A stretch of 64,000 nt of DNA from an uncultured Oscillospiraceae bacterium (lineage in GTDB: Bacteria > Bacillota > Clostridia > Oscillospirales > Oscillospiraceae), in contig CALWXB010000006.1 in NCBI GenBank assembly GCA_944385405.1, positions 1 through 64,000 on the forward strand, written 5' to 3'. Position numbers and translations under genes: made by a program. This document shows, in pieces, positions 1-64,000 of the stretch. How positions within the stretch are numbered: position 1 is the first letter of the stretch; the number at the start of each line of letters is the position of its first letter. The notes under the pieces are model-generated. The model saw only the letters and a program-made list of their open reading frames with translations. It searched no databases and was not told where the DNA came from.

Positions 1-13
1 TCACTTTTGACAT
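1..13 (-). CDS. 5' end of an unidentified gene (leaves window)
   Basis: Only the start is visible: ATG and codons for Met-Ser-Lys-Val, reading leftwards out of the window. A good ribosome binding site (AGGAAGGAGA on the minus strand, about 18-27) sits just upstream. Its place beside direct repeats and a tRNA fragment suggests an integrase or excisionase gene of an element to the left, but four codons cannot identify it. Confidence 0.4.
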
Positions 14-37
14 GGCGCTTTCTCCTTCCTCTACACT

Positions 38-130
38 ACCACGCAAGGCAAACCGGGTAGAAAATTGCCCTTTGATGTCCCTCTTGCGTGGTGCTTGTTT
101 GGTGCTTATTTGGTGCTTATGAACACCAAA
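38..130. repeat. Direct repeats (11-bp period) and inverted repeat beside an att site
   Basis: TGGTGCTT occurs at 89-96, 100-107 and 111-118, exactly 11 bp apart, with an inverted partner (ACACCAAA) at 123-130. A 10-bp inverted repeat (ACCACGCAAG / CTTGCGTGGT) lies at 38-47 and 83-92. Helically phased direct repeats next to an attachment site are typical of arm-type binding sites for tyrosine integrases or excisionases. The pattern is seen directly; the function is inferred. Confidence 0.5.
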
Positions 131-236
131 ACAGACTTTTGCACCTGTTTGTAGACTTTCGGGAAAACGCCGCAAACCCGCATGAAATAAGGATTTTTTA
201 GCGTAGCCGCTCGTAGACTTTTCGAGCGTATTTTAA

Positions 237-281
237 TTCGTAATCAGCAGGTCAGGTGTTCGAGTCACCCCACTAGCTCCA
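237..281 (+). other. tRNA-Thr(CGT) 3' fragment, probable attachment site
   Basis: The stretch reads as the 3' part of a tRNA: anticodon loop TTCGTAA (anticodon CGT), variable region, T loop TTCGAGT and a 3' end finishing in CCA at 279-281. The upstream sequence does not supply the 5' acceptor strand, D arm or 5' anticodon stem, so this is not a complete tRNA gene. A bare 3' half is what remains at the far end of an element integrated into the 3' end of a tRNA gene. The element would then lie to the left. Confidence 0.7.
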
Positions 282-287
282 CGAAAC

Positions 288-318
288 GCCCCGAAAACGA
301 TCGTTTTCGGGGCATTTT
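288..318 (+). terminator. Terminator downstream of tRNA fragment
   Basis: A perfect 26-bp palindrome (arms 288-300 and 301-313) is followed by ATTTTGCT. It lies 6 bp after the CCA end of the tRNA fragment, so it is probably the original tRNA-Thr terminator displaced with the fragment. Confidence 0.65.
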
Positions 319-394
319 GCTATGCAAAAAGTTCTTGGTTTGAGAAGGCGGTTAGGCCTAGACCCACACCATGACCCACACCACGCAAAAAACG

Positions 395-446
395 CAGCGC
401 ACCGGCAGGGAAGTTCGGCTTCCCAACCGGTGCGCTGTTTTGTTTT
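395..446. terminator. Strong hairpin with U-tract
   Basis: CAGCGCACCGG pairs with CCGGTGCGCTG around an inner GGGAAG/CTTCCC stem and a TTCGG loop. TTTTGTTTT follows on the plus strand and a T-rich tract also follows on the minus strand. It sits inside the degraded end of the integrase frame. Confidence 0.65.
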
Positions 447-983
447 GTGGGCTCTTTTATCGGACCTGCGCCATGAGGTGCCCATGGTCTGGGCTGCCTC
501 GTCCTGTTTCTGGCGGGTGGTGTGGGTGTAGGTGCGGAGGGTGAACCCGGCATCGTAGTGGCCCAGCATGGCGGAGACCGTTTTGATGTCCACGCCGTTC
601 TGGAGGGCCAGGGTGGCGAAGGTATGCCGGAGATCGTGGAACCGAAGGTGCTCCAGCCCAGCGTCCTTCAGGATGCGCTGGTGCAGGGTAGCCACAGAAT
701 CCGGGTGGTACATGTCTCCGGTGCGGGAGGAGGGAAAGAGCCAGGGGTTACTTGGGTGCTTGGCGTGTTCCTTCATCAGTAGCTCCACTGCTTCCTGTGG
801 GATGGAGATCTGCCGGATGGAATTCTCGGTTTTGGGGCGGGCCACGATCAGCTTGTTGTTTTCGTCCTTTGCGGCTTGCTTGCTGACGGAGATGGTATGG
901 TTATGCACCGGTGACAGGTCATGGCGGAGTCGTTTTGGCCTGGAATGGGGAACCAAAGCGGGGCGGCTCGAACTGCCGGTGCA

Positions 984-1026
984 GCAAGAAAGGACCTCCG
1001 GCAGTCAGCCGGAGGTCCTTTCTTGC
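984..1026. terminator. 19-bp perfect-stem hairpin after lipoprotein gene
   Basis: Arms 984-1002 and 1008-1026 are perfect complements around AGTCA, and lie 6 bp beyond the stop codon at 1032. The stem ends in A/T-rich base pairs that supply a T tract on either strand. It probably ends transcription of the lipoprotein gene. Confidence 0.7.
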
Positions 1027-1031
1027 GTCTT

Positions 1032-1472
1032 TTATGAGTACAGCTTGGGGATCCGGAAGCGCTGTTCGCCGTGAGCGGCGTCCGTGACAGTACCTGCGGG
1101 GAAGATGATGACCGGATTCCCCTCCTCGTCCACCTCGAACGCTGTGGTTTCGTCGATGGCGACATAATCGCTGAGCGGTGCGTTTTCTTCGATGGGGAAG
1201 TAGCGTACTTCCGGGTCCTTTTCCATGCGGTTGCTCATCTGCATGGTGATGGTCTCTGTCAGATAGTCCGCATAATCCTCGCCCAGCAGGTCCTCCAAGG
1301 TAGATGCTTCCTGTGCGGTATCCTCCTGGGCGGGCTCCTGAGCTGCGGTATCCTCCTGGGCGGGAGGCTGCTGCTCATCTGCAGCTGCCCGACTGCCCGA
1401 AGTCCCGCAGCCGGTGAGAAAAGCCATGCACAATGCCAGAAGTACAAGATGCCGACGGTAATTCTTTTTCAT
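1032..1472 (-). CDS. Small secreted lipoprotein of unknown function
   Basis: 146 residues. A signal peptide with lipobox LTGC places the mature protein on the outer face of the membrane through a lipidated cysteine near residue 22. A linker rich in Gln, Glu, Pro and Ala (about 30-55) contains two imperfect copies of AQEPAQEDTA. The remaining ~90 residues are acidic and end in a short segment (FEVDEEGNPVIIFPAGTV, then FRIP near the C-terminus) that resembles the end of DUF3298/RsiV-like extracellular domains. That resemblance is weak and from memory. A strong hairpin follows the stop codon. The gene is separated by 123 bp from the upstream membrane-protein gene of the two-component operon and could be co-transcribed with it. 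Function unknown. Confidence 0.7.
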   Translation of the reverse strand: MKKNYRRHLVLLALCMAFLTGCGTSGSRAAADEQQPPAQEDTAAQEPAQEDTAQEASTLEDLLGEDYADYLTETITMQMSNRMEKDPEVRYFPIEENAPLSDYVAIDETTAFEVDEEGNPVIIFPAGTVTDAAHGEQRFRIPKLYS

Positions 1473-1595
1473 GACTCATGCCTCCATTCTGCTTGGATGT
1501 TCCGCTTTTCATCGGGGATCGTCCCTTTTGGTATGTTTACCATATATCCATCCGGCCGCAAAGTGGCCGCATCTGTGCATCCTTTTCCCATCATT

Positions 1596-2348
1596 TCATG
1601 TGCCTTCAGATGTGGGACCTTCCGAAGTTTCTCCGAAAAGTTCTCCGGCAAAGCCGATGGGCTCCACGCAGATCCGGCCGTAGCCGTTCCCTGCCTGCGC
1701 GCTGTACATCAGTCCGCCGGCATCGCAGATCTCCCACAGGGCGGGGCCGCGCTGCTGTGTTTCCAGATTCAGCCCCGCCAGGAAACGGGTCCCCAGATCC
1801 TCGGAGGTGAGATCCGTTTGTGAGGAACGCAGTATGCAGTCGATCCAGACGGGCAGGCCGCTTTCTTCGTCCACCACCAGCCAGAAGTTGTCCTGTTCAT
1901 CGTCGGCGGGCCGTATGCCCTGCAAATACAGAAGGCTGACGGACTGATATCCGTCTGAGCGTACATAGACAACCCGGCTGCCGCCCTGAAACTCCAGCGT
2001 ACCCGGGTCAATGCCTTCGGGCAGGATGCCCCAGTCTGCCAGCAATGCCGCGCTTTGGAAGAAGGCCTCCGACGCCTGCTGGGCGTCGGGATCTCGCGGT
2101 GCCGGAAGCGGCTGCATGGTGGAGAAGATCTCCAGGTCCGGATACCGAATGGCCCGTCCCAGCAGCTCCAGCTTTTCCGGCAGGGGCAGCTCCCGGACAG
2201 AGAGGTCTTCTTGTGAAAGCGCCTCGGTGTGGATGGCGCCCAGCATGCTCCGGTCCCGAAGGGAGGAGATCTGCCGCGGCAGCAGCACTGCTCCCAGTAC
2301 CGCCAGCACAGTCACTGCAGGAAGTGCCCACTGTTTCAGGTCCCGCAT
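1596..2348 (-). CDS. Membrane-anchored protein coupled to a sensor kinase
   Basis: 250 residues. One N-terminal hydrophobic segment (about 8-24) should anchor it in the membrane with the rest outside. No catalytic motif is recognisable; the C-terminal half contains NFWLVVDEESGLPVWID, which suggests a small beta-rich domain. The start codon overlaps the end of the sensor kinase gene by 13 bp, so the two are translationally coupled. Together with the regulator gene upstream they form a three-gene operon. The position suggests an accessory protein that tunes the kinase, or a target of the same signal. This is inference; I do not recognise the family. Confidence 0.7.
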   Translation of the reverse strand: MRDLKQWALPAVTVLAVLGAVLLPRQISSLRDRSMLGAIHTEALSQEDLSVRELPLPEKLELLGRAIRYPDLEIFSTMQPLPAPRDPDAQQASEAFFQSAALLADWGILPEGIDPGTLEFQGGSRVVYVRSDGYQSVSLLYLQGIRPADDEQDNFWLVVDEESGLPVWIDCILRSSQTDLTSEDLGTRFLAGLNLETQQRGPALWEICDAGGLMYSAQAGNGYGRICVEPIGFAGELFGETSEGPTSEGT

Positions 2349-3754
2349 GGCGGCTCGCCTCCCTTCAAGTAGACGCTGACCCGGGTGCCCCGGCCCAACA
2401 TGCTCTCAAATTCCATCCTGCCGCAGTGAAGCGCCACGATCCGTTGACAAACGGTCAGGCCCAGGCCCGCACCGCCCTGCGCTCTGGCTCTGGATTTGTC
2501 CGCCATGTAAAAGGGTTCTGTGATCCGGCTCAGGTCTTCCGGTGCGATGCCCCTGCCGTTGTCTGTTACCCGGATACGGTAGCCGCCGGGGACAGGACTG
2601 CCTTCCAGAAGAACGGTGCCTTCTGCGTCCACTGCCTTGCGGGCGTTGTCCAGCAGATTCAACAAAACGGATTCCATCAGGTCCGGTTCCACATTTGCCG
2701 TGCCGGGCTCCGTGTGCACTTCCAGACGGATGCCGGACTGCTCCAGTGTGGGGCGCAGGGCTTCGGCCGCCCGGTCCAAAAAAGGAAGCATCTCCGTCGG
2801 ACGGGGGGAGATACCGGCTTTCTCCAGCACGAAGAGATCCAGCAGTTTCCGGGACAGCCCCTCCAGCCGCCGGCCTTCCCGGAAGATGCAGGCGGCGCTC
2901 TCCTGTACCAGCTGCGGCTGGGCGGGGCGGGAGAGCAGCAGCTCTGCGTAACCGATGATGGACGTCAGCGGTGTCTTGGTCTCATGGGCAAAGGCGTGGA
3001 GAAAATCCTCCTGCCGGCGGGCGGTGTCCGTCAGCTCGTCCACATGCCGTTCCAGCCGCTCCGCCATCTGGTTGAAATCCCGGGAGAGCTGAGCCACCTC
3101 ATCGCTGCCGCAGGCTTCCACCCGGCGGGAGAGCTCCCCGGCAGCCATTTGCCGCGCAGCCTCGGACAGCCGCCCCAGCGGGCGGGTGATCCAGGCACTC
3201 ACTGCCGCGGACGCCAGTGCCGATGCCAGTACCAGTCCCACCAGCAGATAGAAAAACACGTTGTACTGGGTCTGCCGAGTGGAAAAGAGGGTATCAGCTT
3301 CCCGCCAGGTCTCCAAAAATACCGTTTCATCTTCTGTCGTCAGGGGGCTTGCCGCGTGCAGATAGAAGCGATCTCCTGCCTGCAGGACTTCCCAGCCCAG
3401 CTGGGTCTCCGTCAGCGCAGTGGACAGCCGGGAGGCGGCAGGCAGGGGACTTCCGGAGAGCACATGGCCAGCTCCATCACTGAGGAGAAAACGGGCGCCG
3501 CTGCGGCTGAGGGAGGCGGCCGTATCCTCGGCCAGCTTGGCCGCGTCCGCCTGACCGAAGCTGCGGGAGAGCTGCATCTCCCGCAGCAGCATGCGGCGCA
3601 GGATGATGTGCTCGGTTACCATGGTGTCGGCCTGGGCTGCCAGTCCGGTGCGGAACTGTCCGTCGATGAGCAGAAAGCCGCCGATCGAACAGGCCAGGGC
3701 CGTCATGGCCACCATGCTGCAAAACAGTTTCCAGAAAAGGCGCAAGCACCTCAC
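2336..3754 (-). CDS. Sensor histidine kinase (EnvZ/PhoR-like)
   Basis: 472 residues. Transmembrane segment near 10-30, an extracytoplasmic sensor region of about 130 residues, a second transmembrane segment near 165-190, then a HAMP region (ITRPLGRLSEAARQMAAGEL). The phosphoacceptor is His257 in AHETKTPLTS. The ATP-binding domain has the N box (LLNLLDNARKAVD) and G boxes (DNGRGIAPED, GGAGLGLTVCQ). The start is a GTG that overlaps the stop of the response regulator (GTGA), so regulator and kinase are made together. It should phosphorylate that OmpR-type partner. The signal is not evident; the lack of nearby transporter genes leaves the regulon open. Confidence 0.92.
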   Translation of the reverse strand: MRCLRLFWKLFCSMVAMTALACSIGGFLLIDGQFRTGLAAQADTMVTEHIILRRMLLREMQLSRSFGQADAAKLAEDTAASLSRSGARFLLSDGAGHVLSGSPLPAASRLSTALTETQLGWEVLQAGDRFYLHAASPLTTEDETVFLETWREADTLFSTRQTQYNVFFYLLVGLVLASALASAAVSAWITRPLGRLSEAARQMAAGELSRRVEACGSDEVAQLSRDFNQMAERLERHVDELTDTARRQEDFLHAFAHETKTPLTSIIGYAELLLSRPAQPQLVQESAACIFREGRRLEGLSRKLLDLFVLEKAGISPRPTEMLPFLDRAAEALRPTLEQSGIRLEVHTEPGTANVEPDLMESVLLNLLDNARKAVDAEGTVLLEGSPVPGGYRIRVTDNGRGIAPEDLSRITEPFYMADKSRARAQGGAGLGLTVCQRIVALHCGRMEFESMLGRGTRVSVYLKGGEPPCGT

Positions 3755-4407
3755 CCCTCCAATCGGTAGCCCACCTTGTATACCGCTGTCAAACGATTTT
3801 CCAGTCCCAGCTTTTTCCGCATGCGCTGGACATGGAGATCCACGGTGCGGCTGTCTCCCAGATACTCCTCGTTCCAGACCCGCTCAAAGATCCGGTCCCG
3901 GCAGAGGGCCACATTTTTGTTCTGCGCGAACAGCACCAGAAGGTCGAACTCTTTGGCCGTCAGCGCCACCGTCTGCCCGCTTTTGCGGACGATCCGGGCG
4001 GCCGGGTCGATCACGATATCCGGGTCCACCCGCAGGAGCCGGTCTCCCTTTCCGCAGCGGCGCAGCACCGTCTCTACCCGGGCCAGCAGCTCCGGCAGGG
4101 CAAAGGGCTTGGTGAGGTAGTCCTCGGCACCCCGGCGCAGGCCCCGCACCCGGTCTTCCACCTCGCCCCGGGCGGTAAGGAAGATCACGGGTACCTCCAG
4201 GGCCTTGCAGTAGTCCAGCAGTTCGTAGCCGTCCGCGCCGGGCAGCATGATATCCAGCAGCGCCAGATCAAAGGGCTCCTGCTCCAGAAGATCCGCCGCC
4301 TGATTCCCATCCGGCGCCCAAGCACAGCGGTAGCCCGCATCGGTCAAAACGGTCCGTACCAGATGGGCGATGGCCGCCTCATCCTCGGCAATCAGGATCT
4401 TGTTCAC
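3751..4407 (-). CDS. OmpR-family response regulator
   Basis: 218 residues. The receiver domain (1-115) has the acidic pair EDE near residue 8, phosphoacceptor Asp in LLDIMLPG, the conserved Thr in FLTA and Lys in LTKPFA. A winged-helix DNA-binding domain follows (LTAKEFDLLVLFAQNK ... TVDLHVQRMRKKLG ... VYKVGYRLEG). The start is GTG with an AAAGGAG site 6-7 bp upstream. It is the first gene of a regulator-kinase-membrane protein operon. No convincing promoter was found in the 99 bp upstream. Confidence 0.92.
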   Translation of the reverse strand: MNKILIAEDEAAIAHLVRTVLTDAGYRCAWAPDGNQAADLLEQEPFDLALLDIMLPGADGYELLDYCKALEVPVIFLTARGEVEDRVRGLRRGAEDYLTKPFALPELLARVETVLRRCGKGDRLLRVDPDIVIDPAARIVRKSGQTVALTAKEFDLLVLFAQNKNVALCRDRIFERVWNEEYLGDSRTVDLHVQRMRKKLGLENRLTAVYKVGYRLEG

Positions 4408-4506
4408 ACGCTCAACTCCTTTGCCTGATGATAGGACATGTTCCCATCATGTTTGCATCATGCCGGATGCTTCCGAAGGGTCTCTGCAGGCATGAGGGAT
4501 GATGCG

Positions 4507-5061
4507 TCAGTAGTTGATCCCCACAACGGCCAGCTGACCTTCGGAGACACCGAAAACGATATTGGGGCAGCCGCTGGCGGACAGGATGAAGCCCGCCTGG
4601 CTGGGCTCCAGGGCAGAGAGGTCCGCTGTGCCGATCTCTGTGAGCAGAGCTTCCGTAAAGACCCGGTCGGCCCCAAGAGACAGAAAATCCTCCCGGCTGT
4701 CCACAAACTGCGCGTCTTCGGGAAAGCCCACATAGTTGGGAAACTGCATCAGGTCCGCCAGTCCCTCCAGGTCCTTGTCCGCAACGGCGTCCTGGATCTT
4801 CCGGGCAAACGCCTCCGCATCTGCGTGCTCTACAGAGAAGTTATCCTCATAGGCAGTCTGGGCTGTTTCTGCGTCCGGTGTTCCGGCTTCCGGGTCCTCC
4901 GGGGGTTGCGGATCTGCGGCAGAGGGCTGTTCCGCCGGTTCACTCTGCTCCGTGGGAGCTTTTTCGGGGGCAGTCCCGTCGTCCTGCCTGTTTTGTCCGC
5001 AGCCGGCCAGCAGCAGGCACAGGGCTGTCAGCAGGATCGCCTTGTTCAGATGTTTACGCAT
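4507..5061 (-). CDS. Secreted lipoprotein with NTF2-like domain
   Basis: 184 residues. A lipoprotein signal ends in LLLAGC (cysteine near residue 21). A disordered Pro/Glu/Ala-rich linker runs to about residue 65. The C-terminal domain (about 75-184) contains a pattern common in clostridial lipoproteins (KIQDAVADKDLEGLADLM, later FILSASGCPNIVFGVSEGQL and a terminal VGINY), probably an NTF2-like or cystatin-like fold. A longer frame runs upstream to 5640, but the signal peptide and the AGGAAAGG site fix the start at 5061. A TATAAT-like -10 lies upstream at 5113-5118. Function unknown. Confidence 0.8.
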   Translation of the reverse strand: MRKHLNKAILLTALCLLLAGCGQNRQDDGTAPEKAPTEQSEPAEQPSAADPQPPEDPEAGTPDAETAQTAYEDNFSVEHADAEAFARKIQDAVADKDLEGLADLMQFPNYVGFPEDAQFVDSREDFLSLGADRVFTEALLTEIGTADLSALEPSQAGFILSASGCPNIVFGVSEGQLAVVGINY

Positions 5062-5278
5062 GTCGCATGGTCCTTTCCTTGGCTGAATGGTCGGGCATAG
5101 AGCCCGGTTTTTATTATAGACGCAGGAAACGATGAGAAAGTTTTCAGCCCGCGGCAGGATGATTGAGGGGAATGGAACTCTGTCAAATGATGGCGGTTTG
5201 ATGCAAAAAAGAGGGAACTTCGGCGGGAGAGCACCGTAAATTGAGACGCAAGATCTGGTAAAGAAAGGGGCGCATTCC
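5062..5278. promoter_or_regulatory. Divergent promoter region
   Basis: Minus strand: a perfect TATAAT (5113-5118) about 50 bp before the lipoprotein start, with no clear -35. Plus strand: TTGAGG (5163-5168), 17 bp, AATGAT (5186-5191) is a candidate promoter for the VanY-type gene. No small gene is seen here. Confidence 0.4.
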
Positions 5279-6106
5279 ATGACCCGGCAGCTGAAAAAGA
5301 GTTCTTCCCTGGGTTCTGTTCCGCCTTCAGTGCGGGAGCATTCCCCGAATCGCCGCCCCAGGCGGCACAGCCGGCGGCTTTTGCTGCCGGTCCTGCTGGG
5401 GCTGCTGCTGTTTGGGGCGGGATTTGCTCTGGGGACCGCCCGGGCTGCGGCGGAAGGCTCCGCAGAACTGCCGCCGGCCGCCCTGCGGGATGCCGATGCG
5501 CTTCCCGCGGAAGCGGATCTGCCGGCCGGACAGATCCCGGAAGGGGATGAATGGGAACTGCAGCTGGTGAATGCAGCGCATCCGCTGCCGGAGGATTTCC
5601 AGGTGCCCGAGCTGACTGCGCTGAAGGGCGGCCACGCCATCGACAGCCGGGCCTACCCGGCCCTCCAGCGGATGATGGACGATTGCCGTGCGGCGGGGCT
5701 GGAGCCGCTGATCTGTTCCTCCTACCGCACCCGGGACAAACAGGAGGAGCTGTTCCGCCGCAAGGTGCGCACACTTTCAAAGCAGGGATATCCCGATGAA
5801 GAAGCCGGGGCGGAGGCTGCCCGGTGGGTGGCCCGTCCCGGCACCAGCGAGCATGAGACCGGACTGGCGGTAGACATCGTGGATACCGGATATCAGATGC
5901 TGGACGATCGGCAGGAGCAGACGCCGGTGCAGCAGTGGCTGATGGACCACTGCGCCGAATACGGGTTTATCCTGCGGTATCCCACAGATAAAAGCGGCAT
6001 TACCGGCATTGGCTATGAGCCCTGGCATTACCGCTATGTGGGACAGGCTGCGGCAGCAGCGATCACAGAGCAGGGCCTTTGTCTGGAGGAGTATCTGGAG
6101 GGATAG
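5279..6106 (+). CDS. VanY-type D-alanyl-D-alanine carboxypeptidase (M15B)
   Basis: 275 residues. A basic N-terminus and a single transmembrane segment (about 35-57) export the protein and anchor it outside the cell. The peptidase domain (about 115-275) has the zinc motif SEHETGLAVD (His192 and Asp199) and the third ligand and catalytic region in EPWHYRYVG (His250), as in VanY and other LD/DD-carboxypeptidases of family M15B. It would trim the terminal D-Ala from peptidoglycan stem peptides. The start has an AAAGGGG site 9-10 bp upstream. It stands alone between divergent and convergent neighbours, so this looks like housekeeping wall remodelling rather than a vancomycin cassette; no vanHAX genes are present. 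Confidence 0.88.
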   Translation: MTRQLKKSSSLGSVPPSVREHSPNRRPRRHSRRLLLPVLLGLLLFGAGFALGTARAAAEGSAELPPAALRDADALPAEADLPAGQIPEGDEWELQLVNAAHPLPEDFQVPELTALKGGHAIDSRAYPALQRMMDDCRAAGLEPLICSSYRTRDKQEELFRRKVRTLSKQGYPDEEAGAEAARWVARPGTSEHETGLAVDIVDTGYQMLDDRQEQTPVQQWLMDHCAEYGFILRYPTDKSGITGIGYEPWHYRYVGQAAAAAITEQGLCLEEYLEG

Positions 6107-6177
6107 CGCCGTCCTTCCGGAAGGATGCGGCGGGCACGCGCCGGCAAAGCGCGGTGCACGGAGACCTGCATGGCGGA

Positions 6178-6224
6178 AAAGGAGCCTGCGGCCGTGGCGG
6201 CCGCAGGCTCCTTCCTGGTTTTTT
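6178..6224. terminator. Bidirectional terminator
   Basis: A 14-bp perfect stem (6181-6194 with 6198-6211) around a 3-base loop. A T tract follows on the plus strand (to 6224) and TTTTCC on the minus strand. It ends both the VanY-type gene and the glycyl radical operon, which converge here. Confidence 0.85.
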
Positions 6225-6231
6225 ATAAGTA

Positions 6232-7140
6232 TCATCCACCCACCATCACCGGCAGTCCCCGGTCCCGGAAGAGCCGGCAGGCATCGTCGGTCTGCTCCTG
6301 CGTCAGCACCGGCGTATCCGCCAGCGTGTACGGGCGGAAGAGCCGGCCATACTTGCTGACGCCGGCCAGGGAATAGGGATGCAGGTCCACCTGGACATGG
6401 CCGGGCAGGGAGGCGATGAAGTCCGCCAGCTTGGAGAGCTCTTCCCGGGAGTCGTTGCAGCCGGGGATGAGGGGGATGCACACCGTCATGTCCGGATGAC
6501 AGGCGGCGGCATGGCGCGCATTGGCCAGGATCTGGGCATTGCCGGCGCCGGTGTAGCGCCGGTGCAGTTCCAGTGTGATGAACTTGAGGTCGAACATCAG
6601 GTGGTCCACCAGGGGGAGGAGGCGGGCGAAGGCCTCCGGATCGCCGAAGCCGCAGGTCTCAATGGCAGTATTGAGGCCGTGTGCCTTGCAGGCCTCCAGC
6701 AGCGCCAGCGTGAATTCCGGCTGGGCCAGCACTTCTCCTCCGGTCAGCGTCACACCGCCGGTCTCCCGATAGAACGGCAGGTCCTTCAAGCAGGCCTGGA
6801 CCACCTCTTCCACAGACACGCGTTTTCCATACACGCGCATGGCGTTGACCGGGCAGTGCTCCGCGCACAGCAGGCAGTCCGTGCATTTGCCGTGGTCGAT
6901 GGTCCGGCCCTGGGGCGCGGCTGCCACGGCGCCGGCCGGACAGACCCGGCTGCATGCGCCGCAGCCGATGCAGGCCTCGGCATAGTGCAGAACCTCCGGC
7001 ATGGGGCGCTGGGATTCCGGGTTGAAGCACCACCGGCACCGCAGGGGACAGCCCTTGAGGAACACGGCCGTGCGGATGCCGGGGCCGTCGTAGGTGGAAA
7101 AACCCTGGATCTTAAAGATGTATCCGCTGGGTGAGGTCAT
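6232..7140 (-). CDS. Glycyl radical enzyme activase (radical SAM)
   Basis: 302 residues. It uses S-adenosylmethionine and a [4Fe-4S] cluster to abstract hydrogen from the glycine of the partner enzyme. The radical-SAM motif is Cys31-X3-Cys35-X2-Cys38 in GCPLRCRWC. Two ferredoxin-like motifs follow ([12 protein letters not shown] and [12 protein letters not shown], about 58-95). This insert is present in activases of diol dehydratase, choline lyase and aryl decarboxylase types and absent from the simplest PFL activase. The N-terminal [11 protein letters not shown] and the [10 protein letters not shown] segment are also family marks. It is the last gene of the operon, 18 bp after the glycyl radical enzyme, which is its obvious substrate. 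An intact gene of normal length. Confidence 0.93.
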
Positions 7141-7158
7141 GGATCCCGCCTGCTTTCC

Positions 7159-9513
7159 TTAAATGTGATGCTCCGTACGGTGGATGATGTCGTCCTGGCA
7201 GCCGTCTCCCAGCTCGATGAAATAGGCCGCGTAGCCCGCTACCTTCACCATGAGGTCGGTGTGCTTTTCCGGGTGGAGCTTGGCGTCCCGCAGCGTTTCC
7301 ACCGACACGATGTTGTATCCGATGTTGCTGCCGCCCAGGGCAAAAAAGCCGTCTGTCAGGTCGATGAGCTTTTCCAGGCGGCGGTCGTCCTTCACGTCCT
7401 CGGGGCTGATGTGCCGGTTGAGCACGGTGCCGTTGGAGGCCCGGTCGTGTGGAAGCTTGGCCACGGAGCGCAGGGAGGCGGTGAGGCCGGAGACGTCCCG
7501 CCCGGCGTTGGGGGAGAGGGAATCGGAGAGCTGTTCGCCCTTTCTCCTGCCGTCCGGAGAGGCGGCGGTGCCCAGCCCCAGGTTGAAGTTGGCGGTGACG
7601 GACCAGAAGCCCGGGCGGAACGTCCCGCCCCGGGTGTTTTGGTACTTGGCGAATTCGTCGCAGAAGAAATTCGCGATCTCACAGGCCAGGGAGTCCGGCT
7701 CCTCCAGATCGTTGCCGTAGCGGTCCTGGAACTGGTCGATCATCCGCCAGACGTCGCCGTGGCCCTCAAAGTCGTCGTCCAGGGCCCGGACCAGCGCGTC
7801 CAGAGAAAGACGCTTTTGTTCGAACACCGCCCGCTTGATGAACATCAGGGAGTCCGTGATATTGGCGATGCCCACCATCAGGGGGCTGGTGAAATTGTAC
7901 CGGGCGCCGCCTTCGATGACGTCCTTTGCATTTTGGATGCAGTCGCCGGTGAGCAGGGAGACGGAGGTCTGGGGCATCAGGCGCATGTGGACGTCGTCGA
8001 TGAGGTTGCTCCAGCGCACGTGGCGGGCGATCATCTGAGACATCACCCGCTTGTACGCGGAAAAGAGTTCTTCAAAAGAGGTGAACGCCTCCGGAGGCTG
8101 GATGGGGTCTGTCACCTGGGTCCCGGTAAGGGCGCACCGGCCCTGGTGCAGGCACAGCTCCAGGATCTTCACCAGATTGAACCATCCGCCGGGAGCCCGG
8201 ATCCAGGCGTTGCAGGTGGCGTATTCCACGCAGCCGGTGGGGGTGTAGTTCCGGGCTTCCTCCAGCGGCAGGCCGTCCCGGGTGAGGGCCTGGATGATGA
8301 CCTCGTCGTGGAACACCTGGGGCAGCCCCAGCGCCAGGCGGATGACCTGTGCGCCGTGACGCTTAAAGTCCCGGGGGGTCCCGTCGTGGATGCGCATGCT
8401 GAAGTCCGGCTGCTGCAGGCGGACGGCGGCGTGGGCGTCCAGGCACATGTGGCTCAGTTCGTTCACTGCGTCGGAGCCGTCCGGCTTCATGCCGCCGATG
8501 GTGATGTGCTCGCCGAAGGGATGGCCGCCGTGGAAGTAGACGCTCTCGGAGTCGTCCACATGCATGATGTCGTTGATCTTGATCCAGAAGCAGTTGAGCA
8601 GCTCCTGGGCCCGCTCCTGGGTCAGGACGCCCTGCTGGATGTCGTGCAGGTAGTAGGGGTACAGATACTGGTCCATGCGGCCGAAGCTCATGGAGTAGGC
8701 GTTGGTCTCGATGAGGCCGATGAGATGGGCGAAGTAGACCGCCTGCAGGGCCTCGTGGAAGCTGGAGGCCGGGCCGGCCGGCACCCGGGCACAGATGCCT
8801 GCAAGATCCGTCAGCTCCGCCTTCCGCGCCGGATGGGTCTCCTCCCGGGCCTGCCGGGCCAGCAGATCGGAAAAGCGGTTGGAAAAATGGATGGCCGCGT
8901 CGCAGACGATCTCGGCGGCGTCCAGAAATTCCCGGGCGTGGCTGGGACCCGGCTCCAGGTCCTCCCGGCGCCGGCAGATCTCCGCCTTGATGCCGTTGTA
9001 CCCCAGGCGCAGCAGCTTTTCGTAATCCATGCAGTTGTGTCCCTGGGCGTTTTTCTCCAGGGACACGGAAAACACCAGGGTCCGCCGTGCCTGCAGGATG
9101 TCCTCCGGAAAGGCGTCGTAGCATGCCTCGTACAGTGTGCGGCCCTTCCAGATCCGGGCGATCTCCTTGAGTTCTTCCCGGGCTTTCTTCCCCACCTTCA
9201 GGGGGTTGATGGTGCGGGACTCCATGAGGTCGAATTCCGTGTCGTTCATCCAGTAGATGGTGTTCTCAGGATACACCGGCGGCCTGCGGATGCCCTCGCC
9301 CTGGTTGCCCGCCAGAAGGTCTCCCTCCGGGACGTAAATGGTCATTTGGGAGAGGACGTCCCGCAGGGTCTTGGCGCGCTTGAGCAGGATGGGCTCGTGC
9401 CGGTACTGCTCATATGCCCGGGTCACGATCCAGGCCCGCTCCGTCCCGATCTCCGGGATGCTTTCAAAGACGGCCTTGCGCAGCCGCTCCAGCCGTTCAT
9501 TCATCAAAATCAT
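7159..9513 (-). CDS. Glycyl radical enzyme, unknown substrate
   Basis: 784 residues, of the PFL/diol dehydratase superfamily. The thiyl-radical cysteine and catalytic glutamate are in GCVE (Cys428, Glu430), the form used by eliminating lyases/dehydratases and some decarboxylases, not the Cys-Cys of pyruvate formate-lyase. The glycyl radical loop is KVAGYAAYF with Gly760, 25 residues from the C-terminus; the usual Arg before VxGY is Lys here. Two starts are possible (MILMNERL or MNERL); AAAGGAG fits the first. The neighbours (permease, HyuA-like ATPase, HExxH and PH-like proteins) are not those of choline, propanediol, isethionate or hydroxyproline pathways, and no microcompartment shell genes are present. 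A C-O, C-N or C-S bond-cleaving lyase or a decarboxylase is likely; the substrate cannot be read from sequence. Confidence 0.9.
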   Translation of the reverse strand: MILMNERLERLRKAVFESIPEIGTERAWIVTRAYEQYRHEPILLKRAKTLRDVLSQMTIYVPEGDLLAGNQGEGIRRPPVYPENTIYWMNDTEFDLMESRTINPLKVGKKAREELKEIARIWKGRTLYEACYDAFPEDILQARRTLVFSVSLEKNAQGHNCMDYEKLLRLGYNGIKAEICRRREDLEPGPSHAREFLDAAEIVCDAAIHFSNRFSDLLARQAREETHPARKAELTDLAGICARVPAGPASSFHEALQAVYFAHLIGLIETNAYSMSFGRMDQYLYPYYLHDIQQGVLTQERAQELLNCFWIKINDIMHVDDSESVYFHGGHPFGEHITIGGMKPDGSDAVNELSHMCLDAHAAVRLQQPDFSMRIHDGTPRDFKRHGAQVIRLALGLPQVFHDEVIIQALTRDGLPLEEARNYTPTGCVEYATCNAWIRAPGGWFNLVKILELCLHQGRCALTGTQVTDPIQPPEAFTSFEELFSAYKRVMSQMIARHVRWSNLIDDVHMRLMPQTSVSLLTGDCIQNAKDVIEGGARYNFTSPLMVGIANITDSLMFIKRAVFEQKRLSLDALVRALDDDFEGHGDVWRMIDQFQDRYGNDLEEPDSLACEIANFFCDEFAKYQNTRGGTFRPGFWSVTANFNLGLGTAASPDGRRKGEQLSDSLSPNAGRDVSGLTASLRSVAKLPHDRASNGTVLNRHISPEDVKDDRRLEKLIDLTDGFFALGGSNIGYNIVSVETLRDAKLHPEKHTDLMVKVAGYAAYFIELGDGCQDDIIHRTEHHI

Positions 9514-9538
9514 GATGCGGATACTCCTTTCAGCCAGA

Positions 9539-10087
9539 TCACGCCCGCCGCTTTGCGCGGGTCCGCAGCGCGGTCAGCGGTCCTTTGTCCACACGCGCGG
9601 GAAGATAGCGGGCGGCGCAGTCTGTAAACGCCGCCATGGAGCGCCTCTCTCCACTTACCATAATGGATTTGTCCCCGGGATACAAGAGCCGGATGCGCTG
9701 GGGCGAGAGAATTTTGATGTGCTCCACCTGGGCCCACGGCATCTCGGCGGCCTTGCCGGTGAGCCCCACGCATACGATGCGGTCTTCATATACATAGACC
9801 GTTTTGACAAAATAGCTCAAAAACGCAAAGCCGCCCAGCAGGATGGAGGCCGCCAGGAAAAACAGGATGTTCTGCCGGAAGGCGGGGGGATACGCGGAAA
9901 AGAGGGAGCCGTCCATGCATGCGCACAGCAGCAGGGCCTCCAGCCACAGCACCGCGCCGAACCCGGCGGTCAGCCGGGTCTCCCGGACCCGGACTTCCCA
10001 CGGGCGGGGAATGTCCCGGCGGCCCCGCCGGGCGGCCGGCAGGATCAAAGCCGCAGAGAGCAGCATGGCGGAAATGACGGCGATCAT
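9539..10087 (-). CDS. Membrane protein with PH-like cytoplasmic domain
   Basis: 182 residues. Three hydrophobic segments (about 2-18, 40-58 and 70-92) precede a soluble C-terminal domain of ~85 residues. The domain contains VYVYEDRIVCVGLTGKAAEM and RIRLLYPGDKSIMVSGERR, the beta-strand pattern of bacterial PH (YdbS/YdbT-like) domains. The start at 10087 is set by an AGGAGGG site; it overlaps the end of the upstream gene by 4 bp (ATGA). Its placement inside the glycyl radical operon between the HExxH protein and the lyase is unusual. A role as membrane scaffold or sensor is possible, but nothing in the sequence shows it. Confidence 0.75.
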   Translation of the reverse strand: MIAVISAMLLSAALILPAARRGRRDIPRPWEVRVRETRLTAGFGAVLWLEALLLCACMDGSLFSAYPPAFRQNILFFLAASILLGGFAFLSYFVKTVYVYEDRIVCVGLTGKAAEMPWAQVEHIKILSPQRIRLLYPGDKSIMVSGERRSMAAFTDCAARYLPARVDKGPLTALRTRAKRRA

Positions 10088-10755
10088 GTGGATCCCTCCT
10101 GTTTTTCGGCGTGGGCCAGGATGCTGGAGTACAGCGCCTCCCCCGCCGCAGGCTGCAGGGCGTCCAGCAGGTACAGCTCCATGACGCAGGGGTGGAAGGG
10201 GAGGCGGAGCAGGACTTGGGTGAAGCGGCGGGCGGCGATCTCCCGCAGCGCCGGGACCGTGGAGCGGTTCTGCAGCGGTCCCAGCCGCCACAGGCAGACG
10301 TGCTTTTGCAGGGTAAAGATCTCCGGGTGGCGGGATTCATGGAGGTGATAGAGCTCATGGGCCAGGGCTGCGGCCCGGAAGTCCCACGCTCCGGTGAGAT
10401 CCGCCAGCCCCTGCTCCGCGGCGGCGTCCCGGACGCGGGCGTATTTGTCCGGAAACAGCGTGACCTGATCCGGCTCCGTGAACAGCGCCAGTACGCCGGC
10501 GGAGAGGGGGTCGCCGGTGCCCGGCTCCTCCGTGATGCGGATGCCGCTTTGCAGCAGATGTTCCTCCAGCGCCTGGGGGGAGGTCAGCTCCGGATAGCGG
10601 GCGGCGGCCGCCGCCGCAGCCGTCCTGGCCCCGGCGGCCAGGTCCTGCCTCCGGGCGGGGGAGAGGACCCGATAGGTCCGGTCTCCCTGGAACAGGTACT
10701 CGTCCCAGACCGCCTCGCCCACGTCCAGCAGGCGCAGCAGAATGTCCCGGGTCAT
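10084..10755 (-). CDS. HExxH-motif protein, putative zinc peptidase
   Basis: 223 residues, no signal peptide or membrane segment, so cytoplasmic. The motif ALAHELYHLHES gives a possible zinc site, His133-Glu134-X2-His137; a third ligand may be one of the acidic or His residues after it (for example in ESRHPEIF). The N-terminus is rich in Ala and Arg and unremarkable. I do not recognise a named family; it could be a metallopeptidase, or a metal-binding protein that has kept the helix. It starts 1 bp after the HyuA-like gene's stop and overlaps the PH-like gene, so its expression is tied to the operon. The link to the glycyl radical pathway is from context only. Confidence 0.65.
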   Translation of the reverse strand: MTRDILLRLLDVGEAVWDEYLFQGDRTYRVLSPARRQDLAAGARTAAAAAAARYPELTSPQALEEHLLQSGIRITEEPGTGDPLSAGVLALFTEPDQVTLFPDKYARVRDAAAEQGLADLTGAWDFRAAALAHELYHLHESRHPEIFTLQKHVCLWRLGPLQNRSTVPALREIAARRFTQVLLRLPFHPCVMELYLLDALQPAAGEALYSSILAHAEKQEGST

Positions 10756-10756
10756 A

Positions 10757-12868
10757 TCAGTTCCTGGCCGCCACCAGCAAGACGGGCTCCTCCGGCGCGG
10801 TGCCCAGGAACTCGGAGGTCATGATGGTCACCAGCTGCTCCAGACTGGTGATGCCCATGTAGTCCAGGATGCGGCCCTCTTTGCACAGGTAGAAATCCGG
10901 AGTGGACACCAGCTCGTTGCGGTAGGAGAGCATCTCCTGCCAGAGGCGGGAGACGGTCTCCTGCCACTGGGCCGCGGTGCACCGCTCCACGGCGGCGTCC
11001 CCCCGCTGGACGCGGACGAAGCCCTTCTTGTCCACGATGCGCATCGCCGTGGCGTCTCCGGTCCGGTGGGCAAAGACATAGAAGAGGTCGTCGTGCTCTG
11101 CCAGCTCCACTTCGTCGGGGGACAGCTGCATGGACCTGGCGGCGATGCTCCGCATCTCCGCCTCATCGCAGACCTTCAGCAGGTCCGTGGCCTGTACCTC
11201 GGTGGAGCCCATGGCGATGGCCGTGACCTTGGAGGACTGGGAGTCCACCTCGATCTGCACCACCACGCTCTCCGGCACAGCGCCGCTTTTCACCGCCATC
11301 ATCCGGGCCTCCTTCTTCAGCTCGATGATGTCCTCCGTGGTGGGATTGGGCAGCACCCGCTCCACCACGTCCCGGACCATGGCCAGCGCCACGCCGATGG
11401 AGGAGATGACCTCCGCGTGCTCCGGGATGTCGTAGGGCATTTCCAGACGGCGGGAGGAGAAGGGGATCAGGGCGGAGGCGCCGCCGCCCAGGGCAACCAG
11501 GGTGTTCTGGCTCTTTTCCAGATGGTATTTGTCGATGAACTCCAGGATCACGGGCTCGATCTTGGCATAGGCCTTTTCCAGGATCATCTCCGCGCACCGC
11601 TCTACGGACACCCCCAGATAGTCTGCCAGGGGCTGCATGGCCCGGCGGGCAGAGTCGGCGTTGCCGTAGGCGTAGTCCGTGGGCTTCACCAGGCCCAGTA
11701 CGTTGGCCGCGCAGCTGTTGGTCAGGGTGATCCGGCGGCCGTCCTTGAGGCGGATGGCCACATAGTCGGCGGGGTCGCCCTCCCGGGGGGAGAAGAATTC
11801 CAGCTCCGGGTCCTCCACGCAGTCTGTGTAGACGGCGTAGTCCATGCCGGCGATGTGGGCGCTGCGGGGACCCACGTCGATGAGCTTGTGGTCGCCGGCC
11901 CGCACCATGCTGCCGCCGGCCACGCCCAGGACCCGCACGTCCAGGGAGCTGATGTAGGTCCGGTGTCCGCCCACGATGGAGTATTCCACCGCCGGGCGGC
12001 CGTTTTTGATGACGCCGATGTTGGTGGTGGTGCCGCCCACCTCAAAATAGATGCCGTTGGAGGCCCGCAGATACATCAGAGCCCCCACCACGCTGGCCGC
12101 CGGGCCGGAGAGCATGGTCAGGACGGGCCGCTTGCGCATCTCGCTCAGCTCCATGACGCCGCCGTCGCCCCGCATGATCATCAGCGGGACGTGGATGCCC
12201 ACCGCCCGCACGGACTCCTCCGTGGAGTTGGCGGTGTTGAGCATCTTGGGCAGGATGCTGGCATTGATGGACGCGGTGCGGGTCCGCCGGGTCAGACCGT
12301 ACAGCTTGCTGATCTCGGAGGCCATGGTGACCGGGATCTGGTGCGCCTGCGCCACTTCCCGGACCAGGTCCTCCTCGTCCAGGCTGTCCACGCCGAAGGC
12401 CTTGGAGGCCACGATCACCCGGCTCCCCGCCGCTGTCAGCTGTTCCAGCTCCTGCTCCACCCGCTCCCGGGTCAGCTGCTTGAGGGGGATGTAGGTGTGG
12501 TTGCAGTGGATGGAGCGGCCGGAGCCCAGGTCGATGTCCGGGATCTGGGTCTGATTTTTGGCCAGCAAGCCCTCCAGGCCGCCCTTGCCCATGCCGATGA
12601 TGCCCACCGAGGCGACATCGCCTTCGATCAGCGCGTTGGTGGCCTGGGTGGTGCTGTGGGCGATGAACACCACCTCCTCCGGCGCGATGCCGTGCTTGCT
12701 CAGACAGTCTTTAAAGCATGCGATCACGCCTGCGGCCACGCCTATTTTATCGCTGTGGGTGGTCTTGACGATGGATTCTCCGATGATCTCATGGGTGGCG
12801 TTGTCAATGGCCACCGCTTTGGTATGGGTGCCGCCTACGTCGATCCCCATCCGCACTTCTCTAGGCAT
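10757..12868 (-). CDS. HyuA-like hydantoinase/oxoprolinase family ATPase
   Basis: 703 residues. The N-terminal phosphate-binding loop GIDVGGTHTKAV (8-19) and a second ASKHA signature (FEVGGTTTNIGVI, about 275) mark the hydantoinase A/5-oxoprolinase/acetone carboxylase family, which couples ATP hydrolysis to opening or carboxylating small amides and ketones. A third conserved region is LVALGGGASALIPF. It is longer than the minimal ATPase, with a C-terminal ~170-residue region I do not recognise. HyuB, the usual partner subunit, is absent from the window. A GAGGAG site precedes the start. It is the second gene of the LacI-controlled operon. It may act on the product or precursor of the lyase; a reactivase-like ATPase role is an alternative. 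Confidence 0.85.
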   Translation of the reverse strand: MPREVRMGIDVGGTHTKAVAIDNATHEIIGESIVKTTHSDKIGVAAGVIACFKDCLSKHGIAPEEVVFIAHSTTQATNALIEGDVASVGIIGMGKGGLEGLLAKNQTQIPDIDLGSGRSIHCNHTYIPLKQLTRERVEQELEQLTAAGSRVIVASKAFGVDSLDEEDLVREVAQAHQIPVTMASEISKLYGLTRRTRTASINASILPKMLNTANSTEESVRAVGIHVPLMIMRGDGGVMELSEMRKRPVLTMLSGPAASVVGALMYLRASNGIYFEVGGTTTNIGVIKNGRPAVEYSIVGGHRTYISSLDVRVLGVAGGSMVRAGDHKLIDVGPRSAHIAGMDYAVYTDCVEDPELEFFSPREGDPADYVAIRLKDGRRITLTNSCAANVLGLVKPTDYAYGNADSARRAMQPLADYLGVSVERCAEMILEKAYAKIEPVILEFIDKYHLEKSQNTLVALGGGASALIPFSSRRLEMPYDIPEHAEVISSIGVALAMVRDVVERVLPNPTTEDIIELKKEARMMAVKSGAVPESVVVQIEVDSQSSKVTAIAMGSTEVQATDLLKVCDEAEMRSIAARSMQLSPDEVELAEHDDLFYVFAHRTGDATAMRIVDKKGFVRVQRGDAAVERCTAAQWQETVSRLWQEMLSYRNELVSTPDFYLCKEGRILDYMGITSLEQLVTIMTSEFLGTAPEEPVLLVAARN

Positions 12869-12896
12869 ATGCGCTCCTCTCTGTTGAATGGGCTTG

Positions 12897-12931
12897 CGGG
12901 CGTTCCGGGGAGAGGCTCCGCCGGAACGCCG
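12897..12931 (-). other. Intercistronic hairpin
   Basis: GCGTTCCGG (900-908 of this kb) pairs with CCGGAACGC (921-929), extended by further G-C pairs with one bulge. It lies between the permease and HyuA-like genes without a T tract. It may stabilise or attenuate the operon message. Confidence 0.4.
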
Positions 12932-12950
12932 CAGGTCAGGTCAAAGCCGG

Positions 12951-14279
12951 TCAAAATCCGTTTGCAAACACAACGTACGCCACGAACTGCAGCACGAAGG
13001 CCACAGCCAGCGCAAAGGGCAGCACGGTCCGCAGGTACTCCTTCGTCGTGATCTTGGTATAGCCGATGGCCCAGACGCACCAGGACTGGGTGGGGCAGAT
13101 GGAGCCGTTGATGGCGGTGGAGGGGATGAAGAACAGCGGGAAGAGCACGTGCACGGGATAGAGGTTCAGCCCCTGCATCATGGTCAGCGTGGCGCCGCCG
13201 GCGCCCCAGACGGTGAAGGGACCTCTGAACAGGGCCAGGAACGCCAGAAGGGCGAAGATCACCACCAGCAGGAAGGTGTTCTCCGGCATGATGGGGGACA
13301 GAATGGGCGCCAGGAGCGGCGCGCAGACCTTGGCGGCCTGCTGGTACATCTGGATCATCATCAGCATGCCCAGCACCAGGCCGATGCTGGCCACACCGTT
13401 GGCAAAGGTCTTCTGCATGAGCGTGCTGAGCTTTTTCGGCTCCTTGAAGTAGCCGGTCCAGAAGGTGCCCCAGATCACGGCGATGAGGATGGAGGGGATC
13501 ACCTGGACATTGCAGGCGATGCTCAGCACCGGGGAGATGAGGGGGGTGAGGCAGGCCAGGAAGTTGGCCTCCTGCTTTCCATCCTCCAGTGGGGCCCCCG
13601 CGGCCCACGCGGATACCGCCCGGGCCTTGCTCTGCTGGCGCCGCATCACCACGATGATCATCAAGATGGTAGCCAGCAGCTGCACGCCGAAGGCGATGGC
13701 GGCGAAGAGCTTGTAGGTAGCGCTGAAGGAGATGCCCTCCATCAGTCCCTCAAACAGGGTGAACCAGGACTTGTTGAAGTAGAGCCCGCAGCCCACCGCC
13801 ATGAGGAAGGAGCCGGCGGCCAGGGGCTTGGGGATGCCCAGGGAGAGCAGGATCGGGAAGACGATGCAGCCGATGGCGATGACGGCGCCCACGCCGTAGG
13901 CCGTGCAGAAAATGACGGCCACCAGGACGCTCAGCAGGGAGCAGGTGAACGCGGGATGATCGCCGCCCAGCTCCACGGCCTTCCGGATCAGGGTCTTGGC
14001 AATGCCCGTCTCCACCAGGACCTCGCCGAACCAGCTGCCGAACATGATGATGGCAGCGGAGGAGCCGTAGCTGGTGGGGCCGTTCTGGAAGATGCCGGTG
14101 TTGATGTCCAGCATGGTGCCGGTGGGGTCGTTCCAGACCGTGACGCCGGCAATGGCGCCCAGTCCGGCCCAGAGGATGGCCATGAAGAGGAAGCCCATCA
14201 TCAGGTTTCCGCCCCGCATGGCGTAGACTGCAAACAGAAGGAACGAGACGATCAATAAAATTCCGATCACGATATCCAT
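12951..14279 (-). CDS. Carboxylate/ion-transporter superfamily permease
   Basis: 442 residues, almost entirely hydrophobic, with roughly 11-12 transmembrane segments in two halves. A soluble loop near 210-235 (rich in Arg, Gln and Lys) separates them. Features such as GVGAVIAIGCIVFPILLSLG and the paired re-entrant-like segments fit the ion transporter superfamily (GntP, CitMHS and related proton- or sodium-coupled carboxylate carriers). The exact family is uncertain. An upstream GTG is possible, but GGTGGGAG sits 5 bp before the ATG at 14279. As first gene of the operon it presumably imports the substrate handled by the HyuA-like and glycyl radical enzymes. That substrate is likely a small organic acid or amide. 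Confidence 0.8.
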   Translation of the reverse strand: MDIVIGILLIVSFLLFAVYAMRGGNLMMGFLFMAILWAGLGAIAGVTVWNDPTGTMLDINTGIFQNGPTSYGSSAAIIMFGSWFGEVLVETGIAKTLIRKAVELGGDHPAFTCSLLSVLVAVIFCTAYGVGAVIAIGCIVFPILLSLGIPKPLAAGSFLMAVGCGLYFNKSWFTLFEGLMEGISFSATYKLFAAIAFGVQLLATILMIIVVMRRQQSKARAVSAWAAGAPLEDGKQEANFLACLTPLISPVLSIACNVQVIPSILIAVIWGTFWTGYFKEPKKLSTLMQKTFANGVASIGLVLGMLMMIQMYQQAAKVCAPLLAPILSPIMPENTFLLVVIFALLAFLALFRGPFTVWGAGGATLTMMQGLNLYPVHVLFPLFFIPSTAINGSICPTQSWCVWAIGYTKITTKEYLRTVLPFALAVAFVLQFVAYVVFANGF

Positions 14280-14324
14280 AGATTCTCCCACCTTTCAATC
14301 TTGTCACATGTGCATGGAATTCCT

Positions 14325-14474
14325 GATGTGTACCGGTTAACTAAGCAAAAAATATAAAATTTTTGAATGTAAACCGGTTAACATCCCACAACCATTCCCA
14401 TGTCCATCACCACCCCGCCAACTGTCCGGATGTCTGCTCCCCCTGTCGGGAAACGATGTGTACCGGTTAACTAA
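14325..14474. promoter_or_regulatory. Three LacI-type operators
   Basis: Near-identical sites: 14325-14344 and 14455-14474 are the same 20 bases (GATGTGTACCGGTTAACTAA). 14367-14384 (ATGTAAACCGGTTAACAT) is a near-perfect palindrome around AACCGGTT. The even, CG-centred symmetry is typical of LacI-family operators, and the regulator gene is adjacent. The outer site lies just after the predicted start of the operon transcript; the other two are ~90 and ~130 bp further on, allowing DNA looping. Confidence 0.75.
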
Positions 14475-14497
14475 ACATGTGCACAATCCACAAGTCC

Positions 14498-14526
14498 AAT
14501 ATATAGCAGGGACTGTGCAATGTCAA
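14498..14526 (-). promoter_or_regulatory. Promoter of the glycyl radical operon
   Basis: On the minus strand: TTGACA (14526-14521), a 17-bp spacer, TATATT (14503-14498). Transcription would start near 14491, giving a leader of about 210 bases. An operator at 14455-14474 covers the first transcribed bases, where a LacI-type protein would block initiation. Confidence 0.7.
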
Positions 14527-14569
14527 CCATTTCTGCAAATTTCCGGTGGGCGCTCCCGGCTGCGCCGGT

Positions 14570-14598
14570 TTGACAGGCTCCGGCCCCTCTGATATAAT
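14570..14598 (+). promoter_or_regulatory. Promoter of the LacI-family gene
   Basis: TTGACA (14570-14575), 17 bp, TATAAT (14593-14598): a full consensus match, pointing to the regulator gene 65 bp on. Confidence 0.8.
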
Positions 14599-14662
14599 CC
14601 TTCCAGGTTTTTACGCCGGCCCCGGCCTGCTGCGGAGGGGCGGATGGAAGGGGGCGGGGTGC

Positions 14663-15724
14663 ATGCTGTCGTATAAAAACAAGATCACGATCCAGGACGT
14701 GGCGGACATGGCGGGAGTCTCCAAAACCACGGTCTCCCGCTATATCAACGGGAAATATGAGTACATGTCGGAGGAGACGCGGCAGCGGATCGGGCAGATC
14801 ATCGAAAAGACGGGGTACATGCCCTCCACCTCCGCCCAGAGCCTCAAGTCCAACCGCACGGGGCTCATCGGGCTGCTGATCGCGGACATCGGAAATCCTT
14901 TTTCCACGGCGCTGCTCACCAGCATCACCGATTCCCTCCATCAGATCGGCTACAATGTGCTGGTGGCCAACGCCAACAATTCCCAGCGCCTGGAGGCAGA
15001 GTACCTGCACTCGTTCCTCTCCCGGGGCGTGGATGGGATCATCATCAATCCGGTCCTGTGGGAGAATCCGCTGCTGGTGTCGCTGAAGGAGCAGGGGCTG
15101 CCCATCATGCTGCTGGACCGTCAGGTGAAGGGCTGCGAGCTGGATCTGGTATATCTGGAGAACGAGCGGTCCATCTGCTGCGCGGTGGAGCATCTGCGGG
15201 AGCAGGGCTACGATGATACCTGGCTGCTCTCGTGGGAGTATCAGAATATCTCGGTGCGTTATGACCGTTATCAGGCATTTCTCAAATGCATGCGTACATA
15301 TGGCGTCCCGGAGCCGGAAAAGCAGGTGCACATCCAGACGTCGGCATCCGGCACGGGACTGCTGGAGGCACTGGATCGGATCGTGACGGCCAGCCGCCGG
15401 CGGGGGAAGACCCCCGGCGTCATCACGGCCAATGAGATTTTGCTGCTGGAGACCATCCAGGCGGTCAAGAAGCTGCAGCTCCGAATGCCACGGGAACTGG
15501 GCGTGTGCGGGTTCGATGACTGGGGATGGTCGGACATGATCTGGCCCACGATCTTCTCCCCCACCATTACCACCCTGGATGCGGACATCCAGCGGATGGG
15601 GCGCCTGGCGGCGCATCTGATCGTAGAGCGGATCATGGAGCCGCATCAGGCGGTGCGGAAGATCCCGGTCCCCGTGGAGCTGGTCCCCCGGGAGTCCACG
15701 GACCTGAAGGCGGTCCGGACATAG
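14663..15724 (+). CDS. LacI/GalR-family transcription regulator
   Basis: 353 residues. The helix-turn-helix is at the N-terminus (TIQDVADMAGVSKTTVSRYI, about 8-27) with the hinge-helix region in QSLKSNRT. A periplasmic-binding-protein-like effector domain follows (GLLIADIGNPFSTALL to the C-terminus, including GVCGFDDWGWSDMI). The start is fixed by GGAAGGGGG upstream. It is divergent from the glycyl radical operon, and three operator copies lie between the two, so it is very probably that operon's repressor. The effector pocket usually binds a sugar or sugar-like ligand; here it may bind the pathway substrate. A perfect hairpin follows the gene. Confidence 0.93.
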   Translation: MLSYKNKITIQDVADMAGVSKTTVSRYINGKYEYMSEETRQRIGQIIEKTGYMPSTSAQSLKSNRTGLIGLLIADIGNPFSTALLTSITDSLHQIGYNVLVANANNSQRLEAEYLHSFLSRGVDGIIINPVLWENPLLVSLKEQGLPIMLLDRQVKGCELDLVYLENERSICCAVEHLREQGYDDTWLLSWEYQNISVRYDRYQAFLKCMRTYGVPEPEKQVHIQTSASGTGLLEALDRIVTASRRRGKTPGVITANEILLLETIQAVKKLQLRMPRELGVCGFDDWGWSDMIWPTIFSPTITTLDADIQRMGRLAAHLIVERIMEPHQAVRKIPVPVELVPRESTDLKAVRT

Positions 15725-15733
15725 GAAGCTGCG

Positions 15734-15772
15734 GCCGGGCATCTCCCGCGGGAGATGCCCGGCTGTGCTTTG
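15734..15772 (+). terminator. Terminator after LacI-family gene
   Basis: A 30-bp perfect palindrome (GCCGGGCATCTCCC with its complement, 15734-15763) followed by TGTGCTTTG. Confidence 0.7.
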
Positions 15773-15817
15773 CTGCTGCGGGAAGCGGCGTTTTTGGAGG
15801 AAATCCTGTCCCCGCCC

Positions 15818-15847
15818 TTGATTTGTTCCGGGGGGAGGCGGTAAAAT
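15818..15847 (+). promoter_or_regulatory. Candidate metF promoter
   Basis: TTGATT (15818-15823), 18 bp, TAAAAT (15842-15847), about 50 bp before metF. I saw no S-box or B12 riboswitch in the leader. Confidence 0.5.
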
Positions 15848-15896
15848 AATGCAAACTGTGTGCCAGAACAACTGTGCGGAAAGAGGCTGATCGACC

Positions 15897-16772
15897 ATGC
15901 GAATCTCTGAGATTTTGCAGCGGGACGCACTGTCCCTGTCTTTTGAGGTGTTCCCCCCCAAGACCACCAGCGCGTTTGAAAGCGTCAAGGCGGCCACGGA
16001 GCAGATCGCGGCTCTGGGGCCTGCCTTCGTCAGCGTCACCTACGGCGCCGGCGGCGGCACCAGCCGGTATACGCTGGAGATCGCCCGGAACATCCGGGAG
16101 CGGTACGGCGTGCCCACTGTGGCCCACCTGACCTGCGTTTCCTCCACCCGGGAGCTGGTGCAAGAGCGGATCGCCGACATGCAGGCATCGGGCATCGAGA
16201 ACGTCATGGCGCTGCGGGGGGACCTGACGCCGGAGCTGGCTCAGGGGGACCGCAGCGGCTGGGCCTATCACCATGCTGTGGAGCTGGTGCGGGAGCTGAA
16301 GGACAGCGGCGCGGATTTCTGCATCGGCGGTGCCTGCTATCCGGAGGTGCATCCGGAGAGCGCCAATCAGAAAGAGGACATCCTCCATCTGAAGGAAAAG
16401 GTGGATGCCGGGTGCGAATTCCTCACCACCCAGATGTTCTTTGACAACAACCTCTTCTACAATTTCCTCTACAAGATCCGGGAGGCGGGCATCACGGTGC
16501 CGGTGCTGCCGGGCATCATGCCCATCACCAAGGCCAGCCAGGTGGAGCGGGCCATCCAGCTGTCCGGATCCTTCATGCCCCAGCGGTTCAAGAGCCTGGT
16601 GGATCGGTTCGGCGACAACCCGGACGCCATGAAGCAGGCGGGCATCGCCTACGCCACGGACCAGATCATCGACCTCTTTGCCAACGGGATCCGCACCGTC
16701 CACGTCTACACCATGAACAGCCCCGACGTGGCCGCCAGGATCCTGGACAACCTCTCTCATATCCTGGGCTGA
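15897..16772 (+). CDS. metF: 5,10-methylenetetrahydrofolate reductase
   Basis: 291 residues, the usual MetF length. It reduces methylene-THF to methyl-THF, the methyl donor for methionine synthase (and, in acetogens, the Wood-Ljungdahl pathway). Recognisable segments are SFEVFPPKT at the N-terminus (with the catalytic Glu), FVSVTYGAGGG, LRGD near residue 110 and TQMFFDNNLFYNF. The protein fold is a flavin-binding TIM barrel. It is followed within 4 bp by the methionine synthase reactivation-domain gene and then metH, so the three form a methionine/one-carbon operon. Confidence 0.95.
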   Translation: MRISEILQRDALSLSFEVFPPKTTSAFESVKAATEQIAALGPAFVSVTYGAGGGTSRYTLEIARNIRERYGVPTVAHLTCVSSTRELVQERIADMQASGIENVMALRGDLTPELAQGDRSGWAYHHAVELVRELKDSGADFCIGGACYPEVHPESANQKEDILHLKEKVDAGCEFLTTQMFFDNNLFYNFLYKIREAGITVPVLPGIMPITKASQVERAIQLSGSFMPQRFKSLVDRFGDNPDAMKQAGIAYATDQIIDLFANGIRTVHVYTMNSPDVAARILDNLSHILG

Positions 16773-16776
16773 GCAT

Positions 16777-17442
16777 ATGGTACGTGTCAAGACCATCTCC
16801 CTCCCCCCGACGGACCGGGGGGAGGTCCTGCGCTACGCCGGCTGCCGCAGGCCCGGCGAAGCGGACCGGGCGCTGCTGGAAAGCTGTCTTTCCGAGCTGG
16901 GGGACCGGCTGCGGGGCCGGGTGTGCTGGGACGTGTTCCCGGTGACGGCGCTGGCGGAGGGCGGGCTGGATCTGGGATTCGCCCGCACCGGCTCCCGGGA
17001 CCTGGGCCGGCGGCTGGCGGAGTGCCGGGAATGCGTGGTGTTTGCCGCCACTGTGGGGCTGGAGATGGACCGGCTCATCGCCCGGTACGGCGGTGTCTCC
17101 CCGTCCAGGAGCCTCTTTTTCCAGGCCATCGGCGCAGAGCGCATCGAGGCGCTGTGCGACAGCTTCTGCGTACAGGCGGCGGAGGCGCTGGAGCGGCAGG
17201 GCAGGGGCGTCACGCCGCGGTTCAGTCCCGGGTACGGGGATCTGCCCCTGGAGCTGCAAACTGAGATCTTCCGGGTGCTGGACTGTCCCAGGAGGATCGG
17301 ACTGACCCTGAACGAGAGCCTTTTGATGAGCCCCTCCAAGTCCGTTACCGCCGTGTTCGGCGTCACGGACCGTCCGGGAGGGGGCTGTGCCGGGGCGGGC
17401 TGTGCCGCCTGCGGAAACCAAGCGTGTGCATACAGGGAGTGA
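16777..17442 (+). CDS. Stand-alone methionine synthase reactivation domain
   Basis: 221 residues. The sequence matches the C-terminal activation domain of cobalamin-dependent methionine synthase as a separate protein: RFSPGYGDLPLELQ and LLMSPSKSVTAVFGV are the SAM-binding segments. In E. coli this domain re-methylates oxidised cob(II)alamin using SAM and an electron donor. A cysteine-rich tail (GCAGAGCAACGNQAC) may bind metal. It lies between metF and metH with 4-bp and 8-bp gaps, and the neighbouring MetH lacks this domain, so the two proteins should work in trans. Confidence 0.9.
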   Translation: MVRVKTISLPPTDRGEVLRYAGCRRPGEADRALLESCLSELGDRLRGRVCWDVFPVTALAEGGLDLGFARTGSRDLGRRLAECRECVVFAATVGLEMDRLIARYGGVSPSRSLFFQAIGAERIEALCDSFCVQAAEALERQGRGVTPRFSPGYGDLPLELQTEIFRVLDCPRRIGLTLNESLLMSPSKSVTAVFGVTDRPGGGCAGAGCAACGNQACAYRE

Positions 17443-17450
17443 GAGACGCC

Positions 17451-19874
17451 ATGGATATTTTGGAACTGCTGAAACGGAGCCTTGTCTATCTGGACGGCGG
17501 CATGGGGACGCTGCTGCAGAGCCGGGGGCTGAAGCCCGGGGAGCGCCCGGAGACCTGGAACCTGACGCATCCCCAGGAGATCACCGCCATCCACCGGGCC
17601 TATTTTGAAGCCGGCAGCCATGTGGTGTGCGCCAACACCTTCGGCGCCAATTCCCTGCATTTCCCAGGGGCGGAGCTGGAGCCCGTGGTGGCGGCGGCTC
17701 TGGCCAACGCCCGGGCCGCCCGGGCTGCCTCCGCCGGGGAACAGGAGAAGTTCGTGGCGCTGGACATCGGTCCCACCGGGCGGCTTCTGAAGCCTTACGG
17801 CGATCTGGACTTCGAGGAGGCGGTGGCTGTCTTTGCCCAAACGGTGCGCCTGGGCGTGCGGTACGGGGCGGACCTCATTTTCATCGAGACCATGAACGAC
17901 AGTTACGAGACCAAGGCGGCGCTGCTGGCTGCCAAGGAAAACAGTACGCTGCCGGTGTTCGTCTCCAACGCCTACGGAGAGGACGGCAAGCTCATGACCG
18001 GAGCCTCTCCGGCGGCCATGGTGGCCATGCTGGAGGGGATGGGGGCCGACGCCGTGGGCGTCAACTGCTCCCTGGGCCCCAGGGCGCTGGCGCCGGTGGT
18101 GGAGGAGTATCTCCGCCGGGCCTCGGTGCCGGTGCTGCTCAAGCCCAACGCGGGCCTTCCCCGGGAGGAGCATGGCCTGGCGGTCTACGACGTGATGCCG
18201 GAGGAATTCGCCGCGGAGACGGCGGCGCTGATGGAAAAAGGCGTACGCCTGGCCGGCGGCTGCTGCGGCACCACGCCGGCGTATATCGCCGCACTGGTGG
18301 AGCGCACGCAGGATCTTGCGCCGCGGCCGGTGGAGAAAAAGGGCATCACCTGTGTCAGCTCCTACACCCACGCGGTGGACTTCGGGGACGATCCCGTGCT
18401 CATCGGCGAGCGGATCAATCCCACCGGCAAGAAGCGGTTCAAGGAGGCCCTGCGCACCGGCGACATGGACTATGTCCTCACCGAGGGCATCCGCCAGCAG
18501 GAAGCGGGGGTACAGGTGCTGGATGTGAATGTGGGTCTGCCGGAGATCGACGAGCCCGCGGTGCTGGAGGAGACGGTGTGCCGTCTCCAGGCGGTGGTGG
18601 ACCTGCCGCTGCAGATCGACACCTCCGATCCAGCCGCCATGGAGCGGGCCCTGCGCCGCTACAACGGCAAGGCCATGATCAACTCCGTCAACGGGAAGGC
18701 GGAGAGCATGGAGGCCGTGTTCCTCCTGGCCCGGAAGTACGGCGGCGTGGTGGTGGCGCTGACGCTGGACGAGGGCGGCATCCCCGAGACCGCGGAGGGG
18801 CGCCTGGCCATTGCGGAGCGGATCCTCCGCCGGGCGGCGGACTACGGCATCAGCCGGGAGGATATTGTTTTCGATCCCCTGGCCATGGCGGTGAGCGCCG
18901 CGCCGGAGGCTGCCCGGGTGACGCTGGAGTCTCTGGCGCTGATCCGGGACCGACTTGGGTGCCGGACCTCCCTGGGAGTGTCCAATGTGTCCTTCGGCCT
19001 GCCGGGCCGGGAGGGCGTCAACGCCGCCTTCTTCGCCCTGGCGCTGGGCCGGGGACTGTCGGCGGCCATCATGAATCCCTTCTCCGCCGCCATGCTGCGC
19101 ACCTATCACGCCTACCGGACGCTGCTGGGCCTGGATGAAAACTGTGCCGGATACCTTGCGTTCGCCGCCCAGGACGTGCCGGAGACGCCCGCCGCCGCGC
19201 CTGCGGCCGCGGCCTCGCCTCAGCAGGCGGACGCGTCCCGCTCCGCGCTGCAGCGGGCGGTGGTGAAGGGGCTGAAGGACCAGGCGGCGGCCGCTACCCG
19301 GTCCCTGCTGGCCACGGCGGAGCCGCTGGATATCGTCCGGCAGGAGATCATCCCGGCGCTGGACATCGTGGGCAAGGGCTTTGAGGACAAGACCCTCTAC
19401 CTTCCCCAGCTGCTCATGAGCGCCGAGGCCGCCAAGGGGGCCTTTGAGGAGATCAAGGCCGCGCTTTCCGCCAGGCAGGGCGGATCGGCCGCCAAGTGCC
19501 CCTTCGTCATCGCAACGGTCCAGGGGGACATCCACGACATCGGCAAGAACATCGTGAAGCTCCTGCTGGAAAACTACGGCTTCGCCGTCACGGACCTGGG
19601 CCGGGACGTGGCGCCGGAGGCGGTGGTGGAGGCGGTGCAGCGCCTCCACGCGCCGCTGGCGGGCCTCAGCGCCCTGATGACTACCACGGTGCCTGCCATG
19701 GAGGAGACCATCCGCCAGCTGCGGGCAGGCGCTCCCTGGTGCAAGGTGGTGGTGGGCGGCGCGGTGCTGACCCAGGAATATGCCGACCGCATCGGCGCCG
19801 ACAAGTATGCCAAAGACGCCATGGAGACGGTGCGCTACGCAGAGGAGATCGCCGCCCCCCTGGAAAAAACATAA
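17451..19874 (+). CDS. metH: Cobalamin-dependent methionine synthase, three-module form
   Basis: 807 residues. It transfers methyl from methyl-THF to homocysteine through cobalamin. Module 1 (1-285) is the homocysteine domain with zinc ligands Cys206 (GVNCSLGP) and Cys271/Cys272 (GGCCGTTP). Module 2 (about 305-580) is the pterin-binding barrel (LIGERINPTGKKRFKEAL, later SLGVSNVSFGLPGR). Module 3 (about 600-807) is the cobalamin cap and binding domain with GDIHDIGKN (His695 is the cobalt ligand). A low-complexity Ala/Pro linker lies at ~575-590. Compared with E. coli MetH (1227 residues) the activation domain is missing and is supplied by the preceding gene. Start fixed by GGGAGTGAGAG 8 bp upstream. 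Confidence 0.95.
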   Translation: MDILELLKRSLVYLDGGMGTLLQSRGLKPGERPETWNLTHPQEITAIHRAYFEAGSHVVCANTFGANSLHFPGAELEPVVAAALANARAARAASAGEQEKFVALDIGPTGRLLKPYGDLDFEEAVAVFAQTVRLGVRYGADLIFIETMNDSYETKAALLAAKENSTLPVFVSNAYGEDGKLMTGASPAAMVAMLEGMGADAVGVNCSLGPRALAPVVEEYLRRASVPVLLKPNAGLPREEHGLAVYDVMPEEFAAETAALMEKGVRLAGGCCGTTPAYIAALVERTQDLAPRPVEKKGITCVSSYTHAVDFGDDPVLIGERINPTGKKRFKEALRTGDMDYVLTEGIRQQEAGVQVLDVNVGLPEIDEPAVLEETVCRLQAVVDLPLQIDTSDPAAMERALRRYNGKAMINSVNGKAESMEAVFLLARKYGGVVVALTLDEGGIPETAEGRLAIAERILRRAADYGISREDIVFDPLAMAVSAAPEAARVTLESLALIRDRLGCRTSLGVSNVSFGLPGREGVNAAFFALALGRGLSAAIMNPFSAAMLRTYHAYRTLLGLDENCAGYLAFAAQDVPETPAAAPAAAASPQQADASRSALQRAVVKGLKDQAAAATRSLLATAEPLDIVRQEIIPALDIVGKGFEDKTLYLPQLLMSAEAAKGAFEEIKAALSARQGGSAAKCPFVIATVQGDIHDIGKNIVKLLLENYGFAVTDLGRDVAPEAVVEAVQRLHAPLAGLSALMTTTVPAMEETIRQLRAGAPWCKVVVGGAVLTQEYADRIGADKYAKDAMETVRYAEEIAAPLEKT

Positions 19875-19885
19875 AGAAAAAGCAG

Positions 19886-19917
19886 GACCGGACGTGCAGT
19901 TTGCGCGTCCGGTCTTT
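19886..19917. terminator. Terminator between convergent genes
   Basis: GACCGGACG (19886-19894) pairs with CGTCCGGTC (19906-19914), followed by TTTGC. It separates metH from the ECF-type gene on the other strand. Confidence 0.6.
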
Positions 19918-19920
19918 GCA

Positions 19921-20430
19921 TCAGATTTGATCGTACCGCCGCAGCAGCGCGCCCAGCAGCCGGTGCAGAGGACGGAAGAGCAGCAGGCACATCCCAAAAT
20001 TCCCGCCGCAGTGGACCAGGTCGAAGCCAAGGCCCGCCAGCCAGTAGGAGAGGGCGGCGGCGGGGCCGCCCGCGGCCAGATAGGGCAGAGCGCACAGCGC
20101 CCCGAAGCCCAGGCCGAAAAAGCCGGAGACCAGGGCCCAGAACAAAGCGGGCCGCTCCCGGCGGCCCAGGATCAGGGCAAGCCCCGCCAGCAGGGACCAT
20201 ACGTACAGATAGCTGATCCACCAGAGGCCGAAGCCGTAGAGGAACCCCTCCAGCAGCGCAAAGGCGTAGACGACGAGAAAGACCCGCCGTCCCAGCAGCA
20301 GGCTGTACAGGATCACCAGCAGGCTCACGATCTCCACGTTGGGCAGCGCCGCCAGAGCCACCTGCCCGCCCAGCAGCACCGCCGTCAGGATTCCCGGCAG
20401 CGCCAGCTGCCGGGCGCTGTGCCGTTGCAT
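19921..20430 (-). CDS. ECF transporter S component-like membrane protein
   Basis: 169 residues with five or six transmembrane segments. The opening ALPNVEIVSLLVILYSLLLGRR closely follows the pattern of energy-coupling-factor substrate-binding (S) subunits, and the size fits. No EcfA or EcfT gene is in the window; S components often share one module encoded elsewhere. The start (ATG at 20430) overlaps the stop of the DUF4430 gene (TGATG), so the two are co-translated. DUF4430 resembles the C-terminal domain of transcobalamin, and metH lies convergent, so uptake of cobalamin or a related corrinoid is a reasonable guess. Confidence 0.7.
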   Translation of the reverse strand: MQRHSARQLALPGILTAVLLGGQVALAALPNVEIVSLLVILYSLLLGRRVFLVVYAFALLEGFLYGFGLWWISYLYVWSLLAGLALILGRRERPALFWALVSGFFGLGFGALCALPYLAAGGPAAALSYWLAGLGFDLVHCGGNFGMCLLLFRPLHRLLGALLRRYDQI

Positions 20431-20819
20431 CAGTAGCCTTCCGTCAGGGTCAGCTCGTATTGCTCCCCGTTGGCGATGGGAGTTTGATCGGCGCCGGTGG
20501 AGAGCATCTCCCCCTCCCGGGTGATGCACCACCACTGCTGGCGTGCCTCATCCGCCGTCTCGCCGTCCACGGTGGTGATGAACAGGCCGTAGGGGCCCTC
20601 CGTCCCCTCCGCGAGGCCGTTCTCCGCCAGCACGTCCCCCAGGTACTCCGCGTCGGTGCGGTACTGGAAGTCCGCCTCCGATCCGTCCCCGTGGACCACC
20701 ACCACATCGATGGCCTTGCCGCCTTCCGCCGTCTCCGGTCGGGTGTGGACATACAGCGCGGCGGCCAGCAGGCAGGCCAGCACCAGGGCTCCGCAGCCCA
20801 GCAGCAGGTTCTTCTTCAT
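20430..20819 (-). CDS. Membrane-anchored DUF4430 (transcobalamin-like) protein
   Basis: 129 residues. An N-terminal hydrophobic segment (5-25) anchors it outside the membrane; a cysteine at 17 could also be a lipobox, but the hydrophobic run continues past it. The rest is a compact beta domain: DVVVVHGDGSEADFQYRTDAEYLGDVLAENGL, then GLFITTVDGE and WWCITREGE, the layout of DUF4430 (beta-grasp-like, related to the cobalamin-covering domain of transcobalamin and intrinsic factor). An AGGGAGG site precedes the start. Coupled to the ECF S-component gene, it may capture the ligand at the surface and pass it on. The ligand is inferred, not seen. Confidence 0.75.
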   Translation of the reverse strand: MKKNLLLGCGALVLACLLAAALYVHTRPETAEGGKAIDVVVVHGDGSEADFQYRTDAEYLGDVLAENGLAEGTEGPYGLFITTVDGETADEARQQWWCITREGEMLSTGADQTPIANGEQYELTLTEGY

Positions 20820-20946
20820 GGGATCCTCCCTTTGTCCCGCCCGCCGGACGGGAACCGTGATTTCTCAGCAGATTATAGCAAAAATGCCGGAGCGTCTCAA
20901 CGGAAATTTACACAAAAAACGATGCGGGACGGGCGCCGCCGTCCCG

Positions 20947-20975
20947 TTGCCTGCCTGCATGCTTCCGGATATAAT
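20947..20975 (+). promoter_or_regulatory. Promoter of second two-component operon
   Basis: TTGCCT (20947-20952), 17 bp, TATAAT (20970-20975); the regulator gene starts 65 bp downstream. Confidence 0.6.
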
Positions 20976-21039
20976 GGAAGTGAACATCATTTCGACACAT
21001 CTGCGTGGTATCTTCAAATGGAAGAGAGGGGGGACTGTT

Positions 21040-21714
21040 ATGGAGACGGTGCTGGTGGTAGAGGACGAGGCCCGCATCCGGGACATCGTCCGGGACTATT
21101 TTTCTGCCCACGGCATGGCGTGCGATCTGGCCCGGGACGGGGCGGAGGCGCTGGACCTGCTGCGGGACCACGACTACGATGCCATTTTGCTGGACATCCT
21201 CATGCCGCATCTGGACGGATTTCAGGTTTGCGCGGCGGTGCGCCGGGACAGCCGGGTGCCGATCCTGTTCCTCACCGCCCTGGGCGGCGAGGAGGACGTG
21301 CTCCGGGGCTACGCCCTGGGGTGCGACGACTATGTGACCAAGCCCTTTTCCCTGGCGGTGCTTCTGGCCAAGACCCAGGCCCTGATCCGCCGCAGCCGGG
21401 GCGGAGGCGAGGCAAGCACCCTTACCTGCGGCGATATCTCCCTGGACACCGGCAGCCGTGCCTGTACGGCGGCGGGGCGGCCGGTGAAGCTCTCCCCCCG
21501 GGAGTATGATCTGCTGGCGTGCCTTCTGCGCAACCGGGGGCAGGTCCTCACCCGGGCGCAGCTTTTGGACAAGGTGTGGGGCATCGACTTCGAGGGAGAC
21601 GACCGCGCGGTGGACGTGCGCATCCGCAGCCTCCGGGCCGCTCTGGGCCAGGCAGGCGGGCAGATCAAAACGGTCTTCAAGGCCGGATACCGGCTGGAGG
21701 AGGGGGCGGAATGA
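21040..21714 (+). CDS. OmpR-family response regulator
   Basis: 224 residues. The receiver domain has EDE (8-10), Asp in LLDILMPHLDG (near 52), Thr in FLTAL and Lys in VTKPFS. The winged-helix output domain ends the protein (LSPREYDLLACLLRNRG ... AVDVRIRSLRAALG ... VFKAGYRLEE). It overlaps the following kinase gene by 4 bp (ATGA), a standard coupled pair. The promoter upstream looks constitutive. No target gene is obvious; the neighbouring Bce module has its own pair. Confidence 0.92.
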   Translation: METVLVVEDEARIRDIVRDYFSAHGMACDLARDGAEALDLLRDHDYDAILLDILMPHLDGFQVCAAVRRDSRVPILFLTALGGEEDVLRGYALGCDDYVTKPFSLAVLLAKTQALIRRSRGGGEASTLTCGDISLDTGSRACTAAGRPVKLSPREYDLLACLLRNRGQVLTRAQLLDKVWGIDFEGDDRAVDVRIRSLRAALGQAGGQIKTVFKAGYRLEEGAE

Positions 21715-23510
21715 AGAACAGACCCAAAAGACTGCGATGGCATTTGGCAAGCGCACTGATCGTTACAACCGTTCTGCTGTGGCTGGGGTTCGTGCTGCTG
21801 GTCTATAACAACCGTATGGGCGAATTGGAGGACGCGGTGGGAAATGCCTTTCAGAGCACCAAAATCACGTTGCAAACCGATGGGCTGTCCGCCTATCAAG
21901 AGAACCGGGCCAACGGCTTGGGAGAGCGGGCGGATCATATCCTGATGTCTTATCTCAGCAATCAGTCGATGAATGGGATCCATTCGATGAACGGCGGGAC
22001 GGCCCTGGCGGTGAAATTGGGGGAGACGCTGGTGCGCAGCCAGATCACCTGGGGGCTGGGCTATGAGGCGGAGGATGACCAGGCGTGGTATCTTTACTTC
22101 GATCAGGGATTGGATGATGAAGGGCAGATGGACTTTGCCCGCTGGATGATCGCACACCGGAGCGGCTGGGCTTACGGGATTTATCCTTCCGCGGAAGAAA
22201 GCCAGGGCGGCAGCACCGGAGACGGCATATTTGCCCGGATCACCGGGACGGAGCTCCCTGGCGGAGCAGTGGAGGTCCGGACTTTGGAACTGATCTATCC
22301 GGACGGCAGTCAGGAGCGGATTTTGGAGACGAATGCCGAGGAACCGGCGGATATCACCCTGGATTTGGTGCAGATGGAAGTGCGGAGCGTTCTGCTGCCA
22401 TCCTGGTCCAGCGATGGAGACGGTCCTATCCAGATGGAACGGCGGCTGGCCAGCTTCCGGGAAGCACAGGCCATCATTGACCGCGATCGGGCTGGGGAAC
22501 GGCGGGTGGTTTTAAAAGAATGGGGGCGCTTGTCCTCTGGGGTGGACCAGGAGGGGTTCGGGTATTGGTGTTCCGCCTGCTGCGACCTTTGGCTGAGTGT
22601 TCTGGAGGATCAATGGGCGCTGTATCTGACTGCCTTTGGCTTTGCGGCCATGGTGCTTCTGGTCCTCTCTGCGCACCTGTCCAGAAAGGTGACTGAGCCG
22701 GTGGAGGCGTTGAGCCGGACCGTCCGGGACGGCTCCTGCCGGGAGGACGGGCCGGTGACGGAACTCAACACTCTGGCCGCGGCGTTCAACGGCGCCCAGG
22801 CGCAGCTGGCCGGACAGCTGGAGCGGGAGCGAACCTTCACCCGGGCGGCGGCCCATGAGCTGAAAACGCCCCTGGCCATTCTGCGTACCCACGCCGAGGC
22901 CCTGCGGGAGGACATTGCCCCGGAGAAGCGGGCACAGTACCTGGATGTGATCCTGGACGAGAGCGACCGCATGGCGGAGCTGGTGGGGCGGCTTTTGGAG
23001 CTCAGCCGCCTGGAGTCCGGCGCGGCGCTGAACCGGGAGACGGCAGATCTTTCCGCCCTGGTGCGGGAGGTCTGGGCGCCGCTTGCCCTCCAACTGGAGC
23101 AAAAGCGGATCACCTTGGCGCTGGAGCTGGAGGAGATCTGCCTGGAGGGCGACCGGGAGCGGCTGAAGGAGGCCGTGGGCAATCTGGCCTCCAATGCGCT
23201 GCGGCACTGCCCGGTGGGCGGGACCATCCGGGTGTCTCTGGCCCGGGCGGGCGGGCGTGCCTGCCTGTCGGTGGATAACGACGGTCCCGCCGTTCCGGCG
23301 GAGGATCTGCCCCACCTCTTCCAGCCCTTCTACCGGGGGGACAAGTCCCGCAGTCGGGACCGGGGCGGCACCGGGCTGGGCCTTGCCATCGTCCGGGCGG
23401 CGGCGCTGGCCCACGGCGGGGACTGCTCCGTGGAAAACCGGGAGGGCGGCGTCTGCTTCCGGCTCCGGCTCCCATTGGTTCATCAGATGGGCGAGAAAGT
23501 GATGCAGTGA
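21711..23510 (+). CDS. Sensor histidine kinase with large extracytoplasmic domain
   Basis: 599 residues. The first transmembrane segment is near 10-33 and a second near 308-330. About 270 residues between them face outside and form an unrecognised, acidic sensor domain. A HAMP-like linker (SRKVTEPVEALSRTV) leads to the phosphoacceptor His382 in AAAHELKTPLAIL. The ATPase domain has VGNLASNALRH (N box), DNDGPAVPAEDL and GGTGLGLAIV (G boxes). Paired with the overlapping regulator gene. The size of the external domain suggests sensing of a macromolecular or envelope signal, but this is a guess. Confidence 0.9.
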   Translation: MKNRPKRLRWHLASALIVTTVLLWLGFVLLVYNNRMGELEDAVGNAFQSTKITLQTDGLSAYQENRANGLGERADHILMSYLSNQSMNGIHSMNGGTALAVKLGETLVRSQITWGLGYEAEDDQAWYLYFDQGLDDEGQMDFARWMIAHRSGWAYGIYPSAEESQGGSTGDGIFARITGTELPGGAVEVRTLELIYPDGSQERILETNAEEPADITLDLVQMEVRSVLLPSWSSDGDGPIQMERRLASFREAQAIIDRDRAGERRVVLKEWGRLSSGVDQEGFGYWCSACCDLWLSVLEDQWALYLTAFGFAAMVLLVLSAHLSRKVTEPVEALSRTVRDGSCREDGPVTELNTLAAAFNGAQAQLAGQLERERTFTRAAAHELKTPLAILRTHAEALREDIAPEKRAQYLDVILDESDRMAELVGRLLELSRLESGAALNRETADLSALVREVWAPLALQLEQKRITLALELEEICLEGDRERLKEAVGNLASNALRHCPVGGTIRVSLARAGGRACLSVDNDGPAVPAEDLPHLFQPFYRGDKSRSRDRGGTGLGLAIVRAAALAHGGDCSVENREGGVCFRLRLPLVHQMGEKVMQ

Positions 23511-23614
23511 GAAACATTCCCTGCCGGCTCTGCACATGTTCCCGGACGATTGTCGGGCCATACAGGGCGGGGGACTTGCGGAGGGGAAAAGATCACCTTC
23601 ATAAAAAGAAAGCC

Positions 23615-23657
23615 AAAAGCAGCCTGCCGAAACGATGTCCCGGCAGGCTGCTTTTCC
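23615..23657. terminator. Bidirectional terminator
   Basis: AAAAGCAGCCTGCCG pairs with CGGCAGGCTGCTTTT across a ten-base loop. It separates the sensor kinase gene from the convergent BceB-like permease gene. Confidence 0.75.
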
Positions 23658-23672
23658 CGCTGTCCCGAGCCT

Positions 23673-25640
23673 TCAGGCCACGATCCGCCGGTAAGCCCGG
23701 GCCGTCAGGCCGTAGACCAGGGCATAGACGGCGCAGAACACCGCAAAGGTCCCTGCTGTGCACAGCGCGTAGCGGGCGGTGCTGGTGAGCTGGAACAGCG
23801 CCAGCAGCTTGGACACCATGGGATAGGCTGCCGCCGTGTGGATGCCGGCGGTGACCAGCGGCAGGAAGAACACCAGCAGGATCTGACTGTGGATGGAGGC
23901 GCGGATCTCCCGGTCTGTCATGCCCACCTGCCGCAGGATGGCATAGCGCCGCTGGTCCTCGTATCCCTCGGAGATCTGCTTGTAATAGATGATGAGGGCC
24001 GTGGCCAGCAGGAACAGCAGACCCAGGAAAACGCCCAGAAACAGGAATCCGCCGTACATGGCGTAGAGGTCGATGGCGTTGTCCTGGCGGCTGTTGACGG
24101 CGATGCCTTCCCCGGAGATCCCGTCGAGAAGCGCCCAGGACAGGTCCAGCTTTTCCGCTTCCGTGCTGTCCAGATCCATCTGGATCAGGAATTTTTCGGA
24201 GAAATGATCGCCGGAGGGCTGCGCCATGATGGATTCCACAACGCTCCGGTCCGCCACCACCAGCGTGACGGCCCCGTCTTCCTGGGAAACAAAGGCGCCG
24301 CCGTTTACCGGAAGATCCGCATCCAGCCGCCCCGCCACATGAAAGGGCAGGGACTCAATGTAAAAAGTCTCCGGCAGGTCAAGCCCGTCGGCATAGGCCA
24401 GCACCTGGTCTTCCTTCAGCGAAGTCACCTGACCGGTGCAGCGGGCAAAATCCTCCGCTGTGACCAGATACAGCCGGATCTCGGCGCCGCTCTCCCACTG
24501 GAGGGTGTTGCCGCTGTACCAGCACCGGCCCTCCGCCAGATCCAGCCAGCCAAAGTGAGACGCTGTCAGGCCGGACGCGTCCAGAGTCTCCTCCGCCTGT
24601 TCCAGGACATCTTCCGAGGCGGGCAGTTCCACATCCTCGCCGTAGCCGCTGAGATACTGGACCACCTGGATGTCGTAGGGGTACATCTGGTCCAGGGTCT
24701 CCTCGCAGCTGAGGTAGAGGGTGACGGTGGTGGACACGGTCACCAGCACCATGGTGGAGAGGATACAGATATTGGCCAGGCCCACGGCATTTTGCTTCAT
24801 CCGGTGCAAAAGCCCTGCCACGGCAGTGAAGTGCCGGGTCTGGTAGTAGTATCCCGGGTTTGCCCGCAGGGCCTTGAGCACTGCCACAGATCCGGCGGTG
24901 AACAGGCAGTAGGTGCCGATCATCACCAGCACCACCGCCAGGAAAAAGAGGACCAGGGCCTCTGTGGGATGCTGCACCTTCCAGGAGAGAAAGTAGCCGC
25001 CCCCCAGGGTCAGCAGGCCCAGTACCACCAGCAGCCGCCGGGTTCTGGGTTCCCGCTCTCCAAAAGACTCGCTGTGGAGAAGCTCCGCCGGACGGGCCCG
25101 TCCCACCCGAAAGAGGTTGCACACCAGTGTCAGGCCGAACAGGACTGCGAAGAGGGAGGCAGTGGCAAAGATGGCCGGCACGCTGACCTCAAAGCCGAAC
25201 TCCACCGGCAGGCGGGACAGCTGCAGCAGGAGCAGCAGCGTCAGCTTGCTCAGGAGGATGCCCACGGCGATTCCGCCCAGAATGGCTACCAGGGCGCAAT
25301 AAAGGGCCTCCCACAGGCACAGCAGGGCGATGTGGCGTTTTTCCAGCCCCAGGATGTTGTAAAGTCCCAGCTCCCGCTGCCGCCGCTTCATGACGAAGCT
25401 GTTGGCGTAGAGCAGCAGTACGATGGAAAAAAGCGCCACCACGATGCACCCAAGATACATCAGGCTCTGAAGATAGGCTGCGCCCCGCACCGAGTTCACA
25501 ATGTCGCTCTCCGTCAGGTAACGGAGGATGTAGAACATGGCGGCGGTGCCGCCGCAGGAGAGGAGATACGGCCCGTAGTACCGGCTGTTGCGCAGCAGGT
25601 TCACCAGGGCCAGCCGGGGAAAGAATCCGGATTTACGCAT
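23673..25640 (-). CDS. BceB-like peptide-antibiotic ABC permease (FtsX-type)
   Basis: 655 residues, the length of BceB/VraG/SalY permeases. About ten transmembrane segments; a long extracellular domain of ~200 residues lies between TM7 and TM8 (about 315-510), the part that in BceB binds the antibiotic-lipid complex. FtsX-type sequence surrounds the first segments (NSFVMKRRQRELGLYNILGLEKR). It forms a transporter with the ATPase whose gene it overlaps by 8 bp. In known systems this protects against peptide antibiotics such as bacitracin or lantibiotics by freeing lipid II-cycle targets, and the permease itself signals to the kinase. Confidence 0.9.
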   Translation of the reverse strand: MRKSGFFPRLALVNLLRNSRYYGPYLLSCGGTAAMFYILRYLTESDIVNSVRGAAYLQSLMYLGCIVVALFSIVLLLYANSFVMKRRQRELGLYNILGLEKRHIALLCLWEALYCALVAILGGIAVGILLSKLTLLLLLQLSRLPVEFGFEVSVPAIFATASLFAVLFGLTLVCNLFRVGRARPAELLHSESFGEREPRTRRLLVVLGLLTLGGGYFLSWKVQHPTEALVLFFLAVVLVMIGTYCLFTAGSVAVLKALRANPGYYYQTRHFTAVAGLLHRMKQNAVGLANICILSTMVLVTVSTTVTLYLSCEETLDQMYPYDIQVVQYLSGYGEDVELPASEDVLEQAEETLDASGLTASHFGWLDLAEGRCWYSGNTLQWESGAEIRLYLVTAEDFARCTGQVTSLKEDQVLAYADGLDLPETFYIESLPFHVAGRLDADLPVNGGAFVSQEDGAVTLVVADRSVVESIMAQPSGDHFSEKFLIQMDLDSTEAEKLDLSWALLDGISGEGIAVNSRQDNAIDLYAMYGGFLFLGVFLGLLFLLATALIIYYKQISEGYEDQRRYAILRQVGMTDREIRASIHSQILLVFFLPLVTAGIHTAAAYPMVSKLLALFQLTSTARYALCTAGTFAVFCAVYALVYGLTARAYRRIVA

Positions 25641-26400
25641 GGCTGCCGCCTCCCTCCGCCAGGACCGTCAGGGTGTCGGAGATGCGGCGGAACTGACTCT
25701 CCCGGCTCTCGCTGCCCCGGTAGAGCTGGTGGTACACCTCCCCGTCCCGGAGGAACAGCACACGTCCGGCGTGGCTGGCTGCCTTTACCGAATGGGTGAC
25801 CATCAGGATGGTCTGGCCTCCGGCGTTGATCTGACCGAACAGTTCCAGCAGGTTGTCCGAGGCCCGGGAGTCCAGCGCGCCGGTGGGCTCGTCCGCCAGG
25901 ATGATCTGGGGGTCCGTGATCAGGGCCCGGGCCACGGCGGCGCGCTGCTTTTGTCCGCCGGAGACCTCGTAAGGGTATTTTGTGAGAATATCCGTGATAC
26001 CCAGCTGCTGGGCGATGGGAGAGAGCTTTTCCCGCATGGCGGGATAGTCCTTTCCCGCCAGCACCAGGGGCAGGAAGATGTTGTCCTGGATGGAGAAGGT
26101 GTCCAGCAGATTGAAGTCCTGGAACACGAAGCCCAGATGGGACCGGCGGAAGGCCGCCAGGTCCCGCTCCCGGATGTCCGAGAGGGCTCTGCCGTTCAAA
26201 AAGACCTCGCCTGCGGTGGGCCGGTCCAGGGCCGCCAGGATGTTCAAGAGGGTGGTCTTGCCGGAGCCGGACTCCCCCATGATGGCCACGTACTCTCCCG
26301 GCTCCACGGAGAAATTCACATTGGAGAGTGCCTGGACGGGGCTGCCGCCGAAACGGGTGGTGTAGATTTTTTGAAGATGCTGTACTTCCAGCAGTGCCAT
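25633..26400 (-). CDS. BceA-like ABC transporter ATPase
   Basis: 255 residues. Walker A is GESGSGKTTLLN (about 39-50), signature VSGGQKQRAAVARAL, Walker B QIILADEPTGALD, and the H-loop His in LMVTHS. These are the motifs of the MacB/LolD/BceA group. It starts 107 bp after the kinase gene with its own regulatory region (BceR-type site) and overlaps the permease gene. It powers the Bce-type detoxification module. Confidence 0.93.
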   Translation of the reverse strand: MALLEVQHLQKIYTTRFGGSPVQALSNVNFSVEPGEYVAIMGESGSGKTTLLNILAALDRPTAGEVFLNGRALSDIRERDLAAFRRSHLGFVFQDFNLLDTFSIQDNIFLPLVLAGKDYPAMREKLSPIAQQLGITDILTKYPYEVSGGQKQRAAVARALITDPQIILADEPTGALDSRASDNLLELFGQINAGGQTILMVTHSVKAASHAGRVLFLRDGEVYHQLYRGSESRESQFRRISDTLTVLAEGGGSHA

Positions 26401-26489
26401 AGTATATGCCTCCTTGCTTGGGATGCTTTCAGGATAGCAGAGGAGCCGGGCTGTCCGCCATGGCCCTGGCTTACAGTCCGGCTCCGTAT

Positions 26490-26505
26490 CTTACAGTTTT
26501 GTAAG
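26490..26505. promoter_or_regulatory. BceR-type regulator binding site
   Basis: CTTACAGTTTTGTAAG is an inverted repeat that fits the TnACA-N4-TGTAA site described for BceR-like regulators. It lies in the 107-bp gap before the ATPase gene, about 90 bp from its start and upstream of a weak -10 (TATCCT on the minus strand). This would make the transporter inducible separately from the sensor pair. Confidence 0.7.
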
Positions 26506-26507
26506 GT

Positions 26508-27491
26508 TCACTCCATGGTCCGCCGTCTCCGGCTGAGGTCCAGCCGGGCCAGGGTGCCCTGCCCCGGCCGGGAGACGATGGTGAGACCGTGATTCAGCTT
26601 TTCCGTCACCCGCCGGCAGAGATACAGGCCGATGCCGGTGGATTTCTGCCCGGTGCGGCCGTTGTAGCCGGTGAAGCCCTTTTCAAAGATCCGGGGCAGA
26701 TCCTCCTCCCGGATGCCGATGCCGCTGTCTGCGATGACCAGGGTCTCCCCGTCTCCGTAGATCCGGACGGTACCACCGGCAGGGGTGTACTTCAGTGCGT
26801 TGGAGAGGAGCTGCTCCACCACGAAGGAGAGCCACTTGCCGTCGGTGAGCACCGTGCGGCCTGTCTCCCGGAGATCCAGGGCGATCCGCTTCAGGATGAA
26901 CAGCCGGGCGAATTTCCGCACCGCCTGGCGGATCAGGTCATCCAGGTCTGTGTCGCAAAAGATATAGTCGGTGGCGTCGCTGTCCAGCCGCAGATAACCC
27001 AGCACCATGTCCACGTACTGGCCGATCTTCAAAAGCTCTGCCTCCAGATGCTCCCTGGGCGGCGGGTCCTCCTGCAGGAGGAGCCCGGCGGCGGCCATGG
27101 GGGTCTTGATCTGGTGGGCCCAGAGGGTGTAGTAATCGGTCATGTCCTCCAGCTTGTCCCGCTCCCGGGCTAGAAGCCGGGTGCGGTGAGCCGCCACCGC
27201 CGTCAGCAGCGCCTGGTAGTCCGCCTCCAGCAGATCTCCGGCAGGGGAGAGGGGCAGCACCGGTTCCTCCGCCCGGTCCAGCAGCCGCCGCAGCTCCCGG
27301 TGCCGGGTACGAAAGCGCCGGAAGCCCAGGGCGAACAGGATCGCCCCCAGTGCCAGGCACAAAAGAGCGGCATAGCCCACCGCTTCCACCGGCAGATCAT
27401 ACAGGGAGAATACCGCTGCGAACACGGCGGCGATCCCCGCCAGCAGCACCAGCAGCTTCCGCTGCCGCTTCAGGTAAGCCAAAAGCACCAT
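26508..27491 (-). CDS. BceS-like intramembrane-sensing histidine kinase
   Basis: 327 residues. Two transmembrane segments close together (about 14-32 and 36-56) with almost no external loop: the intramembrane-sensing kinase layout. The phosphoacceptor is His126 in LWAHQIKTPMAA, the exact context seen in BceS and relatives. ATPase motifs are VVEQLLSNALKYT, ADSGIGI and STGIGLYLC. A GTG 6 bp earlier is possible, but GGAGGAG best serves the ATG at 27491. In this family the kinase has no sensor domain of its own and is switched by the BceAB transporter. Confidence 0.92.
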   Translation of the reverse strand: MVLLAYLKRQRKLLVLLAGIAAVFAAVFSLYDLPVEAVGYAALLCLALGAILFALGFRRFRTRHRELRRLLDRAEEPVLPLSPAGDLLEADYQALLTAVAAHRTRLLARERDKLEDMTDYYTLWAHQIKTPMAAAGLLLQEDPPPREHLEAELLKIGQYVDMVLGYLRLDSDATDYIFCDTDLDDLIRQAVRKFARLFILKRIALDLRETGRTVLTDGKWLSFVVEQLLSNALKYTPAGGTVRIYGDGETLVIADSGIGIREEDLPRIFEKGFTGYNGRTGQKSTGIGLYLCRRVTEKLNHGLTIVSRPGQGTLARLDLSRRRRTME

Positions 27492-27493
27492 GG

Positions 27494-28168
27494 TCACTCC
27501 TCCGCCAGATACCCCTCACCCTTGCGGGTGCGGATCAGGTCGGGCAGTCCCGCCGCCTCCAGCTTCCGACGCAGCCGGCCTACGTTGACGGTGAGGGTGT
27601 TCTCATCCACAAAGCTGTCGGATTCCCACAGCCGGGTCATCAGCGCCTCCCGGCTGACGGTCTGGCCCTTGCGCTCCAGGAGCATCTGCAGGATGCGGAA
27701 CTCGTTGCGGGTCAGCTCCACCCGCTGACCTGCGGCAGTAAGCGTGCCGTCGGAGACGTTCAGCACCGCCCCGCCGCACTGAAGGAGCCGGGCCGGCGGA
27801 CCGAAGTCATAGGCCCGGCGCAGCATGGCCTGGACCTTGGCGGAGAGCACCTGCAGATCGAAGGGTTTGGACAGGAGGTCGTCCCCGCCCAGCTGCATGG
27901 CCATGACGGTGTTGACGCTGTCTCCGGCGGAGGTCAGGAACAGGATGGGGACCTTGGAGATCCTGCGGATCTCCTGACACCAGTGGTAGCCGTTGAAAAA
28001 AGGCAGGGAGATGTCCAGCAGCACCAGCTGCGGGTCAAACGCGGCAAACTCCTGGAGCACCCGGTCGAAGGCCTGGGCGCAGCGGACCGTGTAGCCCCAG
28101 CCCTCCAGATGCCGGGCCACAGCGCCGGCGATGACTTCATCATCCTCCACGATAAAGATACGGTACAT
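27494..28168 (-). CDS. BceR-like response regulator
   Basis: 224 residues. The receiver domain has EDDE (8-11), Asp in LLDISLPFFNG, Thr in FLTSA and Lys in LSKPFD. The OmpR-type winged helix follows (LTRNEFRILQMLLERKG ... TLTVNVGRLRRKLE ... IRTRKGEGYLAEE). The start at 28168 has GGAGGTGG upstream. It is the first gene of the Bce module; it should bind the TnACA-N4-TGTAA site in front of the ATPase gene. Confidence 0.93.
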   Translation of the reverse strand: MYRIFIVEDDEVIAGAVARHLEGWGYTVRCAQAFDRVLQEFAAFDPQLVLLDISLPFFNGYHWCQEIRRISKVPILFLTSAGDSVNTVMAMQLGGDDLLSKPFDLQVLSAKVQAMLRRAYDFGPPARLLQCGGAVLNVSDGTLTAAGQRVELTRNEFRILQMLLERKGQTVSREALMTRLWESDSFVDENTLTVNVGRLRRKLEAAGLPDLIRTRKGEGYLAEE

Positions 28169-28192
28169 GGATCCACCTCCTCCATGGGGAAA

Positions 28193-28221
28193 AGCGTACC
28201 ATTCCCTTCTGCCGTTGTCAA
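28193..28221 (-). promoter_or_regulatory. Promoter of the Bce regulator-kinase genes
   Basis: On the minus strand: TTGACA (28221-28216), 17 bp, TACGCT (28198-28193), 25 bp before the regulator start. Confidence 0.6.
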
Positions 28222-28370
28222 TCGCGGCCTGTCCCGCGGCTCTGCAAGGCGAGGCAGCATCCCGGAGAACGGGGGGAGTTTTTTCTGCATCTCTGCAGGG
28301 ATGCCATCCATTTTCTGAAGCGCGGCCTGGGAAAAGCATGGAAAAATTTTCGGAATTCTTCCAGAAAAGA

Positions 28371-28400
28371 CTGTCAAAAGAGGCGGCGATGCGCTATACT
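28371..28400 (+). promoter_or_regulatory. Candidate glycogen synthase promoter
   Basis: CTGTCA (28371-28376), 18 bp, TATACT (28395-28400), about 100 bp before the start codon. The 330-bp gap between the Bce regulator and this gene otherwise shows no gene or RNA. Confidence 0.45.
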
Positions 28401-28498
28401 GTTGCCAATACCAGGGAGCCGTGCCCGCATTGTCTCCCCATTCGCCGCAGACGGCATGAGGACTGCACGATGCTCACAATAGGAAAGGAAGGTTCATT

Positions 28499-30571
28499 AT
28501 GGTACGAAAGAAAGCAGATCCCGCAAAGAAGAAAGCACCTGCAAAGAAAACCGGTGCCTCGACTGCGAAGAAAAAAACTGCTGCAGCGAAGTCCGCGCCT
28601 GTGGAGGAGATCGTTCCCGCTGTGGAGAAGGCTGTGCCTGCGGTGGAAGAGATCGTTCCCGCGGTGGAGAAGGCTGTGCCTGCGGTGGAAGAGATCGCTC
28701 CCGCTGTGGAGAAGGCTGTGCCTGCGGCGGAGGAACCCGCCCCTGCGGCGGAGGAACCCGCCCCCGCGGCGGAGGAGCCCGCCCCCGCGGCGGAGGAGCC
28801 CGCCCCCGCGGCGGAGGAACCCTCCCCCGCGGCGGAGGAACCCGCCCCCGCGGCGGAGGGACCCGCCCCCGCGGCGGAGGGACCCGTCCCCGCAGCGGAA
28901 GAGCCCGCTCCCGCAGCGGAGGAACCCGTCCCCGCAGCGGAAGAGCCCGCTCCCGCGGCAGAGGAACCCGCCCCCGCGGCGGAGGAGCCCGCCCCCGCGG
29001 CGGAGGAAGCCGTCCCCGTGGCGGAAGAGCCCGCGCCTGCGGCGGAGGAGCCCGCCGCAGAGGAGGCAACACCTGTTGTAGAGGAGGCTGCGCCTGTGTA
29101 TGAGCTGTCCAATCTGCCTCGCAGAAGCATTGCATTCATCGGCTCGGAGTGCCATCCCTTTGTCAAGACAGGCGGTCTGGGCGACGTGATGTATGCCCTG
29201 CCCCGGGAGCTGGTGCGCCTGAACTGCGACGTCCGGGTGATCCTGCCCCGTTATGCCTGCATTCCCCAGCAGTATCAGGACAAGATGGTCTACCGGGGCG
29301 AGTTCTACATGGATCTGGGCCGGACCGGCCGCAACTACTATGTGGGGATCATGGAGTACATCTGGGACGGCGTGGTGTACGACTTCATCGACAACCAGGA
29401 GTTCTTCTCCGACGGCAGACCCTATACCAATCTGGTGGATGACATCCCCAAGTACTGCTTCTTCAGCAAGGCCGCGCTGGCGGCGCTGAACTATATGGAC
29501 TGGATCCCCGATGTCATCCACTGCCACGACTGGCAGGCGGGCCTGGTGCCGGTGTACCTGCGCACGCTGTTCCGGGATACGCCGGTGGGGCGCGCCCGGT
29601 CCATCCTTACTATCCACAATCTCCGCTTCCAGGGCATCTACAACATCCCCACCATCCAGTACTGGTCCGGTCTGCCCGACGAGGTGTTCAACATGGGAGC
29701 GCTGCAGCAGAACTGGGTGGACGCCAATATGCTCAAGGGCGGTCTGGCCTACGCCGACCGCATCACCACGGTCAGCGGCACCTATGCCGGGGAGATCCAG
29801 ACGCCGGAGTACGGCGAGCATCTGGAGGACCATCTGCGCTATCACAACGGCAAGCTCAGAGGCATCGTCAACGGCATCGACTACGGCATGTGGAATCCGG
29901 AGACGGATCCCGCGCTGGCGGTGAATTACGGGCTGGGCAGCGTGCTGGACCACAAGATGGAAAACAAGCTGGCCCTCCAGAAGGAGCTGGGCCTGGAGGA
30001 GAATACGGGCAAGTTCGTCATCGGCCTGATCTCCCGCCTCACCAACCAGAAGGGCCTGGACCTGGTCAGCGCCATCATGCCCCAGGTGCTGGACGGCAAT
30101 ACCCAGGTGGTGGTGCTGGGCACCGGCGACAGGGAGTATGAGGATACGTTCCGCTACTACGAGAGCGCCTACCGGGGCACCTTCAGCGCCTGCATCCAGT
30201 ACGACGAGGCCCGGGCCCACCGCATCTATGCAGGCGCGGACGCGCTGCTGGTGCCGTCCCGCTTTGAGCCCTGCGGACTGACGCAGCTCAACGCCATGCA
30301 TTACGGTACGCTGCCCATCGTCCGGGAGACCGGCGGCCTGAAAGACACCGTGGAGCCCTACAACGACTTCAACGGCGAGGGCAACGGCTTCACCTTCGAC
30401 CGTTATGACGCGGGCCTGCTGCTGGATGCCATCAACCGCGCCAAGACCCTCTATTTCGCCAACCGTTATCACTGGGACGAGGTGGTCCAGCGCGACATGG
30501 CCAAGGACGTCTCCTGGCAGAACTCCGCCCGGCAGTACAAGGATCTCTACCTGGAGCTGACACCGTGGTGA
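28499..30571 (+). CDS. glgA: Glycogen synthase (GT5) with repeat-rich N-terminal extension
   Basis: 690 residues against ~480 for a normal bacterial GlgA. Residues 1-33 are Lys/Ala-rich ([14 protein letters not shown]), like histone H1 tails. Residues 35-181 are 21 heptads of the type VEKAVPA then AEEPAPA, and a degenerate tail runs to ~200. The catalytic domain (about 208-690) is complete: [10 protein letters not shown] (ADP-glucose loop), [20 protein letters not shown] and [20 protein letters not shown] with the C-terminal glucose-binding Glu. It adds ADP-glucose to alpha-1,4-glucan. The start has AGGAAAGGAAGG and the reading frame is continuous through the repeats, so the extension is probably translated. 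No other glycogen genes are nearby. Confidence 0.9.
28601..29041 (+). repeat. 21-bp tandem repeats within glgA
   Basis: Twenty-one imperfect copies of a 21-bp unit (typical copy GCGGAGGAACCCGCCCCCGC plus one base) encode heptads [14 protein letters not shown] (first six) and AEEPAPA (later ones). The late copies are nearly identical in DNA, so copy number is likely to vary between strains by slippage without changing frame. Confidence 0.9.
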
Positions 30572-30603
30572 TCCTGGGGCATTCCCATTCATAAGCGAAC
30601 ACG

Positions 30604-30642
30604 GAAGCGGACAGGCGCCTTCGGCACCTGTCCGCTTCTTTC
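30604..30642 (+). terminator. Terminator after glgA
   Basis: GAAGCGGACAGG pairs with CCTGTCCGCTTC with a short apical stem-loop; CTTTCC follows. Confidence 0.65.
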
Positions 30643-30689
30643 CGCGCAGCGGCTGTTTGGAAAGGAGCCGGGCCGATCCTCATACCGCC

Positions 30690-30737
30690 TTGACAAGGAA
30701 ACTCTACAAGTATAGAATAATATTACTACAAATGTAG
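30690..30737 (+). promoter_or_regulatory. Promoter with BlaI-type operators (pair 1)
   Basis: TTGACA (30690-30695), 17 bp, TAGAAT (30713-30718). Two dyads overlap or follow it: CTACAAGTATAG (30704-30715) and CTACAAATGTAG (30726-30737). TACA/TGTA half-sites are the hallmark of BlaI/MecI operators, so the repressor gene just downstream is probably self-regulated. Confidence 0.8.
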
Positions 30738-30747
30738 AGGAAAGGAG

Positions 30748-31134
30748 ATGGAGAAAATGAAGGAGACCATCCGCCGTCTTCCGGATGCGGAGCTGGAGGT
30801 GATGCAGGCGGTTTGGGCCTGTCCGCCCCCGGCGGCCCGGGCGGACATCCAGGCGCGGCTGCAGGACACACATCCCATGGCCCTGACCACGCTGCTCACT
30901 GTGCTGACGCGTCTTGCGGAAAAGGGCTTCATCCGGATCGAAAAGACAGGCCGCAGTGCCCGGTATCTTCCGCTGATCTCTCGGCAGGACTACCTGGCCC
31001 AGCAGAGCGGGCGGTTCATCCGTCAGCTGTGCGGCGGGAGCCTCTCCGCCTTTGCCACGGCGCTGTGCGAGAGCGGACTGAGCCGGGAGGAGCTGGACGA
31101 GCTGCGGGAGCTGCTGGAAAAGGGGACGCTATGA
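30748..31134 (+). CDS. BlaI/MecI-family repressor (pair 1)
   Basis: 128 residues. A winged helix occupies the first ~80 residues (LPDAELEVMQAVWACPPPA ... LTTLLTVLTRLAEKGFIRIEK), followed by a helical dimerisation region (FATALCESGLSREELDELREL). In the family, signal-dependent cleavage by the partner protease releases DNA. Two in-frame starts are possible, 30748 and 30757; AAAGGAG lies at a better distance from the second. It overlaps the following protease-sensor gene by 4 bp (ATGA). No beta-lactamase or PBP2a gene is near, so the regulated function is something else. Confidence 0.9.
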   Translation: MEKMKETIRRLPDAELEVMQAVWACPPPAARADIQARLQDTHPMALTTLLTVLTRLAEKGFIRIEKTGRSARYLPLISRQDYLAQQSGRFIRQLCGGSLSAFATALCESGLSREELDELRELLEKGTL

Positions 31135-32975
31135 GTACGGCGGTTTTTATCAAAATGCTGATGGCCGGCGCGGTGAGCCTCGCCTTTGTCTGGGTGATGA
31201 TCTCCCGGCACGATGCCGAGGCCGACACGGGAGGCGGTCCGGAGGGACGGCAGCGCTATCTGCCCTATATCTCCGGGATGGTCCTGCCGCTGTATCTCCT
31301 GACCCTGATGGGACTGACGCTGGTTTCGGATGGGGGAGCAGCTGTGGGGCAGCTGGCTCTTTCCGCGTATTTCGGCATTTTTCTGCACATCGGCGTCTAT
31401 TACGCCCTCCTTTTGGCGCTGCTGCCGCTGCTGCGCCGGCGGTTCAGCGCCCGGGCCTGCGCGGTGCTCTGGATGATCCCCAATTACCTCTATTTCACGG
31501 AGCAGGCCCAACAGATAGAGCTTCCGGCGCCGCTTTTGGTGGTGCGGGCACCGGGGGATCTGGCCTGGATCCTGCTGGGCGTGTGGGCCGTGGGCGCTGC
31601 GGCGGTCCTGGTGTGGAAGATCGTGTCCCACCTGGTGTTCCGCCGCCGCATCCTGCGGCGCGCCGTGCCGGTGGCGGACCCGGCGGTGCTCTCCGTCTGG
31701 CAGGAGGAGCTGGAGCGGGCCCAGTTCCGCAAGCCCAGGTTCCGCCTGGTCACTTCTCCCGATGCGGCCACCCCGCTTTCCGTGGGCCTGTTTCCCCGGA
31801 AGATCCGGGTAGTGCTGCCGGAGCGGGCCTATTCCCGGGAGGAGCTGGCGCTGCTTTTCCGGCACGAGCTGATCCACATCGGCCGGGAGGACGCCTGGTC
31901 CAAGTTCTTCCTGGTGTTCTGCACGGCGATGTGCTGGTTCAATCCGCTGATGTGGATCGCCATGCGGAAAAGCGCGGATGATCTGGAGCTGAGCTGTGAC
32001 GAGACGGTGCTGATGGGCTGCGGGGAGGGCGTCCGCCGCCAGTACGCCCAGCTGCTGCTGCGGACGGCCGGTGACGAGCGGGGGTTCACTACCTGCCTGT
32101 CCGCCTCTGCCTCCGCACTGCGCTACCGGCTGAAAAACGTGATGAAGCCGGTGAGGAAGTGGTCCGGCGCGCTGCTGGTGGGACTGACTTTTTTCGCCCT
32201 GAGCATGAGCTGCGGATATGTGGCCATGGCCTACGGAGGCAGCACCGGCGGGGAGGCCATCTACCGCTGCCGGGATGCATCGGAATACCATCTGCGGGAG
32301 ATCTATCTGGCCGACGATCCCTATGATACGCTCTGGCTGTGCCCGGACGAGGAGGCGCTTTACGATTGCCTTGCGTCGCTGGAGCTGTGCCGGCTCACCG
32401 GCAGCTACGCCTATGAGGACGGCAGACGCTTTACCCTCCTGTATGACACGCCGGAGGGCCTGCAGGTGGTGGTGCTGCAGGATGAGACGGCGGAGATCGT
32501 CCCCCTGTACGATGGGGGCCGCTCCGAGCGGTACTACATTCCCGGGGGGATGGACTGGGCGGAGCTGGATGAGGTGATCATCGCCGGGCCGGCTCTCAAT
32601 CTCTCCTTCCGGGAGCCCATCTCCGGCGGGGACCATCGCATAGGCGCCACCCTCTGCCAGCTGACCGGCACCCGGGGATGGACTTCCGTTTCCCTCCTCT
32701 CAGAGTTTCCGCAGGAGGTCAATGGGGCGTTTGGATATGATGTCCAAGCGGTGACCCTGGATTTTTCCCGCCCGCTGGTTTCCGGTTTCCGTGTGGATGT
32801 ACAGCCTGAAAGCGGAGGCACCGGTTATTCGTTGTTCCAGTGGGAGCTGGACGATCCGTATGTGCTGCCCCTTGCGGATTTCCCCGCCCGCTACACAGTG
32901 TCTGCTATGCTGAAGGGGGAGCAGGGAGGCATTTACGACGCTGTGTTCCAGTTCGATTTTGGGGATGTGGACTGA
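31131..32975 (+). CDS. BlaR1-like M56 zinc protease/sensor (pair 1)
   Basis: 614 residues. Four transmembrane segments in the N-terminal 365 residues enclose a cytoplasmic zinc protease domain with HELIH (His245-Glu246-X2-His249) and SCDETVLMG. After the last membrane segment (about 343-363) come ~250 residues outside the cell. In BlaR1 this part is a beta-lactam-binding domain; here I see no SxxK/SDN/KTG set, so a different ligand is likely. It shares an operon with the BlaI-like gene and should cleave that repressor when triggered. Confidence 0.88.
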   Translation: MSTAVFIKMLMAGAVSLAFVWVMISRHDAEADTGGGPEGRQRYLPYISGMVLPLYLLTLMGLTLVSDGGAAVGQLALSAYFGIFLHIGVYYALLLALLPLLRRRFSARACAVLWMIPNYLYFTEQAQQIELPAPLLVVRAPGDLAWILLGVWAVGAAAVLVWKIVSHLVFRRRILRRAVPVADPAVLSVWQEELERAQFRKPRFRLVTSPDAATPLSVGLFPRKIRVVLPERAYSREELALLFRHELIHIGREDAWSKFFLVFCTAMCWFNPLMWIAMRKSADDLELSCDETVLMGCGEGVRRQYAQLLLRTAGDERGFTTCLSASASALRYRLKNVMKPVRKWSGALLVGLTFFALSMSCGYVAMAYGGSTGGEAIYRCRDASEYHLREIYLADDPYDTLWLCPDEEALYDCLASLELCRLTGSYAYEDGRRFTLLYDTPEGLQVVVLQDETAEIVPLYDGGRSERYYIPGGMDWAELDEVIIAGPALNLSFREPISGGDHRIGATLCQLTGTRGWTSVSLLSEFPQEVNGAFGYDVQAVTLDFSRPLVSGFRVDVQPESGGTGYSLFQWELDDPYVLPLADFPARYTVSAMLKGEQGGIYDAVFQFDFGDVD

Positions 32976-33040
32976 TGGGATCACAGCTCCATGACGAGTT
33001 CCATGCAGCCGCCTGTCGGAGCGTTCCGGCGGGATATGAG

Positions 33041-33111
33041 TAGACCGATCTGCTTGACAGATCGGTCTATTTATGATAGACTTCGGAAAAGGGTCTATTA
33101 TAGATAGACCT
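33041..33111 (+). promoter_or_regulatory. Promoter with repeated GGTCTAT operators (pair 2)
   Basis: TTGACA (33054-33059), 17 bp, TAGACT (33077-33082). Inverted repeats surround it: TAGACCGATCTG with its complement around the -35 (33041-33070), GGTCTAT...ATAGACT (33064-33082), and GGTCTATTATAGATAGACC (33092-33110). The motif differs from the TACA/TGTA boxes of pair 1, so the two repressors should not cross-bind. Confidence 0.7.
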
Positions 33112-33125
33112 GGAGGGAGGCTGCC

Positions 33126-33488
33126 ATGGAAGAGACGAAACTGGGTGTCATCGAAAGCCGCTTTGCGGATCTGATCTGGGCCAACGCGCCCCTTTCCTCC
33201 GGCGAGCTGGTGCGGCTGTGCGGGGAGGAGCTGGGGTGGAAGAAATCCACCACCTATACCGTGCTGAAAAAGCTCTGCTGCCGGGGGCTGTTCCGCAATG
33301 ACGCCGGTACCGTCACCGCCGCGGTCTCCAGGGAGGAGTTCCACGCCATGCAGAGCCAGCGGTTTGTGGAGGAGACCTTCCAGGGATCGCTCCCGGCGTT
33401 TCTCGCCGCCTTTACCAGCCGGAAAAAACTCTCGGAGGAGGAGATCCGTCAGCTGCAGGCGCTGATCGACCGGAGCCGGGAGGGATGA
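33126..33488 (+). CDS. BlaI-family repressor (pair 2)
   Basis: 120 residues. The winged helix (FADLIWANAPLSSGELVRLC ... KKSTTYTVLKKLCCRGLF) and a C-terminal dimerisation helix (KLSEEEIRQLQALIDRS) match BlaI/MecI. The start has GGAGGG upstream. The 3-bp gap to the protease-sensor gene makes it the regulator half of a second BlaI/BlaR1-type pair. The operators upstream (GGTCTAT repeats) differ from those of the first pair. Confidence 0.88.
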   Translation: MEETKLGVIESRFADLIWANAPLSSGELVRLCGEELGWKKSTTYTVLKKLCCRGLFRNDAGTVTAAVSREEFHAMQSQRFVEETFQGSLPAFLAAFTSRKKLSEEEIRQLQALIDRSREG

Positions 33489-33491
33489 GTC

Positions 33492-36230
33492 ATGGGAGAT
33501 TTCTTCTCATATGAGCTGGTGCCCATCCTCTTGAATATGAGCCTCACCGCCAGCGTGGTCATCGCCGCCGTGCTGCTGATGCGGCTGGCGCTGCGGCGGG
33601 CGCCCCGGGGGTTCTCCTGCGTTTTGTGGCTGGTGGTGCTGTTCCGGCTGCTGTGTCCGGTGTCGCTGAGCACGGATATCTCCCTGCTGGGGCTGCTGGA
33701 CGCTCCGGCGGCAGAGGCCACGTCCCACACCACCGCCGTGGAATACATTCCCCGGGACGTGGTCCACACCTCCGACCCTGTGGTGGTCCTGCCGGTGCCG
33801 GGAGCAGGGGAGGCCGTCACGGAGGCGCTGCCCCGGGGAGAGGAACAGACGGCGGCCGATCCGCTGGAGGCCCCTGTGGCCATGGCTGCCTGGGCGTGGC
33901 TGCTGGGTGCGGCGGCCATGGCGGGGTGGGGCGGTGTTTCCCTGATCCGGCTGCGCCGCCGTCTGGTGGGGGCGGTCCTGCTGGAAAAGCGGGTCTATCT
34001 GGCGGACCACATCGACACCCCCTTTGTGCTGGGGCTGTTCCGGGCCGGGATCTACCTGCCCGCTGGCCTGCCGGAGGAGGAACGGGGCTACATCCTGCTC
34101 CATGAGCGCCAGCACATCCGGCATCTGGACCATGTGGTGAAGCTGCTGGCCTTCCTGGCACTGTGCATCCACTGGTTCAATCCCCTGGTGTGGCTCTTTT
34201 TCGTGCTGCTGGGTCAGGATATGGAGATGCGCTGCGACGAGGCGGTGATGCGGGAGTTGGGCGCGGACGTCCGGGCGGATTACTCCTCATCCCTGCTGCG
34301 GCTGGCCACCGGCCGAAAGGTCCTGGCGGGAGCACCGCTGGCCTTCGGAGAGGGAGACACCCGGGCCCGGGTGAAAAACGTTCTGCGTTGGAAGGAGCCG
34401 AAGGTGTGGCTGGTGATCCTGGCTGCGGCTGCGGTGCTGTTTGCCGCGGTGGTGTGCGGGACCAATGGGATCAGCGAAAGCACGGTCCGGACCCGCAAGG
34501 CGGACGGCGGCATCCAGGTGGAGCTGACACTGCGGACGCCCGTTCACTCTTACGCGGTCTATGAGGAAATCTATCAGGATGGCCGGCTGATCTCCGGCAA
34601 ACCGGTGCTGGTGAGCGGATTTTCGGAGGAAGACTGGGGCGATATGCCGTACCGGCACACTTTTGCCCTGCGCACGGAGGCGGAGCGTCTGCCGGAGGGC
34701 GGGTTTTCCGGGAAGCTGGACGCCTGGTGCGAAGAAGGCGGCACCGTTTCCCACCGGACGGTCCTGCTGCCCGGAACGGCGTACACCGGGATGGGCGGCG
34801 TGGTGGGCACCGGCAATATGGGAGGGACGCTGTCCGGGGAGACGCTCCGCCTCAGGGCAGGCGGCAGCGCCGTGCTGTGCACGCTGATGTTCTCCACGAA
34901 GGCCAACGGCGCCATCTGCAGCTACTACAACGGCTTGAGCCTGGAAAAGTTCAACGACACGGTGGTGCAGTACCGGCTGGTCACGTCTGCGGAGACGGCG
35001 GAGGTCTACGAGGAGATGCCGCTGGATCTGGCCCAGATGCTGTATGACCTGCGGGTGGAGCCCCTGTCGCTCGGGACTGCCCAGGCGGCGGTCCGGACGC
35101 TGCTGGACGCCATGGGGGCCGCCGGCTGCGGGAGCTATGAGCTGCAGTATTATGACCTCTCCCGGGATCCGCACTTTACCACCGCTGAACTGGCCGGGGC
35201 GTACTGGCCCGGCGGGACAGGGGGCGCCCCGCCCTATGGAAAGACGGGGCTTGTGATCTGGTATGACGCCGTCTCCGACGGGGCAGCCTTCCGGACCGTC
35301 CAGAGGATCGTCCCCCCGCTGCTGCTGGCCCTGGTGCCGGGGCTGTCGGAGGTGCACATCGGCTGCCCCGGTCCCGACGGGACCGCGGGCTACGCGGGGG
35401 ACAGCGACGGGGACGCCGATTGGCTCCGGGAGCAGCTGGGATACCGGAGCTATGCGGAGGCGGGGGCCTCCGCTGCAGGCATCCGCGCCATGATGGCGCT
35501 GCTGTCGTGGCCGGAGGACACGGCGGGTGGAGCCAGAACCCTGCCCCTGACGGCGGGAACGCCCTGCGCTGCCGTCCCGGCGGAGGGCCTTCAGGAGGTC
35601 ACCACGGCGGACATTGCCCGGACACTGGCATCGCAGACCCTGCCGGACGGTACGCAGGTGCTCCTTTACACGTCTGCCTCCGGAGGAAAATACTGCGCCT
35701 ATATCCCTGCCGGGACGCAGCGGCTCATCCGCTTCACGGAGGAAAGCGAGGTCTACGCCCAGGGCTACGCCGTCCTGCTCTATGAGGACGTGCTGGGACG
35801 CAGCGGCTTCCACATCCGGTGTCCCCGGGGGGCGGCGTATCTTGCCGACGATTACTACTATTTTGACGAGGACGGTGCGCTGTGGCTGCTGGCCGCCTGC
35901 GGCGGCGCGGCCATGGAGGCGGACTTGGGCGGAGATGGGCAAAAGGAGCTGCTCTGGTCCTATCATGGCTGGGAGCTGTATCTGTACACCCAGATCAACG
36001 GGCGGCTGTATCAGGCGGACCTGTGCAGCCTGACGGCGCAGGCCCTTGGATACCGCCGGGGAGAGGATGTCCAGGTGGCGCTGGAGATCCCGGAGAGCCC
36101 GGAGGCCTTTGCCGCGGAGGGGACAGGCTACACGCTGCTGCCTGCGGACGGGGAGGATGGGTCCGGCCCGCGCCGGACCGGCACCATCCGCGTCACTGCC
36201 GGCGCGCTGACGGTCCTGCCGGACACATAA
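33492..36230 (+). CDS. Large BlaR1-like M56 protease/sensor (pair 2)
   Basis: 912 residues, much longer than BlaR1 (~585-600). Four transmembrane segments (about 12-33, 38-55, 130-155, 305-325) with the M56 zinc motif HERQH (His204-Glu205-X2-His208) and RCDEAVMRELG in the cytoplasmic loops. The ~585-residue extracellular part has no penicillin-binding motifs that I can see. It contains beta-rich segments, a Gly/Asp-rich stretch (about 635-645) and a late segment resembling PPC/EF-like repeats only loosely. It should sense an unknown external ligand and cut the BlaI-like repressor encoded 3 bp upstream. Confidence 0.85.
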   Translation: MGDFFSYELVPILLNMSLTASVVIAAVLLMRLALRRAPRGFSCVLWLVVLFRLLCPVSLSTDISLLGLLDAPAAEATSHTTAVEYIPRDVVHTSDPVVVLPVPGAGEAVTEALPRGEEQTAADPLEAPVAMAAWAWLLGAAAMAGWGGVSLIRLRRRLVGAVLLEKRVYLADHIDTPFVLGLFRAGIYLPAGLPEEERGYILLHERQHIRHLDHVVKLLAFLALCIHWFNPLVWLFFVLLGQDMEMRCDEAVMRELGADVRADYSSSLLRLATGRKVLAGAPLAFGEGDTRARVKNVLRWKEPKVWLVILAAAAVLFAAVVCGTNGISESTVRTRKADGGIQVELTLRTPVHSYAVYEEIYQDGRLISGKPVLVSGFSEEDWGDMPYRHTFALRTEAERLPEGGFSGKLDAWCEEGGTVSHRTVLLPGTAYTGMGGVVGTGNMGGTLSGETLRLRAGGSAVLCTLMFSTKANGAICSYYNGLSLEKFNDTVVQYRLVTSAETAEVYEEMPLDLAQMLYDLRVEPLSLGTAQAAVRTLLDAMGAAGCGSYELQYYDLSRDPHFTTAELAGAYWPGGTGGAPPYGKTGLVIWYDAVSDGAAFRTVQRIVPPLLLALVPGLSEVHIGCPGPDGTAGYAGDSDGDADWLREQLGYRSYAEAGASAAGIRAMMALLSWPEDTAGGARTLPLTAGTPCAAVPAEGLQEVTTADIARTLASQTLPDGTQVLLYTSASGGKYCAYIPAGTQRLIRFTEESEVYAQGYAVLLYEDVLGRSGFHIRCPRGAAYLADDYYYFDEDGALWLLAACGGAAMEADLGGDGQKELLWSYHGWELYLYTQINGRLYQADLCSLTAQALGYRRGEDVQVALEIPESPEAFAAEGTGYTLLPADGEDGSGPRRTGTIRVTAGALTVLPDT

Positions 36231-36239
36231 GGAGGTCAT

Positions 36240-36623
36240 ATGACGGTACATCAGATGAGGCTGCAGCCGCAGCCGTTTGAAAAGATCCGGTCGGGACAGA
36301 AGACGGTGGAGCTGCGGCTGCTGGATGAAAAGCGGAAACGGGTCGCCGTAGGGGATGTCATCGAGTTTTTGTGCGTGGAAGGATCCCGGGAGAAGCTCCG
36401 GGCGCGGGTCGTCGCCCTGCACCGCTTCGACTCCTTTGCGGCGCTGTTCCGGTGCCGTCCGCTGGTGGAAAAATGCGGATACGCCCCGGAGGAGCTGCCC
36501 TTTGCCTCTGCCCGGGACATGGAGCGGTATTACTCCAAAGAGGAGGAAGCCCGCTGGGGCGTGGTGGCCATCGAGCTGCAGCTGCTGGAGAGGTCTGTGT
36601 GCTCCGACGGGAAGCAGCGGTAA
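36240..36623 (+). CDS. ASCH-domain protein
   Basis: 127 residues. The pattern MRLQPQPFEKIRSGQKTVELRLLDEKR followed by VGDVIEFLC is characteristic of ASCH (ASC-1 homology) domains, a PUA-like fold thought to bind RNA or modified nucleotides. The C-terminal half (MERYYSKEEEARWGVVAIEL) also fits. The start has an AAGGAGGT site and lies 9 bp after the protease-sensor gene, so it may be co-transcribed, though no functional link is evident. Small stand-alone ASCH proteins are common in Bacillota. Confidence 0.85.
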   Translation: MTVHQMRLQPQPFEKIRSGQKTVELRLLDEKRKRVAVGDVIEFLCVEGSREKLRARVVALHRFDSFAALFRCRPLVEKCGYAPEELPFASARDMERYYSKEEEARWGVVAIELQLLERSVCSDGKQR

Positions 36624-36925
36624 GCCTTCCAATGGGACGAGACGAAGAGCCGGGCTCTGAAAAAGAGACTTCCCCGCCGCATATTTCCATCGTCTCTGAG
36701 GGAGACCAGATCATATGGATATTCCGGAGCGGAAGCGGCCGGGAGCGCTGGTTGCGGCGGCGCTCCCGGCCGCTTTTGGCGGAGGGGGAGAGACCGGCGC
36801 GGGTATGGGGGTGGAAGCGGGACAAATGGGGGTGGCGGCAGCCGGCGCTTTGTGATATGATAAGAAGCCGTAAAGAAACCGCCGCGCCGGTGAGCCGACA
36901 CGGACAGAAAGCGCAGGTGTCGTCC
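36624..36925. other. Intergenic region with one terminator
   Basis: No gene is supported in these ~300 bp. AGCGGCCGGGAGCGC pairs with GCGCTCCCGGCCGCT (about 36734-36774) followed by TTTTGG, a terminator for the ASCH gene. A TATGAT near 36853 could be a -10 for the exporter gene, without a clear -35. Confidence 0.55.
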
Positions 36926-38308
36926 ATGCAGACAAACGCACGCTCTTCCCGGGAGGATATTTTTGAGCACCTTCCCATTCCCGCCGCGCTGCGGAAGATG
37001 ATCGTTCCGGCGGTGGCCAGCCAGCTGATCGTCCTGATCTACAATATGGCGGATACCTTCTTTGTCGGGCAGACCGACAATCCCTATATGGTGGCGGGCA
37101 CGTCCCTGATCCTGCCCGTGTTCAATATCACGCTGTGCCTGGCCGGCCTGGCGGGGATCGGCGGCGGCTCCCTGGTCTCCCGGCTGCTGGGCCAGGGCGA
37201 GACGGGAGAGGCTCGGCGGGTGAGCGCATTTTCCCTCTATCTGGGGCTTGCCATCTCGGCGCTGTTTGCCGTGGGGATGGCGGTGTTCATGGAGCCGGTG
37301 CTGGGTCTGCTGGGCGCGGGAGAAAATACCTACCAGTATGCCCGGCAATACGCGCTGTGCGTCATTGTCTCCGGCGGCGTGCCCACGGTGCTGTCCAATG
37401 TGCTGGCCAATCTGATCCGCAGTGTGGGCCGGTCCCGGGAGGCCAGCGCGGGTATCATTCTGGGAGGGCTTTTGAACATCGCCCTGGACCCCCTGTTCAT
37501 GTTCGTGCTGATGCCGGAGGGCTGCGAGGTCCTGGGTGCGGGGCTTGCCACCTGCCTGTCCAACTGCATCGCCTTCCTCTTTTTCGTGGGGGTGCTGGTA
37601 CGGATGGGCCGGGGGGCGGTGGTGACGTTCTCTCCCGGAGGGGGTCTGCCCCGCAGGGAGAGCATCCTGGCGGTGTTCGGCGTGGGGATCCCCTCAGCTG
37701 TGACGACCTTCCTGTTTGATCTGGACTATGTGATCCTGGATAAGCTGATGGTGGCCTACGGCGATCTGGCGCTGGCCGCGGTGGGGATCGTGCTGAAGGT
37801 GGAGCGGTTCCCGCTGAATGTGGGCATCGGCATCTGCCAGGGCATGATGCCCCTGGTGGCGTACAATTACTCCGCAGGGAACAAACAGCGGATGGAGGAC
37901 GCTATCCGCCTTTCCCGGCGGCTGGGACTGATGGTCGCGGGGATCAGCATCGCGCTCTATGAGATCTTTGCCGTACAGTTCGCGCATCTGTTCATCTCGG
38001 ACCCGCAGACCACGGCGCTGGCCGCCCAGTTCCTGCGGGTGCGGGTGCTGGCGACGCCGCTGATGTTTCTGAGCTTTTTCACCGTCTACATGTTCCAGGC
38101 CTTTGGAAAGGGCCGGATCTCGCTGTTCCTGGGCATGACCCGGTGGCTGGTGTTCAATATCCCCATGCTGTTCCTGCTCAACGGCCTGTTGGGGATGTTC
38201 GGACTGGTCTGGGCCCAGGTGACGGCGGATACGCTGACGGTGGCACTGTCGTTTTATGTGTATGGGAGGTATCGCCCCGCTGTGGATACACTGCCGAAGG
38301 CCGGGTGA
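36926..38308 (+). CDS. MATE-family efflux transporter
   Basis: 460 residues, normal for the MATE/DinF/NorM family, with 12 transmembrane segments in two matching halves. Family marks are the first helix (QLIVLIYNMADTFFVGQ) and its counterpart after residue 250 (DLDYVILDKLMVAYGDLALAAVG). These carriers export drugs or metabolites using a sodium or proton gradient. An upstream in-frame ATG exists, but the start at 36926 removes a non-homologous basic tail; the ribosome site is weak in either case. A single-gene unit, substrate unknown. Confidence 0.88.
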   Translation: MQTNARSSREDIFEHLPIPAALRKMIVPAVASQLIVLIYNMADTFFVGQTDNPYMVAGTSLILPVFNITLCLAGLAGIGGGSLVSRLLGQGETGEARRVSAFSLYLGLAISALFAVGMAVFMEPVLGLLGAGENTYQYARQYALCVIVSGGVPTVLSNVLANLIRSVGRSREASAGIILGGLLNIALDPLFMFVLMPEGCEVLGAGLATCLSNCIAFLFFVGVLVRMGRGAVVTFSPGGGLPRRESILAVFGVGIPSAVTTFLFDLDYVILDKLMVAYGDLALAAVGIVLKVERFPLNVGIGICQGMMPLVAYNYSAGNKQRMEDAIRLSRRLGLMVAGISIALYEIFAVQFAHLFISDPQTTALAAQFLRVRVLATPLMFLSFFTVYMFQAFGKGRISLFLGMTRWLVFNIPMLFLLNGLLGMFGLVWAQVTADTLTVALSFYVYGRYRPAVDTLPKAG

Positions 38309-38373
38309 GAAAAGCCTGCCTGCCAGACGTGGAACGGCGCAGCGGCTGAAGAGATGGAAAGGAGGAATGGCCT

Positions 38374-40005
38374 GTGCTCCGGAAGCTGGGGAAGAAGCTC
38401 AACATCGAGCATCAGCTGTACCTGTTTCAGGTATTCGGCATCGTGGTGACAGCGGCGCTGTGCCTGGTGCTGACTATCTCCGTCACGCTTACCCGCAGCA
38501 ACCGCCAGCAGGAGGAGGAACTTCTGACAGAGTGCCGTACAGTTGCCAGGGCCAACAATGTGCTGGAGGCGCTGCGGGCGGGAGAGAGCAGCGAGTATCT
38601 GAGCAATTATCTGGATATCTACGTCAAATCCATCCCGGATCTGGACTTCGTGGCGGTGTGCGACACGGCCAACACCTGCCTGTATTATACCAACAAGGCC
38701 TTTATCGGGCGGACGCTGACCTTCGGCGGAGAGGACCGGGTGCTGGCAGGGGAGGGTGCCTATATCGTCACGGTGGCGCGGACGGGGTATGGGCTGGAAA
38801 TGGCCTATGCGCCCGCCACAGACCGGGACGGCACGCTGCTGGGATATGTGATCTTGTCGGTGTTCCACCGCTCCACGGATCAGGACGTGCTGCATCTGCT
38901 GTATCTCTATATGGCGATCTCCTTCGGTACGGCGTTCCTGGGCATTTTCGTCTCCATCTCCATCCGGAGACGGACGCTGAAAGTGCTCCAGGGACGGCGG
39001 GTGGAGGAGTACCGCCGGCTCACCGACGAGCGCAATGAGGTGCTGGATGCCCTGGATGAGGCCATTGTGGCCATCAACCTCAAGGGCGAGGTCATCATGA
39101 TGAACAAGGCCTTTTTGAAAATGCTGGGGCGGTCGGAACAGCTGCTGCGCTATGAGGGGGAGCTGAAGGAGATCTTCCCGGAGACCGCGCTGCTCCATGT
39201 GCTGGAGACCGGGACCGCGCAGTATAATCTCTCCGTGCGGATCCACGGGGAGGACTACGTGGCGAGCCGCATTCCCGTGTATGAAAACAACCGGCTCATC
39301 GGTGCCGCCTCCATCTCCCGCAACGTCACGGAAGTGCGGCGGCTGGGCCAGGAGCTCTCCGAGACCAACCGCATGGTGGACACGCTTCGCTCCTTCAACC
39401 ACGAGTTCAACAACAAGCTCCATGTGATCCTGGGGTATCTGGAGCAGCAGGATCCTGCCGAGGCCAAGAACTTCATCATCAACAACGTGGGGGCGGCTTC
39501 CGTGAACATCGGAAAGGTCACCAAGGAGATCGAGTCCACCGGCATTGCCGCCATCATCATCGGCAAGATGGTGGAGGCGGGCAGCTGCGGCATCAAGCTG
39601 GAACTCCAGGCGGACAGCTACTGCAAAAATCTGACGGAGGGCATTTCCTTCGACTGCTACGTGACGGTGCTGGGGAATCTCCTGCAAAACGCCATCGACG
39701 AGCTGCGGGAGAGCGACGCCAAGGTCAAGGAGATCAGCCTGGGGCTGTTTATCGACGAGCACTATACCATCCTCACCGTGACGGATACCGGCCGGGGCCT
39801 GCCGCCCCAGATCCGGGACCACCTTTTTGAAAAGGGCGCCTCCACCAAGGGCCGGGAGCGGGGCACGGGCCTCTTTCTGGTCAAGGAGCTGGTGGAGAAA
39901 TACCACGGCACCGTGGAGGTGGACACGGAGCCGGGAGAGGGCACGTCCATCACCGTGTCTTTTCAGAGCGTGACAGAAGGGGAGGCGGATGGATGTACCG
40001 AGTGA
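38374..40005 (+). CDS. DcuS/CitA-like sensor histidine kinase
   Basis: 543 residues. Transmembrane segments near 18-40 and 170-195 flank a ~130-residue external sensor of the PAS-like CitA/DcuS type (containing LDFVAVCDTANTCLYYTN). A cytoplasmic PAS domain follows (DALDEAIVAINLKGEVIMMN, about 225-320). The phosphoacceptor is His343 in FNHEFNNKLHVILGYLE, the citrate/C4-dicarboxylate kinase signature. ATPase motifs are NLLQNAIDEL and GTGLFLVKELV. The start is a GTG with AGGAGG 8 bp upstream. It likely senses a small carboxylate or similar ligand outside the cell and phosphorylates the overlapping regulator. Confidence 0.92.
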   Translation: MLRKLGKKLNIEHQLYLFQVFGIVVTAALCLVLTISVTLTRSNRQQEEELLTECRTVARANNVLEALRAGESSEYLSNYLDIYVKSIPDLDFVAVCDTANTCLYYTNKAFIGRTLTFGGEDRVLAGEGAYIVTVARTGYGLEMAYAPATDRDGTLLGYVILSVFHRSTDQDVLHLLYLYMAISFGTAFLGIFVSISIRRRTLKVLQGRRVEEYRRLTDERNEVLDALDEAIVAINLKGEVIMMNKAFLKMLGRSEQLLRYEGELKEIFPETALLHVLETGTAQYNLSVRIHGEDYVASRIPVYENNRLIGAASISRNVTEVRRLGQELSETNRMVDTLRSFNHEFNNKLHVILGYLEQQDPAEAKNFIINNVGAASVNIGKVTKEIESTGIAAIIIGKMVEAGSCGIKLELQADSYCKNLTEGISFDCYVTVLGNLLQNAIDELRESDAKVKEISLGLFIDEHYTILTVTDTGRGLPPQIRDHLFEKGASTKGRERGTGLFLVKELVEKYHGTVEVDTEPGEGTSITVSFQSVTEGEADGCTE

Positions 40006-40694
40006 TCATTGTGGAGGATGAGCCGGAGATCGCCCGGAGCACCAAGAGCTGTGTGGAGAAGAACCCGGAGTTTCAGGTCAAGGCTATCTTCTCCGACGGG
40101 CAGGAGGCTCTCAACTACATCTGGCTCAATCCGGTGGACCTCATCGTGCTGGATCTCTTCATGCCCCACATGAACGGCAAGGAGTTTTTGTACCGGCTGC
40201 GCAAGGAAAACCTCCTGGCGGACGTCATCGTGGTCACTGCCGCCAATGATGCGGAGAATATCCGGGAGGTCCTGCCCTATGGCGTGGTGGACTACCTGCT
40301 CAAGCCCTTCACCGCCCAGCGGTTTTCCGAGGCGCTGGAGCGGTTCGGCCAGCGCCACCGGATCATCAGCGCCATCAGCAGTCTGGACCAGCAGGGGATC
40401 GACGCCATGTTCTCCAATCCCGGGAAGGAGACTGCGGTGCTGCGCCGGACCCGGCTGGAGGAAAAGGGATTGGAGCTGGTCCCCTATGAGGCGCTGCTGG
40501 ATTTTCTGGACCGGCATCCCGGCCAGGCGTTTCCGGCGGAGACGCTGGCCCGGCAGGCGGGGCTTTCCCGGGTGGCGGTGCGGCGGTATCTCAGTGAGAT
40601 GATCGAGGCCCGGGAACTGGTCAGCGGTGTGGAGATGGGAGAGGGCCATAAGCCGGTGATGCTGTACCGGCGCCGGGAGGAGGCGGAATCGTGA
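39993..40694 (+). CDS. DcuR/CitB-like response regulator
   Basis: 233 residues. The receiver domain has EDEP (8-11), Asp in VLDLFMPHMNG and Lys in LLKPFT. The C-terminal part (about 165-225) is a CitB-type helix-turn-helix (PAETLARQAGLSRVAVRRYL). It overlaps the kinase gene by 13 bp and the next LysR gene by 4 bp, so the three are one transcript. In this family the regulator activates genes for uptake and use of the sensed compound; the ABC importer operon beginning at 41724 is the nearest candidate. Confidence 0.92.
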   Translation: MYRVIIVEDEPEIARSTKSCVEKNPEFQVKAIFSDGQEALNYIWLNPVDLIVLDLFMPHMNGKEFLYRLRKENLLADVIVVTAANDAENIREVLPYGVVDYLLKPFTAQRFSEALERFGQRHRIISAISSLDQQGIDAMFSNPGKETAVLRRTRLEEKGLELVPYEALLDFLDRHPGQAFPAETLARQAGLSRVAVRRYLSEMIEARELVSGVEMGEGHKPVMLYRRREEAES

Positions 40695-41584
40695 CATTGA
40701 AGGAGATCGGCTACCTTCTGACGGTGGCCCAATGCCCCTCCATCAGCGAAGCGGCCAAGCAGCTCTATGTGGCCCAGCCCAGTTTGACCCATGTGATCCA
40801 GTCGGTGGAGCGGGAGGTGGGATTCCGTATCTTTGAGCGGGGCCGCTCCGGCGTTACGGTGACGGAACAGGGAGAAGAGTTCCTCAGCGATATCCGAAGC
40901 GTCTATCAGCAAATGGAGGTCATCCAGAGCAAGTACGTGGAAAAGCGGCCGGAACGCAAGAACTTTTCCTTCAGCATGCAGCACTTTTCCCTGGCAGGCG
41001 GGGCGTTTCTCCGTTTCCTGCAGGAGCTGCGGGAGCCCTGCTACACGGCCCGGTGCCTGGAGGGCGGGACGGCGGACGTCATCGCCGACGTGGCCGCCGG
41101 CCGCAGCGAGATCGGCTTCCTCCGCTTCACCGACGAGGAAGAGCCGGTGGTGCGCAAGGAGCTGCGGAATGAGAAGCTGGAGTTTTACAGCATCCAGCGC
41201 ACAGAGCCCTGCGTGCTGCTGCGGCGGGATCACCCCCTGGCGGAGCGGGAGAGCCTTTCCCGGCAGGACCTGGAGGCATATCCCCTGGTGTCCTATGACT
41301 ATGGGACGGATGGAGCGGTATCCCTGGCCGAGGAGGGAGTGACGCGGCTGCAGGCGGAACGGCGGGTGATGGTCAGCGACGGGCTGATGCTGCTGCATCT
41401 GCTCTCTTCCACACAGGCCTGCGCGGTGGGCATGGCCTTCCTGCCGGAGCTTCTGGAGAAGAACGGCATCGTCATCCGTGCCCTGGAGGGCGTGCGGCCG
41501 CTGCGGCTGGGCTGGATCAAGAAGGCAGACACCGTGCTGCAGCCGGCTACCAGGCGCTATCTGCAGATGCTCAGCCCGGATTGA
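40691..41584 (+). CDS. LysR-family transcription regulator
   Basis: 297 residues. The N-terminal winged helix (LLTVAQCPSISEAAKQLYVAQPSL ... FERGRSGVTVTEQGEEFL) and an effector-binding domain of about 200 residues are typical. The start is a GTG overlapping the stop of the response regulator (GTGA), an unusual coupling of a LysR protein with a two-component pair. A strong terminator follows, then the ABC importer operon in the same direction. It may share control of that operon, with the LysR effector being the imported compound. Confidence 0.92.
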   Translation: MTLKEIGYLLTVAQCPSISEAAKQLYVAQPSLTHVIQSVEREVGFRIFERGRSGVTVTEQGEEFLSDIRSVYQQMEVIQSKYVEKRPERKNFSFSMQHFSLAGGAFLRFLQELREPCYTARCLEGGTADVIADVAAGRSEIGFLRFTDEEEPVVRKELRNEKLEFYSIQRTEPCVLLRRDHPLAERESLSRQDLEAYPLVSYDYGTDGAVSLAEEGVTRLQAERRVMVSDGLMLLHLLSSTQACAVGMAFLPELLEKNGIVIRALEGVRPLRLGWIKKADTVLQPATRRYLQMLSPD

Positions 41585-41596
41585 GCGGATTTTCAG

Positions 41597-41640
41597 GCAT
41601 GCGTATCCATAGATTCAATCTATGGATACGCATGCTTTTT
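41597..41640 (+). terminator. Strong terminator after LysR gene
   Basis: GCATGCGTATCCATAG (from 41597) pairs perfectly with CTATGGATACGCATGC (to 41635), then TTTTT. It isolates the regulator operon from the importer operon. Confidence 0.9.
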
Positions 41641-41646
41641 CCATAT

Positions 41647-41675
41647 TTGCACAAAAAAATTTTGCATGATATAGT
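41647..41675 (+). promoter_or_regulatory. Promoter of the ABC importer operon
   Basis: TTGCAC (41647-41652), 17-bp A/T-rich spacer, TATAGT (41670-41675), about 50 bp before the ATPase gene. Confidence 0.65.
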
Positions 41676-41723
41676 CCATATTGCAAACAAAGACAAACGA
41701 GGCAGGCCAAAGGAGTGGAAGTC

Positions 41724-43259
41724 GTGGACGAAATTCTGGTTGAAACCACCAATATCAAAAAAGTATTCTCCGGTGTGGTGGCCATCGAGGGCATTGATTT
41801 CCAGCTGCAAAAAGGCGAGGTCCACGCCCTGATGGGAGAGAACGGCGCGGGAAAATCCACACTGTCCAAGATCATCGCGGGCATCTACCAGGCCGACGGC
41901 GGAACGATGCGGGTGAGCGGCCGGGAGGTGCGCTTTGCCAATGTCCGGGAAGCGGTGGCCCACGGTGTGTCCATCGTGACCCAGGAGTTCAGTTTGATCC
42001 CCGATCTGTCCATCGCGGAAAACATCTTCCTGGCGGACGACAAATACTATAAATACCATTTCCTGGCGGACAAGCGGGCTATGGCGGAGCAGACCCGCAG
42101 CCTGCTGGCGCTGTTCGGCATGGAGCATACCATCGATCCCTATGCCAAGGTGGCGCAGCTCTCCGTGGCGCAGATGCAGGTCATCGAGATTTTGAAGGCG
42201 GTATCCACCAAGGCCCGGACCATCATTCTGGACGAGCCCACCGCTTCTCTCTCTGTCAAGGAGATCGAGGTTCTTTTCGACATCGTCCGCAAGCTCAAGG
42301 CTCAGGGTGTAGGCTTTATCATCGTCTCCCACAAGATCAACGAGATCTACGAGATCTCCGACCGGATCACGGTCCTGCGGGACGGCCGGCTGATCCTCAA
42401 GGGCGTGGCCACGGCAGAACTGGCCCAGGACGATCTGATCCGGGCCATGGTGGGCCGGGAGGTGAAGGACCTCTACGGCGCCGGGGCCTTGGGCGAGTCG
42501 GATACGCGGAATTGGGAGCAGGCGCCGGTGGTGTTTGAGGCCCGGGGGATCACGGACCAGAACAACTACGTCCGGGATATCTCCTTCCAGGTCCGCCGGG
42601 GCGAGATCGCGGGCTTCTCCGGCCTGGTGGGCGCGGGACGTTCGGAACTGATGCGGGCCATCTTCAATGTGGATCCCCGCAACGCCGGTCAGGTGCTGGT
42701 GGACGGACAGGAGATAGGCGGCCGGAGCATACGGGCCTCTGTGGCGGCGGGACTGGGCTTCGTGCCTGAGGACCGCAAAACGGAGGGCCTCATCCAGGAG
42801 CTCAGCGTCCTGAAGAACATCGGCCTTGCCAAGCTGGCGGCCCGGGGCAAAGCGGTGCTGGACAATAAGGCTGCCGAGGCCGACTGCCTCCAGATGATCC
42901 AGAAGATGGAGATCAAGACCGCAAACATCGACCTTCTGGTCAAGAGCCTCAGCGGCGGCAACCAGCAGAAGGTGCTGCTGGCCAAGTGGATCCTGCTCAA
43001 TCCCAAGGTCCTCATCATCGACGAGCCCACCCGGGGCGTGGATATCGGCGCCAAGTCGGATATTTACGCGATCCTGCGGTCCCTGGCGGCCCAGGGAATG
43101 GCCATCATTCTGGTCTCTTCGGAGATCCCGGAGGTCACCGGCGTGTGCGACACCATTTATGTCATGAAGGAAGGCCGTGTAACGGCGGTGATGCCGGCCG
43201 CCGAAGCCACTGAGGAAAAAATCGGCTACTATTCTACCATAGGAGATGAAAAGCGATGA
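41724..43259 (+). CDS. Sugar-type ABC importer ATPase (RbsA-like, two domains)
   Basis: 511 residues with two ATP-binding domains, as in RbsA/MglA/XylG. Domain 1 has Walker A GENGAGKSTLSK and Walker B IILDEPTASLS. Domain 2 has a degenerate Walker A (SGLVGAGRSELMRAIF), signature LSGGNQQKVLLAKW and Walker B LIIDEPTRGVDIGAK. A GTG at 41715 is possible, but AGGAG lies 8 bp before the GTG at 41724. It overlaps the permease gene by 4 bp. The order ATPase, permease, binding protein, hydrolase differs from ribose operons and no sugar enzyme follows, so a non-sugar ligand is plausible. Confidence 0.92.
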   Translation: MDEILVETTNIKKVFSGVVAIEGIDFQLQKGEVHALMGENGAGKSTLSKIIAGIYQADGGTMRVSGREVRFANVREAVAHGVSIVTQEFSLIPDLSIAENIFLADDKYYKYHFLADKRAMAEQTRSLLALFGMEHTIDPYAKVAQLSVAQMQVIEILKAVSTKARTIILDEPTASLSVKEIEVLFDIVRKLKAQGVGFIIVSHKINEIYEISDRITVLRDGRLILKGVATAELAQDDLIRAMVGREVKDLYGAGALGESDTRNWEQAPVVFEARGITDQNNYVRDISFQVRRGEIAGFSGLVGAGRSELMRAIFNVDPRNAGQVLVDGQEIGGRSIRASVAAGLGFVPEDRKTEGLIQELSVLKNIGLAKLAARGKAVLDNKAAEADCLQMIQKMEIKTANIDLLVKSLSGGNQQKVLLAKWILLNPKVLIIDEPTRGVDIGAKSDIYAILRSLAAQGMAIILVSSEIPEVTGVCDTIYVMKEGRVTAVMPAAEATEEKIGYYSTIGDEKR

Positions 43260-44245
43260 ACGGGACATTGCAGAACGGAGGCCTGGGGCGGCGGATCACA
43301 AAGGAGTACAAGACGGAGCTTTCCATGCTGGCGATCTTTGTGGTGTTCTTTGTGGTCCTCAGCTTCGCCTCTCCCTATTTCTTCACTTCCCAGAATATTA
43401 TGAACGTCATGAGCCAGGTGTCCTCCACGTCGCTGCTGGCCATCGGCATGACCATTGTCATCATCACCTCCGGCATCGACCTGTCGGTGGGCGCCACGCT
43501 GGGCCTTTCCGGCATGGTGGGCTGCATGGTGCTGATGAACACGCAGAACGTGCTGCTGGGCATCCTGGTGATGCTGGCGGTCAGCGTGGCGGTGGGACTG
43601 GTGAACGGCATCCTCATCGGCTATCTGCAGCTGCCGGCCTTCATCGTGACCCTGGGCACCATGCAGATCTGCCGGAGCCTGGATTACGTGATCTCCAACG
43701 CCAACACCGCATCCAAGTTCCCGGAGGTATACAGTGTTCTGGGCAAGGGAAAGATCGGCGGCGTGTTCCCGGTGTACATCCTTTTCATCTTCGGCGCCTT
43801 TGCCGTGTTCATCTGGGTGATGGGAAAGACCAAGTTCGGCCGGTTCCTGTACGCCATCGGCTCCAATGCGGAGTCCTCCCGGCTGACGGGCATCAACGTG
43901 AAGTTCAATGTGATGATGGCCTATGTGATCTCCGGCCTCATGTGCGGCCTGGCGGCGTGGATGATGACCAGCCGTCTGATGGCCTGCGACGCCACCTACG
44001 GCGACGGCAACGAGATGGACGCCATCGCCGCGGCGGTGATCGGCGGTACCAGCATGAGCGGCGGCAAGGGCACGCTGTGGGGCACCATCGTGGGCGTATT
44101 TCTGGTGGGCTTTCTGCGCAATGCGCTGAACATTCTCGGAGTCAATCCCTACTGGCAGGGCACCGCGATCGGAGCGGTCATCGTGATTGCCGTGCTGGCG
44201 GAGAAGCTGTCCAAGCTGAAAGTCAAAAAGACCGCAAAAAATTAA
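43256..44245 (+). CDS. ABC importer permease (RbsC-like)
   Basis: 329 residues, 8-10 transmembrane segments. It has the RbsC/BPD_transp_2 pattern: VIITSGIDLSVGATLGLSGM in the first half and GGTSMSGGKGTLWGTIVG in the second, including the DLSVG motif of the family. It forms the channel with the preceding ATPase and receives ligand from the lipoprotein encoded 13 bp downstream. Confidence 0.93.
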   Translation: MNGTLQNGGLGRRITKEYKTELSMLAIFVVFFVVLSFASPYFFTSQNIMNVMSQVSSTSLLAIGMTIVIITSGIDLSVGATLGLSGMVGCMVLMNTQNVLLGILVMLAVSVAVGLVNGILIGYLQLPAFIVTLGTMQICRSLDYVISNANTASKFPEVYSVLGKGKIGGVFPVYILFIFGAFAVFIWVMGKTKFGRFLYAIGSNAESSRLTGINVKFNVMMAYVISGLMCGLAAWMMTSRLMACDATYGDGNEMDAIAAAVIGGTSMSGGKGTLWGTIVGVFLVGFLRNALNILGVNPYWQGTAIGAVIVIAVLAEKLSKLKVKKTAKN

Positions 44246-44258
44246 GGAGGAACGAGAC

Positions 44259-45239
44259 ATGAAGAAGACATTTGCACTCTTGCTCTGCGCTGTGATGATG
44301 CTGGGCCTGCTGGCCGGCTGCGGCGGCGACAAGCCCGCTGCGGAGGAAGACGGCGGTGAGGATGCCGCGGCTGCCAAGGTGGCGTATCTCACTCCTTCCC
44401 TGGATGTGCCTTTCTGGCGCTATGTCCGTCACGGCGTGGAGGACGAACTGTCCAAGTCCGGCATCGAATGTGTGACCTATGACTCCAAGGACGACGCCAA
44501 CACCCAGATGTCCAATGCGCAGGATGCCATCACCAAGCAGGTGGATGCCATCGTCATCTCCCCCACCGACAGCGCCTCCTGTGTGTCCGTGCTGTCCCTG
44601 GCCGAAGAGGCCGGCGTGCCTGTGGTGATCTGCGACATCGGCTCTGACTCCGGCGAGTATGTGTCCTTCATCAGCACCGACAACCTGGCCGGCGGCAAGG
44701 CCATCGGCGAGTACATCGCCTCTTTGCTGGAGCCCGGCACCGAGGTGGCCCAGATCACGCTGAACCAGGCCCGCATCAACGGCGTGCTCCGCAAGGACGG
44801 CTTTGACGAGGGCATCGCCACCAACGGTCTGGTGGACGTGGACTTCAAGCAGATGGAGAAAGTGAACCGCTCCGAGGGCGAGACCTTTGCCCAGGACCTG
44901 ATCACCGCCCACCCCAACCTGGGCGCCATCTTCTGCCACTCTGAGGATCCCTCCATGGGTGCTGTCTCCGCGCTGGAAGCTGCCGGCCGCACCGACGTGC
45001 TGGTTGCCGCCTTTGACTGCTCTCCCGAGATCGTGGAGGCCATCCGCAGCGGCCAGATCGCCGGCACCTCCGCGCAGCAGCCCGTTCTGATGGGCCGCTA
45101 TGCCGCCCAGGCCGTGGTGGATCACCTGGCCGGTGAGGAAGTGGAGAAGGAGATCACCCTGGATACCCTGCTGGTGACCAAGGACAACATCGACGAGGTG
45201 TACGACACCCTGGTGGAAGTTGCCCTGACCGAGGAATAA
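44259..45239 (+). CDS. ABC importer substrate-binding lipoprotein (RbsB-like)
   Basis: 326 residues. A lipoprotein signal ends in LLAGC (cysteine near 21). The mature protein is a two-lobed periplasmic-binding fold of the Peripla_BP_4 type (AKVAYLTPSLDVPFWRYVRHG ... KQVDAIVISPTDSASC ... VLVAAFDCSPEIVEAIRSGQIAGTSAQQP). These usually bind furanose or pyranose sugars, inositol or autoinducer-2, but the Trp and Arg at the N-lobe pocket and the attached hydrolase leave the ligand open. Start has AGGAGG upstream. Confidence 0.92.
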   Translation: MKKTFALLLCAVMMLGLLAGCGGDKPAAEEDGGEDAAAAKVAYLTPSLDVPFWRYVRHGVEDELSKSGIECVTYDSKDDANTQMSNAQDAITKQVDAIVISPTDSASCVSVLSLAEEAGVPVVICDIGSDSGEYVSFISTDNLAGGKAIGEYIASLLEPGTEVAQITLNQARINGVLRKDGFDEGIATNGLVDVDFKQMEKVNRSEGETFAQDLITAHPNLGAIFCHSEDPSMGAVSALEAAGRTDVLVAAFDCSPEIVEAIRSGQIAGTSAQQPVLMGRYAAQAVVDHLAGEEVEKEITLDTLLVTKDNIDEVYDTLVEVALTEE

Positions 45240-45257
45240 GCACAAGGAGACGGCGTC

Positions 45258-45920
45258 ATGACACACTTTACCAAGTTTTATGACCTGTCCCAGCCGGTGT
45301 ATGACCACTGCCCGGGGTGGCCCACCTACGAGCCCACCACCGTGCGGTATGAGGCCTGCTACGAAAAGGACCGCTTCAATGCTGAGCAGATCCGGCTCAA
45401 CAGCCACACCGGCACCCATCTGGATGCGCCCTTCCACTTCTTCCCAGAGGGCATCACCATCGACCGTATGGACGTCTCATTGTTCCAGGGCGACGCGGTG
45501 ATCGTGGACCTGCGGGGCAGGATCGGCCCCAAGGAAGGCATCCAGGCTGCGGCCTTTGAACCTTATGCCGACCGCATCCAGTCCGGCACCATCGTGCTGC
45601 TGGCCACCGGCTGGGGTCCCAAGCGCAGCTTCGACCAGGAGTACATGTACGACTGGCCTTACCTCACCGGTGAGGCCGCCGAGTGGCTGCGGGCCAAGGG
45701 CATCAAGGGCGTCGGCATCGACGCTATGAGCATGGGCGGCTGGTATGACGGCACGGGCCGTCCCTGCCACGAGGCCCTGCTCTCCGCCGGGATCTGGATC
45801 CTGGAGGAGCTGGTGTTCCCCGACGAGCTGGTGGAGCGTGGCGAGTGCTATCTCACCGCCTATCCCATCAAGCTCCAGGGCTTCTCCGGCGCCCCGGCCC
45901 GGGCCGTGGCCGCGGTGTGA
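45258..45920 (+). CDS. Cyclase-family metal hydrolase (kynurenine formamidase-like)
   Basis: 220 residues. The metal-binding signature HTGTHLDAPFHF (about 55-66) matches the cyclase/KynB/isatin hydrolase family, which opens amides, lactams or lactones using Mn or Zn. Further marks are the WP near the N-terminus and GIDAMSMGG in the C-terminal half. Here it is the last gene of an ABC importer operon, 18 bp after the binding protein. It probably hydrolyses the imported compound, which would then be a formamide, lactam or lactone rather than a plain sugar. It may also act on a precursor. The substrate is unknown. Confidence 0.88.
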   Translation: MTHFTKFYDLSQPVYDHCPGWPTYEPTTVRYEACYEKDRFNAEQIRLNSHTGTHLDAPFHFFPEGITIDRMDVSLFQGDAVIVDLRGRIGPKEGIQAAAFEPYADRIQSGTIVLLATGWGPKRSFDQEYMYDWPYLTGEAAEWLRAKGIKGVGIDAMSMGGWYDGTGRPCHEALLSAGIWILEELVFPDELVERGECYLTAYPIKLQGFSGAPARAVAAV

Positions 45921-45940
45921 GTTCCCTCTGCAAACAAAGG

Positions 45941-45971
45941 ACCGCCCCCTCTTGTGAGGGGGCGGTTTTTC
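45941..45971. terminator. Bidirectional terminator
   Basis: ACCGCCCCCTC pairs with GAGGGGGCGGT around TTGT, with TTTTT on the plus side. It ends both the importer operon and the convergent hcp gene. Confidence 0.85.
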
Positions 45972-47606
45972 TCATGCCTCGTCGCCGAAGAAGGTGCGCA
46001 GGTCCTCTTCCACAGTGCCGATGCCGGCGATGCCGAATTGCTCGACGAGTACCTTGGCCACATTGGGGCTGAGGAAGGCGGGGAGGGTGGGGCCCAGATG
46101 GATGTTCTTGACGCCCAGATGCAGCAGCGCCAGCAGCACGATGACGGCCTTCTGCTCGTACCAGGCGATGTTGTAGACGATGGGCAGGTCGTTGATATCG
46201 TCCAGGCCAAAGACTTCCCGGAGCTTCAGGGCGATGACGGCCAGGGAATAGGAGTCATTGCACTGGCCCGCGTCCAGCACCCGGGGGATGCCGTGGATGT
46301 CCCCCAGATCCAGCTTGTTGTATTTGTACTTGGCGCAGCCGGCGGTGAGGATCACGGTGTCCCGGGGCAGGGCCCTGGCGAAGTCCGTGTAGTAGTTCCG
46401 GCTCTTGGCCCGGCCGTCGCAGCCCGCCATCACCACGAACTTCCGGATGGCCCCGGACCGTACCGCTTCCACGATCTGATCCGCCAGCGCCAGCACCTGG
46501 GCGTGGGCAAAGCCGCCCACGATCTGGCCCCGCTCGATCTCCTGGGGCGGCGCGCAGCGCTTGGCGTGTTCGATGAGGGCGGAGAAGTCCTTCTCTCCGT
46601 CCGGACCGGCGGGGATGTGGGTGCAGCCGGGGAAGCCCGCCGCGCCGGTGGTGTAGAGCCGGTCCTTGTAGCTCTCCCGGGGCGGCACGATGCAGTTGGT
46701 GGTCATGAGGATGGGGCCGCGGAAGGACTCGAACTCCTCCGTCTGCTTCCACCAGGCGTTGCCGTAATTGCCCGCGAAATGGGCATACTTCCGGAAAGCG
46801 GGGTAGTAGTGGGCGGGCAGCATCTCGGAGTGGGTATATACGTCCACGCCGGTGCCCTCCGTCTGCTGGAGCAGCATCTCCAGGTCCCGCAGGTCGTGGC
46901 CGGAGATCAGGATGCCGGGATTGGTGCGCACACCGATGTCCACCTGGGTGATCTCCGGGTCTCCGTAGCGGCTGGTGTTGGCCCGGTCCAGCAGGGCCAT
47001 GCCCTGGACGCCGTATTTGCCCGCTTCCAGAGCCAGCGCCACCAGGTCCCCGGCGGTGAGGGCGTCGTCCAGCGTGGCGGCCAGGGCCCGCTGGAGGAAG
47101 GCGTCGATGGCACCGTCGCGTGCCTCCAGGACGCTGGCGTGGTGGGAGTAGGCGGCAAGACCCTTGAGACCGTAGGTGATGAGCTCCCGGAGGGAGCGGA
47201 TGTCCGCGTCCGCCGTGGACAGCACGCCCACCCCGGCGGCCTTTTCCCGCCAGTCCCCCTGGCCGTCCCAGCAGGCGGCCTCCGGCAGCGCCGCGGCGGT
47301 CAGGGGCCGGAGCCGGCGGGTCTGGTCCAGGGTCTCCCGGATGCAGGCGGTGACGGCGGATTCGTCGAAGTTGGCGTTGGTGATGGTGGTGAAGAGATTG
47401 CGCACCACCAGGCGGTCCACCGCCGGATCCACCGCCGTCCCCTGGGTCCGCAGGGCGGTGGTGACGGCGCTGAGGCCCTTGGTGACGTAGACCAGCAGAT
47501 CCTGCATGGCGGCCAGCTCCGGTCCCTTGCCGCACACGCCGGAGCGGGTGCAGCCGGTGCAGCCGGCGGTCTCCTGGCACTGATAGCAAAACATCGCGTG
47601 TTCCAT
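45972..47606 (-). CDS. hcp: Hybrid cluster protein (hydroxylamine/NO reductase)
   Basis: 544 residues. The N-terminal cysteines Cys7-X2-Cys10-X8-Cys19-X5-Cys25 ([19 protein letters not shown]) bind a [4Fe-4S] cluster as in class I/II Hcp. Later cysteine and histidine segments ([39 protein letters not shown]) provide the hybrid Fe-S-O cluster. It reduces NO and/or hydroxylamine in anaerobes. The frame is open further upstream, but AAAAGGAG and homology set the start at 47606. It is divergent from a Crp/Fnr gene, a frequent arrangement for nitrosative-stress control. No hcr reductase gene is adjacent. Confidence 0.95.
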
Positions 47607-47662
47607 GTGAGTGATTCTCCTTTTCCGTGGGGCATCGTGTGCCTTGACTTTCTGACGGAAGC

Positions 47663-47701
47663 ATACTAAAGTTTTGAAGAGAAGTATGTTGTTGCAACAA
47701 C
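47663..47701. promoter_or_regulatory. Palindromic Crp/Fnr-type site and hcp promoter
   Basis: GTTGTTGCAACAAC (47688-47701) is a perfect 14-bp palindrome just before the regulator's ribosome site. On the minus strand a -10 TAGTAT (47668-47663) lies so that the palindrome is centred near -38 to -40 for hcp, the position of class II activation. Binding would activate hcp and could repress the regulator gene. Confidence 0.7.
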
Positions 47702-47716
47702 AAAGGAGGAATTTCC

Positions 47717-48382
47717 ATGGAGATCGCGGACCTGATCCGGACACCGCTGTTCCGCGGAGTGGAGGAGGGGGCGGTGAAGGAGATTCTGGCCTGCCTGGGA
47801 GCGGAGCGGCGGCAGTTTGCCAAGGATCAGGTGATCTGCCGGGCAGGGGACACCGTCACTGCCCTGGGGCTGGTGCTCGTGGGAAGCGTGTCCATCGAAA
47901 ACGACGACTTCTGGGGCAATCGCAGCATCCTGGACCGGGTGGAGCCGGGGCAGGTCTTTGCGGAGACATACGCCTGCGTGCCCGGGGAGCCGCTGATGGT
48001 CAGCGCTGTGGCTGCGGAGCCGTCGGAGATCCTGTTTCTCACCGCGGCCCGTCTGCTGGCGCCCTGCGCCAAGGGCTGTACGTTTCACACGCTGCTGATC
48101 CGGAATCTGGTGGCCATCTCCGCCCAGAAGAATCTCCGGCTGTCCCGGCGGATCTTCCACACCTCCGCCAAGACCATCCGGGGACGGCTTTTGTCCTATC
48201 TCTCCTATCAGGCGGCCTTGGCCGGAGGCGGAGAATTTGAGATCCCCTTCAACCGCCAGCAGCTGGCTGACTATCTGGGGGTAGACCGCAGCGCACTGTC
48301 CGCAGAGCTGGGGAAGATGCGCCGGGAGGGCCTGCTGGAGACGGACAGGCAGCACTTCCGGCTGCTGGGAGAGCCGCTGTAA
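47717..48382 (+). CDS. Crp/Fnr-family regulator
   Basis: 221 residues. An N-terminal cyclic-nucleotide-like beta barrel (about 10-120) is followed by a long dimer helix and a winged helix with the motif [21 protein letters not shown] (about 176-196). The N-terminal cysteine cluster of true FNR is absent, though single cysteines occur at ~26, 41 and 80; a heme or other NO-sensing ligand as in HcpR/Dnr is possible. Divergent from hcp with a perfect palindrome in the gap, so it likely controls hcp in response to nitrosative stress. AAAGGAGGA precedes the start. Confidence 0.9.
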
Positions 48383-48389
48383 GCCCTGC

Positions 48390-48418
48390 TTGCAACTCCT
48401 GCTCCGGCGGGGTATACT
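48390..48418 (+). promoter_or_regulatory. Promoter of DUF4317 gene
   Basis: TTGCAA (48390-48395), 17 bp, TATACT (48413-48418), about 50 bp before the start codon. Confidence 0.6.
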
Positions 48419-48466
48419 GAATCAGTCCGGCGGCTCGCCGGCAGATCGAATGAAAAGGAGTCCGCC

Positions 48467-49606
48467 ATGAACGAAAAGGAGATCGCGGAGCTGCGGCGGC
48501 GGTTCCGCGCGGAAAAGAGCGGCATCGCCCGGATCCGGGGATGCTTCGTCAATGAAAGCCGGGAGGTCATCTCCCGGTTCGACCAGTCCCTGGGGCTGAT
48601 GCGCCAGGAGGAGAGCGAGCGGCTGCTGGCTGTGCTGCGCAAGACCCTCACCGGCACCCTGGGGAAAAACCTGCTGGACATCGCCTTTGCCACCCGGGAC
48701 GTGGCCCAGGGGGAGGAGCACCGGCTGCTGATGACCCTCCGGTCCTCCCGGCTGACGGACGAGGACGCGGTGGAGACGCTGTACCGCAAGCTCATCGACA
48801 CCGTGGAGGTGGAGGGCAACTACCTTATTTTGCTGGTCCACGACGACTACGATGTGCCCTACCGGGCCAAGGACGGGGCGCGTCAGGACGACGCCTCCAG
48901 CGAGGTGTTCTCCTACATCCTGTGCAGCGTGTGCCCGGTGAAGCAGACCCGGGAGGCCCTGAGCTACTTCGCCCATGAGAATCAGTTCCGGGCCCTGGCA
49001 CCGGACTGGGTGGTGGCGCCGCCGGAGGCGGGCTTCCTGTTTCCCGCTTTTGATGAGCGCAGCACGAACCTCTACAACGCCCTGCTCTACACCCGGGATA
49101 CCGCCGCGTCCCGGGAGGCTCTGACCCAGGCGCTGTTCCACGCTGCGGCCCCCATGCCTGCGGCGGCGCAGCAGGAGACCTTCCACACCATCCTGGGAGA
49201 GGCGCTGGAGGAGGCGTGCAGCTACCAGGTGGTCCAGACGGTCCACGACCGGCTCTGCGGCCTCATCGAAAGCCACAAGGAGGCCAAGATCGAAGAGCCG
49301 CTGACCCTTACCGGCGAGGCGGTGGGCCAGGTGCTCTCCGCCTGCGGCGTAAGCCGGGACCGGGTGGCGTCGTTTCGGACCCGCTGCGATGATGCCTACG
49401 GTCCGGGTGCGGATCTGAGCCCCCGGAACCTGGTGAATCCCGGCATGCTGGAGGTGCGCACCCCGGACGTGACCATCCGCGTCAGTCCCGGCCGGGGAGA
49501 CCTGGTGGAGACCCGGGTCATCGACGGGGCGCGGTACATCCTGATCCGGGCGGAGGAAGGTGTGGAGGTCAACGGCGTCCAAGTCCAGATCCGCCCCGAA
49601 ACATAA
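48467..49606 (+). CDS. DUF4317 family protein
   Basis: 379 residues, no signal peptide or membrane segment. The N-terminal layout (MNEKEIAELRRRFRAEKSGIARIRGCFVNE..., then LRKTLTGTLGKNLLDIAF) matches DUF4317, a cytoplasmic family widespread in Clostridia with no known function. The middle contains LILLVHDDYDVPYRAKDG and YILCSVCPVK. It has its own promoter and lies 13 bp before the glycosyltransferase gene, so the two may be co-transcribed. Nothing shows a shared role. Confidence 0.85.
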   Translation: MNEKEIAELRRRFRAEKSGIARIRGCFVNESREVISRFDQSLGLMRQEESERLLAVLRKTLTGTLGKNLLDIAFATRDVAQGEEHRLLMTLRSSRLTDEDAVETLYRKLIDTVEVEGNYLILLVHDDYDVPYRAKDGARQDDASSEVFSYILCSVCPVKQTREALSYFAHENQFRALAPDWVVAPPEAGFLFPAFDERSTNLYNALLYTRDTAASREALTQALFHAAAPMPAAAQQETFHTILGEALEEACSYQVVQTVHDRLCGLIESHKEAKIEEPLTLTGEAVGQVLSACGVSRDRVASFRTRCDDAYGPGADLSPRNLVNPGMLEVRTPDVTIRVSPGRGDLVETRVIDGARYILIRAEEGVEVNGVQVQIRPET

Positions 49607-49619
49607 CGGAGGAATCGCC

Positions 49620-50945
49620 ATGGAACCCATCGTCAGCATCATCGTACCTGTGTATAACGCGGAGGCCACCCTTCCCCGCTGCGTGGAAAGCATTCTGAAC
49701 CAGGAGTTCCGGGATTTTGAGCTGCTGCTCATCGACGACGGCAGCCCCGACGGCTCCGGCGCGCTGTGCGACGGCTATGCCGCCGGAGACAGCCGGGTCC
49801 GGGTGTTCCACGTCCCCAACGGCGGCGTCTCCGCCGCCCGGAACCTGGGGCTGGACCATGCCCGGGGCGAATACCTGCAGTTTCTCGACAGCGACGACTG
49901 GATCACCCAGGATGCCACCACCCTTCTGGTCCGGGCGGCCCGGGACCACGGGTGCGACCTGGTGATCTCGGACTTTTACCGGGTGGTGGGGGAGCGGGTG
50001 TCCCACAAGGGGGACATCGAGGAGGACAGCGTCCTCACCCGGGAGGAGTATGCCGCCCACATGATGGAGCGGCCCGCGGACTTTTACTACGGCGTACTGT
50101 GGAACAAGCTCTACCGCCGGGAGATCGTGGAGCGGCACCATCTGCGGATGAACGAGGAGATCAGCTGGTGCGAGGACTTCATGTTCAACCTGGAGTATAT
50201 CCGCTGGGCGGAGCGGTTCTATGCCATGCAGGTGCCGGTGTATTACTATGTCAAGACCAAGGGCTCCCTGGCCAGCCAGTATATGAGCATCCCCAAGACC
50301 ATCCGCATGAAGCTGATGGTGTTTGAATACTACAACCGCTTTTACAAGACGGTGCTGGACGAGGAGGAGTATGAGCGCAGCCGGCTGAAGGTCTACAAAT
50401 TCCTGGTGGACGCCGCCGATGACGGAACGGTGCCGCCTGTCATCCTCCCAGGCGCCACCAAGCTGGGCAGCGAACGGGTCCAGGTGGCCCGGCCGGCGCT
50501 GGACAGCGCCGGCGTCCTGGCGGATGCCTTCCGGGAGCGCAAGCTGTTGGATGCCTGCCTGGAGCCGACGGCATTGAAATACGATCTCACGCTGGGAGAG
50601 GCCCGGCTGCTGCTGCAGCTGAGTCAGGCTGCCTGGGAGGGCACCCGGAAGGATCTGGCGGAAATGGTGGGCGTGTCCCGGCGGGGCCTGACAGTGGCCT
50701 TGCAGCGCCTCACCGCCCGGGAGCTGGTGGAGACGTGGGAGACGTGGCCGCATCCCGGAGAAAAGGGGGAGCGGCGCTGGCACCTGGCCTGCTCCGCCGG
50801 CGCCAGGGGGCTGCTGGCGGACCTGACGCTGGCCTGGGGAGACTATGAGCAGGCCCGCACCGGCGCGCTCACCGGTGAAGAGCTGGCCCGCTACAATGCA
50901 CTTTCCGACAAGGTGCGCAGCAGCGTGCGGGACGCGCTGCGGTAA
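49620..50945 (+). CDS. Family 2 glycosyltransferase fused to a MarR-like winged helix
   Basis: 441 residues. Residues 1-~270 are a GT-A glycosyltransferase: VSIIVPVYNAEATLPRCVES, LLLIDDGSPDGSG, NGGVSAARNLGL and the DXD-type FLDSDDW; WCEDFMFNLEYI is the later acceptor-side motif. After about 310 the sequence changes to a winged-helix region: LTLGEARLLLQLSQ, then DLAEMVGVSRRGLTVALQRL and a wing rich in charged residues, with a helical tail (ARYNALSDKVRSSV) as in MarR dimers. The frame is continuous with no stop or shift at the joint. Start from GGAGGAAT. The usual GT2 lacks such a domain; it may sense or regulate, or it may be a fold without DNA binding. Confidence 0.85.
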   Translation: MEPIVSIIVPVYNAEATLPRCVESILNQEFRDFELLLIDDGSPDGSGALCDGYAAGDSRVRVFHVPNGGVSAARNLGLDHARGEYLQFLDSDDWITQDATTLLVRAARDHGCDLVISDFYRVVGERVSHKGDIEEDSVLTREEYAAHMMERPADFYYGVLWNKLYRREIVERHHLRMNEEISWCEDFMFNLEYIRWAERFYAMQVPVYYYVKTKGSLASQYMSIPKTIRMKLMVFEYYNRFYKTVLDEEEYERSRLKVYKFLVDAADDGTVPPVILPGATKLGSERVQVARPALDSAGVLADAFRERKLLDACLEPTALKYDLTLGEARLLLQLSQAAWEGTRKDLAEMVGVSRRGLTVALQRLTARELVETWETWPHPGEKGERRWHLACSAGARGLLADLTLAWGDYEQARTGALTGEELARYNALSDKVRSSVRDALR

Positions 50946-50955
50946 GGAGGACAAA

Positions 50956-51180
50956 ATGACGGGAAAAGAGATCCGCCCGGGGCGTTACCGCCACTTCAAA
51001 GGCGGGGAATACGAGGTGCTGGGCATGGCCACCCACTCCGAGACCCTGGAGCCCATGGTGGTATACCGGGCGCTCTACGGGGAGCATGGCGTGTGGGTGC
51101 GCCCGGCATCCATGTGGGACGAGCCGGTGGAGCGGGATGGTGTGGTCCGGCCCCGGTTCGCGCCGGTGGAGGATGCATAA
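50956..51180 (+). CDS. DUF1653 small protein
   Basis: 74 residues. The sequence (RPGRYRHFKGGEYEVLGMA, later VVYRALYGEHGVWVRP) matches DUF1653, a short SH3-like beta-barrel family of unknown function found widely in bacteria. It begins 10 bp after the glycosyltransferase stop with a TAAGGAGG site, and a strong terminator follows it directly. It therefore closes the DUF4317-glycosyltransferase transcription unit. Confidence 0.88.
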   Translation: MTGKEIRPGRYRHFKGGEYEVLGMATHSETLEPMVVYRALYGEHGVWVRPASMWDEPVERDGVVRPRFAPVEDA

Positions 51181-51217
51181 GCAGCGGGGCCCCTTCTTTC
51201 GGAAGGGGCCCCGCTGC
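51181..51217. terminator. Bidirectional terminator
   Basis: A 16-bp perfect stem (GCAGCGGGGCCCCTTC with its complement) around a short loop, beginning immediately after the DUF1653 stop codon; the convergent small membrane gene ends at 51219. Confidence 0.75.
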
Positions 51218-51218
51218 T

Positions 51219-51470
51219 TCATCGTTTGGCCTTCCGGTGCAGCCACAGTGCCAGCAGGGCGCAGACGGCGATGCCCAGGCCGAAGGGGACCGCCAGCAAA
51301 AACGCGCACCAGGCGGGGGCGCTCCAGGCGGCGTACCGCCCGCCCCACTCCAGCGCGCAGTACTCATAGGCCACCGCCGCGCACATGGAGTGGGACAGCA
51401 GCGCCGCCAGGGCGATGCAGACATTCCGGAGCCTCCGGCAAACGCCCATATCCATCCCTCTTTCCATCAT
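51219..51470 (-). CDS. Small two-span membrane protein
   Basis: 83 residues if started at the ATG that overlaps the upstream stop (ATGA); starts at 51455 and 51449 are also in frame, the last with a GAGGG site. Two hydrophobic segments (about 18-35 and 52-75) flank a Trp/Tyr-rich loop (YCALEWGGRYAAWSAPAW), ending in a basic tail. No family recognised. Coupling to the XRE regulator gene suggests a role in the same small module, but that is only context. Confidence 0.6.
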   Translation of the reverse strand: MMERGMDMGVCRRLRNVCIALAALLSHSMCAAVAYEYCALEWGGRYAAWSAPAWCAFLLAVPFGLGIAVCALLALWLHRKAKR

Positions 51471-51892
51471 TTTCTCCGGAGGAGGACCACGCCTGCCGCC
51501 GCCAGCCCCAGCGCCGCCAGCATCACCAGTCCGGAGCCCCGGATGGTGAGGACGGAGGATGCATTGACCTGCTCCGCCGCAGCGGGGAAGAGCAGCACCG
51601 CCATCCCCGCCCCCAGCAGCAAACACGCGCCCAGCAGACACAGGGCAAGGCCCGCCCGCCGCGCCGTTGGTCTGCCCTGTTTCGGCGAGGCTTCACCGGG
51701 GACGCCGGTGACCAGCTCGTCCACCGAGACGCCCAGGCATGCGCTGAGGGCTGCCAGTTTGTCGAACTCGGGTGACGCCGCACCGGTCTCCCACTTGGAG
51801 ACCGCCTGCCGGGAGACGCCCACCCGTTCGGCCAGCTGCTCCTGGGAGAGGCCTTTGCTTTTCCGGAGCGCGGCGATGCGGTGTGACAGCAT
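51467..51892 (-). CDS. XRE-family regulator with membrane tail
   Basis: 141 residues. An N-terminal helix-turn-helix (LRKSKGLSQEQLAERVGVSR, then AVSKWETG) covers residues 1-65. Two hydrophobic segments in the C-terminal half (about 82-103 and 117-137) should place it in the membrane with the DNA-binding domain inside. Membrane-tethered XRE proteins of this layout are common in Bacillota and usually control adjacent membrane genes. Start from GGAGG 9 bp upstream. It overlaps the following small membrane-protein gene by 4 bp. Confidence 0.85.
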   Translation of the reverse strand: MLSHRIAALRKSKGLSQEQLAERVGVSRQAVSKWETGAASPEFDKLAALSACLGVSVDELVTGVPGEASPKQGRPTARRAGLALCLLGACLLLGAGMAVLLFPAAAEQVNASSVLTIRGSGLVMLAALGLAAAGVVLLRRK

Positions 51893-52042
51893 GGATGATC
51901 CCTCCTTGCCCTCAGCATACCGTCCGGCAGGACAAAATGCCACCAGCTTTGGTGGCATTCGCGCAACCGGTGGTTGCAGAGGATGTTTTTTTCAGGATAC
52001 CATATAACGGGCTGCCGTTCAATGCCGCTGCCGCGGTATGCC

Positions 52043-52071
52043 TTGACTTTCCGGCGGCGGTATGATAAAAT
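52043..52071 (+). promoter_or_regulatory. SCIFF promoter
   Basis: TTGACT (52043-52048), 17 bp, TAAAAT (52066-52071), about 70 bp before the SCIFF start. The 250-bp gap before this gene holds no other gene. Confidence 0.65.
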
Positions 52072-52144
52072 TTTCCCGACAATCGGGGCGCTGTCGGCTA
52101 TTGCCGGGCCGCCCGTAAAATCTGTGAGAACGGAGAGATACGTT

Positions 52145-52291
52145 ATGGAGAGAATCAAGACCCTCGAGACCCGCAGCCTGTGCCAGAGCGCCAAGAACGG
52201 CGGCTGCGGCGAATGCCAGACCTCCTGCCAGTCCGCCTGCAAGACCAGCTGCGGCGTGGCCAACCAGAAGTGCGAGAACGAGCAGAAGTAA
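52145..52291 (+). CDS. SCIFF peptide (thioether-bridged precursor)
   Basis: 48 residues. The core GCGECQTSCQSACKTSC is the near-invariant sequence of SCIFF (six cysteines in forty-five residues), a ribosomal peptide almost universal in Clostridia. The neighbouring radical-SAM enzyme forms a thioether bridge in it; the mature role is unknown. Cysteines are at 13, 21, 24, 28, 32, 36 and 43; Cys13 is additional to the usual six. The leader (MERIKTLETRSL) is conserved and recognised by the maturase. AACGGAGAG precedes the start. A hairpin separates it from the maturase gene, so peptide message should exceed maturase message. Confidence 0.93.
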   Translation: MERIKTLETRSLCQSAKNGGCGECQTSCQSACKTSCGVANQKCENEQK

Positions 52292-52305
52292 GCAGCTTGA
52301 ATCAG

Positions 52306-52338
52306 AAAGGTGCCGCCGGGACCGGCGGCACCTTTTGC
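52306..52338 (+). terminator. Attenuator between SCIFF and its maturase
   Basis: AAAGGTGCCGCC pairs with GGCGGCACCTTT across GGGACC, followed by TG. Partial termination here would give more peptide than maturase. Confidence 0.7.
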
Positions 52339-52360
52339 GTATAAGGAGAGAACACCATCT

Positions 52361-53740
52361 ATGGTACATCAGTATCAGCTCAACGGCTACAACATCGTGC
52401 TGGACACCTGCTCCGGCGGCATCCACGTGGTGGACGAGGTGGCCTATGACATCATCGCCCTCTATCCGGACCATACGCCGGATCAGATCACCGCGGCCAT
52501 GCTGGAAAAGTACGCCGGGCGGTCCGACGTCACCGAGGCGGAGATCCGGGCGTGCATCGGCGATGTGGAGGCCCTGGCCAAGTCCGGCCAGCTCTACACG
52601 CCGGACACCTTCGCCGACATGGCGGGCACCTTCAAGGAGCGCTCCGGCGATGTGGTGAAGGCGCTGTGCCTCCATGTGGCCCACACCTGCAACCTCAACT
52701 GTGCCTACTGCTTTGCCAGCCAGGGCAAGTACCACGGCGACCGGGCCCTCATGAGCTTCGAGGTGGGCAAGCAGGCGCTGGACTTCCTGATCCAGCACTC
52801 CGGTACCCGGACGAACCTGGAGGTGGACTTCTTCGGCGGCGAGCCGCTGATGAACTGGGACGTGGTCAAGCAGCTGGTGGCCTATGCCCGGACCCAGGAA
52901 GCGCCCCACCACAAGAAGTTCCGCTTCACCCTCACCACCAACGGCATGCTCATCGACGACGACGTCATCGACTTTGCCAACCGGGAGATGAGCAACGTGG
53001 TGCTCTCCCTGGACGGCCGCAAGGAGATCCACGACCGGCTGCGGGTGGACTACGCCGGCAACGGCAGCTACGACCGCATCGTGCCCAAGTTCCAGAAGCT
53101 GGTAGAGGCCCGGGGCGGGAAGAACTACTACATGCGGGGCACCTTCACCCACGCCAACCCGGATTTTCTCAAGGACATCCAGTGCATGCTGGACCTGGGC
53201 TTCACGGAGCTGAGCATGGAGCCGGTGGTCTGCGCCCCCGGCGACCCCGCCGAGCTGACGGAGGAGGACCGGAAGATCGTGCTGCAGCAGTACGAGGAGC
53301 TGGCAAAGCTCATGCTGCAGCGGAAGAAGGAGGGGCGCCCCTTCACCTTCTACCACTACATGCTGGACCTCACCGGGGGCCCCTGCATCTACAAGCGCAT
53401 CTCCGGCTGCGGCTCCGGCACGGAGTACATGGCCGTCACCCCCTGGGGAGACCTCTATCCCTGCCACCAGTTCGTGGGCGAGGAGCGGTGCAAGCTGGGC
53501 GACGTGTGGAACGGCGTCAGCAACACGGCGCTGCGGGAGGAGTTCCGCTCCTGCAACGCCTACGCCCGGCCCGAGTGCGCCGACTGCTGGGCCAAGCTCT
53601 ACTGCTCCGGCGGCTGCGCCGCCAACGCCTACCACGCCACCGGCTCCATCCGGGGCGTCTATGAGGCGGGCTGTGAGCTCTTCCGCAAGCGCATCGAGTG
53701 CGCCATCATGATGAAGGCGGCAGAGGCCGCCGAGGCATGA
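52361..53740 (+). CDS. SCIFF radical-SAM maturase
   Basis: 459 residues. An N-terminal peptide-recognition domain (about 1-90, winged RRE type) precedes the radical-SAM core with Cys110-X3-Cys114-X2-Cys117 (CNLNCAYC). The C-terminal SPASM domain binds two further clusters through CGSGTEYMAVTPWGDLYPC and the segment CADCWAKLYCSGGC. It forms Cys-to-alpha-carbon thioether links in SCIFF. The start (ATG at 52361) is set by AAGGAGAG. Its stop overlaps the start of the PLP-enzyme gene (ATGA). Confidence 0.95.
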   Translation: MVHQYQLNGYNIVLDTCSGGIHVVDEVAYDIIALYPDHTPDQITAAMLEKYAGRSDVTEAEIRACIGDVEALAKSGQLYTPDTFADMAGTFKERSGDVVKALCLHVAHTCNLNCAYCFASQGKYHGDRALMSFEVGKQALDFLIQHSGTRTNLEVDFFGGEPLMNWDVVKQLVAYARTQEAPHHKKFRFTLTTNGMLIDDDVIDFANREMSNVVLSLDGRKEIHDRLRVDYAGNGSYDRIVPKFQKLVEARGGKNYYMRGTFTHANPDFLKDIQCMLDLGFTELSMEPVVCAPGDPAELTEEDRKIVLQQYEELAKLMLQRKKEGRPFTFYHYMLDLTGGPCIYKRISGCGSGTEYMAVTPWGDLYPCHQFVGEERCKLGDVWNGVSNTALREEFRSCNAYARPECADCWAKLYCSGGCAANAYHATGSIRGVYEAGCELFRKRIECAIMMKAAEAAEA

Positions 53741-55068
53741 TGGACACCCCCATCGCGGACTTCGTCCGGGCCTATGACAAAAGCCGGACGGCCCGGCTCC
53801 ACATGCCCGGCCACAAGGGCCGGGGCCCGCTGGGCTGCGAGCGTTGGGATATCACGGAGATCGCCGGGGCCGATGCGCTGTATGAGGCGGAGGGCATCAT
53901 TGCCCGCAGCGAGGCCAATGCCGGAGGGTTATTCGGCTCCGACCGCACCTTCTACTCCACTGAGGGCTCCAGCCAGTGCATCCGGGCCATGCTGTACCTG
54001 GCGCTGCAGCACCGCCCGGCGGGGACGCCGCCGGTGATCGCAGCGGCGCGGAACGTCCACAAGGCCTACGTCTACGCCGCGGCGCTGCTGGATTTTGAGA
54101 CAGTGTGGCTCTGGCCGGAGGCGGACAGCCCCCTGTGCGGCTGTCCCGTCTCTCCGGAGACGCTGGAGCGGACCCTCTCGGCTCTGGATGCGCCTCCGGC
54201 GGCGGTGTATCTCACCTCGCCGGACTACCTGGGCGGCATGGCGGACATTGCCGCCCTGGCGGCGGTGTGCCATCGTCACGGTACGCTGCTGGCGGTGGAC
54301 AACGCCCACGGGGCGTATCTCCACTGGCTGGGCCGCCATCCTCTGGATCTGGGAGCGGACCTTTGCTGCGACTCCGCCCACAAGACGCTGCCGGTGCTCA
54401 CCGGCGGGGCCTACCTCCACGTTGGGAAGGACGCTCCCGCCGCCCTCTGGCGGGATGGCAAGGCTGCCCTGGCCCTTTTCGGGTCCACCAGCCCCTCCTA
54501 TCTGACCCTGGCCTCCCTGGACCTTTGCAACCGCCGTCTGGCGGAGGGGTACGGGGCGGAGCTGCGCCGCTGCGTCCGGGACCTGGACGGCCTGCGCCGG
54601 ACCCTGAGAGACCGGGGCTGGCAGGTGCTGCCGGGGACGGACCCCCTGCGCTTGACGCTGGCGGCGCCGGAGGGCCTGACGGGCCTGGAGCTGGCGGACC
54701 GCCTGCGCCGCGGCGGCGTGGAGTGCGAGTACGCCGACCCGGAGTTCACGGTGCTGATGGCCACGCCGGACAATGCCCCGGAGGATCTGGACCGGGTGGC
54801 GGAGGCTCTGGGGGAGAATACCGCGCCGCCCAGCCGCCGTCTGCCGCTGCCTCCCGCCCGGGGAGAACGGGTGTGTTCCGTGCGGCAGGCCCTCTTCGCC
54901 CCCCACCGCACCGTAGCGGCGGCGGAGTCCCTGGGACGGGTATGCGGTGCGCCCACCGTGGCCTGTCCCCCCGCCATCCCCATCGCCGTCTCCGGCGAGC
55001 GCATCGGCCCGGAGGCTCTGGCCCTCTTCGCCCACTACGGCGTGGAGACGGTGGACATTCTGGAATAA
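53737..55068 (+). CDS. Orn/Lys/Arg decarboxylase-family PLP enzyme
   Basis: 443 residues. The N-terminus (RLHMPGHKGRG) and the PLP lysine motif DSAHKTLPVLTGGAYLH match the short, YaaO-like group of the ornithine/lysine/arginine decarboxylase family. The Asp that contacts the pyridine nitrogen lies in LLAVDNAHGAYLHW. The C-terminal domain (about 375-443) includes PPAIPIAVSGERIG. It probably decarboxylates a basic amino acid for polyamine synthesis, though many YaaO-like proteins are untested. Its start overlaps the maturase stop by 4 bp, so it is translated with the SCIFF maturase. Confidence 0.88.
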   Translation: MMDTPIADFVRAYDKSRTARLHMPGHKGRGPLGCERWDITEIAGADALYEAEGIIARSEANAGGLFGSDRTFYSTEGSSQCIRAMLYLALQHRPAGTPPVIAAARNVHKAYVYAAALLDFETVWLWPEADSPLCGCPVSPETLERTLSALDAPPAAVYLTSPDYLGGMADIAALAAVCHRHGTLLAVDNAHGAYLHWLGRHPLDLGADLCCDSAHKTLPVLTGGAYLHVGKDAPAALWRDGKAALALFGSTSPSYLTLASLDLCNRRLAEGYGAELRRCVRDLDGLRRTLRDRGWQVLPGTDPLRLTLAAPEGLTGLELADRLRRGGVECEYADPEFTVLMATPDNAPEDLDRVAEALGENTAPPSRRLPLPPARGERVCSVRQALFAPHRTVAAAESLGRVCGAPTVACPPAIPIAVSGERIGPEALALFAHYGVETVDILE

Positions 55069-55071
55069 ACG

Positions 55072-55101
55072 AAAAAGGCACGCCTTCCGGCGTGCTTTTT
55101 T
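55072..55101 (+). terminator. Terminator after PLP-enzyme gene
   Basis: AAAAAGGCACGCC pairs with GGCGTGCTTTTT around TTCC, a few bases after the stop codon. Confidence 0.85.
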
Positions 55102-55229
55102 CAGATCTCAGGGCGCCTGCATCCGCGGCATACCATGAAATGCCGTCTGCGGCAATGGCACTTTGCCTTGCAATTTGGCAGGAAATCCGGTATGATGGGG
55201 AAAATGCAAAAAAGAAAGGAAACGACAAC

Positions 55230-55772
55230 ATGATCGAACAGCTGCTGGCCTATAACCGGGACTTCGTTCAGTCCGGGGCCTACCGTAAATTCCAGACCAG
55301 CAAATATCCCGATAAGAAGATCGCCATCCTCACCTGCATGGATACCCGTCTGGTGGAGCTGCTGCCTGCGGCGCTGGGCATCAAGAACGGCGACGTGAAG
55401 ATGATCAAAAACGCCGGCGGTATGATCACCGGCCCCTTTGACAGCGCGGTGCGCAGCCTGCTGGTGGGCATCGTGGAGCTGGGAGTGGAGGAGGTCATGG
55501 TCATCGGCCATACCGACTGCGGCGTCTCCCATATCAACGCGGAGATGATGATCCGCCACCTGATCCAGCGGGGCATCTCCCAGGACCACATCGACATGAT
55601 GCGCTACTGCGGCATCGACTTTGAGGAGTGGCTCCGGGGCTTTGACTGCGTGGAGTCCTCTGTGGCGGAGACGGTGGATCTGCTGCGCAATCATCCCCTG
55701 ATGCCAGCCGATGTGGTGATCAAGGGCTACATCATCAATACCGAGACCGGCGAGCTGACGCCGCAGGAGTGA
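55230..55772 (+). CDS. Beta-class carbonic anhydrase
   Basis: 180 residues, a short type common in Clostridia. Zinc ligands are Cys36 (CMDTR), His94 and Cys97 (GHTDCG), with the Asp38-Arg40 pair that orders the active site. It interconverts CO2 and bicarbonate in the cytoplasm, supplying carboxylases or buffering. A monocistronic gene with a strong terminator immediately after it. Residues after Cys97 show no unusual change. Confidence 0.93.
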   Translation: MIEQLLAYNRDFVQSGAYRKFQTSKYPDKKIAILTCMDTRLVELLPAALGIKNGDVKMIKNAGGMITGPFDSAVRSLLVGIVELGVEEVMVIGHTDCGVSHINAEMMIRHLIQRGISQDHIDMMRYCGIDFEEWLRGFDCVESSVAETVDLLRNHPLMPADVVIKGYIINTETGELTPQE

Positions 55773-55775
55773 CAT

Positions 55776-55814
55776 AAAAAGATCCCGGATGCTTCTGCAT
55801 CCGGGATCTTTTTA
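55776..55814. terminator. Bidirectional terminator
   Basis: AAAAAGATCCCGGATGC pairs perfectly with GCATCCGGGATCTTTTT around TTCT. It includes the last base pairs of the convergent ribokinase stop codon. Confidence 0.9.
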
Positions 55815-56813
55815 TGTACGCAGGACGTCCAGCGCGGAGAGGGGGAAGGCCCGGCAGTCCCGCTGGCACAGCAGGTCCACCACTTCGTTCAGCTTCGGCA
55901 GGGAGGGCATGGCCCCCATCCGGGAGACAGTGATGGCCGCGGTATGGCTGGCAAAGATCAGCGCCTGCTCCCGGGAGAGGCCCGCCGTGAGACCCACGGA
56001 CAGCGCGCCCACGAAGGAGTCTCCGGCGGCGGTGGGGTCTGCCACATGATCCATGCGGACGCAGGGAATATAGCGGACGCCGTCCGGCTCCGCCACGGCA
56101 GAGCCGTTGCCGCCCAGCGTGATGATGACGTTCTCCACGCCACGCTGCCGCAGGGCCTGGGCAATGGAGGTGAGGTCGTCACGGCAGAGGATGCCGTTTT
56201 CCATTCGCAGGGGCAGACCGGTCTCTGTGGCGGCCTCCTGTTCGTTGGGAGTGAGATAGGTGACATAGCGCAGCAGCTCATCGTCCAGATCCGTGGCGGG
56301 GGCGGGGTTGAGCATCACCGGCACACCGGCCTCCCTGGCCCAGCGGGCCACTGCGCGGTTCACCTCCAGGGGGATCTCCAGCTGCAGCAGCACCATATCA
56401 TATCCGGCCACTTCCTCCCGGATCCAGTCCACCTCTTCCACGGTGAGGGTCCGGTTGGCGCCGGGGATCACCACGATGCGGTTTTGCGCAGTATGCTCCG
56501 TCACCTCCAGCGTGACATGGCCCACGCCGGAGCTGACGCCCTGACGCACCAGAACATGGCTGACGTCCACGCCGCCGGTCCGGGGAGTCTCCAGCAGCAC
56601 CTTACCGAAAAGGTCGTCGCCCACACAGCCCATCATGGTGACGTCCGCGCCCAACCGGGCGCATTGCAGCGCCTGATTGGCGCCCTTCCCGCCGGGAGCC
56701 ATATGGAAGGATTTTCCGTAAACGGTCTGCCCGGAGCGGGGTACCTGCCCCGTGGTGGCGATAACGTCCATCACGAAGCTGCCTACGACTAAAATACGCG
56801 GTTTTCTCTGCAT
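55812..56813 (-). CDS. rbsK: PfkB-family sugar kinase, ribokinase-like
   Basis: 333 residues. N-terminal GSFVMDVIATTGQVP and GGKGANQALQCARLG (the ribokinase glycine motif), then NPAPAT and TPNEQEA in the middle. The active site is DPTAAGDSFVGAL (catalytic Asp and anion hole); most ribokinases have DTTAAGDTF. It phosphorylates ribose or a similar pentose at O-5. The gene stands alone with a TTGTAT-TATAAT promoter. It is 10 kb away from the RbsABC-like importer and not co-transcribed with it. Confidence 0.88.
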   Translation of the reverse strand: MQRKPRILVVGSFVMDVIATTGQVPRSGQTVYGKSFHMAPGGKGANQALQCARLGADVTMMGCVGDDLFGKVLLETPRTGGVDVSHVLVRQGVSSGVGHVTLEVTEHTAQNRIVVIPGANRTLTVEEVDWIREEVAGYDMVLLQLEIPLEVNRAVARWAREAGVPVMLNPAPATDLDDELLRYVTYLTPNEQEAATETGLPLRMENGILCRDDLTSIAQALRQRGVENVIITLGGNGSAVAEPDGVRYIPCVRMDHVADPTAAGDSFVGALSVGLTAGLSREQALIFASHTAAITVSRMGAMPSLPKLNEVVDLLCQRDCRAFPLSALDVLRT

Positions 56814-56852
56814 GATGCTGATAGCTCCTGTTTGCGAAGTGTTCTGTGCTCT

Positions 56853-56880
56853 ATTATAGGAGCTTCTGAAAAAAATACAA
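56853..56880 (-). promoter_or_regulatory. Ribokinase promoter
   Basis: On the minus strand: TTGTAT (56880-56875), 16 bp, TATAAT (56858-56853), about 40 bp before the start codon. Confidence 0.6.
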
Positions 56881-56955
56881 GCCTTTTTGGGAAAGTTAAA
56901 AGATAAACGATTAAATCGGAAAAAATCAAGTAAAAGTTTATGGTTTCTAAGCGCG

Positions 56956-58194
56956 TTATCCTACGGGGAGGGATACGTATCCCGTCCGCGCCACCAGGAG
57001 CTGTCCCTCCGGGCCGCAGATCCAGTCCAGGAAGGCGTCCAGCTCCGGATCCGTCTCCCGGGGATCCGGCAGTCCCGCAGGGGCGGCGGTGACGGCATAG
57101 AAGCAGGAGGAGAGCGGGTAAGTGCCATCCCGGATGGTCTCCGGCGTAGGGACCACACCATCCAGCGCCAGCAGGCGGATCTCCTCGCTGGTGACCATCT
57201 CTGTGGCATAGTAGCGGAAGGAGAAGCCGATGGCGTTTTGATAGTTGCGGTAGCTGGCCACCTGCTGGATGATGCCATCCATGGCGGAGATCCGGTCCTC
57301 CTGCTCCGGCTCCAGCAGGGGGAGGCCGTCCATCAGCCGCTCCAGGGCGCTCTGGCTGCCGCTGTTGGCCGCGCGCTGGAAGGGGCGGATGGACCGGTTT
57401 TCTCCGCCCACCTGGCTCCAGTTGGTGATGGAGCCGGAGTAAATGCCCCGGATCTCCTCCACTGTGAGGCCGGTGACGGGATTCCGGGTGTTGACGAAGA
57501 ACACGAAGGCCTCCTGGCCGATGGGAGTGAAGTAGAGCTCCATGCCTGCCTCCTCCGCCTGCGCCAGCTGGTCTGCCGAGGGTGCGGCCGCGAAGATCAC
57601 GTCCGCCTCCCGCCGCACCAGCCGGTCATAGGCATTGACGGTGTTGGTGCAGCGCACGATCCCGGCATAGGGGCTGTCGCTGCCGGCGGAGTAGAGCGGA
57701 TAGTCTCCCTCCGGGTACACCGCCTGGACGAAGGCGGCGTATACCGGGTACAGCGCCGTGGCGCCGTCCAGCTTCAGCCGTCGGACGGTGAAATCGTCGA
57801 ATCGCAGGGAGGCCGGGCCGTCCAATCTCGCTGCCAGGGTGTTTTCTGCAAATGGCTCATACTGCTCCAGCAGCAGCGACCGGTCGTCCAGAGTGGGGAT
57901 GGAATCGTTCCAGGCGCCCCAAGCGGCGTAGATTGCCGCCCCGGCGCAGACGCAGAGCATACACCGGCCCACCGCCCGCCGTCCCCGGGGACCCAGATAA
58001 TCGCTGTTCAGGAGGATCAGGGCCAGCAGCCCTGCAGCGTATACGGCGGCCAAGGCCCAAACAGCATATACTGGCAGCACGCCGGTAAGCAGAATGATGA
58101 GAAAGAGAAACCACCCCAATCCGCCCAGCACCGCCATCAGCACTGCGGCCATGGCCACGGCCCGCAGGGCCTTCTTCCAGTCGAACCGCATCAT
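56956..58194 (-). CDS. Membrane-anchored PstS-like phosphate-binding protein
   Basis: 412 residues. Three transmembrane segments in the first ~100 residues replace the usual signal peptide. The rest (about 120-412) is a periplasmic-binding domain of the PstS type: YPLYSAGSDSPYAGI, then DVIFAAAPSADQ and GEEIRGIYSGSITNWSQVGG-like context with RPFQRAANSGSQSALERLM, the phosphate-site signature. No pstC, pstA or pstB gene is near. It overlaps the upstream XRE gene by 4 bp (ATGA). A sensor role for phosphate or another oxyanion, rather than uptake, seems more likely. Confidence 0.78.
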   Translation of the reverse strand: MMRFDWKKALRAVAMAAVLMAVLGGLGWFLFLIILLTGVLPVYAVWALAAVYAAGLLALILLNSDYLGPRGRRAVGRCMLCVCAGAAIYAAWGAWNDSIPTLDDRSLLLEQYEPFAENTLAARLDGPASLRFDDFTVRRLKLDGATALYPVYAAFVQAVYPEGDYPLYSAGSDSPYAGIVRCTNTVNAYDRLVRREADVIFAAAPSADQLAQAEEAGMELYFTPIGQEAFVFFVNTRNPVTGLTVEEIRGIYSGSITNWSQVGGENRSIRPFQRAANSGSQSALERLMDGLPLLEPEQEDRISAMDGIIQQVASYRNYQNAIGFSFRYYATEMVTSEEIRLLALDGVVPTPETIRDGTYPLSSCFYAVTAAPAGLPDPRETDPELDAFLDWICGPEGQLLVARTGYVSLPVG

Positions 58195-58649
58195 GCGCCG
58201 CCCTCCTTTTCCGTGTCCAGCCGCCGCCGGATCTCCGCAAGGTCGAAGGAGGCGCAGATACGCTGGTCCTCCTGGTTCAGCGCCCGGTAGTGTTGGGAGA
58301 GGATGTTTTGCTGCACCCGGCAGCCCCGGTAGACCTCTACCGTCCGCCACCATACCCGGCCGCCCAGGGTCTTGGGGTAGCGGGGGGAGAGGTCCTGAAA
58401 GGCCAGGGCTGCTACCATGTCTCCGGCGTCGCCCCCCAGCAGTCCGGAGAGCACCTGACTGCCGGAGAAGATGGTGCACAAGGCCACCGCACCCATCCAC
58501 CCCAGGGAGGAACGGCCCTTCTCGATCTCTACCAGGGTCTTTTTGGAAAGCCCCAGCGCCCGGGCCATGGCCTCCTGGGTAAGATGGTATTCCGTGCGCA
58601 CCAGCTTCACCTGTTCGTTCAACTCCGCAATGAAGGTATCCCGATCCAT
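58191..58649 (-). CDS. XRE-family regulator
   Basis: 152 residues. The N-terminal helix-turn-helix is EYHLTQEAMARALGLSKKTL with VEIEKGRSS (about 20-50). The C-terminal ~90 residues are a small domain I do not recognise (VWWRTVEVYRGCRVQQNILSQHYRALN). The start codon is 10 bp from GGGAGG, which sits in one arm of a 48-bp perfect palindrome that also contains the promoter. The protein therefore very likely represses itself and the PstS-like gene it overlaps. Confidence 0.85.
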   Translation of the reverse strand: MDRDTFIAELNEQVKLVRTEYHLTQEAMARALGLSKKTLVEIEKGRSSLGWMGAVALCTIFSGSQVLSGLLGGDAGDMVAALAFQDLSPRYPKTLGGRVWWRTVEVYRGCRVQQNILSQHYRALNQEDQRICASFDLAEIRRRLDTEKEGGA

Positions 58650-58653
58650 GATT

Positions 58654-58704
58654 ACATCGCCTCCCTTATAGTGTAATTTTACACTATAAGGGAGGCGATG
58701 TCAA
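58654..58704 (-). promoter_or_regulatory. Promoter inside a 48-bp perfect palindrome
   Basis: Arms of 23 bp (58654-58676 and 58679-58701) are exact complements. On the minus strand TTGACA (58704-58699), 17 bp, TAAAAT (58681-58676) forms a strong promoter whose spacer and -10 lie in the palindrome. The ribosome site of the XRE gene lies in the distal arm. Transcription should start near 58669, so only half the palindrome is transcribed; it is better read as an operator than an RNA hairpin. Confidence 0.85.
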
Positions 58705-58737
58705 CAAAAGCGCCCCTGTCCCGCAGGACAGGGGCGC
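58703..58737 (-). terminator. Terminator of the purL-guaB unit
   Basis: GCGCCCCTGTCC (58710-58721) pairs with GGACAGGGGCGC (58726-58737); on the minus strand TTTTGTT follows. It ends the IMP dehydrogenase transcript. Confidence 0.85.
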
Positions 58738-58751
58738 AGGTATGCAGAGGA

Positions 58752-60263
58752 TCAGCTGCGATTGCCGGAGTTGGTAGTGTCCTTGAGCAGCACATCGTGT
58801 GCGCCGCCCTCTACGATGGAGACGGAGGACACCAGCGTCAGCTTGGCCTTCTCCCGCAGCTCGGGGATGGTCAGCGCGCCGCAGTTGCACATGGTGGAGC
58901 GGACCTTGGCCAGGGTAGTGGCCATGCCGTCGCTGAGGGCGCCGGCGTAGGGGACATAGGAGTCCACGCCTTCCTCGAAGGAGAGCTTGGCCGCGCCGCC
59001 CAGATCGTAGCGCTGCCAGTTCCGGGCCCGGGCGCTGCCCTCGCCCCAGTACTCCTTCATGTAGCTGCCGCCGATGAGGACCTTGCTGGTGGGGGACTCG
59101 TCGAACCGGGAGAAGTACCGGCCCAGCATGCAGAAGTCCGCGCCCATGGCCAGGGCCAGGGTGATGTGGTAGTCCTGGACGATGCCGCCGTCGGCGCAGA
59201 TGGGCACGTACACGCCGGTCTCCTCAAAGTACCGATCCCGTTCGGCGGCCACGTCGATGACGGCGGTGGCCTGGCCGCGGCCGATGCCCTTGGTCTCCCG
59301 GGTGATGCAGATGGAGCCGCCGCCGATGCCGATCTTCACGAAGTCGGCCCCGGCGTCTGCCAGGAAGCGGAAGCCCTCGCCGTCCACCACGTTGCCGGCA
59401 CCCACCTTCACAGTATCGCCGTAGTGGTCCCGGATCCACTTAAGGGTCCGCAGCTGCCACTCGGAGTAGCCCTCGGAGGAGTCGATGACCAGCACGTCTG
59501 CGCCGGCCTCCACCAGAGCGGGGACCCGCTCGGCGTAGTCCCGGGTATTGATGCCGGCGCCCACTACGTAGCGCTTCTGGGAGTCCAGCAGCTCCAGGGG
59601 GTTGCCCTTGTGGGAGTCGTAGTCCTTGCGGAATACGAAGCTCACCAGATGGCCGTCGGCGGAGACGATGGGCAGCGCGTTGAGCTTGTGGTCCCAGATG
59701 ATGTCGTTGGCGATCTTCAGGCTGGTGCCCTCAGGGGCGGTGATGAGCTTTTCAGCGGGGGTCATGAAGGTGCTGACGGGAGTGGAGGGGTCCATGCGGC
59801 TGACGCGGTAGTCCCGGCTGGTGACCAGGCCCAGGAGCTTGCCGGTGCCGGTGCCGTCGTCGGTGACGGCCATAGTGGAATGGCCGGTGCGCTCTTTCAG
59901 CGCCAGCACGTCGGCCAGGGTGTCCCCCACGCGGAGGTTGGAGTCGCTGGTGACGAAGCCCGCCTTGTGGTTCTTTACCCGCCGGACCATCTCGGCCTGC
60001 TGGTCGATGGGCTGGGAGACGTAGATGAAGGCGATGCCGCCCTCCTTGGCCAGGGCGATGCCCATCTTCTCGCCGGAGACAGACTGCATCACGGCGGAGA
60101 CCATGGGGACGTTCATGGTCAGGGCGGGAGTCTCGCCCCGCTTGAACTTCACCACGGGGGTGGACAGGGAGACGTTGGCGGGGATGCACTCAGCGGAGGA
60201 GTAGCCGGGGACCAGCAGATATTCGCTGAAGGTATGGGAGGGCTCGGAGAAAAAGTATGCCAT
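58752..60263 (-). CDS. guaB: IMP dehydrogenase
   Basis: 503 residues. A (beta/alpha)8 barrel with two CBS domains inserted (about 100-215). The active-site loop [12 protein letters not shown] has catalytic Cys319, and IGRGQ follows. [10 protein letters not shown] (NAD/IMP region), CADGG and the flap ([12 protein letters not shown] then [11 protein letters not shown]) are also present. It oxidises IMP to XMP with NAD, the committed step to GMP. The C-terminus lacks the usual SKV tail. It starts 35 bp after purL with GAGGTGG, so the two are co-transcribed. Confidence 0.95.
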
Positions 60264-60298
60264 GTGGCCACCTCATTTCTTAGATTTGGATGCGGGGA

Positions 60299-63200
60299 TC
60301 AAAGGGCGAAATACGCCCGGGCGGAGTCAAACAGGTGCAGGTCGTAGTTGCCGGGGACGTTGCGGTACAGGGCGGGGCCCACCCGCTCGGAGTGGCCCAT
60401 CTTGCCCAGGACCCGGCCGTCGGGGGAGGTGATGCCCTCCACCGCCCACACGGAGCCGTTGGGATTGAAGTCCACGTCCATGGTGGGCGCGCCGGTGAGG
60501 TCCACGTACTGGGTGGCGATCTGCCCGTTTTCCGCCAGCCGCTCCAGCAGCTCCGGCGGGCAGAGGAACCGGCCCTCGCCGTGGGAGATGGGCACGGAGA
60601 CCACATCGCCTACCTGGACGCCCGCCAGCCACGGAGAGCGGTTGGAGGCCACCCGGGTGCGGACGATCTTGGACTGGTGGCGGCCGATGCAGTTGTAGGT
60701 CAGGGTGGGGCAGGTATCGTCGGTGTCGATGATCTCGCCGTAGGGCACCAGGCCCAGCTTGATGAGGGCCTGGAAGCCGTTGCAGATGCCCAGCATCAGT
60801 CCGTCCCGGTTCTTCAGCAGCTCCATGGTGGCATCCGTCACCTGGGGATTGCGGAAGAAAGCGGTGATGAACTTGCCGGAGCCGTCAGGCTCGTCGCCGC
60901 CGGAGAAGCCGCCGGGGACGAAGATGATCTGGCTGTCCCGGGCCGCCTTGGCAAAGCGGGCGGCGGAGTCGGACACGTCGGCAGCGGTCTGGTTGGTGAC
61001 CACCAGGATCTCCGGCTCCAGACCGGCCCGGAGCACCGCCCGGGCGCTGTCGTATTCGCAGTTGGTGCCGGGGAACACGGGGATCAGCACCCGGGGCCGG
61101 GAGGCGCCGACGCTGGGGGCGGTGCGGATGAAGGCGGGGGCCTCCACTGTGGGGATGGGCGCGGGGTCCGCAGGCGTGCGGTTGGGATAGACGTCCTCCA
61201 GCACGGCCTCGTTCAGTGCCAGCAGCTCGGCGATGGGAGCGGAATCGCCCCCCAGGGTGACGGTGGCGTCGGCGATGGTGGCGCCCAGCTGTACTGCCTC
61301 CGGCACGGCCTCGGTGAGCTCGGCCACGATGGCACCGGGCAGGACCTCCGGCGCGGCGGCGCCGGCAAAGCCGATGCGGTTGCCGAAGGACATGTTCATC
61401 ACGGCCTCGGCCACGCTCTGCTCCACGGCCCAGGCGGCGCGGACCTTTCCGGCCTGTACCTGAGCGGCGAAGGCGTCCCAGCAGGCACGCAGCGCTGCGG
61501 CGCTGGCATCGGCGGGGGCGAAGAGGCAGACGGGGTGACCGGTCTCCTTGAACTCAGGGGAGAGGAGCCGGCCGGCCTTGGCCGGTGCGATGGCAAAGGA
61601 GATCAGGGTGGGGGGCACGTCCATATCCAGGAAAGATCCGGACATGGAGTCCTTGCCGCCGATGGCGGCCACCTCCAGATCCAGCTGGGCCTCCAGCGCG
61701 CCCAGCAGGGCGGCGAAGGGCTTGCCCCAGCGGCGGGGGTCGTCCCGGAGCTTTTCAAAATACTCCTGGAAGGTGAGATAGGCCTGGCGGACGTCGCAGC
61801 CCGCTGCCGCCAGCTTGGCAAGAGACACCACCACGGAGCGGTACGCCCCGGTGAAGGGATCGGCGCTCATGGCGTCGGGGTCGAAGCCCCAGGCCATGAC
61901 GGAGCAGTCCTCCGTCTCCTGGCCCGGCAGCACCGGCAGCAGCGCCGCCATCACCTGGGCAGGGGTACGCTGGTACTTGCCGCCGAAGGGCATCAGCACG
62001 CTGCCCGCGCCGATGGTGGAGTCGAACCGCTCGGAAAGACCCCGGCGGGAGGCACATTTCAGGCTGGAGGCCGTCTCCCGGAGGGACAGGGCGGGGGCGG
62101 GGGCTTGCGGCGCGGGGGCCTCCACGGACACCCGGGTGTGCTTGACGGCGCCGTTGGTGTTGAGGAACGCCCGGCTGAGGCTGACGATAGCGTGCCCCTG
62201 CCAGTGCATCACCATGCGGGGCTCCGCAGTGACCACGGCTACCTGATAGGCCTCCAGATTTTCCCGGCGGGCGGCGTCGATGAAGGCGTCCGCGTCCTCC
62301 GGAGCCACCACCACGGCCATGCGCTCCTGGGATTCGGAGATGGCCAGCTCCGTGCCGTCCAGGCCCTCGTACTTCTTCCGCACGGCATCCAGGTCGATGG
62401 TGAGGCCGTCGGCCAGCTCGCCGATGGCCACGGACACGCCGCCGGCGCCGAAGTCGTTGCAGCGCTTGATGAGGCGGGTGACCTTGCCGTCCCGGAACAG
62501 GCGCTGGATCTTGCGCTCTTCCGGAGCGTTGCCCTTTTGCACCTCGGAGGCCATGGTGGCCAGGGACTTGCGGTTGTGGCTCTTGGAGGAGCCGGTGGCG
62601 CCGCCGATGCCGTCCCGGCCGGTGCGGCCGCCCAGGAGGATCACCACGTCGCCGGGCACCGGGCGCTCACGCACCACGTTGTCTGCCGGAGCGGCGCCCA
62701 CCACGGCGCCCACCTCCAGGTGCTTGGCGACGTAGCCGGGGTGATATACCTCGCTGACCTGACCGGTGGCCAGGCCGATCTGGTTGCCGTAGGAGGAATA
62801 GCCCGCGGCGGCAGTCTGAGCCAGCTTGCGCTGGGGGAGCTTGCCGGGCAGGGTCTCGGATACCGGCGTCCGGGGATCACCGCAGCCGGTGACGCGCATG
62901 GCCTGATAGACGTAGGCCCGGCCGGAGAGGGGATCCCGGATGCAGCCGCCGATGCAGGTGGCCGCGCCGCCGAAGGGCTCGATCTCGGTGGGGTGGTTGT
63001 GGGTCTCGTTCTTGAACATGAGGAGCCAGTCCTGTTCCTCACCGTCCACCGTGGCGGTGACGTGGATGGAACAGGCGTTGATCTCCTCGCTCTGGTCCAG
63101 GTTGGAAAGGAGTCCCCGCTTTTTCAGCGTCTTGGTGCCGATGGTGGCCATGTCCATCAATGTCTGGGGACGGACAGCGGCCTTCTCGGGGCCGTAGACC

Positions 63201-63964
63201 TCTTCCCGGGCGGCCAGATACCGCGCATAGGCGGCCTGGGCGGCATCGTCCAGGATCTCCACGGAGTCGATGTGAGTGGAGAAGGTGGTGTGGCGGCAGT
63301 GGTCGGACCAGTAGGTGTCCACCACCCGGATCTCCGTGATGGTGGGGTCCCGGCGCTCCTCATCCCGGAAGTGGGCCTGGAGGAACCGCAGGTCGTCCAG
63401 GTCCATAGCCAGGCCCAGGCGCTCCAGCAGGGCGGAGAGACCGGCGTCATCCAGAGAGGTGAAGCCGGTGACGGTCTCCACGCCGGTGGGCAGGTCATAC
63501 TCCATCCGCAGCGTCTCCACCGTCTCCAGTCCGGCCTCCCGGGCCTCCACGGGGTTGATGACGTAGTGCTTGATGCGGTCCACCTGATCCGGCGTCAGCT
63601 CGCCGGAGAGAAGGTACACACGGGCGGTGCGCACGTCGGGGCGCTCGCCCTGGGTCATGAGCTGGATGCAGGCCCGGGCGGAGTCCGCCCGCTGGTCGAA
63701 CTGACCGGGCAGATACTCCACGGCAAAGGCGGTGTAGTCCCCTGCGGGCAGGGAGGCGGTGGCCTCGTCTACCTGGGGCTCGGAGAATACGGTCTGCACC
63801 GCCCGGCGGAAGGTCTCCTCGTCCAGGCCCTCCACGTCGTAGCGGTTGATGAGCCGCAGGCCAGTCAGGGTGGAGATGCCCAGCAGGGTGCGCAGCTCGT
63901 TCAAAAGGCCCCGGGCCTCCTGGCGGAGGGCCTCCTTTTTTTCCACATAGATGCGTCGTACCAT
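60299..63964 (-). CDS. purL: Phosphoribosylformylglycinamidine synthase, single-chain
   Basis: 1221 residues. Single-polypeptide FGAM synthase as in Clostridia and proteobacteria, not the PurSQL complex of Bacillus. The N-terminal PurS-like region is followed by two AIR-synthase-like halves (HNHPTEIEPFGGAATCIGGC; later CKLASAGC-type and GGKDSMSGSF segments). A C-terminal glutamine amidotransferase domain has catalytic Cys in MLGICNGFQAL and the His/Glu pair in SHGEGRF. It converts FGAR to FGAM using glutamine and ATP in purine synthesis. The start at 63964 directly abuts the stop of an upstream gene (TAA-ATG); GGAGGAAG serves it. Confidence 0.95.
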   Translation of the reverse strand: MVRRIYVEKKEALRQEARGLLNELRTLLGISTLTGLRLINRYDVEGLDEETFRRAVQTVFSEPQVDEATASLPAGDYTAFAVEYLPGQFDQRADSARACIQLMTQGERPDVRTARVYLLSGELTPDQVDRIKHYVINPVEAREAGLETVETLRMEYDLPTGVETVTGFTSLDDAGLSALLERLGLAMDLDDLRFLQAHFRDEERRDPTITEIRVVDTYWSDHCRHTTFSTHIDSVEILDDAAQAAYARYLAAREEVYGPEKAAVRPQTLMDMATIGTKTLKKRGLLSNLDQSEEINACSIHVTATVDGEEQDWLLMFKNETHNHPTEIEPFGGAATCIGGCIRDPLSGRAYVYQAMRVTGCGDPRTPVSETLPGKLPQRKLAQTAAAGYSSYGNQIGLATGQVSEVYHPGYVAKHLEVGAVVGAAPADNVVRERPVPGDVVILLGGRTGRDGIGGATGSSKSHNRKSLATMASEVQKGNAPEERKIQRLFRDGKVTRLIKRCNDFGAGGVSVAIGELADGLTIDLDAVRKKYEGLDGTELAISESQERMAVVVAPEDADAFIDAARRENLEAYQVAVVTAEPRMVMHWQGHAIVSLSRAFLNTNGAVKHTRVSVEAPAPQAPAPALSLRETASSLKCASRRGLSERFDSTIGAGSVLMPFGGKYQRTPAQVMAALLPVLPGQETEDCSVMAWGFDPDAMSADPFTGAYRSVVVSLAKLAAAGCDVRQAYLTFQEYFEKLRDDPRRWGKPFAALLGALEAQLDLEVAAIGGKDSMSGSFLDMDVPPTLISFAIAPAKAGRLLSPEFKETGHPVCLFAPADASAAALRACWDAFAAQVQAGKVRAAWAVEQSVAEAVMNMSFGNRIGFAGAAAPEVLPGAIVAELTEAVPEAVQLGATIADATVTLGGDSAPIAELLALNEAVLEDVYPNRTPADPAPIPTVEAPAFIRTAPSVGASRPRVLIPVFPGTNCEYDSARAVLRAGLEPEILVVTNQTAADVSDSAARFAKAARDSQIIFVPGGFSGGDEPDGSGKFITAFFRNPQVTDATMELLKNRDGLMLGICNGFQALIKLGLVPYGEIIDTDDTCPTLTYNCIGRHQSKIVRTRVASNRSPWLAGVQVGDVVSVPISHGEGRFLCPPELLERLAENGQIATQYVDLTGAPTMDVDFNPNGSVWAVEGITSPDGRVLGKMGHSERVGPALYRNVPGNYDLHLFDSARAYFAL

Positions 63965-64000
63965 TTATGCTTCCTCCATTGCGCGCAGGGCCCGCCGGCC
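63965..64000 (-). CDS. 3' end of an upstream gene in the purine operon
   Basis: The last twelve codons of a minus-strand gene, ending ...Ala-Met-Glu-Glu-Ala-stop immediately before the purL start codon. The purL ribosome site is inside it. It is likely another purine-synthesis gene (purD, purM or purC are candidates), but the fragment is too short to assign. Confidence 0.5.
   Translation of the reverse strand, partial: GRRALRAMEEA

What the first reader, a model, noticed from the sequence alone, without database searches (positions are those of the whole stretch)
6232..14279. Uncharacterised glycyl radical operon with a lone HyuA-like ATPase
Seen: six tightly spaced minus-strand genes for a permease, HyuA-like ATPase, HExxH protein, PH-like membrane protein, GCVE-type glycyl radical enzyme (Cys428, Glu430, Gly760) and its activase. 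Known: characterised glycyl radical pathways (choline, propanediol, glycerol, hydroxyproline, isethionate, aryl decarboxylation) have other partners, and HyuA usually needs HyuB. Inference: an unreported anaerobic pathway in which a small organic acid or amide is imported, acted on by an ATP-dependent amidohydrolase or carboxylase, and cleaved by a radical lyase.
Basis: partly seen in the sequence, partly recalled or inferred. Interest (0 to 1): 0.78.

Follow-up and report, generated by a model that had tools for sequence, protein, structure and literature searches.

The report
Sugar-acid operon with unusual radical enzyme
A bacterial operon with its own repressor gene combines a three-gene set (a transporter, a partnerless hydantoinase-type ATPase and a small zinc-site protein) that recurs in many bacteria, often beside sugar-acid genes, with an oxygen-sensitive radical enzyme unlike those compared; what it breaks down is not known.

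Summary
The six minus-strand genes are real; Cys428/Glu430/Gly760 are as stated. The finding missed a divergent LacI gene (14663-15724) and three palindromic operators whose pattern occurs nowhere else in the 2.2-Mb genome. The glycyl radical enzyme (GRE) is not what is conserved: of the 80 best HyuA loci from named genomes, 74 have the permease, 69 the HExxH protein, 67 both, one the PH-like protein, none a GRE or activase in the DNA held (up to 8 kb each side). In its nearest clade the permease-HyuA-HExxH core sits with KDG kinase and KDPG aldolase; other clades carry UxuA, YiaK-like and YhcH genes. I read it as import and breakdown of a sugar-acid-like compound, with GRE plus activase in the slot that L095, the closest HyuA, fills with RraA-Eda-KdgK. 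The HyuA lacks canonical ATP-site motifs; 22 of 24 other genomes with it have no HyuB. HExxH may be the hydrolytic half (inferred). The GRE passes no equivalog cut-off and is rejected from the glycerol/propanediol dehydratase clade (p 0.0098). Substrate unknown.

The parts
6232..7140 (-). Glycyl-radical-enzyme activase (radical SAM with ferredoxin domains)
   Evidence: TIGR02494 311 bits (cut-off 174), Radical_SAM, Fer4; 18 nt after the GRE
7159..9513 (-). Divergent glycyl radical enzyme; C428, E430, G760, H159, S274
   Evidence: PFL-like 642 bits; over TIGR01774 (685 against 678), below every equivalog cut-off listed; long branch, no supported partner
9539..10087 (-). PH-like membrane protein (182 aa, three hydrophobic stretches)
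   Evidence: No family; one homologue, 27% identity, E 2e-7, at the same place in L095; hydropathy
10084..10755 (-). Small HExxH protein (223 aa); H133, E134, H137, E172 invariant in the alignments
   Evidence: Alignments A2 (19 rows) and A4 (40 rows); AlphaFold pLDDT 95.7; best PDB match PprI, weak
10757..12868 (-). Lone HyuA-type ATPase (703 aa) with changed nucleotide-site motifs
   Evidence: Hydantoinase_A 214 bits; fold of N-methylhydantoinase and acetone/acetophenone carboxylase subunits; K17, E276, no GxxPGP
12951..14279 (-). Permease, distant to CitMHS/GntP/DcuC/TRAP carriers
   Evidence: Window protein itself matches none; up to 6 of 16 relatives match these Pfam families weakly; profile hits TRAP permeases at E 0.002-0.003
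14327..14341 (+). LacI-type operator 1 (TGTGTACCGGTTAAC)
   Evidence: pattern unique in genome; binding not tested
14368..14382 (+). LacI-type operator 2 (TGTAAACCGGTTAAC)
   Evidence: pattern unique in genome; binding not tested
14457..14471 (+). LacI-type operator 3 (TGTGTACCGGTTAAC)
   Evidence: pattern unique in genome; binding not tested
14498..14526 (-). Promoter-like site for the operon (TTGACA, 17, TATATT)
   Evidence: 11 of 12; consensus match only
14570..14598 (+). Promoter-like site for lacI (TTGACA, 17, TATAAT)
   Evidence: 12 of 12; consensus match only
14663..15724 (+). Divergent LacI-family regulator
   Evidence: LacI + Peripla_BP_3; 35-39% identity to the LacI beside HyuA cassettes in L071, L096, L097, L099, L102, L103
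6179..6213 (+). Hairpin (16-bp stem) between the operon end and the converging + strand gene
   Evidence: listed as terminator-like for the + strand only; the stem could also form in the operon's transcript (inference)

Best explanation
An operon with a local LacI regulator for import and breakdown of a sugar-acid-like compound. Shown: the conserved core is permease + partnerless HyuA-type ATPase + small HExxH protein; a LacI gene and palindromic sites flank it; in its closest relatives the same core sits with KDG kinase, KDPG aldolase and often 3-hexulose-6-phosphate synthase and a SIS protein or, in other clades, with UxuA, YiaK-like Ldh_2 and YhcH. Inferred: the permease imports the compound; HyuA uses ATP to activate a carbonyl (amide, lactam, lactone or keto group) and the HExxH zinc site, in place of HyuB, completes the hydrolysis; the product enters sugar-acid metabolism. 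In this genome the GRE with its activase stands in the slot that L095 fills with RraA-Eda-KdgK, and most likely removes water (or a neighbouring leaving group) from a hydroxylated acid. The substrate is unknown.
For: HyuA tree: the window groups with L095 and L102 (98%), next to L096/L097/L099/L103 (87%). LacI kin: a 12- or 13-of-14 operator match just before lacI in 4 of 9 loci (L099, L103, L143: 13; L152: 12). Operators unique in the genome. Partner families by HMM on representatives. No HyuB in 22 of 24 other genomes with this HyuA nor in the own genome. HExxH: invariant HExxH plus distal Glu. In CapAB one subunit phosphorylates and the zinc subunit hydrolyses (PMC8453981, passages). The GRE keeps the Cys, Glu and His of GRE dehydratases (set recalled; residues); it leans, without firm support (84/49), to L175/L180/L016/L194, of which L175 and L180 have TRAP-type carriers and UxaA-like or 2-hydroxyacid-dehydrogenase-like genes nearby by eye. 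A Ruminococcus gnavus operon whose gene names resemble L115/L116 is induced log2FC 4.1-4.4 by agaro-oligosaccharides (PMC11581127, passages and section 22).
Against: No substrate, no biochemistry. Only 32 of 80 runs (gap <300 nt, same strand) contain one of the nine sugar-acid-type families counted, three of them (L165, L172, L173) only through a longer SIS-domain protein that may be a regulator; many cassettes stand with a regulator only. KDG-type gene sets are not one clade of the HyuA tree (5 changes). 5 of 9 LacI loci show no site of 12 or better. The GRE-cassette link is known from one genome; one transcript is inferred from spacing, and a weak minus-strand terminator-like site lies at the end of the permease gene (12995-12977). 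HyuA's changed ATP site could mean that it no longer phosphorylates a substrate; the close relative G025 does have a HyuB elsewhere. The PprI match is weak (E 0.48, TM 0.33; no PDB match at E <= 0.001). The GRE's highest identity is to L177, a glycerol-dehydratase-like protein, yet it lacks the Asp at the GD Asp447 position.
Confidence: 0.5

Rival explanations
1. The GRE-activase pair is a passenger: a separate enzyme inserted behind the cassette, with its own substrate and no pathway link to HyuA.
For: GRE near HyuA in 0 of 80 loci. In the phylum sample none of the 17 other genomes with a GRE hit at E <= 1e-160 is among the 21 other genomes with HyuA. In the family sample, G062 and G160 hold HyuA and a GRE, but on another contig or more than 600 kb away.
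Against: Gaps of 25 and 18 nt, same strand, no minus-strand terminator-like site listed between PH-like gene and activase; similar composition; it is the only PFL-like protein found in the genome.
Confidence: 0.25
2. HyuA is a sugar-acid kinase or an ASKHA ATPase switch rather than half of a hydrolase, and the HExxH protein is a regulatory protease.
For: Among 41 aligned members: K for the last P1 Asp in 31, P2 Asp replaced by Glu in 41, GxxPGP absent in 41; ASKHA kinases and activators also match the fold (ranks 8 and lower); weak PprI match of HExxH.
Against: Best fold and sequence matches are hydantoinase, lactamase and carboxylase subunits; ten of 80 runs have a separate KDG-kinase-type protein.
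Confidence: 0.25
3. One reading: a glycyl-radical pathway for a small organic acid or amide.
For: GRE, activase, permease and HyuA are adjacent.
Against: The GRE is not a conserved partner; relatives carry sugar-acid-type enzymes.
Confidence: 0.1
4. HyuA is a reactivating ATPase for the GRE.
For: Some ASKHA proteins activate other enzymes; such activators are at ranks 9, 28, 29 and 41 of the fold list.
Against: No GRE was found beside the HyuA cassette in 80 loci.
Confidence: 0.03

Closest known systems
ATP-dependent lactamases and hydantoinases (caprolactamase CapAB, 5-oxoprolinase, N-methylhydantoinase)
   Same: Hydantoinase_A domains and overall alpha-subunit fold
   Different: No HyuB/CapB partner; P1 K17, P2 E276, no GxxPGP; partner is a small HExxH protein
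Acetone and acetophenone carboxylases
   Same: Fold of the ATP-binding subunits
   Different: No HyuB-type subunit found; changed nucleotide motifs
B12-independent glycerol and propanediol dehydratases
   Same: Closest solved structures by sequence; GCVE, Gly radical, His159, Ser274
   Different: 37% and 36% identity; Asp447, His281 and Tyr339 positions changed; one clade with them rejected, p 0.0098, on 21 of 61 rows
Hexuronate / KDG catabolic clusters (UxuA, UxuB, KdgK, Eda)
   Same: Such enzymes accompany the cassette in relatives
   Different: None of them lies in the window operon; an Eda and a UxuA lie on other contigs of the genome
ImmA/IrrE/PprI (M78-type) metalloproteins
   Same: HExxH with a distal Glu; weak fold match to PprI
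   Different: No Pfam M78 hit; TM-score 0.33; unknown substrate

Membership tests
Hydantoinase_A/oxoprolinase ATP-dependent hydrolase | Hydantoinase_A and Hydant_A_N domains | tested here: met
   214 and 71 bits, above the cut-offs
Hydantoinase_A/oxoprolinase ATP-dependent hydrolase | P1 DxGGTxTD, P2 DxGGT, adenosine GxxPGP (motifs from PMC8453981, passages) | tested here: not met
   Window has DVGGTHTK and EVGGT; GxxPGP in 0 of 41 aligned members
Hydantoinase_A/oxoprolinase ATP-dependent hydrolase | HyuB partner | tested here: not met
   0 in the own genome (88% complete); none in 22 of 24 other genomes tested, of 26 found with this HyuA
Hydantoinase_A/oxoprolinase ATP-dependent hydrolase | ATP-dependent ring or amide opening | not testable with these tools
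   needs enzyme assay
Glycyl radical enzyme | Thiyl Cys, radical Gly, dedicated activase | tested here: met
   C428, G760, activase 18 nt downstream; the radical itself not testable here
Glycerol/propanediol dehydratase subgroup | His164, His281, Ser282, Tyr339, Cys433, Glu435, Asp447 (1r8w residues recalled, no call) | tested here: not met
   H159, S274, C428, E430 kept; His281 is Y273, Tyr339 is G334, Asp447 column not Asp
Glycerol/propanediol dehydratase subgroup | One clade with them | tested here: not met
   AU test p 0.0098 on a 21-row subset; the same test on 61 rows did not finish; the window is a long branch, so the model may mislead
NCBIfam GRE equivalogs (HypD, HpfG/HpsG, CutC, indoleacetate and HPA decarboxylases, PFL) | Score over the curated cut-off | tested here: not met
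   best 563 bits against a cut-off of 1000
M78 (ImmA/IrrE) metallopeptidase | Family HMM or clear fold | tested here: inconclusive
   no Pfam hit; PprI is top Foldseek hit at E 0.48, probability 0.91
LacI family regulator with local operator | LacI HTH, periplasmic-binding-like domain, palindromic sites near its gene | tested here: met
   binding itself not tested

The most novel reading that the evidence does not exclude
Permease-HyuA-HExxH is a widespread, undescribed uptake-and-activation module in which a HyuA-type ATPase works with a small HExxH zinc protein instead of HyuB, a new two-part ATP-dependent hydrolase for conjugated or cyclic sugar acids; and the window's GRE is a radical dehydratase for such a sugar-acid product, founding a new GRE subgroup.
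Probability: 0.25. Interest if true: 0.78.

Novelty: new variant of a known kind. Interest (0 to 1): 0.56.

Why it matters
It names a compact, testable cassette, complete in loci titled or placed as Bacillota, Chloroflexota, Pseudomonadota, Synergistota and Actinomycetota, with HyuA alone or with the permease also in Acidobacteriota and Ignavibacteriota, among them, by their names, gut bacteria. Apart from the R. gnavus induction table (PMC11581127) I found no description of it; the searches were those, in a library that holds open-licence papers only. A HyuA-type ATPase without HyuB and with rewritten ATP motifs asks what the domain does on its own, and the operon ties one orphan branch of glycyl radical enzymes to a likely substrate class. 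Named strains with the cassette exist (Paenibacillus, Neobacillus, Fonticella, Lacrimispora).

Tried and rejected
Rejected: GRE as the conserved centre of the operon. HyuA as GRE reactivase. GRE as a glycerol/propanediol dehydratase; it passes no HypD or PFL-type equivalog cut-off and shows no supported grouping with HypD, PflD or YbiW. HyuA paired with a distant HyuB. Foreign origin of the GRE by composition: its GC is like that of the other operon genes.

Led nowhere: close relatives of the GRE in genome contigs and viral contigs by short peptides; PDB sequence hits for the permease alone or a usable one for HExxH. Literature on a GRE with hydantoinase gave one paper, seen in the listing only and unrelated by title. 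The 3-hexulose-6-phosphate synthase in relatives suggests formaldehyde handling in some clusters; this was not followed to a substrate. The neighbourhood of Eda and UxuA in the own genome was only looked at by eye. A KDG-kinase search of the own genome gave weak hits only, the best (26%, E 6e-15) beside Eda.

Only 44 of them hold more than 7 kb on both sides of HyuA, and my ORFs must be closed, so a GRE cut by a contig end would be missed. One (L162) has its HyuA cut by the contig end; 12 others lack permease or HExxH in my calls; all 13 stay in the denominators. Alignments A4 (40 rows), A5 (41 rows, window included) and the GRE set (61 rows) were chosen by me from what I had; A2 includes two proteins picked by the HExxH pattern itself (L083, L085). 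Operators in relatives were scored only where LacI matched at E < 1e-40 (9 loci) and without a chance control. Cluster names rest on HMM checks of representatives; single-linkage clusters may hold stray members. In the HyuA tree 46 of 87 rows bore no gene-content label. Glycerol dehydratase residue numbers are recalled.
Full report
What is there. The catalytic residues are as stated: Cys428, Glu430, Gly760. A hairpin at 6179-6213 separates the operon end from a converging + strand gene; the scan lists it as terminator-like for the + strand only. Upstream, facing the other way, lies a LacI-family gene (14663-15724). The 383-bp gap between it and the permease holds promoter-like sites for both (11 and 12 of 12 matches) and three copies of a palindromic, LacI-type operator. 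The pattern TGTNWACCGGTTAAC with up to 2 mismatches is expected 0.08 times in the window and was found 4 times, at three sites; TNWACCGGTTWAC without mismatch occurs in the 2.2-Mb genome only at these three sites. I take this as one regulated unit with its own regulator (binding inferred).

What is conserved. HyuA relatives are uncommon: 6 of 300 genomes of the family (own included, E <= 1e-40) and 22 of 398 of the phylum (own included, E <= 1e-60). A scan of named genomes kept the best 80 loci of at least 546. With profiles for HyuA, permease and HExxH, and BLAST (E <= 1e-4) for the rest, 74 of 80 have the permease, 69 the HExxH protein and 67 both; none has a GRE or an activase in the DNA held (up to 8 kb each side; 44 of 80 hold more than 7 kb on both sides); one, L095 from a Chloroflexota MAG, has the PH-like protein directly behind HExxH. 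None of the 17 other genomes with the best GRE matches (E <= 1e-160) is among the 21 other genomes with HyuA in that sample; in the family sample G062 and G160 hold both, but on another contig or more than 600 kb apart.

Context of the core. Recurrent neighbours, checked by HMM on representatives, include KDG kinase, KDPG aldolase, 3-hexulose-6-phosphate synthase (214 bits against a cut-off of 200) and a SIS protein; a xylose-isomerase-like TIM barrel; UxuA; a mannitol-dehydrogenase-type (UxuB-like) protein; Ldh_2 (YiaK-like); YhcH/YiaL; FAD_oxidored. 32 of 80 runs contain at least one of the nine sugar-acid-type families that I counted (three of them only a longer SIS-domain protein that may be a regulator); 48 do not. 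In the HyuA tree the window groups with L095 and L102 (98%), next to L096, L097, L099 and L103 (87%); gene-content labels, borne by 41 of 87 rows, are clustered on the tree (0 of 500 shuffles as low), but the KDG-type set needs 5 changes and is not one clade. The LacI of L096, L097, L099, L102 and L103 is 35-39% identical to the window's. Of the 9 loci with such a LacI, 3 have a 13-of-14 operator match just before lacI (L099, L103, L143), one a 12-of-14 (L152), and 5 none above 11 (L071, L096, L097, L102, L135). In L095, the highest HyuA identity (66%), the order is permease-HyuA-HExxH-PH-RraA-Eda-KdgK; in the window it is permease-HyuA-HExxH-PH-GRE-activase. The GRE pair thus stands where L095 has RraA-Eda-KdgK. 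The own genome has an Eda and a UxuA on other contigs.

A lead from print. In Ruminococcus gnavus an operon with YhcH/YiaL, a hydantoinase/oxoprolinase, a 'peptidase' hypothetical, UxuA, YiaK and a further hypothetical gene was the set most induced by agaro-oligosaccharides (log2FC 4.1-4.4; PMC11581127, passages and section 22). If the last hypothetical is the permease, its gene content is that of L115 and of part of L116 (Ldh_2-permease-HyuA-HExxH-YhcH-UxuA). I did not see the R. gnavus sequences; the authors thought that the dehydratase and the dehydrogenase barely contribute to agaro-oligosaccharide degradation.

HyuA. Its fold matches N-methylhydantoinase and acetone and acetophenone carboxylase subunits, then caprolactamase (model pLDDT 83.9). 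Against the motifs printed for CapA and its relatives (PMC8453981, passages), P1 ends in Lys instead of Asp in the window (of 41 aligned members 31 K, 8 D, 2 H), P2 begins with Glu instead of Asp in 41 of 41, and GxxPGP is absent in 41 of 41. HyuB was not found in the own genome nor in 22 of 24 other genomes with this HyuA; the two exceptions are G025 and G608. It is thus a member of the Hydantoinase_A superfamily, but not shown to be a hydantoinase.

HExxH protein. His133, Glu134, His137 and Glu172, invariant in 19 and in 40 aligned rows, suggest a zinc site. The model is confident (pLDDT 95.7); the best solved match is PprI, weakly (E 0.48, probability 0.91, TM 0.33; nothing at E <= 0.001). 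In CapAB the zinc subunit does the hydrolysis; HExxH filling that place here is inference, helped by the 1-nt spacing to HyuA.

GRE. Only the general TIGR01774 model is passed among the full-length GRE families listed. Closest solved by sequence: glycerol dehydratase, diol dehydratase and 9rco; 9rco falls with a grpM protein that lies beside pdu-type genes, which I take for propanediol dehydratase. The window GRE keeps His159, Ser274, Cys428 and Glu430 but has Tyr273, Gly334 and no Asp at the positions of GD His281, Tyr339 and Asp447 (GD numbers recalled). The best identity in 398 genomes of the phylum is 41-42%, the highest to L177, a glycerol-dehydratase-like protein. In a tree of 61 rows it is a long branch in no supported small set. 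On 21 rows, holding it with the glycerol/propanediol dehydratase rows is rejected (AU p 0.0098), and it leans without firm support (84/49) to L175, L180, L016 and L194. Neighbours of L175, L180 and L193 look by eye like TRAP carriers, with UxaA-like and LarA-like or 2-hydroxyacid-dehydrogenase-like genes. A dehydratase role on a hydroxy acid is the likeliest reading, not shown.

Verdict. Observation confirmed; interpretation partly right; the interesting object is the conserved permease-HyuA-HExxH cassette, with a GRE addition seen in this one genome. Function is inferred throughout from neighbours and motifs.

Noticed in passing
G000 (window genome), PF02901 search: The GRE in the window is the only PFL-like protein found in the 88%-complete genome, so a housekeeping pyruvate formate-lyase was not found.
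   Followed up: no
L046 (OR848123.1): A record filed as Listeria phage LM 4-14-1 looks by eye like a bacterial chromosome fragment (IF-3, ribosomal proteins, mevalonate genes) and carries the permease-HyuA-HExxH cassette.
   Followed up: partly
L071, L096, L097, L099, L103, L109, L135, L143, L152: A 3-hexulose-6-phosphate-synthase cluster and a SIS protein sit in HyuA operons, which hints at formaldehyde release or 3-keto-hexose phosphates in these pathways (HMM check on L071; clusters).
   Followed up: partly
L040 and L041 (G160): One genome carries two copies of the cassette with different partners.
   Followed up: no
window 15897-19874, + strand: MTHFR and, by eye, a methionine-synthase-like gene follow lacI; probably a separate unit.
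   Followed up: no
L117, L118, L119, L129: Four Enterococcus cassettes share a different partner set: TIM-barrel isomerase-like and shikimate-dehydrogenase-like (both by eye), MFS carrier (checked in L117) and SDR.
   Followed up: no
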